Below are positions 1 to 36,689 of a DNA stretch of 36,689 nt, piece by piece (the first letter of the stretch is position 1; each line of letters begins with the position of its first letter). The translations under genes were made by a program, and so were the position numbers. Origin of the DNA: an uncultured Lachnospiraceae bacterium. Its GTDB lineage: Bacteria; Bacillota; Clostridia; Lachnospirales; Lachnospiraceae. The notes below the pieces were generated by a model. It searched no databases and was not told where the DNA came from. It worked only from the letters and a program-made list of their open reading frames with translations. The stretch spans positions 1 through 36,689 of the forward strand of contig CAMBAN010000016.1 in assembly GCA_945864145.1 (NCBI GenBank). The letters run 5' to 3'.

Positions 1-265
1 TAATATAGTTATCAATATATTTATCTCTGTCCGGCGAACCGATTTTAATTGCATCATGGATATTTACACTTTCAATACCTGCGATAGTAAGTCCTGCTGC
101 CTCTACCTCTTTTTTCATGGCTCTGATGTCCTCTAACTCCCAAGCCTCTCCCGGTACTGAATCGTACAGTGTAGTAATGACACTCTTTACTCCCGGAATC
201 TGTCTGATTTGCTCCAGTGTAACTGTGTCATGCTTACTTCCATACCATCTTAATGTCATCTGCAT
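1..265 (-). CDS. uxuA: Mannonate dehydratase, N-terminal part (partial at window edge)
   Basis: The reverse strand encodes 88 residues beginning MQMTLRWYGSKHDTVTLEQI and continuing through IPGVKSVITTLYDSVPGE. This is the characteristic start of UxuA, which dehydrates D-mannonate to 2-keto-3-deoxygluconate in hexuronate breakdown. The gene runs off the left edge, so the metal-binding residues are not visible. The start at 265 is supported by a TAGGAGG site at 273-280 with seven bases of spacing. It is transcribed divergently from the AraC-type gene at 434, a common arrangement for a sugar-acid gene and its regulator, although that regulatory link is inferred. Confidence 0.9.
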   Translation of the reverse strand, partial: MQMTLRWYGSKHDTVTLEQIRQIPGVKSVITTLYDSVPGEAWELEDIRAMKKEVEAAGLTIAGIESVNIHDAIKIGSPDRDKYIDNYI

Positions 266-359
266 AATGTATTCCTCCTATTAATTAAAAATCATTCTTA
301 TTACTTCCATTTGCCCGTATTGTAGCAAATGCTTTTTTAGATGCCCATTGATATTTTTG

Positions 360-389
360 TTGTTCATATTGCAAAACTTGCTGTATACT
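360..389 (+). promoter_or_regulatory. Putative sigma-A promoter of the AraC-type regulator
   Basis: TTGTTC (360-365) and TATACT (384-389) are separated by 18 bases and lie 45 bases upstream of the GTG start at 434. An AAAGGAG ribosome-binding site follows at 419-425. This comes from pattern reading alone; no operator could be assigned in the uxuA-araC spacer. Confidence 0.4.
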
Positions 390-433
390 AGAAATAGAAC
401 TAAGTATTCACAAAGCAGAAAGGAGCTCTTCCC

Positions 434-1315
434 GTGAAGAAAAAAGAATTACAAACTGCCTTCAGCACCAGACAGTACATGTTTTCCAAGGATTTTGAAA
501 TCTATTATTACAATGACCCTGTAGGAAATGCTGTATCCTCTCACAGCCATAATTATTATGAATTCTATTTCTTTTTAGAGGGAAATGTAGATATTTACAT
601 TAAAGAAGAACCTTACCATATTAAGCCCGGCGACTTTCTTATTATTCCACCGGGACTTCCTCATTATCCTGTTTTTTTAGACCAAAAGACTCCTTACCGC
701 CGATTTATTTTGTGGATTAGCACTGATTACTGTAACCGATTGACGCAAGCCTCTTTAGACTATGTCTATCTTTTACAGTATGTCGCAACAACCAAAAATT
801 ATTTATTTACGAATGATATGATTACCTTTAATCAGATACAGTCACAAATTTTTTCTTTAATTGAAGAAGTAAAAGGCAATCGTTTTGGAAAGGAAGCCAG
901 TATTTCCCTGCAAATCAACTCCCTGTTACTTTATCTGAACAGACTGGTTTATGAAAAAAATCATGTTGCAGGCGCCAATTCCCAAAAAGATTTACATATA
1001 TCCCTTTGCAATTTTATCAACAGCCACTTGGAAGAGGATTTATCCCTTGACCGCCTGGAAAAAGAATTTTTTGTCAGCAAATACTATATTTCCCACACTT
1101 TTAAAAACAATATTGGTATTTCTATTCATCAATACATTACAAAAAAAAGATTGCAGGCCTGTAAAGCTGCAATCTTAAGTGGCAATTCCATTACCAACAC
1201 CTATGAAACCTATGGTTTTAAGGACTATTCTGCCTTTTTCCGCGCCTTTAAAAAGGAGTATGGTCTCTCACCAAAGGAATATGTCGAGCTGAATGCTACT
1301 CTGTATGACCTATAG
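434..1315 (+). CDS. AraC-family transcriptional regulator with N-terminal cupin domain
   Basis: A 293-residue protein. Residues about 20-110 form an AraC-type cupin sensor (SHSHNYYEFYF, then IKPGDFLIIPPGLPH). Residues about 190-290 carry the double helix-turn-helix, ending in the family signature GFKDYSAFFRAFKKEYGLSP. The start is GTG at 434, placed by the AAAGGAG site just upstream. It lies divergent from uxuA and may control hexuronate use, which is inference from position; the ligand is unknown. Its last 20 bases overlap the 3' end of the convergent DUF4129 gene, and there is no terminator between them. Confidence 0.88.
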   Translation: MKKKELQTAFSTRQYMFSKDFEIYYYNDPVGNAVSSHSHNYYEFYFFLEGNVDIYIKEEPYHIKPGDFLIIPPGLPHYPVFLDQKTPYRRFILWISTDYCNRLTQASLDYVYLLQYVATTKNYLFTNDMITFNQIQSQIFSLIEEVKGNRFGKEASISLQINSLLLYLNRLVYEKNHVAGANSQKDLHISLCNFINSHLEEDLSLDRLEKEFFVSKYYISHTFKNNIGISIHQYITKKRLQACKAAILSGNSITNTYETYGFKDYSAFFRAFKKEYGLSPKEYVELNATLYDL

Positions 1316-2516
1316 GCTTACGCTCATCTGCGTATCTTGCTTCCTCATAGCGTACATGCAAAGCTTTCATTTCCTCTTTATCCAAAAGCCCCGCTTCTTT
1401 TTCTATTTCTTTCGGGGTTTCATACTCGTAAGGACGGTCCTTACGATATCTGCGAATCATTTTCCGGTACTGACGCCTGATTTTTTCACGCTCTGTTTCC
1501 GGTGCCCATTTCGTGCGTGTAAAAATAGAAGTAATTGTTTCTTTATTTTCAACAATATCCTCTATCACGTCATCATTCTCCTGAAAGCTTTTCTGAAACT
1601 CAGAAAGCTTCTGAAATATCTCTTTTACGCACATAATCACTGCACAAATCAGAATAAAATATGCAAGACATTTAAAGAGATTTTCTATCCATTCCGGCAT
1701 TTTTTTGACTTCTTCATCGCCTAAAAGCTTTAGCTGTTCTTCCGTAGACATGCCATTCATTTGTACCTGTGGTGTATCCATCTCCCAGCCTTCTTCCTTC
1801 GTTGGCGGTTCCACCTCTATATCTCTTACATCCGTATAATATCTGCTGCCGGCTGCGAAAACACTTGGTAGCATTGCTAAAAAAATCATCAGCAAAAGAC
1901 TGGCAAGCATAGCTCCACCAATACTAAAAAGTCTTGCAACAGGTACATTTTTTACCGCATGATTGAGACCGATGTATTGCTCCGTCTGTTCTATAAACTG
2001 ATAAACAGTTGTCACCAGCAAATAGAGTATACAGCTGTAAAAAGCAATATCACATAAAATTTTACCATCAAACAGCATACCCAATCCATAGTAAATCACA
2101 AATGCTGCACTATAGGCAAAGGATGGCATATGTGATTTTGGATTTTCCAGCATACGGTCGTGAAAATGAAGCCCCCACACAGCTAAGGTCTCTATGACCA
2201 AAAGTGCCTGAAAAATAAGAAGCATGTTTCCGGACATTGTTATTCCACCACAAAGACCTGCAAGCCAGCATACAAGTACCACAATTCCCATACCAAGCGC
2301 AAAATAGGTCACAAAATGCTTACACTTTTTTTCCAGTACCTCAATCAGCACTGTCGGGATAGCAATAATCCAGGATTGCCAATAAAGAAAATCCAAAACT
2401 TCTCTTCCCTCTTCATTCACAGCCAGTGTAAAGCAAGCCGGTATCAGCGGTGTTACCAAAAGAATGAGATACAGGTTTTCCATGAAACGCTGTATCTGTT
2501 TCCTGTACTTTTTCAA
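1296..2516 (-). CDS. DUF4129-type membrane protein of a MoxR-DUF58 operon
   Basis: About 406 residues. The N-terminal half holds several hydrophobic helices, followed by an acidic exposed stretch, another membrane helix (about residues 285-305), and a basic cytoplasmic tail. The tail resembles the DUF4129 domain that ends TgpA-like transglutaminases: RRQYRKMIRRYRKDRPYEYE, TPKEIEKEAG, then a final YEEARY. There is no transglutaminase core. The frame is open up to ATG 2573, but that start lies deep inside the DUF58 gene. The TTG at 2516, which overlaps the DUF58 stop in a TTGA and follows a GGGGGGTGG site, is preferred. It is the last gene of the moxR operon. The function is unknown; a role in envelope assembly is inferred from the neighbours. 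Confidence 0.75.
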   Translation of the reverse strand: MKKYRKQIQRFMENLYLILLVTPLIPACFTLAVNEEGREVLDFLYWQSWIIAIPTVLIEVLEKKCKHFVTYFALGMGIVVLVCWLAGLCGGITMSGNMLLIFQALLVIETLAVWGLHFHDRMLENPKSHMPSFAYSAAFVIYYGLGMLFDGKILCDIAFYSCILYLLVTTVYQFIEQTEQYIGLNHAVKNVPVARLFSIGGAMLASLLLMIFLAMLPSVFAAGSRYYTDVRDIEVEPPTKEEGWEMDTPQVQMNGMSTEEQLKLLGDEEVKKMPEWIENLFKCLAYFILICAVIMCVKEIFQKLSEFQKSFQENDDVIEDIVENKETITSIFTRTKWAPETEREKIRRQYRKMIRRYRKDRPYEYETPKEIEKEAGLLDKEEMKALHVRYEEARYADERKPIGHTE

Positions 2517-3649
2517 CTTCTTTCCACCCCCCGTATCACATACTTTACTCGAGACGGTGGAAATGTGACACATCTGTCTTTATTGATTTCCTCCTGCTCT
2601 ATAGGACACACCCAAAGTCCCTGTCCTTCTTTTCCAAGCATTTCCTGCATTTTCTGATAATAAACTTCCTTAGCATTTTTCGAAATAAATACAAGTACCG
2701 CATCCTCCGCTGCCGAAATATGTTTCTTATGATACTCTGTAAGCATTTTATCGAAATTGGTACAAGGTTCTGTGGCCTGATACAAGGCAAGCATACGCTC
2801 CAACTGAAAAATCTGGTTTCTCTGATTTGACAATGGTAGTGCCATTTCCTTCCCCTCCACCTTGCCATTACATAAAAAGCCTACCTCCATCCCCTGCTTT
2901 AAAAGCTTTCCTGCCAGAGATGTTGCAATAGAAATACTTTCCTCTATGAGCTCATCATGCTTTAAAATGCCTCCATCCTCTAAGTCCAAAAAAATCATGA
3001 CCTTGGGAATAAGTGCTGAGTCATAGGTATTTACCATCAGCTTTCCGGATTTTGCACTCGCTTTCCAGTTTAAGGTTTTCATCGGGTCTTCTAAGGTATA
3101 CTCCCTGATAGAGCGAAACGCAAAAGGGTCCTCATATAAGTGCTTTGCGCACTGCACAGTTCCACTTAAGCTCTCACATATAAGCACCAAATCTTCCACA
3201 TGCGTCCTTGCAGGATATACAAAAATAGATGCATCATTTGTTCTGATTTTGCCATATTTTTTATTATGTAGTAAGGAATAGGTATACAAATCAATCTCCT
3301 GGATTTGGTAAAATCCTCTTTTTTTACATTTCACCGAAATCTGTCTGGTAATTTTCTGCCATCCCATAATAGAAAAAATATCTCGTTTGTACAAATAATC
3401 GCTCACACTGGTATTATCTGTATCTTGGAAATCTAACTCCTTTTTCGTATGAAATCCAACCTCTAACACCGGGATTGGCATTTTTTTATGATTTTCTATT
3501 ACTTCGGTTAGTCTCGTTTCGTCACCGGCATACACAGATTCCTCTTTAAAGGTCGCTGATACCCTAAGCTGTGAGTCCCAATGCTTTTGAAAGCATAGAT
3601 TCCAAAGCGCAAGCACCAGCAAAACGCTGACAATCCATATACTAAGCAT
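2513..3649 (-). CDS. DUF58 domain-containing protein
   Basis: 379 residues from ATG 3649, which has a GGGAGGG site four bases upstream; an upstream TTG at 3676 is in frame but lacks such a site. An N-terminal hydrophobic helix (MLSIWIVSVLLVLALW) anchors the protein. The central DUF58 signature FRSIREYTLEDPMKTLNWKA is present, followed by a VWA-like region (VMIFLDLEDG). DUF58 proteins accompany MoxR ATPases and are thought to act as their partners in maturing envelope or metal-dependent proteins; the exact job is not established. The gene starts 11 bases after moxR ends and its stop overlaps the next start. Confidence 0.85.
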   Translation of the reverse strand: MLSIWIVSVLLVLALWNLCFQKHWDSQLRVSATFKEESVYAGDETRLTEVIENHKKMPIPVLEVGFHTKKELDFQDTDNTSVSDYLYKRDIFSIMGWQKITRQISVKCKKRGFYQIQEIDLYTYSLLHNKKYGKIRTNDASIFVYPARTHVEDLVLICESLSGTVQCAKHLYEDPFAFRSIREYTLEDPMKTLNWKASAKSGKLMVNTYDSALIPKVMIFLDLEDGGILKHDELIEESISIATSLAGKLLKQGMEVGFLCNGKVEGKEMALPLSNQRNQIFQLERMLALYQATEPCTNFDKMLTEYHKKHISAAEDAVLVFISKNAKEVYYQKMQEMLGKEGQGLWVCPIEQEEINKDRCVTFPPSRVKYVIRGVERS

Positions 3650-3660
3650 AGGTTCCCTCC

Positions 3661-4587
3661 CTATCGTCTGCTCCAATCCTCTGTCGGCATAGGAAGACTT
3701 TGTAATAGCTGTAAAATAAATGTCTTTTTCCTTGTTTCATCCTCTTCTGAAATGAATCGATGGCATAATACAGGTACCGCCAATGCCTTGATGTCCTCCG
3801 GTACCACATACTCTCTACCTTCAACATAAGCATAACCCTGTACTGCGCGAAGCATTGCAAGTGTCCCTCTTGGACTGACACCACTGTCATGTTTTCTGGT
3901 TTCCTGCACTAATGTTACAATGTAATCGCGTAAATCCTCATGCACAAAAACCTCTCTGCATTCCTGTCTGATTATTTGCATTTCTTCCTTTGATGCAACA
4001 GGCTCTACCTTTTTCAATGGTTCATCCAAAAGAAATCTGTCTAACATCTGTCTTTCCTGTTCTTTTGTCAGACTTCCCATATAGATTTTCATCAAAAATC
4101 TGTCAAGCTGTGCCTCCGGTAATGGAAAACAGCCGGTGGTTTCTACCGGATTTTGTGTTGCGATAACAAAAAACGGTTCCTCTAACTGTCTTGTCACACC
4201 GTCCACCGTTACCTGATTTTCCGCCATACACTCTAATAACGCTGCCTGTGTTCTTGGTGTCGCACGATTGATTTCATCTGCCAATAAAATATTGGTAAAA
4301 ACAGGTCCCTGTTTAAAAGTGAAGGCACTCTTTTCCTGATTAAAATATGACAATCCTGTCACATCACTTGGTAATAAATCCGGTGTAAACTGTACTCTGT
4401 CAAATTCACAGCCACAGGTTTTTGCCAGTGTTTTAGCAAGCACTGTTTTCCCTGTGCCCGGTACGTCTTCTAATAAAATATGCCCACCTGCTACTAAGCC
4501 GGTCAGTAACAGCCTGGTCACCTCTTCTTTTCCCACCATAACAGTTGCTACCTGTTCACGTATTTTTTGTAATACCCCTTGTTGCAT
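3661..4587 (-). CDS. MoxR-family AAA+ ATPase
   Basis: 308 residues. Walker A is GTGKT at residues 44-48 within EDVPGTGKT. Walker B is LLADEINRA at about 101-109. FTPDLLPSDVTG and ATQNPVETTGCFPLPEAQLD are hallmark MoxR segments, with sensor and lid regions after residue 200. The length is normal for the family. MoxR proteins are chaperone-like ATPases that work with VWA/DUF58 proteins. An AGGAG site precedes the ATG. The gene sits 11 bases downstream of the phosphodiesterase gene and 11 bases upstream of DUF58, so all are probably on one message. Confidence 0.93.
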   Translation of the reverse strand: MQQGVLQKIREQVATVMVGKEEVTRLLLTGLVAGGHILLEDVPGTGKTVLAKTLAKTCGCEFDRVQFTPDLLPSDVTGLSYFNQEKSAFTFKQGPVFTNILLADEINRATPRTQAALLECMAENQVTVDGVTRQLEEPFFVIATQNPVETTGCFPLPEAQLDRFLMKIYMGSLTKEQERQMLDRFLLDEPLKKVEPVASKEEMQIIRQECREVFVHEDLRDYIVTLVQETRKHDSGVSPRGTLAMLRAVQGYAYVEGREYVVPEDIKALAVPVLCHRFISEEDETRKKTFILQLLQSLPMPTEDWSRR

Positions 4588-4598
4588 TCTTTACTCTC

Positions 4599-5144
4599 CT
4601 ATTTTCCCTCGTACTTTTTCTTTATTTCTCCTGATAAATCCTTCCACAAAAAAACCCCATTTTCCAAAGTCATATATCCATGCCATGATTCCTCCTTGGG
4701 AAGGGATAAAGACCCCGGATTCATATAAATGTAGTCCTCATGCTCTACGCATACAGGCACATGTGTATGTCCATGCAATAAAATATCTCCCTTATGAAGT
4801 GGTGGCAGATTCTTTTCATGGTACAGATGCCCATGCGTTGCATATACAGTCACACCTGAATCGCAAATGTATGCATAATCAGCAAGCACAGGAAATTCTA
4901 ACACCATCTGGTCCACCTCTGCATCACAGTTTCCTCTGACACACAAAATATCCTGTTTTCTCTCATTTAACAGCATAATGACCTCCTTGGGTGCATACTC
5001 CTTTGGCAAGTCATTTCTTGGTCCGTGATATAATAAATCACCTAAAAATAAAATCCTGTCTGCTTTTTCTCTGTCATAAGCTGCAAGCATCTCCTTGCAG
5101 TAAAAGGCAGACCCATGCAGGTCTGATGCAATAAACCACTTCAT
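4599..5144 (-). CDS. yfcE: YfcE-type metallophosphoesterase
   Basis: 181 residues, close to the length of E. coli YfcE. The calcineurin-like metal site is complete: D8 and H10 (SDLHG), D36 (FLGD), N72 (RGNCD), then THGH, GHTHVP and a C-terminal YMNPGS. YfcE hydrolyses phosphodiester model substrates with Mn; its physiological substrate is unclear. The GGGAGG site fits the ATG at 5144. It lies between the ZIP transporter and moxR with short gaps (20 and 11 bases), which indicates co-transcription. Confidence 0.9.
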   Translation of the reverse strand: MKWFIASDLHGSAFYCKEMLAAYDREKADRILFLGDLLYHGPRNDLPKEYAPKEVIMLLNERKQDILCVRGNCDAEVDQMVLEFPVLADYAYICDSGVTVYATHGHLYHEKNLPPLHKGDILLHGHTHVPVCVEHEDYIYMNPGSLSLPKEESWHGYMTLENGVFLWKDLSGEIKKKYEGK

Positions 5145-5164
5145 TTCATTTGTCCTCCCAAATT

Positions 5165-5941
5165 TTATCCTAATGCCACATCCAACACCATCATCAATGC
5201 AAAACCAACTGCCGCACCAATCGTTCCGATATTAGAATGCGCACCGTTTTGTGATTCAGGAATCAATTCCTCTATCACTACATACATCATAGCTCCTGCT
5301 GCAAAAGCCAAAAGGTATGGTAAAAGTGGTGTAATCTGTGCTGCCAGTAAAATCGTAATGAAGCCGCCTAGCGGTTCTACGATACCCGACAACATTCCAC
5401 TTAAAAATGCCCTCTTCTTACTCATACCTTCGCTACAAAGCGGAAGTGAAATAATAGCACCCTCCGGAAAATTCTGAATGGCAATACCGATAGATAGTGC
5501 TAATGCTCCTGCTGCTGTCATACCACAATTTTGTGCTACTGCGCCTGCAAAGGCAACACCTACTGCCATTCCTTCCGGAATGTTATGCAGTGTTACTGCA
5601 AAAAGCATCATGGTAGTCTTTGACAGTTTTGTCTTCATACCCTCTGGTTTATCACTGTTTAAATGTAAATGAGGGATAACTGTATCTAACGACAATAAAA
5701 AAACGATTCCAAGTAAAAAACCTACCAGCGCAGGCATCCAACCTATTTTTCCCTGTTCCACAGCCATATCGATGGAGGGAATCAGCAAAGACCAGACAGA
5801 TGCTGCAATCATAACACCTGCTGCAAACCCGAGTAAAATCTTTTCCAGTTTCTCATTCAGCCCATTTTTCATAAAGAAAACACAGGCAGCACCAAGTGTA
5901 GTCCCTGCAAAGGGAATGAAAAGTGTAATGAATTCCGACAT
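5165..5941 (-). CDS. ZIP-family divalent metal transporter
   Basis: 258 residues from the preferred ATG at 5941; an in-frame ATG at 5986 would add 15 charged residues. About eight membrane helices are visible. The ZIP metal-path motifs are clear: HNIPEGMAVG in helix IV and IQNFPEGAIIS in helix V, plus a His-containing loop (VIPHLHLN). This places it in the GufA/ZupT branch, expected to import zinc or other divalent cations. It heads the operon containing YfcE and MoxR. Nothing in the sequence identifies its regulator. Confidence 0.9.
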   Translation of the reverse strand: MSEFITLFIPFAGTTLGAACVFFMKNGLNEKLEKILLGFAAGVMIAASVWSLLIPSIDMAVEQGKIGWMPALVGFLLGIVFLLSLDTVIPHLHLNSDKPEGMKTKLSKTTMMLFAVTLHNIPEGMAVGVAFAGAVAQNCGMTAAGALALSIGIAIQNFPEGAIISLPLCSEGMSKKRAFLSGMLSGIVEPLGGFITILLAAQITPLLPYLLAFAAGAMMYVVIEELIPESQNGAHSNIGTIGAAVGFALMMVLDVALG

Positions 5942-6048
5942 ATGTGTCATTTCCTTTCTTAAGTCATCCTTTCTATTCAACATCATACTCTATTTTACAT
6001 TTTGCATCTAGCTTTTATTCTCAATTTATGCGTATATTTTTCTCATTT

Positions 6049-6077
6049 TTGCAAAGTCTATTTTAGTGAAATAATGA
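6049..6077 (+). promoter_or_regulatory. Putative promoter of the enolase gene
   Basis: TTGCAA (6049-6054) and TAATGA (6072-6077) are separated by 17 bases, about 62 bases upstream of the enolase start. The -10 match is moderate, so this is a tentative call. Confidence 0.35.
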
Positions 6078-6138
6078 AAATACTTAGGTACACAAACTAT
6101 GGAAAATGCTCCTCCCATAAAGTGTGCAGAAATGAGGT

Positions 6139-7473
6139 ATGATGAAAACTTTAGCAATTACAAAAGTCATTGGTCGGGAAATTTTAGACTCCAGAGGAAA
6201 TCCAACAGTGGAAGCACAGGTCATTTTAGCAGATGGTACAATCGGACTCGGTACTGCTCCAAGTGGTGCCTCCACCGGTGAATTTGAAGCATTAGAGTTA
6301 AGAGACGATGATACATCCAGATATCTTGGGAAAGGTGTTACAAAGGCTGTTAGCAATATCAACACCTTAATCAATAATGCACTGCTTGGCATGAACGCTT
6401 CTGATATTTATGCCGTTGATACCGCTATGATAAAGCTTGATGGCACAAAAGATAAATCCCAACTTGGTGCAAATGCTATTTTAGCTGTTTCTATTGCTTG
6501 TGCAAGAGCTGCTTCTATCTCCTTAGATATTCCTCTCTATCGCTTCCTTGGCGGTATCTCAGGCAACAGACTTCCTGTTCCCATGATGAATATTTTAAAT
6601 GGTGGTGCGCACGCTAAAAATTCTATAGACTTTCAGGAATTTATGATTTTACCGGTTGGCGCCTGCTGTTTTCGTGAAGCACTTCGTATGGGAACTGAAG
6701 TATATCACAGTCTTAAAAAGGTTTTAGAGAAAAAAGGGTTATCCACCGCTGTCGGTGATGAGGGTGGCTTTGCACCGGACATCAATCATGTAGAAGAAGT
6801 TTTAGATTTTTTAGTAGAAGCGGTAAAGGAAGCTGGCTATCAATGCGGAAAAGATATCTGTTTTGCATTGGATGTGGCAGCAAGTGAATGGAAGCCACAG
6901 CAAGACAACAGCATGCTTGCAGCAGAGCACAAAATCACAAAACAATTTCAATATCATTTGCCAAAGTCAAATATGGATTTTTCTTCTGATGAATTAATTG
7001 ATATGTATAAAAACATGATAATAAAGTATCCGATTCTATCCATCGAGGATCCTCTGGATGAAGAAGACTGGAATGGTTGGAAAAAACTAACCGCAGAACT
7101 TGGAAACCGCGTGCAGCTTGTAGGAGATGATCTTTTTGTAACAAATACCACACGTTTGGCAAAGGGAATCAAGGAAGGCTGTGCAAACTCTATTCTGATT
7201 AAGCTCAATCAGATTGGTTCGGTATCAGAAACACTGGAAGCAATCAAAATGGCACATAATGCGGGATATACAGCCATTGCTTCCCACCGTTCCGGAGAAA
7301 CAGAAGATACCACAATAGCAGACCTTGCCGTTGCACTCAATACCTGTCAGATTAAGACCGGTGCTCCCAGTCGAAGTGAAAGAGTCGCAAAATACAATCA
7401 GTTATTAAGGATTGAGGAAGAATTATCGAATCCGTTTTATCCCGGCATGGATGCATTTCATATCAAAAGGTAA
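6139..7473 (+). CDS. eno: Enolase (phosphopyruvate hydratase)
   Basis: 444 residues. Converts 2-phosphoglycerate to phosphoenolpyruvate in glycolysis. All key residues are present: the SGAST loop (42-46), H158, E167, E208 (GDEGG), metal ligands D245, E303 and D330, catalytic K355 (LIKLNQIG) and the SHRSGETED loop (382-390). It is somewhat longer than the usual 430 or so residues because of extra sequence at about 253-280, between ASEW and SSDEL, and it reads SIEDP where many enolases have SIEDG. It could therefore be a divergent second enolase. ATG 6139 and ATG 6142 are both possible; GAGG at 6134-6137 favours the second. Monocistronic, followed by a strong hairpin. Confidence 0.95.
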
Positions 7474-7509
7474 AATGTTTGTTACAATCTTCCACATCTT
7501 AGTCCCTAT

Positions 7510-7549
7510 AAAAATGGACCGCTCTTAGATAAAGGAACGGTCCATTTTT
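7510..7549. terminator. Bidirectional intrinsic terminator (eno / DUF6320 operon)
   Basis: A 12-bp perfect stem, AAAAATGGACCG (7510-7521) with CGGTCCATTTTT (7538-7549), around a 16-base loop. It has A and T runs on both flanks and sits between the convergent eno and DUF6320 genes, so it can stop transcription from both sides. Confidence 0.85.
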
Positions 7550-7577
7550 GTATAAACTATAAAAAACAAGGTTTTAC

Positions 7578-8243
7578 TTACATATGAAGTCTCTTCTGTA
7601 TTTCCAAAAATACCTTTTTCCCCTGAAAAATTACCAAACCAATAAAGGTAATCATACTCATAATCAGACTCACCGTCCATGCCACCGGAGCATTCCCCCT
7701 GTGAAGCAAAAGTGCTACATACGGAATCACACCAATTACCACATTGCACAACATGCAGACCATCGCATTTTCCGTAAACTTTGCTCGAATAAAGGAAAAA
7801 ACGAAATTCGTTATCAAAGTAATACAGCAGTAAATTGGCACCAGTAAATCAATTGCTACTTTTCGAAAACCACCAAACCAACCGGTATATACTGTCAGTA
7901 CAGACAGTACAATCATACTCTGCAACAAAATCTTAGGTGCACTCTTATAAGATTTCACAAAATGTACAATCATAAGCAGCCAGGTAAATACCCAAATAAG
8001 CATAGGAACACTCCAATGTCTGTGCACACTTTCCGTAAATAAAAAATCAACAGCTACACAAATGACACAGTTCGAAAGGACTAAAAACAAAAGAATTTTT
8101 GCAAGTAGTGACATTTGCTTCAGCTTTGCAAAGGATGGCCAATAGGCTTCCTCTGCTTCGTCTCCGATAACAGGACTTTGGCACAACGGACAGGTTTCTG
8201 TTGTACCTCCTACTTTTATTTTACAATAAGGACATGTTCGCAT
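7578..8243 (-). CDS. DUF6320-like zinc-ribbon membrane protein
   Basis: 221 residues. The N-terminus is a zinc ribbon with two CxxC knuckles (CPYC, then CPLC at about 18-21). Six or so hydrophobic helices follow from about residue 45 to 210. It matches what I know as DUF6320, a small clostridial membrane family without an established function. It is the last gene of an operon with an acyltransferase (11-base gap) and an esterase-like hydrolase. That company suggests a role tied to an acylated envelope or metabolite molecule, but this is inference. Confidence 0.75.
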   Translation of the reverse strand: MRTCPYCKIKVGGTTETCPLCQSPVIGDEAEEAYWPSFAKLKQMSLLAKILLFLVLSNCVICVAVDFLFTESVHRHWSVPMLIWVFTWLLMIVHFVKSYKSAPKILLQSMIVLSVLTVYTGWFGGFRKVAIDLLVPIYCCITLITNFVFSFIRAKFTENAMVCMLCNVVIGVIPYVALLLHRGNAPVAWTVSLIMSMITFIGLVIFQGKKVFLEIQKRLHM

Positions 8244-8254
8244 ATTTTACTCCT

Positions 8255-9505
8255 CTAATAAATCACTTCTGATGCATAAGCAGTTACCTCTACACCATCA
8301 TCTGTAAAGGTTTTTATAAAGTTACGCAGTACGCTTGTATTTCGATATGCTGTTGCCACCCCAAGTGTTAAATCATCACCATAGCTGCAGATAGTAATAA
8401 ATAAGGTACTTGTACTGCAATAGGCGGAATAGCCTTGAATATAGGGCTCCATTTCTGCCTCTGCCTGTAGTCTGCCCAGATTAGAAACAACAGCCGTAAC
8501 CTTTTTTGACTCCTGTCTTGCAAAAAATTTCACAACAGGATTTTTTATGAACAAAGGCACCATTCTCACGAAAAAAGCCTGCTCCATATATTCATAATTA
8601 TCCATGCGCTCTTTCATTTTTTCAGGCTTTAACTCCGCCTTCAAATCCGTATCAAACTGTTGCGCCAGCGTCTCAATCGTTTCCTCTCCCGAAAAAGTGT
8701 GACTGACATATACAGAATTAAAAAAGTTTCTTGAGGTAGCAGATGGATAGAAATTTCTTAAGTTCACCGGCATACTGATGGTTATAGGTTTATTTTTCTG
8801 CAACGCAGGCATGTCCCGGTACACAGCAAGCATCAGGGCTGCCCCTAAATAGCTCGTTAAAGATGCATGGACTTTCTTTGCTCTTTTTAGCATTTCCTGT
8901 GCTGACATATGAAACTCCATAAACTGCAACTGGTTATAAGGTAATTTTAACCCTCTGATATGATAGCTCTTTTTTGTTCCTGCTACCGGTTTCCCTTTTT
9001 TTCCGTAAAAATGTTTAAAGCTATCTTCCTCCAAGTCCGCCTGAGAAGCACCACTAAATACAGATACCTTATCCAGTTTCCCCGGGTACTTTAACTGCAA
9101 ATAATTGAGAACAATGATATTTAAAAACTCCATACCACCATTTCCGTCAGTCAAGGCATGAAACATATCCAGATTAATTCTATTTCTAAAATAAGTCACA
9201 CGATAATGTAATTTTCCTTCAAATCCACGCCCATACAGATAGGGACAGGGACGCTGGTTTTCCTCTTCTACCACAGGCTCTTTATTTGTCATTTCCATGT
9301 AATGCCAAAATACCCCTTTGTGTATCAACACCTGAAACTGAGGGCGCTGCTTTACTGTCTTTTCTATTGCCTGTTGCAAAAGTTCTTTATCTACAGACTC
9401 CTTTAAAGTACAACTAACGCGAAAGGAGCGAGTATCCCTGAGGTTACAGGTCGCCAGAAAAACCTTTGCTACATTATCCATTTTAAACCATTTATCATTC
9501 ATCAT
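8255..9505 (-). CDS. Condensation-fold acyltransferase (alcohol acetyltransferase-like)
   Basis: 416 residues. The HxxxDG catalytic motif of the CoA-dependent acyltransferase/condensation superfamily is present at H116-D120 (FHALTDGNGG). Residues 1-110 look like the N-terminal half of the fold, and PVNLRNFYPS with VSNLG mark the C-terminal half. Members transfer acyl groups to alcohols or amines. No carrier-protein or NRPS modules lie nearby, so a stand-alone transferase is likely; substrates are unknown. Two adjacent ATGs (9505, 9502) are possible starts. It is flanked by an HSL-type hydrolase upstream and DUF6320 downstream in one operon. Confidence 0.75.
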   Translation of the reverse strand: MMNDKWFKMDNVAKVFLATCNLRDTRSFRVSCTLKESVDKELLQQAIEKTVKQRPQFQVLIHKGVFWHYMEMTNKEPVVEEENQRPCPYLYGRGFEGKLHYRVTYFRNRINLDMFHALTDGNGGMEFLNIIVLNYLQLKYPGKLDKVSVFSGASQADLEEDSFKHFYGKKGKPVAGTKKSYHIRGLKLPYNQLQFMEFHMSAQEMLKRAKKVHASLTSYLGAALMLAVYRDMPALQKNKPITISMPVNLRNFYPSATSRNFFNSVYVSHTFSGEETIETLAQQFDTDLKAELKPEKMKERMDNYEYMEQAFFVRMVPLFIKNPVVKFFARQESKKVTAVVSNLGRLQAEAEMEPYIQGYSAYCSTSTLFITICSYGDDLTLGVATAYRNTSVLRNFIKTFTDDGVEVTAYASEVIY

Positions 9506-9520
9506 TGTTCCATTTCCTTA

Positions 9521-10417
9521 CTATAGTATTGACTGCGTGAATTTCCCAATAGCTTCCATCGCCCGATATGCCCTTCTAATAGGAAGCTGTTGAAAAACAT
9601 GCCAGCCATCATCATAGACCTCCAGCTTTACAAATCCCCCTGTTTTTTGCATTTTCCTGGCAAGCTGTCTGCTGTCATCCAATAAAATTTCATGCGTGCC
9701 CACCTGTATCAACGTCGGTGGTAACCCCTCCAAATCCGCATATAGCGGACTATATTCCGTTTTTGAAAAGTCCACTTCCTCTGTTCCTACATATGCTCCT
9801 CTGACTGCCCTCACATAATCAGGTGTCAGCATCGGATCCTTATCTAAACAACTCTCATAAGTTTTTGACGTTACTGTCATATCTGTCCAGGGACTCATTA
9901 AGATTAATCCTCTTGGTCGAAAACGCCCTTCCTTTTTTAGCTGCAGGCAAAGCTCCAGTGCCAGATTTCCTCCTGCCGAATCTCCTGCTACCAGTACATC
10001 TCTTGCACCATAGCCTTTTTTCATCAGATAATCCCATACTGTCAAAGCATCCTCAATTGCCGCCGGAAACGGATTTTCCGGCGCAAGTCTGTACTCAAAG
10101 GAAAAAACCTCAAGTCCCGTATGAAGTGACAGCTTGCTGGCCAAAATTCTTGCATATTTCAGGCTGCCACAGGTATAGCCACCACCATGGCAATACATTA
10201 TCACATGCTTTTTCTCATGGCAAAAATCAGGTCTAAGCCATTCTGCCGGAATATTATCTACCATCAATTCTTCTGCTGTAACACCAACACCCGGTGTTGC
10301 CAGTTTTGCAAACAAATCCTGTGCACTACGCTGTTTCTCTAAATCCTCAGGAGTCACAGAAGCGCCACCACCTGCTACTGTATGCACAGCCTTCACAGCT
10401 TTCATAATCGGGTCCAT
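9521..10417 (-). CDS. Alpha/beta hydrolase of the hormone-sensitive lipase family
   Basis: 298 residues. The oxyanion-hole motif HGGG is at 77-80, the nucleophile is S147 in GDSAGG, the acid is at about D247/D248 (HEILLDDS) and the histidine is H273 (DGWHVF). This is the bacterial HSL/type IV carboxylesterase pattern. No signal peptide is visible, so it should be cytoplasmic. It probably cleaves short acyl esters. It starts 47 bases after the GH43 gene and 15 bases before the acyltransferase. Pairing with a xylan-type glycosidase suggests deacylation of imported sugars, while pairing with the acyltransferase suggests ester turnover; the sequence does not decide between them. Confidence 0.85.
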   Translation of the reverse strand: MDPIMKAVKAVHTVAGGGASVTPEDLEKQRSAQDLFAKLATPGVGVTAEELMVDNIPAEWLRPDFCHEKKHVIMYCHGGGYTCGSLKYARILASKLSLHTGLEVFSFEYRLAPENPFPAAIEDALTVWDYLMKKGYGARDVLVAGDSAGGNLALELCLQLKKEGRFRPRGLILMSPWTDMTVTSKTYESCLDKDPMLTPDYVRAVRGAYVGTEEVDFSKTEYSPLYADLEGLPPTLIQVGTHEILLDDSRQLARKMQKTGGFVKLEVYDDGWHVFQQLPIRRAYRAMEAIGKFTQSIL

Positions 10418-10464
10418 ACCATTGCCTCCCTATTTACACTTAGCACTATCCTGTCACAACATTT

Positions 10465-12036
10465 TTATTCATCCATATACTCAAAAAAGTCAAAGTCTGC
10501 AGCCTTTCTTGTACCCCAGCCTCCATTATTTGCATAGATACCAACTAAAGTACCTGTATGTCTCTTAGGATCATTTGGCACACCTTCATCACACAAATAA
10601 ATACAATTTTCCAAGGTGCCTGCAAGCATCCAGTTTTCTCCATCATAGCTGTAATAAAAACGACGTGTTAAGTATTCAACTTCAACCTTTAAGTATACAG
10701 CACTTTCTTTTATGTCAGAAATTTCTGTAATAAGCTCCTCACCCTGATTACGGTTGATAACAAGCTCCAGCTTTCTTCCCTCACGGAAGCAGACCGCAAA
10801 TCTTGCATAAGTAGCTGTACTGTAATAACAGGTAAGTCCTGCCTGTTCTCCCGGTCTGTCCGGATAAAACTCTACCTTGGTAGATGCCTGATAGCAAAGC
10901 TCCTGTTCTCTTCGTAATAACGTATTTTTTGCTCTGATTTCCTGTAACGTTCCATCCTGTGTCCAAATACGGAAAAAGCCCGGTCTTTGTGTCAGTGAAT
11001 AAGAGCCCGCTGCCGGTCTTCTGACAAACTCCCAATTGACATTTAAGGTCTCTGTATCAAAATCATCTCTAGTCCATTTTGGATACACACATGGTGAAAG
11101 CTTTGGTGATACCTGTGTCATACTTGGTCCGTTTCCTTCATTGATGGTAAACCACCCATCCTCTGTCCATGTAACCGGGTCAAGGGCTGACTCTCTGCCA
11201 ATGGTAGTATACTTATGCTCATTTGGTCTGCCGCAAAGATAATAGCACCACCAGTCCCCATTCTGGTCTTCAATCAGCTTTCCATGACCGGCTCTTTGTA
11301 TCGGTGCTTCTCTGTCCAGTTGCCTCATAACCGGATTATACGGAGATTTTTCATAAGGTCCCTCCAGCTTTTTAGAACGTCCTACATTGATTCCATGTCC
11401 GTAGCCTGTTCCGCCTTCTGCTACGATGGCATAATACCAGCCATCCTTCTTTAAAATATGTGGACCTTCACTACAACGTTCTCCTGTTCCATCCCATCCA
11501 TTTATCATATCACCCGCTACCTTTGTACCTGTCTCATCTAATGGTACAATTTTAATACCCGGTGCAATAATCATATAGTGTTTTCCATCATCATCTACAA
11601 AATGTGACGGGTCAATATTATCTACCTCAAGCCACTTTGGCTCACTGTAAGGTCCAGCCGGATTTTTAGAGGTTACTACAAGCTGTCTGCGCAGTACCGG
11701 TTTTTCATACGGTCCATCTCCGTTTAAACGAAGTGTTGCAAAAATATAAAAAGTACCATTCACATAATTGATATCAGGCGCCCAAATGCCATGAGAATCC
11801 TTAATATCACTTAAATCCAGCCAATCAGGATTGGTAATTGCATGCCCGATAACCTCCCAGTGTACCATATCTCTTGAGTGAGAAATCGGAATTGCAGGAA
11901 AATACTGAAAGGATGAATTGACCATGTAATAATCATCCCCAACTCTGACTACCGATGGGTCAGGAAAAAAGCCCCTTTGCACCGGATTGTGATAAAAACC
12001 TTTTTTACTTTCTACCTCATCATTTTTCTGAAACAT
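10465..12036 (-). CDS. Glycoside hydrolase family 43 protein (beta-xylosidase/arabinofuranosidase type)
   Basis: 523 residues with no signal peptide, so intracellular. The five-bladed propeller carries the three GH43 acidic residues: D26 (FFPDPSV), D142 (NIDPSHFVDDDG) and E190 (CSEGPH). The C-terminal third (from about residue 310) is a beta-sandwich of the kind common in xylosidases (FDTETLNVNWEFVRRP at its start). It likely trims xylo- or arabino-oligosaccharides taken up from plant hemicellulose; exact specificity is not readable. It is the first gene of the operon ending with DUF6320, and lies divergent from the zinc-ribbon gene. Confidence 0.9.
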   Translation of the reverse strand: MFQKNDEVESKKGFYHNPVQRGFFPDPSVVRVGDDYYMVNSSFQYFPAIPISHSRDMVHWEVIGHAITNPDWLDLSDIKDSHGIWAPDINYVNGTFYIFATLRLNGDGPYEKPVLRRQLVVTSKNPAGPYSEPKWLEVDNIDPSHFVDDDGKHYMIIAPGIKIVPLDETGTKVAGDMINGWDGTGERCSEGPHILKKDGWYYAIVAEGGTGYGHGINVGRSKKLEGPYEKSPYNPVMRQLDREAPIQRAGHGKLIEDQNGDWWCYYLCGRPNEHKYTTIGRESALDPVTWTEDGWFTINEGNGPSMTQVSPKLSPCVYPKWTRDDFDTETLNVNWEFVRRPAAGSYSLTQRPGFFRIWTQDGTLQEIRAKNTLLRREQELCYQASTKVEFYPDRPGEQAGLTCYYSTATYARFAVCFREGRKLELVINRNQGEELITEISDIKESAVYLKVEVEYLTRRFYYSYDGENWMLAGTLENCIYLCDEGVPNDPKRHTGTLVGIYANNGGWGTRKAADFDFFEYMDE

Positions 12037-12058
12037 ACACTTCTCCCTTTATCTTTTT

Positions 12059-12072
12059 TGACATCTGTGTCA
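12059..12072. promoter_or_regulatory. Short inverted repeat in the GH43 upstream region, possible operator
   Basis: TGACA-TCTG-TGTCA is a 5-bp perfect inverted repeat 23 bases upstream of the GH43 start. A second one, ATACT-ATTTC-AGTAT, lies at about 12093-12107. Either could bind a dimeric regulator of the glycosidase operon, but repeats of this size also arise by chance. Confidence 0.25.
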
Positions 12073-12126
12073 TATTTTACTTTTTCAGTTTCATACTATT
12101 TCAGTATAACACATTATGAGAAATTG

Positions 12127-12135
12127 TGGTATAAT
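12127..12135 (+). promoter_or_regulatory. Extended -10 promoter of the zinc-ribbon/TPM operon
   Basis: TGGTATAAT is a perfect extended -10 element, with a poor -35 (TAACAC 17 bases upstream). It lies 52 bases before ATG 12187. It means the long open frame beginning at 11977 cannot be translated from its first ATG on this transcript. Confidence 0.55.
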
Positions 12136-12186
12136 GAGCTTTGCGACGATTCGCATAATATTATTGAGAGAGTTAAGGAGGAACCT

Positions 12187-13776
12187 ATGTACCAATGTAA
12201 AAATTGTGGTGGAAATCTAAAATATGATATCGCCACACAATCCATGCATTGTGACTATTGTGACTCATCCTTTAATCCGTATGATGTCACCAAAGAAACA
12301 GATGCCATGGAAGACAATTATTACGAAGCAACCGTTTTCCGTTGTCCTCAATGCGGTGCAGAGCTTATCAGTTCTGACACAGATGCTACCAGCTTTTGCA
12401 GCTACTGTGGTGCAGCCAACATTTTAACCGGCAGGATAAGTCGAGAAAAGCGCCCTGCCCGTATCATTCCTTTTCAAATCACTAAGGAACAGTGCAAGGA
12501 AATCTACGCAAAAAAAATGAAGCAGGCTTTTTTTGCTCCAAAAGAATTGACAGACCCTGCTTATATTGATAGTTTTCGTGGTATCTATATGCCCTACTGG
12601 TCCTATAATTTTGAACAAAACGGTCACCTGGACCTGGAAGGACAAAAGTCCTACCGTCGTGGCGATTATGTTTATACAGACTATTATGCCTTAGAAGGGG
12701 ATGTGAATGCCTCTTACGAAGGTTACACCTTCGATGCATCTTCCAGTTTTTTCGACAATGTCAGTGAAAATCTTTTGCCCTTTCATGCAGACGATGAAAA
12801 AGAGTTCACCCCTTCCTATCTGAGTGGCTTTTATGCAGATACTGCTGATATTCCAAAGGAAGTCTATGAAACTGATGCAAAAGAACATGCCTGCAGTGTG
12901 ACAAAAGGAAAAATAATTGCACACAGCGATTTTAGTACCTATGGCATCCGTGCCGGTGTGGAGCGAATGGACATGGAAAATAAATTTCCGATTCAATGCA
13001 CAGGTGCACAGCAGTTGCTTTATCCTGTGTGGTTTTTGTCCTACCGTAAAAATGACAGAATTGCCTATGCTGCCATCAATGGACAGACCGGAAAGCTTTT
13101 TATGGATACCCCCATTGATTTTAAAAAATATGGTATCACAACTGCCTTATTAGCACTGGTACTTTTTATCTTTTTAAATATCAATTTCACCTTTAAGCCG
13201 ACCACTCTGCTTTTTGCTTCTGCAGTATTTGCTGTGATTTCCGCTCTTGTTTATTTAAAGGAAATTGATGACATTCATCGCAGAAATGAAAATCTGGATG
13301 ACAAAGGCTTACAATCAAAAAATATTTCAGAAGCAGATGATACTACAGGTTCTAAAAAGAAACGAAGGAACGTAACCTTAAAAAAACCAAATCCGGTTAC
13401 TTTCATCGTCATCGGAATTCTTGTCATAACCTTTTTTCCTTTAGTAATCGGCCTTGCTATTGCAGTAGTCATGGTGGCTATCCTGCCTCTTATGTTTGCA
13501 GGCATGATTTACCTTTGTATCAAAGGTATCAAAATGAATCGGGAAATCAGTGAAACCAGTGGTCCGCTTGGTTTTTGGAGTGCAATGGCCAGTGTCTTTC
13601 TCTGTATGGTCATTGCTTTTATCAATCCGGTGGATGACCTCTATTACTATCTTGGTGCCATTGCATCCATGATTGGTGTACTGGTTACCTTGACAAGCAT
13701 TATTAAAAATTATAATGTATTAGCAACCAGAAAACTGCCTCAGTTCAATAAACAGGGAGGTGATGACCTTGCGTAA
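12187..13776 (+). CDS. Double zinc-ribbon membrane protein
   Basis: 529 residues from the ATG at 12187, which follows a textbook AAGGAGG site. Two zinc ribbons lie in the first 80 residues: C4/C7 with C22/C25, and C53/C56 with C71/C74. A middle beta-rich segment contains several Tyr/Trp-rich stretches (YMPYWSYNF). The last third has about six membrane helices (from about residue 320), split by a charged loop. Such proteins are often annotated TFIIB-type zinc-ribbon proteins, but nothing suggests a transcription role here. It overlaps the next gene, which encodes a TPM-domain protein, so the two probably act together at the membrane. Function unknown. Confidence 0.85.
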   Translation: MYQCKNCGGNLKYDIATQSMHCDYCDSSFNPYDVTKETDAMEDNYYEATVFRCPQCGAELISSDTDATSFCSYCGAANILTGRISREKRPARIIPFQITKEQCKEIYAKKMKQAFFAPKELTDPAYIDSFRGIYMPYWSYNFEQNGHLDLEGQKSYRRGDYVYTDYYALEGDVNASYEGYTFDASSSFFDNVSENLLPFHADDEKEFTPSYLSGFYADTADIPKEVYETDAKEHACSVTKGKIIAHSDFSTYGIRAGVERMDMENKFPIQCTGAQQLLYPVWFLSYRKNDRIAYAAINGQTGKLFMDTPIDFKKYGITTALLALVLFIFLNINFTFKPTTLLFASAVFAVISALVYLKEIDDIHRRNENLDDKGLQSKNISEADDTTGSKKKRRNVTLKKPNPVTFIVIGILVITFFPLVIGLAIAVVMVAILPLMFAGMIYLCIKGIKMNREISETSGPLGFWSAMASVFLCMVIAFINPVDDLYYYLGAIASMIGVLVTLTSIIKNYNVLATRKLPQFNKQGGDDLA

Positions 13777-14566
13777 ATGGAAAGCTTTTTTCTTATTCCT
13801 TTGCTGTCTGTTGCTTCCTGTTTGCAGTATTTCTGCGACCGAGCTGTATACTAATGAAGAAACCGGATATGTTGTCATCATAGAGGATGATGCAGATTTA
13901 TTAACAGATGCAGAAGAAACAAATCTTATACAAACAATGAGGGGTATGACTACCTATGGTAATGTTGCCTTAAAAACCACTATGGAAAATCCTTATAGTG
14001 TAGATACTTATGCATACAATTATTATGAAGATACTTTTGGTTCCACAAATGGTACGATTCTTTTGATTGATATGGATAATCGTGAAATCTGTATCCACAG
14101 CAGTGGATATAATTATCGTATTATTACTGATGATTATGGCGATACCATTACCGATAACATTTATCGTTATGCGTCTGATGGTGACTATTTTACCTGCTGC
14201 AACAAGGCTTTTGAACAAGCGCTTGCCTTACTGAAAGGAAGCCGTATTGCACAGCCAATGAAGTACATATGTAATGCTCTGCTATCAGTTATTGCAGCAT
14301 TACTGATTACTTATTTTATCGTCAGACAGTTCTCTACCGGAGGCAGAGTATCAAAGGGTGTACAATTTTCCGACGTTAAAAACTATTTTGCTTTGAAAAA
14401 TCAATCTATTCAAAAAGTAAAAACTACAAAAGTATATTCTCCACCACAGCATACAAGTAGCGGTGGGCATTCCGGTGGCAGCCATTCCAGTGGCGGTCAT
14501 TCCGGTGGCGGCGGTCACTCCGGTGGGGGTGGGCATTCCGGTGGCGGCGGAAGCCATAGATTTTAG
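13769..14566 (+). CDS. TPM-domain protein with His/Gly/Ser-rich tail
   Basis: About 265 residues. A signal peptide or N-terminal anchor (FFLFLCCLLLPVCSISA) precedes a TPM domain (about 30-150, with DDADLLTDAEETNLIQTM and GTILLIDMDNREI). One membrane helix follows at about 167-185. The tail has seven histidines spaced among Gly/Ser (GGHSGGGGHSGGGG). GTG 13760, ATG 13763 and TTG 13769 are in frame; the GGGAGG at 13755-13760 sits 8 bases before the TTG, which is therefore preferred, giving an 8-base overlap with the upstream gene. TPM proteins are envelope proteins without a common proven activity. Confidence 0.8.
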   Translation: MRKWKAFFLFLCCLLLPVCSISATELYTNEETGYVVIIEDDADLLTDAEETNLIQTMRGMTTYGNVALKTTMENPYSVDTYAYNYYEDTFGSTNGTILLIDMDNREICIHSSGYNYRIITDDYGDTITDNIYRYASDGDYFTCCNKAFEQALALLKGSRIAQPMKYICNALLSVIAALLITYFIVRQFSTGGRVSKGVQFSDVKNYFALKNQSIQKVKTTKVYSPPQHTSSGGHSGGSHSSGGHSGGGGHSGGGGHSGGGGSHRF

Positions 14567-14611
14567 TATTCTCCAGGGGTTTTACAGAGAGAAAGGGACA
14601 GGTTACAATAT

Positions 14612-15484
14612 ATGCTAGCGAAGTTACACGGCAGAAGAGAAGATGTCGAACATGCGCAGGGTAATGGCTTTCGTTTATGGGTGAATGAACAGGTCGAAAA
14701 CTATCCTCCGCATTGGCATACTGATTTAGAAATTATTATGCCTATTGAAAATGTTTATACAGCCATAATCGATAAAAAAGAATATATTTTAGAGGCTGGA
14801 GATATTATTATTATTCCTTCCGGGGAGATGCATGAGCTTATCGCCCCTACCTCCGGTAAGCGGTTGATTTATCAGGTAGATCATGCCATTATCCGCGAGG
14901 TAAATGGTTTTGACTCCATTTACACAAAATTTTTCCCTTGTGCTTTATTTCAAAAAAGTGAAAAAATGGAAGGACATGAACAACTTATGCAGTTGCTCTT
15001 ACAAATTTCCGAAGAATTAGATGCATCTCAGCCTTTATACGACGCCTGCATACACTCTTTGATTTTACAGTTTTTTGTTTTAGCCGGACGCATCCAACTA
15101 AAATATGCTGAAAAATTTACCGGCGTAAAAAGTCAGAAGCAGCAATCCTATATTGATATTTTCTTTAACCTGTGTACCTATATGAATGAGCATTGTACGG
15201 AAGATTTGTCCTTAGAAGAACTTGCGTCTATGACAGGTTTTAGCAAATCTCATTTCATTAGACTTTTTAAAGAATTTGCAGGTGTGTCCTACTATGAATA
15301 TCTCACCAAACGTCGTATGACCTTGGCCGAAATCATGCTGCTGGACAACCCGGAACTTTGTATCGCAGATATTGCGATGCAAAGTGGTTTCAATAGTCTT
15401 GCAACCTTTAACCGTGTTTTTAAGTCCACGCATGACTGTACTCCAACAGACTATCGTAAAAAATATAAAGCAAATACTTTTTAA
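14612..15484 (+). CDS. AraC-family transcriptional regulator with cupin domain
   Basis: 290 residues. An N-terminal cupin sensor (PPHWHTDLEIIMP, LEAGDIIIIPSGEMHEL) spans about 20-100. The C-terminal AraC DNA-binding domain spans about 185-285, ending GFNSLATFNRVFKSTHDCTP. It follows the TPM gene by 45 bases and may share its promoter, although an AraC/cupin protein would more naturally control sugar genes such as the GH43 operon 2.6 kb away; that is speculation. It is followed at once by a strong terminator. Confidence 0.88.
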   Translation: MLAKLHGRREDVEHAQGNGFRLWVNEQVENYPPHWHTDLEIIMPIENVYTAIIDKKEYILEAGDIIIIPSGEMHELIAPTSGKRLIYQVDHAIIREVNGFDSIYTKFFPCALFQKSEKMEGHEQLMQLLLQISEELDASQPLYDACIHSLILQFFVLAGRIQLKYAEKFTGVKSQKQQSYIDIFFNLCTYMNEHCTEDLSLEELASMTGFSKSHFIRLFKEFAGVSYYEYLTKRRMTLAEIMLLDNPELCIADIAMQSGFNSLATFNRVFKSTHDCTPTDYRKKYKANTF

Positions 15485-15516
15485 AAAGGTCTGCAGGAAA
15501 ATCCTGCAGACCTTTT
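15484..15516. terminator. Bidirectional intrinsic terminator
   Basis: A perfect 15-bp stem (15484-15498 with 15502-15516, core GGTCTGCAGGA) closes a 3-base loop, with A and T runs at the two ends. It lies directly between the convergent AraC and histidine kinase genes and touches the kinase stop codon. Confidence 0.92.
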
Positions 15517-17523
15517 CTAATGTTTACTATTACGTTTTGTATACTTTTTGATAGCTCCGAGCAAATTTTCTCTATTAATAGGTTTCCCAATGTGATCATC
15601 CATGCCGGCTTCATAGGATTTCTTCACATCTTCCGGAAAAGTATTGGCTGTCACTGCAATAATTGGTACTCTTTTAGCATCTCTTCTGTCTAAAGCTCTG
15701 ATTTCTCTTGTTGCTTCTAAACCATCCATAACCGGCATCATGATATCCATCAAAATCATATCAAATTCGCCATCTGCCGAATTTTCAAAGGTATCTACTG
15801 CCAGCTGACCGTTTTGTACCGCCGTAACCTCAATATTCGCACTTTCCAGAATGAACTGCGTAATTTCAGAGTTGATTTCATTATCTTCGACCAGTAATGC
15901 TCTCATACCTGCGACATCTGCTTCCTCTTCCTTTTCCGGTTCTTCCGCATTTCTGACATTTGTGTCACTAATAAGCAATGGTAGACAAATACAGACACTA
16001 CTTCCAACATGCAGCTTACTTTCTACAGAAATCGCACCTCCCATTTCTTCCACTAAACGCTTTGCAATTGACATACCAAGTCCGGTTCCTTCAAAGGTAG
16101 TCCTTGCATCTCCATGCTCCTGCGTAAAAGGTTCGAAAATGTGTTCAACAAATTCTTCACTCATGCCAAGTCCGGTATCCGTAATCATAATCTGGAAACT
16201 GCTTCGTTTCTCTGTCAGTATTTTTTCTGATACTTCAATGTGAACCGTACCGTTTTCCCGATTATACTTAATGGCATTTCCCACTGTATGGAATAAAACC
16301 TGTCTGACATGTGCCGGACTGCCTAATACTCTACTATGTATGACCTTTTTGGTATCAATAACAAACCTTACCTGTAAAGGATTGTCATAACACTTTACAG
16401 CTTCTACCAGTTGAATAAGATCAAATGCCTCTTCTGTAAGACAGGAAATACCATTTTCGAGTTTACTCATCTCCAAAACGTCATTCAAAATGGATAAAAG
16501 CTGTTCTGCTGACGCCCTGATTTTTTCCATATGCTCATGATGCTTTGCTTTTTCTACCTTTTCTGAACAATCCATATCTATCATACCCAAAATTCCATTA
16601 ATCGGTGTTCTGATATCATGGGACATACTGGATAAAAAGCGAGTTCTTGTACGATTTGCCTGCCTTGCCGTTTCCAGGGCTTCTTCCAGTTTTCTTTGAT
16701 AATCCAGCTCTTGTTTTTTCTCTTCATCAATATGCTGTGTTACATATAATACTTGTACCACATCATTATTTTCATCTCTCTTTGCATCTACAAAATTTGC
16801 CCTGCTCCAACCGGATTCAATGCCAATAAATTCATGACTGACAATATTTTTATCCTTCATGCGCTCTTTTAAAGTCGATAAGTCCACAAATCTTCGCATT
16901 TCATCGTTATAATCCGCTACAATCAGCTTATCACACATCACATTTAAATAATACTGGGCGTCCCCTTCTTTGGGAATGTACCTCTGCACCTTTTCCACAC
17001 TCGTAATTTCTACTGCTTGTCCCGTTATCAAATCTATCCGATATTGTGCATAATAAATATTACTCAAGGCATCAATAATTTCTATTTTATCTAATAACGC
17101 CTCATTTGTTGTTTCCAACTCAATGGCTTCCTTTTTTTCCTCTGTGATATCCCACAAAAAAATCATGACATAGCCTGGCTTGTATTGCGTGCACTGCAAT
17201 TTCAAATATTTTTTTACATTCGTGTCATAGATTTCATCCTGATAGGGTGTATTTGCAATTGCAACATACCGCAGCATATTGAAATACCGGTCAAATTCCG
17301 GTCTGTGATGCATGATTTCCCGTAAGGTAATTTTCATCAATAATGTCTTAGGACAATGCACGGTATTTTCAAATGGATTATTTACATATACAGCTCTAAA
17401 GTCAAACGTACCACCTGGCATTTCCATATATTCAAAGATACAGACACCTAGCGGCATATTGTCATAGTATTTAATCATTCCCTGGTAAGTTTCTTCATCA
17501 AAATTTTCATAATTTGTCGTCAT
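15517..17523 (-). CDS. Soluble hybrid sensor histidine kinase/response regulator
   Basis: 668 residues with no membrane helix. Order: PAS-like region (about 15-130), a second PAS-like region (150-265), HisKA with the phospho-accepting H302 (SMSHDIRTP), an HATPase domain with N, G1 (DTGLGMS) and G2 (GTGLGMS) boxes, and a C-terminal receiver with phospho-acceptor D593 (ILMDIMMPVMDG). There is no output domain and no partner regulator alongside, so the receiver probably passes phosphate to a distant protein. The ATG at 17523 has only a distant AAAGG. It is transcribed alone. Confidence 0.9.
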   Translation of the reverse strand: MTTNYENFDEETYQGMIKYYDNMPLGVCIFEYMEMPGGTFDFRAVYVNNPFENTVHCPKTLLMKITLREIMHHRPEFDRYFNMLRYVAIANTPYQDEIYDTNVKKYLKLQCTQYKPGYVMIFLWDITEEKKEAIELETTNEALLDKIEIIDALSNIYYAQYRIDLITGQAVEITSVEKVQRYIPKEGDAQYYLNVMCDKLIVADYNDEMRRFVDLSTLKERMKDKNIVSHEFIGIESGWSRANFVDAKRDENNDVVQVLYVTQHIDEEKKQELDYQRKLEEALETARQANRTRTRFLSSMSHDIRTPINGILGMIDMDCSEKVEKAKHHEHMEKIRASAEQLLSILNDVLEMSKLENGISCLTEEAFDLIQLVEAVKCYDNPLQVRFVIDTKKVIHSRVLGSPAHVRQVLFHTVGNAIKYNRENGTVHIEVSEKILTEKRSSFQIMITDTGLGMSEEFVEHIFEPFTQEHGDARTTFEGTGLGMSIAKRLVEEMGGAISVESKLHVGSSVCICLPLLISDTNVRNAEEPEKEEEADVAGMRALLVEDNEINSEITQFILESANIEVTAVQNGQLAVDTFENSADGEFDMILMDIMMPVMDGLEATREIRALDRRDAKRVPIIAVTANTFPEDVKKSYEAGMDDHIGKPINRENLLGAIKKYTKRNSKH

Positions 17524-17571
17524 TTTTTCAAATCTGCACCTTTCTGAGGTTATGACTATACACTCTCTCTT

Positions 17572-17600
17572 ATTTTAGCACAATATGATGATACGTTCCA
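17572..17600 (-). promoter_or_regulatory. Putative promoter of the hybrid histidine kinase
   Basis: On the minus strand TGGAAC (17600-17595) is followed after 17 bases by TAAAAT (17577-17572), with a TG one base before the -10, giving an extended -10. It lies about 50 bases upstream of the kinase start. Confidence 0.4.
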
Positions 17601-17679
17601 CTTTTTTCTTAGTTTTCGAAATTATTGCATTTATTTTCTGTGTTATTTCCATATATTTCTATTTTTTTACCAATTTCAA

Positions 17680-17710
17680 AAAAGAACACAGTCCTAACAG
17701 ACTGTGTTCT
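17680..17710 (-). terminator. Intrinsic terminator of the telA operon
   Basis: On the minus strand an 11-bp stem, AGAACACAGTC with GACTGTGTTCT (17683-17693 and 17700-17710), is followed by a T run. It lies ten bases after the telA stop. Confidence 0.88.
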
Positions 17711-17719
17711 CATACATTT

Positions 17720-18877
17720 TTAGTTCTTTCTACTGATTTCTAAGAGTTTTTCTCTCATTTCTGTTTCTAATCTCTGAAGCTCTACTTCTGCATTTTTACG
17801 TTTTTCTCTACCTTCATCCTGTATCTTCATTACCTCATCCAGTGTAGAAATCAACGTCTTGTTTGTGTTCTGCAATGTTTCTATGTCCACAATACCGCGT
17901 TCTGATTCTTTTGCAGTCTCTATAGTAGCTGTCTTTAACGTTTCTGCATTTTTCTTCAACAATGCATTTGTCATATCAGTTACTTCACGCTGCGCCTTTG
18001 CTGCATCTGTCGAATGATTCAAGCCAATAGCAATTACCATCTGACTCTTCCAAAGTGGAATGGTATTCACTAAGGTAGATTGGATTTTCTCTGACATAAT
18101 AGTGTCATTGTTCTGAATCAATCGAATCTGAGGTGCCATTTGTAAAGAAACTGTCTTTGTTAATTCCAAGTCGTAGATTTTCTTTTCAAAGCGATTACAC
18201 ATCTCAGCAAAATCCTTCGCTTTTTGTGTATCCTCAGGAAGTCCGGATTTTTCAGCCTGTGCCAACAGTTCCGGTAATTCTACATTCTTTGCATGCTCCA
18301 GTTTCTTTTTACCAGCCAGGATGTACATAGAAAGCTCTTTGAAATAGTTCAAATTGAGCTCATACATCTTATCCAGCATTGCTACATCTTTTAACAAGGT
18401 AATCTGATGCTGCTCTAAGACATCACAAATTTTATTAATATTTACTTCCGCCTTATCATACTTGGCTTTCAGGCTTGTCAGCTTATTGCTGCTCTTTTTA
18501 AAGATACCAAGGAAGCCTTTATCTTCCTCTGTCACATCAAATTCCTTGAGCTCAGTCACGACATCAGAAAGCATTTTTCCAACCTCGCCCATGTCCTTTG
18601 TTCTTACATTCGATAAAGCTGTTTCAGAAAAATCTGCAATCTTTTTCTGGCTTCCCGCACCATACTGTAATACCATCTGTGTATTGCTCAAATCAATCTG
18701 AGAAGCAAAATTGTCAACCATTTGCTGCTCCTCTGGTGTTAATGAAATCTCAAGTTCTTCCTTTTCCTCTTTTGCCTGCTCCACTTTTACCTCTACTATC
18801 TCCTCTTTTGCTGTAGGAAATGGTTCAAAAGTAAGTGTAGGAGCCTCTTTCAGCATTTCATCCAAATTGTCGCTCAT
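17720..18877 (-). CDS. telA: TelA-family toxic anion resistance protein
   Basis: 385 residues, mostly long amphipathic alpha-helices. Family features include GAGSQKKIADFSETALSNVR, the loop LGIFKKSSNKLTSLKAKYDK, and PLWKSQMVIAIGLNHS in the C-terminal half. TelA proteins were named for tellurite resistance; the molecular activity is not well defined. A GGGAGG site precedes the ATG. It follows the XpaC-like gene by 18 bases, a pair often found together, and ends at a clear terminator. Confidence 0.9.
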   Translation of the reverse strand: MSDNLDEMLKEAPTLTFEPFPTAKEEIVEVKVEQAKEEKEELEISLTPEEQQMVDNFASQIDLSNTQMVLQYGAGSQKKIADFSETALSNVRTKDMGEVGKMLSDVVTELKEFDVTEEDKGFLGIFKKSSNKLTSLKAKYDKAEVNINKICDVLEQHQITLLKDVAMLDKMYELNLNYFKELSMYILAGKKKLEHAKNVELPELLAQAEKSGLPEDTQKAKDFAEMCNRFEKKIYDLELTKTVSLQMAPQIRLIQNNDTIMSEKIQSTLVNTIPLWKSQMVIAIGLNHSTDAAKAQREVTDMTNALLKKNAETLKTATIETAKESERGIVDIETLQNTNKTLISTLDEVMKIQDEGREKRKNAEVELQRLETEMREKLLEISRKN

Positions 18878-18895
18878 ATTCTTCCTCCCAATTTA

Positions 18896-20128
18896 TTATA
18901 CTTCTTCTTTTACTCTTTCTTTTGCAAATCCTTCTTTTACTAAGCCTTCTCTGGAAAGCATCGTCTGTAAGACCTGCGCATCTGTGGTCACATCATAGAC
19001 CTTATCTCTGAACAAGCTGTTTAGCAGCTCATTAAAAGCACTGTTAATTGTATCCAGGGTATTTTCAATCTGTTGCTTTGCTTTTGTGATATCTTCCCCC
19101 GGATTTTTGACATCATCAAACTCTGAATAAGCCTGCACGAGCTTTAAGGTTGTTGGCAGATAATAATTCATCAGTTTATGCATGTCATGCATTTTTTCCG
19201 GGTGTATTTTAACCTGTGCAAAAATCTCTTTTAAAAGATTTTCCAATCTGTAAAGTTTTTCGGAGATAACCTCTCCTTCAATACAATCGTTCAATTCCCG
19301 TAGCTTTTTGATACACTCATTGCCTTCTGTAATCATCTGCTGTAGCTCAGGATTTTTTTCAATGTCCTTCTTTTCCTGCTCCAATTTTTTTTGTTTATCT
19401 GCTTCTTCCGCCTCAATTGCCTTTCTGCTGTTCTGCAGATTGGTATAGGTTTTATACATCTCATTTGTGAGTATCAGACAGGTTTTCTGGTCATCCAAAT
19501 GCCCTTCCGGATACATACCAAGCTCCAGCATTTTATGCAGATCTTTCAATACATACTTTTTACTTTTTCCAAAATGAGACGCCAAGGCATCGATTTCTAC
19601 ATACTCATCCTTTTCGCCAAGCTTTGCGTAGCGCTCAGCCCTGCGTATTCTCTTTAAAACAGAACAACCATGATGAATCATTTCGCCAAAAATAAAAAAG
19701 AACACAAGTGGCAAAAAAAATGTCTGTACACTAAAACTTCCAAACACAGCCGAAGAAATCAATGTTGCCAGGCTCACTGCGGCAGTAATACCAAGACCGA
19801 TACCACCAAAAACATTAAAAAGAATCGCACCTGCCTTACCTACTTTATTTACAGGTATTCTTTTCGACGGTACACCGCCACCGGTATACAGTACATTTTT
19901 CCCATTTCTATTTACCGATGTATAGTTGTCAGGTGTCGCTCTTTTATATTTTGACGGGTCATAGCCTTTTACTGCATTCTGTGTCTGCTTTTTAGCTTCA
20001 TCAATCGCACAGTTCACTGTATCATTAATTAAATGATTAATATTACTGAAATCTCCATTTAAAATTGCATCACTAATGGTATCCTTAAGCTCTTCTCCAA
20101 GCTCACTCCAATTCTTATTTGCACTCAT
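18896..20128 (-). CDS. xpaC: XpaC-like protein (5-bromo-4-chloroindolyl phosphate hydrolysis family)
   Basis: 410 residues from ATG 20128 (MSANKNWSELGEELKDTISD), which matches the usual start of this family; an in-frame ATG at 20197 adds 23 residues that look non-coding. Two membrane helices lie near the middle (about 105-155). A long charged coiled-coil-rich region and a helical C-terminal half follow. Members are found next to telA, as here. The family name comes from a B. subtilis phenotype and the true role is unknown. No convincing ribosome-binding site was seen at either start. Confidence 0.82.
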   Translation of the reverse strand: MSANKNWSELGEELKDTISDAILNGDFSNINHLINDTVNCAIDEAKKQTQNAVKGYDPSKYKRATPDNYTSVNRNGKNVLYTGGGVPSKRIPVNKVGKAGAILFNVFGGIGLGITAAVSLATLISSAVFGSFSVQTFFLPLVFFFIFGEMIHHGCSVLKRIRRAERYAKLGEKDEYVEIDALASHFGKSKKYVLKDLHKMLELGMYPEGHLDDQKTCLILTNEMYKTYTNLQNSRKAIEAEEADKQKKLEQEKKDIEKNPELQQMITEGNECIKKLRELNDCIEGEVISEKLYRLENLLKEIFAQVKIHPEKMHDMHKLMNYYLPTTLKLVQAYSEFDDVKNPGEDITKAKQQIENTLDTINSAFNELLNSLFRDKVYDVTTDAQVLQTMLSREGLVKEGFAKERVKEEV

Positions 20129-20212
20129 ATCATACCCATGCTTTCTTTTTTCATAACTATTATGATTATCACACAGAAATCTACCATTCGCAACCATTTA
20201 TTATGTTAATTG

Positions 20213-20241
20213 TTGCAAAAAATGCCTGAAAATATTATAAT
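20213..20241 (+). promoter_or_regulatory. Sigma-A promoter of dtd
   Basis: TTGCAA (20213-20218), a 17-base spacer and a perfect TATAAT (20236-20241). Transcription would start near 20248, which rules out the upstream in-frame ATG at 20210-20212-type starts and supports a start at 20264 or 20276. Confidence 0.65.
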
Positions 20242-20275
20242 CGGCTCAAACAAAAAGGAAGGCATGGTTATTATT

Positions 20276-20725
20276 ATGAAATTACTGATACAACGTGTAA
20301 AAGAAGCATCTGTTCATGTGGAGGGAGAATTGATTGGACAAATCGGACATGGACTTTTAGTATTTGTAGGCGTTTCAGACTCTGACACCAGACAAATTGC
20401 AGATAAAATGATAGACAAGATGATAAAGCTTCGTATCTTTGATGATGAAAACGGAAAAACAAACCTTTCCAGTGCAGATGTAAAGGGCGAATTCCTCATT
20501 GTTTCCCAGTTCACACTATATGCAAACTGTAAAAAAGGAAACCGCCCGTCTTTCATTGAAGCAGGAAAGCCTGATGCAGCAAATGCACTATACGAATATG
20601 TAATTTCCAGGGTTTCAGAAAATGGATTCCATACAGAGCATGGTTCCTTTGGCGCAGATATGAAGGTATCTTTACTAAACGATGGTCCTTTTACCATTAT
20701 GTTAGACTCTAATGAAATCTTATAA
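20276..20725 (+). CDS. dtd: D-aminoacyl-tRNA deacylase
   Basis: 149 residues from ATG 20276 ([15 protein letters not shown]). It hydrolyses D-amino acids, and glycine mis-attached to tRNA, in the cytoplasm. Both family motifs are present: SQFTLY (the SQxxx active-site motif) and NDGPFT (NxGPxT). The family normally begins right at the M-x-x-x-x-QRV block, which favours 20276. The AAGGAAGG site at 20255-20262 would also suit ATG 20264 (MVIIMKLL). It is divergent from xpaC, stands alone, and its 3' end lies 19 bases from the convergent MFS gene. Confidence 0.93.
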
Positions 20726-20744
20726 AATCTGCCAAAAGTTACCC

Positions 20745-22025
20745 TTAGCAGGCTTTCAATACTTCCTCTATTTCTTCCGCTTTCTCACTTTTACTATCCT
20801 GTTTTACCGTTGCATGGAACAGTATGATACCAATCACAAAAAATATAGAAATCATACCTACCCCCATGTTCACATTTCCTGTCAGTTGTGATACCACACT
20901 GACAACTGTCGTTCCCATAAAGGAAGCGCCCTTTCCGCAAATATCCAGAAGTCCAAAATATTCTCCAGATTGTTCTGCCGGAATAATCTTAGTAAAATAA
21001 GAACGTGACAACGCCTGAATACCACCCTGGAACATACCTACAAAAACAGCAAGTATCCAAAACTGCGTCTGCGTAGTTAAGAACATAGCAAAAACAGCAA
21101 TACCAAGATATGCAACAATGCATACCATAATCAGCTTATCTGTAGAAAACTTCTGTGCAAGTCTCCCAAACAGAATTGCAAACGGAAAAGCCACAAACTG
21201 TGTAACAAGGAGCGCAAGCAACAATCCTGTGCTGTCCAGACCCAAAGCTGAACCATACGCAGTAGCCATATCTATGATGGTATACACACCATCTATATAA
21301 AAGAAAAACGCCAACAGGAACAGGAATACCTTCTTTTCCTTTCTCACATTACACAAGGTTACACCAATGCGCTTAAAACTTTCTGCGACAGCATGTGGTT
21401 TTCTTGCCACATAGTATTTCTGACGATAGCTTCTCATTAATGGCATAGACATAGCAATCCACCAGACAGCTACGATTCCAAAAGAAATAGCCATGGCAAG
21501 TTCCATGCTGATACCAAGTGCATCTGCACTAAGCACTAAGCCTAAACATAAAATAAAAGGAACACAGCTTCCAATATATCCCCATGCAAACCCCTGTGAA
21601 GAGATTTCATCCATCCTGTCTTGGGTTGTAACGTCAGAAAGCATGGAATCATAGAAAATCAAGCTTCCGGAAAAACCCACCTTCGCAATCACAAATATAA
21701 TCAAAAACACCAGCCATTGCTGTGCCAGCCCCAAGGCAAGACAGCCAATTGCACCAATAAAAATAGTTATCATAAAAAGTGGTTTTTTATATCCTTTTGT
21801 ATCGGAAAATGTACCAAATACCGGTCCTATAATAGCTACAAATAATGTTGCTATTGATGCTGCATATCCCCAGTATGCCATGTATTCCACATCTGACAAG
21901 CCGGCATTTCCAGCCAGATAATTAAAATAAATAGGTATCATCGTAGATACAAGCAACATAAATGCTGAATTACCTACATCATATAACACCCAGTTGCGTT
22001 CTTGTTTTGTGAGTTTTTTCTTCAT
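20745..22025 (-). CDS. UMF1-type MFS transporter
   Basis: 426 residues, about twelve membrane helices. The start KLTKQERNWVLYDVGNSAF and the FYDSMLSDVTTQDRMDEISS segment identify the UMF1/Atg22-like branch of the major facilitator superfamily. AGGAG precedes the ATG. It is the third gene of the phospholipase C - glycosyltransferase operon, 12 bases after the latter. Bacterial members have no agreed substrate; export or recycling of a product of the lipid enzymes is conceivable but only inferred from the operon. Confidence 0.88.
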   Translation of the reverse strand: MKKKLTKQERNWVLYDVGNSAFMLLVSTMIPIYFNYLAGNAGLSDVEYMAYWGYAASIATLFVAIIGPVFGTFSDTKGYKKPLFMITIFIGAIGCLALGLAQQWLVFLIIFVIAKVGFSGSLIFYDSMLSDVTTQDRMDEISSQGFAWGYIGSCVPFILCLGLVLSADALGISMELAMAISFGIVAVWWIAMSMPLMRSYRQKYYVARKPHAVAESFKRIGVTLCNVRKEKKVFLFLLAFFFYIDGVYTIIDMATAYGSALGLDSTGLLLALLVTQFVAFPFAILFGRLAQKFSTDKLIMVCIVAYLGIAVFAMFLTTQTQFWILAVFVGMFQGGIQALSRSYFTKIIPAEQSGEYFGLLDICGKGASFMGTTVVSVVSQLTGNVNMGVGMISIFFVIGIILFHATVKQDSKSEKAEEIEEVLKAC

Positions 22026-22037
22026 ATTATCTTTCTC

Positions 22038-23192
22038 CTACGCTTTCTTTCGTAATCCCAATTGATGTATTTCAAGAACCTCGTCATAGGATTGCATAAG
22101 CATCTCCAACACGCTGTCCCAGCTTCTGCTTCTCGCTGTGGTAAGTGCACCTTCTCTGATTTTTTCCCGAAGCTCCGGGAAACTGCTCGCTACCAGGATT
22201 GCATGCGCCAATGCCTGTGTCTCTCTGTAAGGTACTACATATGCATTTTTGCCATGCTCCGTAAAATCTGTCACACCGCCCTCATCCGTACAAATGCAGG
22301 GAAGTCCACTTGCCATTGCTTCAAGAAGCACATTTCCAAAGGTTTCCGTTCCTGATGGAAACACAAACAAGTCACTGTCGGCATAAAGTTGGGCAAGACT
22401 TTGCCCTCTTACAAATCCTGTCAGCTTTACATTATCGATGCCACTATTTTCTAATATTTCTCTGTAAGGGCCGTCTCCGGCAAACACAAAAACCAGCTTA
22501 TCCTGATGTTTCTCATTGAGTTGTCTGATCGCTTCCAGATAATCCCCAAGTCCTTTTTCATAAGACAGTCTACCTACATAAAGGCAGATAAATTTATCCT
22601 TACCATATTTTTCACGCCAGTTTCCTGTTCTCTTCTCCGGGGTATAAAGCAAGGTGTCCACTCCTCTTGTCCATACGTCAAGATTTTTATAATTTTGCAG
22701 GCTTAACTGCTGTAATGTCTGATTAGACGGGCACAGATTCAGCTCTGCATAACTGTGAAAATGCTGAAAATATGCTCTGACAGGCTTTTCTAACAGCTTC
22801 GCATGAAAATACTCCAAATATTGTTCTATATTGGTATGATATGACATCACAACAGGAATTCCCATTTCTCTTGCAATACGAAGCCCTTCATTTCCCATGG
22901 TAAATTCTGTTACAATGTGTATCAAATCCGGTTTAAATTCTTCTATCTTTTTTTTAATGATATAGTGATGAATCATCGTGACAGCAAGTCTACTGTTAGG
23001 TGCAAAAGGAATTTGTACGCCTTTAAAGCGCACAACATTTTCTTCTTCCTCGATATCTTCATTCTCATAATCCGGTGTAAAGAAGATATGTTTGATTCCC
23101 CTTTTATTCAAGAAAGCATGAAGCTTAGAAAGTGTATTGGCAACGCCATTGATTTCAGGAAAAAAAGTATCTGTAAAATATGCAATCTTCAT
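22038..23192 (-). CDS. GT4 glycosyltransferase, SQD2/MgtA-like (probable diacylglycerol glycosyltransferase)
   Basis: 384 residues from ATG 23192, which has GGAG seven bases upstream. GT-B fold: the N-terminal half has IAYFTDTFFPEINGVANTLS, the PDLIHIVTEFTMG block and SYHTNIEQYLEYF. The C-terminal half has GRLSYEKG and the retaining-enzyme motif ETFGNVLLEAMASG. The N-terminal pattern, with RGVDT at the domain joint, is that of plant/cyanobacterial SQD2/SqdX and actinobacterial MgtA, which glycosylate diacylglycerol or lipid-linked sugars. It follows a phospholipase C gene (diacylglycerol producer) by 21 bases, behind a PHO-type promoter. Lipid as acceptor is inferred. Confidence 0.82.
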   Translation of the reverse strand: MKIAYFTDTFFPEINGVANTLSKLHAFLNKRGIKHIFFTPDYENEDIEEEENVVRFKGVQIPFAPNSRLAVTMIHHYIIKKKIEEFKPDLIHIVTEFTMGNEGLRIAREMGIPVVMSYHTNIEQYLEYFHAKLLEKPVRAYFQHFHSYAELNLCPSNQTLQQLSLQNYKNLDVWTRGVDTLLYTPEKRTGNWREKYGKDKFICLYVGRLSYEKGLGDYLEAIRQLNEKHQDKLVFVFAGDGPYREILENSGIDNVKLTGFVRGQSLAQLYADSDLFVFPSGTETFGNVLLEAMASGLPCICTDEGGVTDFTEHGKNAYVVPYRETQALAHAILVASSFPELREKIREGALTTARSRSWDSVLEMLMQSYDEVLEIHQLGLRKKA

Positions 23193-23213
23193 TGTAGTCT
23201 CCATCCTTGCTTA

Positions 23214-23867
23214 CTATCTGTTCACATACATATAGTTTGCTGCCTGCTCAATTTGTGAACCCACAACACCAATCATTCCCTCTATAGTCTGAAGCTGTGG
23301 TATCATCACAGGCTGCGGTAATTTTTGTTTTTCCTGTTCTTTGCGTTCGAATGCTCCTATAAAACATTGTGCAAAAGCATTTGCTGCTTTCATAATATAT
23401 TTTGTATCTGTTTCTAATCCCTTTTTCTGTCGCAAATAATCATCATGAAGAACCTGCAAATACATAAATAGCATATCAATCGAAGCAGAGTGCATATCCA
23501 TTCCATTGATACAATCAAAAGAAGTTTTCTCACACTGAAGATATGCTGTCAAATCTCTTTCGTATATCACATGTGCCAAAAGCATTCCCGGAAAATCCTT
23601 ACTATGCGGATACGTAAAATAATCTTCCACATAATGAAGCAGATATCCCAGTTTAAAGCAGGACCATCTATTCATATGCCCATGCTCCCAAAGTCTTTCC
23701 ATGTGAATACTGTTCCTGTCAAAAGTAGTATCCCATGTATGTCCTCTCAGATAAGTGTGGAACAGCAAATCCGGTGCAATGCTCCCCAATTTTATCCAAA
23801 ATCTGTATTTTGCCAATAATTCCACTGTTACACTTTTGGTAATAAATAAATGACCATTTTTATTCAT
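23214..23867 (-). CDS. Zinc-dependent phospholipase C family protein
   Basis: 217 residues, no signal peptide, so probably cytoplasmic. The trinuclear zinc-site pattern of the clostridial alpha-toxin family is visible: H6, D33 (SIAPD), H78 and D82 (HYVED), H88 (TYPH), H99 and E103 (HVIYE). The spacing 78/82/88/99/103 closely mirrors 126/130/136/148/152 of alpha-toxin. It lacks the lipid-binding C2 domain and the export signal of the toxins, so an internal lipid-turnover role is more likely than virulence. GGAGGGG precedes ATG 23867. A PHO-like box lies upstream, and the glycosyltransferase and MFS genes follow in the operon. Confidence 0.82.
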   Translation of the reverse strand: MNKNGHLFITKSVTVELLAKYRFWIKLGSIAPDLLFHTYLRGHTWDTTFDRNSIHMERLWEHGHMNRWSCFKLGYLLHYVEDYFTYPHSKDFPGMLLAHVIYERDLTAYLQCEKTSFDCINGMDMHSASIDMLFMYLQVLHDDYLRQKKGLETDTKYIMKAANAFAQCFIGAFERKEQEKQKLPQPVMIPQLQTIEGMIGVVGSQIEQAANYMYVNR

Positions 23868-23949
23868 CGTTCACCCCTCCATGAACACTTCCCTTTATCT
23901 ACTTACTTTTCTTTACATAAAAATCTTAGCATGATAAAAACAGTCATTC

Positions 23950-23988
23950 TATCAGAGAGGCATAAAATCGACGTAAAATGTACGTAAA
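23950..23988 (-). promoter_or_regulatory. PHO box in front of the phospholipase C operon
   Basis: On the minus strand four hexamers at an exact 11-bp period: TTTACG (23988-23983), TTTACG (23977-23972), TTTATG (23966-23961) and CTGATA (23955-23950). This matches the TTnACA-N5 repeat of Firmicute PhoP sites. A TATCAT -10 candidate follows 13 bases later (23936-23931), about 64 bases before the phospholipase C start. Confidence 0.7.
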
Positions 23989-23991
23989 CCT

Positions 23992-26436
23992 CTATAAATG
24001 GATTTTCTTTTTCCGTGCAAGCTGTAACTTTACATTATCATAACGATATCTCCTGACCGCACCTGTAGCTGCATATATGACACATCCATCAGAAAATGCT
24101 TCTATATCATCACAGTGTTTCTTTAACTCGTGTGCATCAGAGATACGCTGTATACCGCATTCATGTGCTCCATTGTAGGAGGGTGCAAGACTTTTCGCCT
24201 GGGGGACAAACGCCTGATACAATTTCATAACATTACCGGTTCCGTTTGTAGGATAATGTCGTTGTTTTCCATAATAGGTACCAAAAGGATTTAAACTAAT
24301 CTGTCGACAATCCTCCTTTGTCCGAAGTCGCATAGGACAATGCGCCATACTGCCAAGCACTTGTCTTGCATGCGCAAGAACAATGCCCTTTTCCCCATCT
24401 CCTACGGTAAGAAACCCTCCCGTAAGCTGATGATTAAAGGAATCCATATTCTTATTCTCCGGATAAGCATTCCAAAAATCTGACAAAGCATATCCACTGA
24501 TATCATCCATAAAATTTCTTTTTTCCACAAACGCACAGTCTTTCATGGAAAGGGTAAGCTCCATAGGAACAACTTCGTTCCAGGACAAGTCACTGTATCT
24601 CTCGAGCTTTGAAGCAATAGCATGTAGCTCATCTTTTTCTCTTGTATAGGGGTACTGTATTTGTGATACCAGGTAAATACCATTTTCTCCTTCCATGACA
24701 AAAAAGCAGAATACATAATACCCCGCCTTTTCTTCTCCCGGTAAATGTATCTCACCACGAAAAGTAAGCGCCTGTCCGTTTCCTGCTACTGCTGTTTCTG
24801 TAATCTCCGGCTTAGCAAAAGATGTCTGTCGCCCACGATAGGTAAGAAAGCTTTTCCAGCTTGCAAGCATTTCTCCTTCTCTTGTACAGAAAACAGGAAA
24901 GCCTGTTACCGTATCAACTGTAAGCGTTGTTCCATACTTATCCTGCAATATCAACGATGTATGATGATTTGCTTTTTTTTCAGATTGCTTTATTTTAAAG
25001 GAAAGTCTGTATTTCTTTTTGATAGTTTCAAAGCGGCAAAGCAGATAAATTCCTCTAACACTTCCATCTTCCCAGTAGTCTGTTGCAACTGCGGTGAAGC
25101 TGACAAGTCCATCTCCTTTTACTTTTAAGTCCTGCATACGACTGCAAAATCCTTCCTGTAAAAGAAGCTGTGTACCAATCAGGGAAGATGCATTGCTGTT
25201 TTTGATCCAGATTTCATTTTCTTTCTGAAAGGTATGGTTCTTACTTTCCCATTTTTCTTCCAGCGCTTTTTCCTCTTTTTCTATCATAACAAGAGAAAGT
25301 TCTTGTGCTACATTCTCTCTCGTCACATTTAATACCGGGGAAGCGAGCCCAAAATGTGTGGTTGATAACAGTCTGATACGCTCCTCAAAAGATGGGGACA
25401 TACTATCCGTTCCATATAATCTTGCATACATCCTTGCACGCTCAAGCCTTGTCCATATCAGTCTGTTAAACGGCTTTTCTCCCCAGCTTGCATAACCTGA
25501 AAAGTTTCCATCAGCCACATCTTCTCCAAAAGATATCTCCGCTACCGGCTTATGCATTCTCAGATATCTTCCCGGTGTAGTGAAAACAACATAATCCAAA
25601 TCTGCAATATCTGTAATCATGCCTTCCAGTCCATTTGCTCCCGGTATATGACGCCTTATTCCCTTTGGTAATAAAAAGGGACCCCACAATACACTATCCG
25701 CATCAATATTGATAAATAAAAATACATCCCTTTTGATTTCTCCGTTTACTTGTTTTTCATGTAAAGCTGTTACCAGCTTCCGGATACCACCTGCATCCCA
25801 AAGGTCAGCCGGGGAGTACATAGGCAATATAGTAATTTCATCCTTCTGATAACGGTAGGTCAGCGGATTATACGCCTGTTCCGGTGTTAAGGGGGAAATA
25901 ATTGTCCGAAACGCATCAAAAGGCACACAGCTATAATATAAGCATACTGTGTGAATACCTGCTTCTTTATACAAAGCTGCCTGAGAGGGTGTAAACATGA
26001 CCTCCTGAGGGCGAATGATTCTTTCACATGCACCAAACACATCACATAGGACACTGCCTTTTTCATTTGTTATCGCCCGTTGTACAGAAGTCAGAAACTC
26101 TTCTCTTGTCATCGCGCTCATAGCACCATTGTTATAGCCCATCAGAATGTTTTCATCTCCATACTGCTCCTGTCTAAGCCTCACATTTTTAATAATATCC
26201 GGTGCATGCTCCGGCAGTATCTTTTCAAGGGTATATGCATTTTCAAAGTCCCATGTTCCCTTGACAGGAATACCCTGTTGATTGCAACGATTCAGCGTAT
26301 CTATCTCATAACGGAGCAGACGTATATCACTTCCAAATCCCTTGTCATCACAGGTATCCCCCCGATAGGAATGATAACAGTTTACATGAAATCCAAAGCC
26401 TACATGTACCGCATATTCATCCGTTTTCACTTGCAT
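23992..26436 (-). CDS. Large GH57/GH38-like (glycoside hydrolase/deacetylase barrel) protein, tentative
   Basis: 814 residues from ATG 26436; an ATG at 26472 is in frame but lies further inside ppk1. The N-terminal 300 residues resemble a glycoside hydrolase/deacetylase beta-alpha barrel: FHVNCYHSYRGDT, WDFENAYTLEKILPEHAPDI, then RPQEVMFTPSQAALYKEAGI, a layout seen in GH57/GH38 enzymes where an acidic residue in such a block is catalytic. The middle and C-terminal parts look like beta-sandwich domains (KGDGLVSFTAVATDYWEDGS). There is no signal peptide. The start overlaps the ppk1 stop by 20 bases, so it is translationally coupled and shares the PHO-type promoter. I cannot assign a substrate. 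Confidence 0.65.
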   Translation of the reverse strand: MQVKTDEYAVHVGFGFHVNCYHSYRGDTCDDKGFGSDIRLLRYEIDTLNRCNQQGIPVKGTWDFENAYTLEKILPEHAPDIIKNVRLRQEQYGDENILMGYNNGAMSAMTREEFLTSVQRAITNEKGSVLCDVFGACERIIRPQEVMFTPSQAALYKEAGIHTVCLYYSCVPFDAFRTIISPLTPEQAYNPLTYRYQKDEITILPMYSPADLWDAGGIRKLVTALHEKQVNGEIKRDVFLFINIDADSVLWGPFLLPKGIRRHIPGANGLEGMITDIADLDYVVFTTPGRYLRMHKPVAEISFGEDVADGNFSGYASWGEKPFNRLIWTRLERARMYARLYGTDSMSPSFEERIRLLSTTHFGLASPVLNVTRENVAQELSLVMIEKEEKALEEKWESKNHTFQKENEIWIKNSNASSLIGTQLLLQEGFCSRMQDLKVKGDGLVSFTAVATDYWEDGSVRGIYLLCRFETIKKKYRLSFKIKQSEKKANHHTSLILQDKYGTTLTVDTVTGFPVFCTREGEMLASWKSFLTYRGRQTSFAKPEITETAVAGNGQALTFRGEIHLPGEEKAGYYVFCFFVMEGENGIYLVSQIQYPYTREKDELHAIASKLERYSDLSWNEVVPMELTLSMKDCAFVEKRNFMDDISGYALSDFWNAYPENKNMDSFNHQLTGGFLTVGDGEKGIVLAHARQVLGSMAHCPMRLRTKEDCRQISLNPFGTYYGKQRHYPTNGTGNVMKLYQAFVPQAKSLAPSYNGAHECGIQRISDAHELKKHCDDIEAFSDGCVIYAATGAVRRYRYDNVKLQLARKKKIHL

Positions 26437-28462
26437 TTTTGTATGCTCGTTCCATAAAGTATTCCTGTGCATTGATTTTCCCCTCTTTGCCCTTTCTTAC
26501 ATACGTGCCATCTATCTGCTGTCTTGCTTTTACATCATCTGCAAGATACACGGAAAAGTCTTCTAAGATTCTGTCCTTTATTGCTTCATCATAAATAGGA
26601 GCTGCCACTTCAACACGCTTGATTGTATTTCGAGTCATAAAGTCAGCCGAGGCAATATAGACCTTTGCCTCTTTCTCTTTCCCAAATATATAAATACGGG
26701 AATGTTCCAAGTATCTTCCTACAATACTGATGACCTCAATATTGTCTGTTTTCCCTTCTATTCCTGCAAGCAGACAGCAAATTCCTCTGACAACCATCTG
26801 TATCTTTACGCCTTTCTGACCTGCTTCTATTAATTTATCTATCAGCACCTTATCCGTAAGAGAGTTTAGCTTGAGACCGATGTATCCTTGACCGCCGTCT
26901 TTCACTTTATCTATTTCTCCCTGTATCAAATCAAGGATTTTATTACGCAGACAATTCGGTGCGACCAGCAAATGTGTTGTCTCATCTACCGTTCTTCCCA
27001 TCGACAGACAGTTAAAAATCATACCTGCCTCTACGCCAATTTCTGACATGGATGTCATGAAAGTATAATCTGTATAAATTTTAGAGGTTTTCTCATTATA
27101 ATTTCCTGTACCAATCTGTGTAATATACTCGATTTGTTCCTTTCCCTTTCTGGTAATCAGACAAAGCTTGGAGTGTACCTTCAAATGACTCAGTCCATAA
27201 ATCACACGACAGCCTGCATCCTCAAGCTGCTTAGACCATCGAATGTTGTTTTCTTCGTCAAATCGTGCACGTAGCTCTACAAGCACAATAACCTCTTTTC
27301 CGTTTTCCGCAGCTTCCACCAGTGCTTCTACAATTTTCGAATTATTGGCAAGACGATACAATGTCATCTTGATAGATACCACTGCAGGATCGCTTGCTGC
27401 TTCATTAAGCAAATGTAAGAATGGTCTCATACTCTCATACGGATAAGACAAAAGGATATCCTTTTCCTTAATCTGTTCTATCATAGAGCGCCTTTCTTCT
27501 ATCATAGGAGATTTCTGTGGTATACGTCTCTCAAAGAACAGTTCCTTTTGGTCATGCAGTGTATCCTGTATCTGAAACAGGAAAGATAAATTTAGTGGTG
27601 CCTCAGAATGATAAATCTGACTTTTATTTAACATTAAATAATCACACATTCTGACAATGATGGAATCATCCATCACGCGGGTAAAGTAAAGCTGTAAAGG
27701 TGCCAGTCTTTTTCTTGTCTTTAGCACCTCCTCTACAGCCTTTCTATAATCATCTTCATCGTCACCTACTGCCTCATCCACATCTATATCTGCATTTCTC
27801 AGAATGCGAATCAATGACTTACTCTCCACCAGATAACGGTCAAAAATTTCTCCTACAAAGTGTAAAATCAGCTCTTCCATCAGCATAAATCTTCTGCCAT
27901 CTGCTGACACAGGAATTACTCGCTTCAATACACCATTACTACAGGGAATAATACCTATTTTTTTATTATTGGACTTTGTTTTCAATTCCACTACCGCATA
28001 GATTTCCTGATTTTTCAAAAAAGGAAAAGGCTGTCTTTTTCCCACAATCTGTGGAGACAAGAAAGGTCTTACCTCCTGCTCGAAATATTTCCATACCTTA
28101 TCCTTTTCCTCTTCTGTCAAATCGTTGAAGCGAAGCTCTCTCACACCATAGGTTTCCAGCTCCTTCATCAAACCTTCATATATATTATCCTTATACTCCA
28201 AAAGTTTTTTTATCTCTTTTCCGATTTCTGTCAATTGCTCCTTGCATGTCATTCCTGTCTTATTTTCTCTTGCCTCTGAAAACTCTCCGGCATGAAGGGA
28301 ACCTACTCTTACCATCGTAAACTCATCCAGATTGCTCTGAAAAATAGATACAAAAGAAAGTCTTTCACAAAGAGGATTGCGTTTATCCTCTGCTTCCTCT
28401 AATACTCTCTTATTAAATTTTAACCATGACAGTTCTCTGTTGTCGTACAACATTTTTTCCAT
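26417..28462 (-). CDS. ppk1: Polyphosphate kinase 1
   Basis: 681 residues from ATG 28462, preceded by AAAGGAG eight bases away; the in-frame ATG at 28504 would sit at the predicted transcription start. It makes polyphosphate reversibly from ATP. The start YDNRELSWLKFNKRVLEEA is the PPK1 N-domain. The phospho-accepting histidine is H430 (SHLKVHSK) and the second active-site histidine is H587 (YLEHSRIY), close to E. coli 435 and 592. TQIGTGNYNE and LRARFDEENNIRW are further signatures. First gene of an operon with the GH-like protein, behind a PHO box. Confidence 0.95.
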   Translation of the reverse strand: MEKMLYDNRELSWLKFNKRVLEEAEDKRNPLCERLSFVSIFQSNLDEFTMVRVGSLHAGEFSEARENKTGMTCKEQLTEIGKEIKKLLEYKDNIYEGLMKELETYGVRELRFNDLTEEEKDKVWKYFEQEVRPFLSPQIVGKRQPFPFLKNQEIYAVVELKTKSNNKKIGIIPCSNGVLKRVIPVSADGRRFMLMEELILHFVGEIFDRYLVESKSLIRILRNADIDVDEAVGDDEDDYRKAVEEVLKTRKRLAPLQLYFTRVMDDSIIVRMCDYLMLNKSQIYHSEAPLNLSFLFQIQDTLHDQKELFFERRIPQKSPMIEERRSMIEQIKEKDILLSYPYESMRPFLHLLNEAASDPAVVSIKMTLYRLANNSKIVEALVEAAENGKEVIVLVELRARFDEENNIRWSKQLEDAGCRVIYGLSHLKVHSKLCLITRKGKEQIEYITQIGTGNYNEKTSKIYTDYTFMTSMSEIGVEAGMIFNCLSMGRTVDETTHLLVAPNCLRNKILDLIQGEIDKVKDGGQGYIGLKLNSLTDKVLIDKLIEAGQKGVKIQMVVRGICCLLAGIEGKTDNIEVISIVGRYLEHSRIYIFGKEKEAKVYIASADFMTRNTIKRVEVAAPIYDEAIKDRILEDFSVYLADDVKARQQIDGTYVRKGKEGKINAQEYFMERAYKNASENG

Positions 28463-28524
28463 TGCTCTTACTCCTTTTGGATTCTGTTTTACATAGTTTT
28501 GCATATTAAGTGTACGAATTATCC

Positions 28525-28563
28525 GGAAAAGTTTCTATCAAGTTTCTGTAAAATTCATGTAAA
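28525..28563 (-). promoter_or_regulatory. PHO box in front of ppk1
   Basis: On the minus strand four hexamers at an exact 11-bp period: TTTACA (28563-28558), TTTACA (28552-28547), TTGATA (28541-28536) and TTTTCC (28530-28525). Ten bases later comes TACACT (28514-28509), a fair -10. The predicted transcript starts near 28502 and gives a leader of about 40 bases to ATG 28462. Confidence 0.75.
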
Positions 28564-28566
28564 AAT

Positions 28567-28614
28567 AGTGCATGCCGGCGCATGCACTTTGCAAGAATTT
28601 CTGCGAAATTCTTG
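28567..28614. repeat. Tandem pair of perfect palindromes
   Basis: Hairpin 1: AGTGCATGC (28567-28575), loop CGGC, GCATGCACT (28580-28588). Hairpin 2: CAAGAATTTC (28592-28601), loop TGC, GAAATTCTTG (28605-28614). They lie upstream of the ppk1 PHO box and outside the predicted ppk1 transcript, so they are more likely a protein-binding or REP-like element than an RNA leader. Confidence 0.6.
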
Positions 28615-28653
28615 ATTAATGCACACTACTATACTCGCAATTTCCTATCACAG

Positions 28654-28687
28654 AAAAAAGAGTTTGCTCAGTAGCAAACTCTTTTTT
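28654..28687. terminator. Intrinsic terminator downstream of the SNF2 remnant
   Basis: A perfect 15-bp stem (AAAAAAGAGTTTGCT, 28654-28668) with its complement (28673-28687) around a CAGT loop, with T runs on both strands. It lies 91 bases after the SNF2 stop and isolates the ppk1 promoter from upstream readthrough. Confidence 0.88.
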
Positions 28688-28778
28688 AAAGTGCTCTTTT
28701 TTATTTATCTGACAGATTTATTTACTGATATATTCTGCCCGGAATTAACCTGTTACCTATATATCCTGATAAGCAGAA

Positions 28779-29195
28779 TTAAACATCCAGAATTTCCAAA
28801 AGTTCTTCTTTACTCATACTTCCCAAATGATTTGTTTCACCATGAATCACTTTATCTGCTAAATTCTGTTTTGCCTCCTGGAGTTTCATAATTTTTTCTT
28901 CTACAGAGTGCTTCACAATCAGCTTATATACAATAACCTTCTTTTGCTGACCGATTCTGTGGGCTCGATCTGTTGCCTGATTCTGCGCCGCTACATTCCA
29001 CCATGGATCATAGTGTATAACCACATCTGCCCCGGTAAGATTCAAACCCACACCACCGGCCTTCAAGGAAATCAAAAATACACTGGTATCATCTTCATTA
29101 AAAGCTTTCACTAACTGTATTCTTTTCTCTTTTGGTGTTTCTCCCGTAATTTTATAGAAAGATATTCCTTCTTCTTTCAGACGTTTTTCTATCCT
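28779..29195 (-). pseudogene. C-terminal remnant of a SNF2-family helicase
   Basis: Only about 138 residues remain, all from the second helicase lobe. LKEEGISFYKITGETPKEKR is followed by motif V (SLKAGGVGLNLTGADVV), DPWWNVAAQNQATDRAHRIG (motif VI) and the usual end (HSVEEKIMKLQEAK). The first GTG start would be at 29111, but homologous coding sequence extends upstream to 29195, where an in-frame TAA precedes it. Full SNF2 proteins run to around 1,000 residues and begin with an ATPase lobe that is absent here. The break lies about 24 bases before the Rpn gene's terminator, so the accessory segment probably replaced the front of the gene. Confidence 0.88.
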
Positions 29196-29218
29196 TTAGC
29201 CTTTATCTTATAAAAATA

Positions 29219-29254
29219 CCCTATTGCCAATATTTTATCTTATCGACAATAGGG
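29219..29254 (-). terminator. Hairpin terminator of the Rpn-family gene
   Basis: CCCTATTG (29219-29226) pairs with CAATAGGG (29247-29254), followed on the minus strand by TATTTTTATA. It lies five bases beyond the end of the out-of-frame Rpn tail (29260), supporting that as the gene's original end. Confidence 0.65.
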
Positions 29255-29378
29255 CATTTCTACAACGAGTTAAAATCCAAAATATATTTCTCGTATTTGT
29301 AAATATTCTGAACAGAACCTAGCCTAAGATATTCCTGAACATCCTTATCTAAAAGTGATTTTGCCTCACGTAATCTCT

Positions 29379-30440
29379 TTAAATTTTCTCCGATGACTTT
29401 CTATAATCGGCAAGTTCCTTGCGCATTCTTTCGATTTCATCATCCTTCTTACCAAGCTGGGTAGTTAGTTCATCAATTTTGTTCTCCTGTTGTTCCAGCT
29501 TGTTCTCCTGTTGTTCCAGCTTGTTCTCCTGTTGTTCTATCTTGTTTTTCTGTTGTTCCAACACGCTTTTCTGCTGTTCCAACACGCTTTTCTGCTGTTC
29601 CAACACACTTTTCTGCTGTTCCAACACACTTTTCTGCTGTTCCAACACGCTTTTCTGTTGTTCTATCTTACTAGCCTGCTCATCAATTATATTCTGTGCA
29701 CCGCGCATATCGGCATAGTAATCTTCTCTATCGCGACAACGTTTTCGGACAATTTCATCTGCAGATAATTCAAACAGTGTATTTGAAGCTTCTTTAAAGT
29801 ATTCATCCTGTAATGCCATTTCCTTAATCTCCTCCCATGTAGTAGATTTAAAGAGTTTAGCCCAATGGTCTATGTTATACTGCCTGTCTTCCTCTGTAGC
29901 TAACTCTGCATGATTTAAGTCTAGCACATTTAGCTGGAAATTGTTACTGTATATTTTGTGAGTTTTAGTATTCATCATCTTATAGTGCGCATAAAATTCA
30001 GGAGAATCCTTGAATAAAGTGAAATCAAGTATACCGATATGTATTGCTGCCTTCACTTCGTTGTAGGCCTGACCTTTATTAAGCTGGTCAAAGGAACGAC
30101 ACAAATAGCTTAAGGATCTGTTTTCCCAATTGCCAAGGTTTACGACCTGCATTTCAAGATTGATTTTTTTGTTTGTGTTAAGTTGCACGTTGATATCTAA
30201 TCTAAATTCCTTGTCAGACAAAACTTCTCCAATAATAATGGGATCCATAATGACAACCGATACTATTTCTTCCTGTGAAAGATGTAACAACGAACCTATT
30301 AATCCACGAAGAACCTTCTCACTCTTCTGCAATACCGCCCTAAACATGTAATCATTAGTCAATCCATAAGGAATTTTGCCAGTAGCTTCTTCCAGACTTT
30401 TAAATATCATTTCTTTTTCTTCGGTAGTTTTTTCTTTCAT
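29379..30440 (-). CDS. Rpn-family recombination-promoting nuclease (PD-(D/E)XK transposase family), probably frameshifted at its 3' end
   Basis: 353 residues. The N-terminal nuclease domain opens with YGLTNDYMFRAVLQKSEKVL and carries the PD-(D/E)XK residues D82 (LDINVQL) and E96-x-Q98 (NLEMQV). Residues about 255-335 are a heptad-repeat coiled coil (units SVLEQQK and NKLEQQE). The reading frame stops at 29379. A second frame continues without a break to TAG at 29260 and reads as plausible coding sequence (LKRLREAKSLLDKDVQEYL). One A lost from a run near 29385 would explain this. Rpn proteins are DNA endonucleases linked to recombination and phage limitation. It lies downstream of an XRE gene in the same direction. 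Confidence 0.85.
   Translation of the reverse strand: MKEKTTEEKEMIFKSLEEATGKIPYGLTNDYMFRAVLQKSEKVLRGLIGSLLHLSQEEIVSVVIMDPIIIGEVLSDKEFRLDINVQLNTNKKINLEMQVVNLGNWENRSLSYLCRSFDQLNKGQAYNEVKAAIHIGILDFTLFKDSPEFYAHYKMMNTKTHKIYSNNFQLNVLDLNHAELATEEDRQYNIDHWAKLFKSTTWEEIKEMALQDEYFKEASNTLFELSADEIVRKRCRDREDYYADMRGAQNIIDEQASKIEQQKSVLEQQKSVLEQQKSVLEQQKSVLEQQKSVLEQQKNKIEQQENKLEQQENKLEQQENKIDELTTQLGKKDDEIERMRKELADYRKSSEKI
29479..29670. repeat. 21-bp tandem repeat inside the Rpn gene
   Basis: About nine copies of a 21-base unit, in two subtypes: TTCTCCTGTTGTTCCAGCTTG-like and TTCTGCTGTTCCAACACGCTT-like, given here on the plus strand. Each encodes one coiled-coil heptad. The central copies are nearly identical, so copy number can probably change by slippage without shifting the frame. 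Confidence 0.9.
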
Positions 30441-30514
30441 AATACTCCTCTTTTCTTCTCTTTTTTTGTTTTACGATGTTGTACGTTTATACGTATTTCT
30501 TTTTTATATAATAA

Positions 30515-30531
30515 GACGCCTTTTAAGCGTC
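30515..30531 (-). terminator. Weak hairpin after the XRE gene
   Basis: GACGC and GCGTC form a 5-bp stem, followed on the minus strand by TTATTATAT. It touches the XRE stop codon. It is too weak to be sure that it separates the XRE and Rpn transcripts. Confidence 0.35.
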
Positions 30532-30885
30532 CTATTTAGCCACCTCATTTAATGCTGCTAAATATCCCAGCAATCGCTTTTGGCTATCACTATCCAGATT
30601 TTGATAAGACTCTATCAAAAATCCTAATTCCGTCTGCTTGTCTACCACATAAGTATTACTTTCCCTGCTCCTCTCTCCAATATGCTCTGCCCCTGAAAGC
30701 AGTTCATATGGTGTCACTCCTAAGACTTCACATATAATCAACACTTTATCTGACACCGGATTCGTTTTTTTCTTCTTCCAGTCGCTTATCGTGCTCTCTG
30801 CGATTCCTGTTTTTGCTGAAAACTCTTTCTGCGTCATTCCTCGCTCTTTAATCAATTCAAATATCTTCTCACTTACTGTTTTCAC
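30532..30885 (-). CDS. XRE-family transcriptional regulator
   Basis: 117 residues. An N-terminal Cro/C1-type helix-turn-helix covers residues about 6-60 (MTQKEFSAKTGIAESTISDW, NPVSDKVLIICEVLGVTPYE). A C-terminal helical tail follows (DSDSQKRLLGYLAALNE), similar to the C-terminus of other small clostridial XRE proteins. It lies 92 bases upstream of the Rpn nuclease gene on the same strand and could control it; this is inference. The 144 bases between its start and the plus-strand Rpn relic hold only AT-rich sequence in which I see no gene. Confidence 0.88.
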   Translation of the reverse strand: MKTVSEKIFELIKERGMTQKEFSAKTGIAESTISDWKKKKTNPVSDKVLIICEVLGVTPYELLSGAEHIGERSRESNTYVVDKQTELGFLIESYQNLDSDSQKRLLGYLAALNEVAK

Positions 30886-31029
30886 ACATTCTATCCCTGT
30901 ATCAAAAAATATTTTTCTATAGAAAATATATCATAAATAAATGCGAAGTACAATACATATGTTCGAATTATTTATTTATTTTTTTTATTAAAGGTTATAG
31001 CACATATATTCCAGTTCAGTCTTAACAAG

Positions 31030-31259
31030 TACACTTCCCTTGACACCTTCCGTACAAAACCAAAGGAGTTGATATCTATGTATTCTGAAGCTCTTGCAAT
31101 TGCTGACAAAAACACTGTCAAGCTGATGATTGATGAAATGAAGGAGCAGGTAACAAATCTTACTAATGAAGTCGCTGTTAAAGATCAGATAAAACCATTT
31201 TTATTGATGGTAACAAGATAGAAGCTAAAGTGCGCCTGTTTGCGAAAATTAAAAATTAA
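31030..31259 (+). pseudogene. Decayed Rpn-family nuclease relic, copy B
   Basis: Translation gives SLDTFRTKPKELISMYSEAL, then DKNTVKLMIDEMKEQVTNL, an Rpn-type end of domain and start of coiled coil. The frame hits TAG at 31219-31221, while the next frame continues IFIDGNKIEAKVRLFAKIKN to TAA at 31257-31259. The nuclease core is missing. Compared with the relic at the window end, 138 bases (46 codons) are deleted between two TTCC tetranucleotides. Confidence 0.75.
31048..31120 (+). repeat. Direct repeat, left copy (partner at 36617-36689)
   Basis: 73 bases that match 36617-36689 with seven substitutions, nearly all at third codon positions. The shared core is CCAAAGGAGTTGATATCTAT. Both copies are on the plus strand and bracket the glycosyltransferase operon. 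The homology may continue past the window's right edge. Confidence 0.9.
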
Positions 31260-31298
31260 TGTACTATCACAAATTTAAAAGAGGTCAAATATGGTCAA

Positions 31299-31351
31299 AA
31301 AAGAGGCTGCGCCTTAACAATTTTTAATCGTTAAAGCGACAGCCCCTTTTT
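31299..31351. terminator. Terminator at the end of the glycosyltransferase operon
   Basis: An imperfect long hairpin (GGCTG...CAGCC outer stem, TTAAC...GTTAA inner stem, with small bulges) has a T run on each strand. It serves the minus-strand glycosyltransferase genes and may also stop transcription of the plus-strand Rpn relic. Confidence 0.75.
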
Positions 31352-31361
31352 CATTTATCCC

Positions 31362-32375
31362 TTACCATGACAAAGGGGACATCCTTATGGCAGAAACAAC
31401 GTCCCTCCGCCTCATTATCTCATTAGCAAGAGCCCTCTCATTCCCCATCTCCACAAAGCTCACTCTATCATCTTCTTCAAATATCTCATGATTTGCGGCA
31501 TTATCTCCTAATATCATAGCTTTTCCCATAGCACTATAGATATATGCTTTTCCCGGAATCGTGCGACACGCCTTTTTAATCGAAGCATTGAAATGACCTG
31601 CAAGACATAAATCAGACAAAGCAATATAATCGGCAAGCTCCTCCTGGGAAAGCCAGTCAATGTAGGTAATATTATCTGCAATTGGTCGTAACGCTGTCAG
31701 TTTTTCATCTGTAATCGGTCCAATGAAAAAGAAATAGAATTCCTTTCTGTCCTTTAATAACTCCATTGCCCCCAGCACAACATCAATCCCCTGTAACGGA
31801 AGCACACTTCCAAAGTACAATACGACATATTTATTTTCCAAATAATCCGGTCTCTTTACCTGTCTTGGAAAATAAATAGAAGCATCTGCTTCTAAATAGA
31901 TGGTCACCATTTTATTTGGACTAGCCTGAAATTCCTCACAGAAAAATTGACCATGTGCCTTTGTATCACAAATAACTGCCTCTGCTACCTGCAATGTAAA
32001 CGCATCCAGTTTATGAAGTATTTTTCCCGGCATACTATTTGTACGTATTTTTTTTCTGTCACAGCATAGTGTATCGTAAAGAGAAATAAAGAAATCAATA
32101 ATAATGTCTGCTTTTTTTATTTTCCAATACCAAAAAGGAAGTATTAATTGTGGTGCAAATCCTACCATTACCGTATCATATTGTGACACACGTGTCGTTA
32201 GTAATTGAAAATAAACAAATAGCAGCCTGACAAAATAGCTGGAGGAATACGAGCCAATCACATGATAAGATAATGCATTTTCTTTTAACAATGCTATCTC
32301 CTGCGTATTACGTATATAGTCCAAATTTTTTGTTGTAAGAAAAAGAACCTTCTTGTTATTTATGTATTCGTGCAT
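31362..32375 (-). CDS. GT4-like glycosyltransferase, C-terminus probably truncated
   Basis: 337 residues from ATG 32375, preceded by AGAGGT; an ATG at 32393 is also in frame. GT-B fold: the N-terminal half has KKVLFLTTKNLDYIRN, and the C-terminal half has YVVLYFGSVLPLQGIDVVL, DNITYIDWLSQEELADYIAL and PGKAYIYSAMGKAMILGDN. The protein stops about 20 residues after the nucleotide-sugar-binding region with an unusual end (RRDVVSAIRMSPLSW), where related proteins carry a further 40-50 residues of helix. The end lies close to the Rpn relic, so a rearrangement probably removed the normal 3' end. Last gene of the operon. Confidence 0.75.
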   Translation of the reverse strand: MHEYINNKKVLFLTTKNLDYIRNTQEIALLKENALSYHVIGSYSSSYFVRLLFVYFQLLTTRVSQYDTVMVGFAPQLILPFWYWKIKKADIIIDFFISLYDTLCCDRKKIRTNSMPGKILHKLDAFTLQVAEAVICDTKAHGQFFCEEFQASPNKMVTIYLEADASIYFPRQVKRPDYLENKYVVLYFGSVLPLQGIDVVLGAMELLKDRKEFYFFFIGPITDEKLTALRPIADNITYIDWLSQEELADYIALSDLCLAGHFNASIKKACRTIPGKAYIYSAMGKAMILGDNAANHEIFEEDDRVSFVEMGNERALANEIMRRRDVVSAIRMSPLSW

Positions 32376-32395
32376 ATACTTACCTCTTGCCATTC

Positions 32396-33298
32396 CTATC
32401 GTTTGCCCAGTTTCTGCCTAATTCCATCTTTTATAGCAGGAAAATATAAGCTTTTCAATTGCTGATTTGAAATCCTTCTCTTTATCAGAACATAGATAAA
32501 AACATTTTTTATATATCCCAATAAATATCGGAAACACATCTCATACTTTGCAACTTTTCCAAAATGAATACCTGCTATAATAATGCCATTTCGTATTGCA
32601 TAGTACAATTTCCATGATAAATCTTTTTCCTTTGTATTGATTGCAGTTTGATGATCAATAATTGCCTGATTCACATTTATCATTTTACTGTATTTTCTGA
32701 TGCGCATACAGTATTCAAAATCATCACACCGTATGAATAATTGATACATTGGCAAACCTATCTCATTTACCAATTTTCTTGCTAAAACAATCCCACAAAA
32801 AGATGCATAATCAATTTCTGCCGTCTCTCCTTCATAATCACAATTGTCCAGCGGTTTCACTCGATAGAAATAGCGGCTCTTGTTTCGTACGCGATGCTCC
32901 TTTGCTATCATACCTTTTGTCATTACTTTTCCGGTGTACGCTAAAATTTCGGAATTTCCCTTTTGTATTTGCCCATAAATCCTTTCATGAAAATCATAAT
33001 TCAGAATAGCATCATCATCTATCAGCGTAACCCAATCCCATTCAAAGTTCATTGCACATGCAAGCCCTTTATAAAATCCATATGCACCACCCAGATTTTG
33101 TTCTAAATTTAAAATACAAAATCTATGATCGGTTTCATATTGTGATAAATATTCCTTCGTTCCATCCTCCGAATGATTATTAATCACAATTATTTTAGCT
33201 AGCGGTTCTGTCTGCCGTAAAACATGTTCTATACATATTTTCAACAGATTAATCCTGTTATAGGTTACAATGACTACTGCAAATTTTTTCCTTGTCAT
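32396..33298 (-). CDS. GT2 glycosyltransferase, GlfT-like
   Basis: 300 residues. GT-A fold with VVIVTYNR at the start, VINNHSEDGT, the EQNLGGAYGF block and the metal-binding DDD at 94-96 (TLIDDDA). FIRCDDFEYCMRI and IIDHQTA follow in the acceptor half, as in the galactofuranosyltransferase-like branch of GT2. No membrane helix is obvious, though the tail is basic and aromatic, suggesting peripheral membrane contact. It probably adds sugars to a surface glycan. It lies 20 bases downstream of the broken GT4 gene and 20 bases upstream of the next GT4 gene. Confidence 0.85.
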   Translation of the reverse strand: MTRKKFAVVIVTYNRINLLKICIEHVLRQTEPLAKIIVINNHSEDGTKEYLSQYETDHRFCILNLEQNLGGAYGFYKGLACAMNFEWDWVTLIDDDAILNYDFHERIYGQIQKGNSEILAYTGKVMTKGMIAKEHRVRNKSRYFYRVKPLDNCDYEGETAEIDYASFCGIVLARKLVNEIGLPMYQLFIRCDDFEYCMRIRKYSKMINVNQAIIDHQTAINTKEKDLSWKLYYAIRNGIIIAGIHFGKVAKYEMCFRYLLGYIKNVFIYVLIKRRISNQQLKSLYFPAIKDGIRQKLGKR

Positions 33299-33318
33299 TT
33301 TCAGACTTATGCTCCCCT

Positions 33319-34524
33319 CTATGTAGACTGGTTTTGCATTATCCTTTTTACAAATCTGTCTACACTTTCTTTGAAATCAAAGTTTTCTTTGATTAAACAT
33401 TTTGCATTTTCCCCAATATTTTTTCCCAATGTGTTATCATGCAACAACTTATAAATTGCCTCAGTATAGTCCTGTGCTATCTCACAGTGGAAATAATCAT
33501 ATTCATTTTTTGCCGGAATTCCTTCTATTCCAATTTCATTTGTAAGCACAGGAATTCCTGCGGACATTCCCTCCAGAACCTTGATTTTAATACCTGCACC
33601 ATTTTTCAGTGGCACTACCATACAAAGACATTTTGCAAAATATTCCTTCGGGTCATCTACAAAACCAGTCACTTCAATACGTTCAGAAGCATATGCACAT
33701 ATTTTTTCAGAAGGATGTGCGCCCAGGATTACAAAACGTATATCTTCTATTTCCGGCATAACTTTTTCTATAAACCATATCGCTGCTTCTTCATTTTCCG
33801 GTCTGTTCATTGCTCCCCAGAAAATGACTGTTTTCCCATCTGAACAACGTTCTATCTCACTTAAGTCATTAAAAAATGGTGCTGTCACAAACGTTTTTTC
33901 TTTTGGTACTCCATGATTTACCACCAAAGAACAATCTTTCTGATTATTAAGCACAGCTAAATCAGACTTCATTAAAGAAGACAGCTCATTCTTTTTCATC
34001 ATTTTTTCCTGTATCCAAAACAGCAGCTTCTTCATTCCCTTATTTTGCTTTATCTTCCTTTGGAGCTTAAGAAAAGTAACATCTTCTTCAATACAAATTA
34101 TTTCACTATTTGGGAATAACTGTTTTACGTACGGAAGCAGTAATACCATTTCAGTCCACTGTAAAAAAATAAAGTCAGGATGATATCCTTTTTTCTTCCA
34201 TTCCCTTAATTTTGTTTTCACCTTTTTACGGACAAAACAATACTCTAAAAGAGAAGGGGGAAAACCCATTTTTTCCAACCTTTTTCTTCTTCTTTCATCT
34301 TTTGGAATTATAATCGCCTCATATGAAATATCATACTTTTACAAATCAATTTTCTCAATTTCATTTTCTCTGCAAAACGTCAGCAACCTGATATCAAAAT
34401 AATTACTTTTTTGAAACTGTTTAATATAATAATTGTGAACTTTTCCTCCCGCATGAGTTACTGTGTCATACGGTGCACGAAGTGAAACCCATAAAAGTGT
34501 CCCTTTTTTCATTTTTATAACCAT
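33319..34524 (-). pseudogene. GT4 glycosyltransferase interrupted by one in-frame stop codon
   Basis: Two open frames in the same reading frame, 34524-34339 and 34338-33319, are separated only by a TAA at 34341-34339. Ignoring it gives a 401-codon GT4 protein. Front: MKKGTLLWVSLRAPYDTVTH, then GGKVHNYYIKQF. Middle: the frame reads on KYDISYEAIIIPKDERRRKR. Back: VIFWGAMNRPENEEAAIWF, ILGAHPSEKI, the donor-binding GAGIKIKVLEGMSAGIPVLT. This continuity shows a nonsense change, not a frameshift. A TTG-started product from 34278 would lack the N-terminal sheet and is unlikely to be active. The neighbours appear intact, so the change may be recent. Confidence 0.85.
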
Positions 34525-34536
34525 GCCTTTCTCACG

Positions 34537-36216
34537 TTACAAATCCAATATTTTTCTCCAGGTTTCTTCTGACTGCAATTCTGTTCTCCTTATCCTATAC
34601 TGTTCCTTTGCAGTCATATATTGCTTATTCAATAATTTACAAACTTTCCTTACACAAGAAAGGAAATAAAAACACTTCTTCCAATCCCTTTTTACGATAA
34701 TCCCCTTTTGATCTGTTTCATCATAGAGAATTGCTCTGTTTACCCATAAAAGCTCGAGCGGATATACGTTCATAAAAAAAGCTTTGCTATCTCCTTGCTT
34801 AAGATATGCGGAAACATCCACCAGTTTTTCTCCTATTTCCATCAATATCTGATGATACTCCATTCCATCGATAGAAAGAAGCCACTCTGGTCCCTTACAG
34901 AAATCTTCTACTGCCTGCACAAGCAACTCCATAACAGCATATCTCATTCTTAAAAAAGCTGCCAATATGCTCTTTATCACACTTTTCTTTACTGTATTAC
35001 ATGAAATACCTTCACAATATAACGCATTTACAATCAACGTATTCCGTAAGTTATAATATTCATTCGTTGCAATCCTTCTATGTTCAGAGGTCGGATGCCA
35101 TACAGAAATACCATTCATTGTCATAATTTTAGAAGCATTTCTCAAACTATACTCTACATCATCTTCATGTATAAATATCGGAATCGGCAAATTATCATTT
35201 GAAGAAATAGACTGCAGATTCATACAGCAATACCACCACGCAGCATAATCCCTTTTTACTTTCTCCTCATTTCGTACAACATTGTAAAAATGAGTCATAT
35301 CCGATTCATCATGTATATGAACGCAATTTCCCTGATTCCATAATGCACCGTTTTCCCGCTGCATCCATTTCCTGTCTCTATCTAACAAGGCTCCTGCAAT
35401 AAATGCATCGCTATATTCGTCTGATAAATAGCTCAATACTGCAAAGGTCCTTCTAACTGCTTCACAGTTCAACTCAATATCATCATCCATAAAAATAACA
35501 TGCGTTAATCCTAACTTATCTGCATTTTTTTCTATCTCCAGTAAGCCTCTGGTAAATCCTCCTGCCCCACCAACATTTTTGTTGTCGTAAAGGAAAATGT
35601 CATCGTTCGTTTTTACTATCTCATGAAGTGTTTGTCCATTGTCCACAATATAAACTTTGACATGCTTGCATAAATCAGACTTTTCATTTTCAAGAATTTT
35701 TTCTTTTAATAAATCCAGATTATGCAATAAATATTGCTCTCTTTTATAGGTACAGATATTAATGGCTATATGAATATTATGAATAGGCGGTGTTTTTTCT
35801 TCATAATAAGCATCATAAAAAATACATTCATCCGTCAATGCTTCCATGGAATAATAAATAATACCTTTTTCTATTTCTGAAATTGGCACCACCAATTCTG
35901 TTCTGTCTTTTTCATCTATCCTGGTGGAAAAAATCTCTTCCTCCTGTATAACTGCATTTTCATTTAGGTATGCATTGATAACCTTTAACCTTAATTTGCC
36001 GGAAACAAATATATGTAGAAAAAGTTTTTGTAACACACAATACCGTTGCCATTTTTCAATGGAGAAGGAATTCATATAGGTATTGGTACTTAATTTTATT
36101 CCTTTTTGAAGCGCAATAGGTAAGGACGTAATCTCTTCCTTTTCCGGAACATGATAATACAAGGCATCTATATTCTTCTCAGATATTTCCTTAGTTATAA
36201 AAGGTTGTAATATCAT
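34537..36216 (-). CDS. GlfT2-like galactofuranosyltransferase (GT2 with N-terminal beta domain)
   Basis: 559 residues. An N-terminal beta-sandwich-like domain (about 1-145) precedes a GT-A domain: INICTYKRE, VDNGQ, NKNVGGAGGFTRG, the metal-binding DDD at 244-246, WW at 327-328, the catalytic-acid region E351-D353 (FIHEDDVEY) and H374 (VWHPTSEHR). These match the order and approximate spacing of DDD, WW, DD and H in mycobacterial GlfT2, which builds galactofuran from UDP-Galf. A helical C-terminal domain follows. GGAGGGG precedes the ATG. First gene of the operon. A UDP-galactopyranose mutase, expected partner, is not in the window. Confidence 0.85.
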   Translation of the reverse strand: MILQPFITKEISEKNIDALYYHVPEKEEITSLPIALQKGIKLSTNTYMNSFSIEKWQRYCVLQKLFLHIFVSGKLRLKVINAYLNENAVIQEEEIFSTRIDEKDRTELVVPISEIEKGIIYYSMEALTDECIFYDAYYEEKTPPIHNIHIAINICTYKREQYLLHNLDLLKEKILENEKSDLCKHVKVYIVDNGQTLHEIVKTNDDIFLYDNKNVGGAGGFTRGLLEIEKNADKLGLTHVIFMDDDIELNCEAVRRTFAVLSYLSDEYSDAFIAGALLDRDRKWMQRENGALWNQGNCVHIHDESDMTHFYNVVRNEEKVKRDYAAWWYCCMNLQSISSNDNLPIPIFIHEDDVEYSLRNASKIMTMNGISVWHPTSEHRRIATNEYYNLRNTLIVNALYCEGISCNTVKKSVIKSILAAFLRMRYAVMELLVQAVEDFCKGPEWLLSIDGMEYHQILMEIGEKLVDVSAYLKQGDSKAFFMNVYPLELLWVNRAILYDETDQKGIIVKRDWKKCFYFLSCVRKVCKLLNKQYMTAKEQYRIRRTELQSEETWRKILDL

Positions 36217-36292
36217 ATTTCCCCTCCGATTTTAGTACGATTTTTTACATTTCAACTCAAATTTCTCTTTTTGCTTGCAATCTTCCAATCTT

Positions 36293-36689
36293 ATGCTATA
36301 CTCCTTTTTGTCGCTTATGTCAGTTCTCTCTGACATTCTGATTACATTTCTATGTATCTCGACATATCAGGCGTTTCTTGATGTTTCCCCTGCTTACATT
36401 GACAATGAACAGACTACCTACGACAGCGGTACCAAGGTCACTTCCCTTTCCCATATCAAGTACATTTCACTTGACACCTTCCATAAAACAGTACACAATA
36501 TAACTAACAAATTAGATGCTTGGCTCACTTTCCTAAGTTCTGATGAACCGGAAGATATTGTATCTCTCATCAATGCTTATCCCGAGTTTATGGAGCTTTA
36601 TCAGGAAATCGCCGCTTTCCGTACAAAACCAAAGGAGTTGATATCTATGTATTCTGAGGCACTTGCAATCGCTGATAGAAATACCGTCA
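36293..36689 (+). pseudogene. Rpn-family nuclease relic, copy A (runs off the window)
   Basis: The plus strand is open from about 36293 to the edge and reads YQAFLDVSPAYIDNEQTTYD, HIKYISLDTFHKTVHNITNK, LDAWLTFLSSDEPEDIVSLI and FRTKPKELISMYSEALAIAD. This is the middle and C-terminal part of an Rpn nuclease-domain protein. The N-terminal catalytic part is absent: upstream lies the promoter region of the divergent glycosyltransferase operon. ATGs at 36293 and 36317 lack a ribosome-binding site. It is therefore called a 5'-truncated relic. Its 3' part repeats copy B. Confidence 0.7.
36617..36689 (+). repeat. Direct repeat, right copy (partner at 31048-31120)
   Basis: Matches the left copy over 73 bases with seven substitutions, up to the end of the window. 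It forms the C-terminal Rpn coding sequence of relic copy A. Confidence 0.9.

Follow-up and report, generated by a model that had tools for sequence, protein, structure and literature searches.

Matching PHO-type operators before a second polyphosphate kinase operon and a putative lipid-remodelling operon in a Lachnospiraceae genome

Two adjacent operons of an uncultured Lachnospiraceae bacterium are each preceded by a run of hexamers with a period of 11 bp, which raises the question of whether phosphate starvation governs both of them and what they might then accomplish together. The operons lie on contig CAMBAN010000016.1 of assembly GCA_945864145.1, the 36,689 nucleotides of which are referred to here as the window. 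For the Pho regulon, PMC4415409 and PMC7866108 give 11-nt direct-repeat PHO boxes for E. coli, B. subtilis and Streptomyces, and the ppk gene of Streptomyces is linked to pst and carries PHO boxes of its own.

The two operators and their probable -10 elements

Both runs were found on the minus strand where an earlier note on this DNA had placed them, before ppk1 and before a phospholipase C gene (Table 1), and the period is exact. From 28563 down to 28525, the ppk1 operator reads TTTACA-TGAAT-TTTACA-GAAAC-TTGATA-GAAAC-TTTTCC, while the phospholipase C operator, from 23988 down to 23950, reads TTTACG-TACAT-TTTACG-TCGAT-TTTATG-CCTCT-CTGATA. The same note counted four hexamers in each run; the spacing bears this out, but the four are not equal boxes. 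TTGATAG and CTGATAG are probably -10 elements, so that two good boxes are left before ppk1, where the fourth hexamer is also poor, and three before the phospholipase C gene. In 7 of the 16 promoters that were measured, an NNGATAG sequence recurred at an offset of 22 or 33, counted from the first scored box. In-phase TGATAG occurs at four of five heads of window-type ppk1 operons (it is absent in G035) and at none of six Na/Pi promoters, and the two kinds of promoter therefore appear to be built somewhat differently. The distance from the boxes to the first start is ~280 bp in G029 and G030. Terminator-like hairpins numbered nine in the region, against 4.6 expected.

Table 1. Operators, hairpins and genes of the two operons, numbered from the first letter of the window.
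Feature	Position	Strand	Basis or detail
PHO-type operator before ppk1	28525..28563	(-)	11-bp-period repeat: TTTACA 28558-28563; TTTACA 28547-28552; in-phase TTGATAG 28535-28541; TTTTCC 28525-28530
PHO-type operator before phospholipase C gene	23949..23988	(-)	11-bp-period repeat: TTTACG 23983-23988; TTTACG 23972-23977; TTTATG 23961-23966; in-phase CTGATAG 23949-23955
Terminator-like hairpin just upstream of ppk1 operator, T tail entering first box	28567..28588	(-)	pattern match only
Terminator-like hairpin ending phospholipase C-GT4-MFS operon	20729..20751	(-)	pattern match only
ppk1, the genome's second polyphosphate kinase paralog, 695 aa	26417..28504	(-)	TIGR03705, 756 bits (cut-off 466)
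826-aa protein, unannotated family, predicted GH57/GH38-like fold	23992..26472	(-)	predicted model
Zinc-dependent phospholipase C family protein, 217 aa	23214..23867	(-)	PF00882, 55 bits (cut-off 27)
GT4 glycosyltransferase, 9-bp gap to preceding gene	22038..23204	(-)	nearest curated models: lipid glycosyltransferases
MFS/Atg22-like membrane carrier, 12-bp gap to GT4	20745..22025	(-)	family match

The consensus hexamer of B. subtilis PhoP is TT(A/T/C)ACA, and a PhoP-type matrix, with weights set by hand from this consensus after both sites were known, placed the sites before ppk1 and the phospholipase C gene at ranks 1 and 2 on both strands of the whole window. Among 200 dinucleotide shuffles, one reached the best score and none the second. 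A pattern of boxes plus TGATAG, drawn from the two window sites themselves, was matched twice in this genome, each time within the window (control 0), and six times across 10 genomes (control 4). Exact TTTACR-N5-TTTACR pairs were not enriched, either in this genome (8 against 8 in the reversed control) or over six genomes (40 against 44), and a looser three-box scan gave 246+225 matches, fewer than the 342+355 of its control. In the window, TTTAYR pairs with at most one mismatch numbered 9, against a chance mean of 6.7. Three of the eight exact pairs (on C4, C50 and C173) fall within reading frames and another, on C27, stands 2 bp before one; at the next-best bare site, on C73, no frame of at least 80 codons begins in its direction. 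Raw genome-wide motif counts, showing no excess over the reversed control, were dropped as an argument, and the case for these sequences as operators rests on their position, the in-phase TGATAG and conservation. The 11-bp period is itself specific, being found at 30 of 33 targets as compared with 0 to 6 of 33 at periods of 7-10 and 12-19. That the repeats are no more than AT-rich sequence arisen by chance between genes would agree with the equal counts of exact pairs, but the shuffles, this specificity of period and the retention of boxes before orthologous ppk1 operons with proteins only 54-56% identical make it extremely improbable.

The repeat at phosphate genes of relatives, and its probable regulator

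The same repeat was sought in related genomes as a two-box score of at least 12 within 300 bp of a start. It precedes pstS at 16 of 19 loci of the genus, in 18 genomes; these loci come from 26 PstS rows, after removal of two G029 fragments (L201, L211), a weak G031 match (L212) and second matches in genes already used (L207, L209, L210, L213). The misses in G003 and G025 are weak matches below the family cut-off, and that in G010 scores just under 12. Window-type ppk1 operon heads carry the repeat in all five testable genomes, as does the Na/Pi-PhoU gene directly before phoP in all four genomes where it was reached through PhoP. Other genes of the genus have it in only 3 of 244 cases, or in 6 of 247 when three second copies of Na/Pi-PhoU heads are retained, pstS duplicates having been taken out of the null set for that count. 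Na/Pi-PhoU heads overall score 6/6 (the four linked to phoP, G031 and a fragment on C167 of this genome), which is not an independent count since the genes of G029, G030, G035 and C167 first surfaced through motif or family searches; the pstS, ppk1 and PhoP-linked results do not depend on how Na/Pi genes are counted. Further heads with the repeat, likewise chosen through the motif or once it had been seen, are those of phospholipase C (2/2) and of the large protein in G020 (1/1). The pstS genes and both kinds of ppk1 were picked by gene and not by motif, while the heads of the G029 operon, the G020 large protein and G393 were picked after the scan. For the other ppk1 paralog, where the region tested was the 300 bp before the gene instead of the operon head, two boxes were seen at 1 and three boxes at 2 of 25 loci; these are all but one of 26 (L165 is without upstream sequence), and eight belong to other families of the order.

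The earlier note had made its reading depend on a PhoP homologue in the genome and on the motif before known Pho genes, and it is mainly the relatives that bear this out. PhoP orthologues (at least 45% identity, the query's own included) occur in 10 of 13 genus genomes. None was found in this 83%-complete assembly, whose top response regulator is 41% identical to a relative's PhoP, or in G007 (66% complete) and G013 (78% complete). A regulator on C105, one of two among ten scanned with PhoB as the best NCBIfam model, was rejected as this genome's PhoP at 35-41% identity to the PhoP proteins of four relatives. The genome also yielded no PstC over the cut-off and no PstS, with PhoU found solely inside a Na/Pi fusion, and among the three Na/Pi genes whose start is assembled, the one on C167 alone has a box (those on C11 and C157 do not). 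This cotransporter gene on C167 is a fragment that stops at the contig edge, and phoPR would be expected to lie behind it. In G020, G029, G030 and G035, phoP and then phoR follow Na/Pi-PhoU, and in G016, G026 and G031 phoP comes after pst, as it does by coordinates in G009 and G010.

The repeats might conceivably be sites of some other OmpR-type regulator, WalR (YycF) in particular, which would place the operons under cell-wall control. The WalR consensus is TGTWAH-N5-TGTWAH, which TTTACA-N5-TTTACA fits on the reverse strand (TTTACA becomes TGTAAA), and C37 encodes a YycF-like regulator (best NCBIfam match YycF, 260 bits, cut-off 340). However, the boxes of the genus precede pstS and phoP-linked Na/Pi-PhoU, genes that serve phosphate rather than the cell wall, and the PhoP-type regulators tested all rank PhoB first (3/3), so that control by such a regulator appears quite unlikely. 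Since the motif recurs at pstS and at Na/Pi-PhoU before phoP, both operons are best read as being under Pho control, a reading that is well supported as far as sequence comparison goes. An operator matching those of pstS and the phoP-linked Na/Pi-PhoU also implies that PhoP likely switches on both operons together at low phosphate.

Gene content of the operons

The PPK1 of the first operon keeps the LKVHSK and YLEHSRIY motifs, both of which align with the solved enzyme 1xdo and contain what we take to be the counterparts of His435 and His592 of E. coli PPK1. Before GTGNY, at the presumed equivalent of E. coli His454, Q replaces H; this position is Gln in all five window-type PPK1 proteins and His in 1xdo and all eight other paralogs aligned. 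The 826-aa frame and the end of ppk1 share 56 bp, and homologues suggest a start ~12-20 codons further in. Its description in the earlier note as GH-like holds for the predicted model (pLDDT 84), which has a fold common to GH57 and GH38, but not for the sequence, which has no Pfam match at 0.001 and PDB matches at chance level only. Identity is just 13% to GH57 (1k1x, presumably a member) and 10% to GH38. In other genera, none of 80 loci with a relative of this protein (41 with more than 5 kb on both sides) shares the window neighbourhood, and 1 of 79 has a box at a two-box score of at least 12, the start positions being crude.

In the second operon, PF00882 is the only Pfam match of the phospholipase C gene, which does not encode PlcP. 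An alignment of 16 proteins places the conserved His/Asp/Glu pattern, the positions of which we take to be zinc ligands, in the window copy as well. A simple hydropathy scan detected no hydrophobic segment, and no solved structure matched at E<=1. The top models for the GT4 protein are GlcN-PG synthase (147 bits) and MGlcDAG synthase (141 bits), both below their cut-offs. No solved chain matched the MFS carrier at E<=0.01 in a sequence search, which can miss distant relatives. In another genus (G393), a 75% identical carrier lies between two phospholipase C genes, in the order PLC-MFS-PLC, behind three PHO-type boxes.

From these assignments, lipid remodelling by phospholipase C, glycosyltransferase and carrier is plausible. 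Pho control might also be real while the second operon serves some other task, such as the handling of envelope polymers or sugars, since the GT4 scores fall far under the curated cut-offs of lipid models, the phospholipase C match scores 55 bits and, with no solved relative by sequence, nothing ties the carrier to LtaA. We regard such a role as possible but the less probable, because the two top GT models are nonetheless lipid glycosyltransferases, the expected metal-ligand pattern is present and G393 pairs the same carrier with phospholipase C behind PHO-type boxes.

Whether two operons under likely Pho control amount to a joint module is a closer matter. The genes could be controlled individually and be mere neighbours through local clustering of the Pho regulon, and this has nearly an even chance of being correct. 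The window-type ppk1 keeps its box while exchanging operon partners, these being an HD protein in G030 and G035, PhoH-type and HD proteins in G029 and phospholipase C in G020; among relatives examined, GT4 adjoins phospholipase C in this genome only. Against mere proximity, two species hold members of all three families (large protein, phospholipase C and window-type ppk1) together, though the order differs, and G020 has a large-protein relative, PLC-ppk1, Na/Pi-PhoU, phoP and phoR all within ~12 kb. The earlier note knew of no such combined cluster in gut Clostridia; the exact five-gene set had no second instance among the genomes examined. Of the joint switch-on at low phosphate that was originally proposed, Pho control is upheld by the pstS and Na/Pi-PhoU boxes, but a fixed five-gene module is not, given the changing partners of ppk1.

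A possible response to phosphate starvation

In our judgement, the best explanation, and one that is probably correct, is a shared operator with joint switch-on by PhoP at low phosphate and the operon roles predicted below. Phosphorylated PhoP would bind the repeats head-to-tail, replacing the -35 element and bringing RNA polymerase to the TGATAG -10. From the first operon the cell would gain a second polyphosphate kinase dedicated to the Pho response, along with a cytoplasmic protein of glycosidase fold. In the second, phospholipase C would release diacylglycerol from phospholipids, GT4 would attach a sugar to it and the carrier would take the resulting glycolipid to the other side of the membrane, the net effect being to free lipid phosphate. 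It is predicted that phosphate would be stored as polyphosphate and phosphate-rich membrane lipids replaced by sugar lipids. More tentatively, and with somewhat less than an even chance, this group of Clostridia may have a Pho-controlled lipid-remodelling operon (cytoplasmic PF00882 phospholipase C, GT4 glycolipid synthase and Atg22-like MFS flippase), its parts unrelated to PlcP-Agt. Matching PhoP operators would link it to a PPK1 paralog that is dedicated to the Pho response and altered in its active site, the housekeeping PPK1 being outside the regulon.

Several known systems offer parallels. The known Pho regulon likewise has 11-nt direct repeats, OmpR-type PhoB/PhoP and pst and ppk as targets, but here the box is TTTAC(A/G), several promoters carry the in-phase TGATAG, one of two ppk1 paralogs is under the box and Na/Pi-PhoU-phoP-phoR linkage occurs in four related genomes. 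In the PlcP-Agt remodelling of marine bacteria (PMC4796936) and Pseudomonas aeruginosa (PMC8528852), a predicted Pho box likewise precedes adjoining genes for a phospholipase C and a glycosyltransferase; PlcP is called a metallophosphoesterase in a title cited by PMC8528852, whereas the present operon has a zinc-family PF00882 phospholipase, a GT4 enzyme and an extra MFS carrier. UgtP (YpfP)-LtaA of Staphylococcus aureus similarly joins a glycolipid synthase and a membrane carrier in one operon (PMC11237490), to which phospholipase C and Pho boxes are added here, with no sequence link to an LtaA-like solved carrier. The Na/Pi-PhoU fusion of the relatives resembles NptA of S. aureus, which has a C-terminal PhoU domain and is reported to be PhoPR-dependent (PMC13170248), but in four relatives phoP and phoR directly follow the gene.

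A full-text search found no Pho regulon described for Lachnospiraceae, and within the library searched, titles and the starts of abstracts on Pho in Clostridia or in C. acetobutylicum revealed no such cluster. A sequence-defined PHO box is now available for a group of likely Clostridia. With one polyphosphate kinase inside Pho control and its paralog outside, what polyphosphate does during starvation could be put to a direct test, and if the lipid reading is true, these anaerobes would spare phosphate convergently with the marine and proteobacterial PlcP-Agt systems.

Two operators and the genes behind them

The candidate genes lie in two adjoining operons (table below) on C16, the contig that makes up the window. 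It is one of 205 contigs in a genome assembly of 2.98 Mb, which is 83% complete. A hairpin pattern scan listed no terminator-like hairpin between the large gene and the phospholipase C gene, so that some transcription may run on from the first operon into the second.

Positions of the block's genes and hairpins and of two further genes in the window
Feature	Position	Strand	Remarks
ppk1	26417-28504	minus	head of first operon
826-codon frame (large protein)	23992-26472	minus	downstream of ppk1, overlapping it by 56 bp
Phospholipase C	23214-23867	minus	124 bp after the 826-codon frame
Glycosyltransferase (GT4)	22038-23204	minus	9-bp gap to phospholipase C
MFS carrier	20745-22025	minus	12-bp gap to GT4
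Terminator-like hairpins	28567-28588 and 20729-20751		one per block end
PDDEXK (Rpn family) nuclease/transposase gene	29379-30440		upstream of ppk1 block
Hybrid sensor kinase with receiver domain	15517-17523		few genes away from Pho block

The operator before ppk1 reads TTTACA-N5-TTTACA-N5-TTGATAG, and that before phospholipase C reads TTTACG-N5-TTTACG-N5-TTTATG-N5-CTGATAG. These are the two highest-scoring sites in the window, matched in 1/200 and 0/200 shuffles. The repeats described in an earlier note as runs of four hexamers are present, but not as four equal boxes; each run is better read as two or three regulator boxes plus one in-phase -10 element. NNGATAG is present in 7 of the 16 promoters measured, and in each of these its offset from the first box scored is 22 or 33 bp. 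Bare motif counts were not above control, a point against the Pho reading. The composite of boxes plus TGATAG had two matches in the window's genome, both in the window (control 0), and six over ten genomes (control 4). Since this composite was derived from the two window sites, its matches there are expected; the lack of further matches in the genome is not. In a relative, G020, genes for a HAD-type hydrolase (L244) and a CHB_HEX_C_1/Fn3-associated domain protein (L256) also carry boxes with an in-phase TGATAG and are likely further Pho genes.

Identity of the repeat

Known Pho genes of the genus do carry the motif, as the module proposed in the earlier note requires: of 19 pstS loci 16 were boxed, while among other genes, once duplicates had been removed, 3 of 244 were. 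An 11-bp period scored 30/33 of all targets, and twelve other periods scored 0-6/33. The three exceptions were a small unknown gene in G035, a choice-of-anchor I gene in G393 (L287:6472-9084) that is divergent from a phospholipase C operon and has its own box, and an undecaprenyl-phosphate translocase-like gene in G031 (PF04018; L217:2815-3774), whose box hints at Pho control of lipid-carrier recycling. In the window's genome, a box lies 40 bp before a Na/phosphate (Na/Pi) cotransporter fragment on contig C167, and none precedes the Na/Pi genes on C11 and C157.

Among the relatives, G016 and G026 have a boxed pstS, with the genes through phoU followed by a regulator and a kinase, and G031 has such a pair a few genes downstream of pstS. 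Four others (G020, locus L183; G029, G030 and G035, loci L318 to L320) share the order Na/Pi-PhoU-phoP-phoR, with a box before each (4/4). In these species a Na/Pi-PhoU fusion gene takes the place of pst ahead of phoP and phoR, and phosphate sensing may be tied to this carrier. PhoB was the best model for 3/3 PhoP-type regulators, and PnpS and PhoR were the first and second models for 2/2 adjoining kinases, all below curated cut-offs.

A PhoP homologue, on which the proposed phosphate-starvation module depends, was found in relatives, where phoPR lies beside boxed phosphate genes, and no orthologue was found in the window's incomplete assembly, which also had no PstS and no PstC over cut-off; these absences count against the Pho reading. 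A PhoP orthologue was missing from 3/13 genomes, precisely the three in that set less than 85% complete, and the end of C167 cuts short the boxed Na/Pi gene, after which phoPR would be expected to follow. WalR would recognise the reverse-strand version of the same repeat, so these sites could conceivably serve cell-wall control instead, but that would leave the boxes before pstS and Na/Pi-PhoU unexplained. Judged from sequence comparison, three lines identify the repeat as a Pho box, namely its place at phosphate-uptake genes, the adjoining phoPR and its conservation at ppk1. Pho control of the window's operons is very likely.

Two kinds of ppk1

Orthologues of the window's ppk1 kept the box in 5/5 testable genomes, the upstream region in G007 being cut off by the contig end, and the box is conserved even though the proteins are merely 54-56% identical (G020, G029, G030). 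The other ppk1 paralog, on C14 of the window's genome, has no box, and across 25 loci of this paralog a two-box scan scored one, from another family of the order, and a three-box scan scored two. The window's PPK1 is a full-length family member with the motifs of two active-site histidines. Before GTGN(Y/F), however, 5/5 aligned window-type proteins carry Gln at a position that is His in the other paralog and in the solved enzyme 1xdo; the window's enzyme may thus divide its activity differently between making and using polyphosphate, and these proteins could form a functionally shifted subfamily.

Window-type ppk1 follows an HD-domain gene behind boxes in G030 and G035, and a PhoH-type plus HD gene behind boxes in G029. 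The HD protein, of ~220 aa, directly precedes ppk1 in these three species (L184:7260-7931, L185:8683-9339, L186:9878-10534) and is possibly a polyphosphate or nucleotide hydrolase partner of PPK1. The G035 ppk1 (C39:63848-65806) is split over two frames, and its match contains an in-frame TAG.

The large protein, the candidate lipid genes and their distribution

The 826-aa protein matches no Pfam family and has no membrane segment in a simple hydropathy scan. Its relatives numbered 979 among 7995 scored database candidates; none of the best 120 listed has a precomputed Pfam domain, and the nearest named ones come from Roseburia, from Lachnospiraceae and from further genomes, most of them clostridial, which makes the window's organism probably one of the Clostridia. 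With a predicted GH57/GH38-type fold, it belongs by this model to a widespread, as yet nameless glycosidase-fold family. Neither ppk1 nor phospholipase C lay near the best 80 of 159 large-protein loci, 41 of which extend >5 kb on both sides. The G020 relative (L183:3561-5228) is spread over three successive frames, through either gene decay or assembly errors.

The phospholipase C is a short, cytoplasmic-looking PF00882 member with relatives in 27/392 genomes of the order; the closest models of GT4 are lipid glycosyltransferases (scores below cut-offs), and the MFS carrier is Atg22-like. By analogy with PlcP-Agt (PMC4796936, PMC8528852) and UgtP-LtaA (PMC11237490), as described in parts of those papers, the three suggest a route in which phospholipid would be converted to diacylglycerol and then to a glycolipid destined for the outer leaflet. 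The chance that the second operon remodels lipids is about even.

Parts of the published record already describe 11-nt PHO boxes and Pho control of ppk in other bacteria (PMC4415409, PMC7866108), as well as PlcP-glycosyltransferase operons with Pho boxes (PMC4796936, PMC8528852); the main text of PMC4796936 contains neither "Firmicutes" nor "Clostridi-". Searches of one literature library found no paper on a Pho regulon in Lachnospiraceae, and none joining zinc dependent phospholipase C, glycolipid and phosphate starvation. Related arrangements occur in G020, where one contig holds, within ~12 kb, the boxed large-protein relative, box-phospholipase C-ppk1 and box-Na/Pi-PhoU-phoP-phoR, and in G393, of another genus of the family, where phospholipase C-MFS-phospholipase C lies behind TTTACA-ATAACA-TTTACA boxes and the carrier is 75% identical to the window's. 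Among 29 phospholipase C loci with flanks of at most 1.5 kb, a GT4 match stood beside the window's own copy alone. The exact five-gene set is thus, as far as searched, special to the window's genome; its Pho wiring is shared with relatives.
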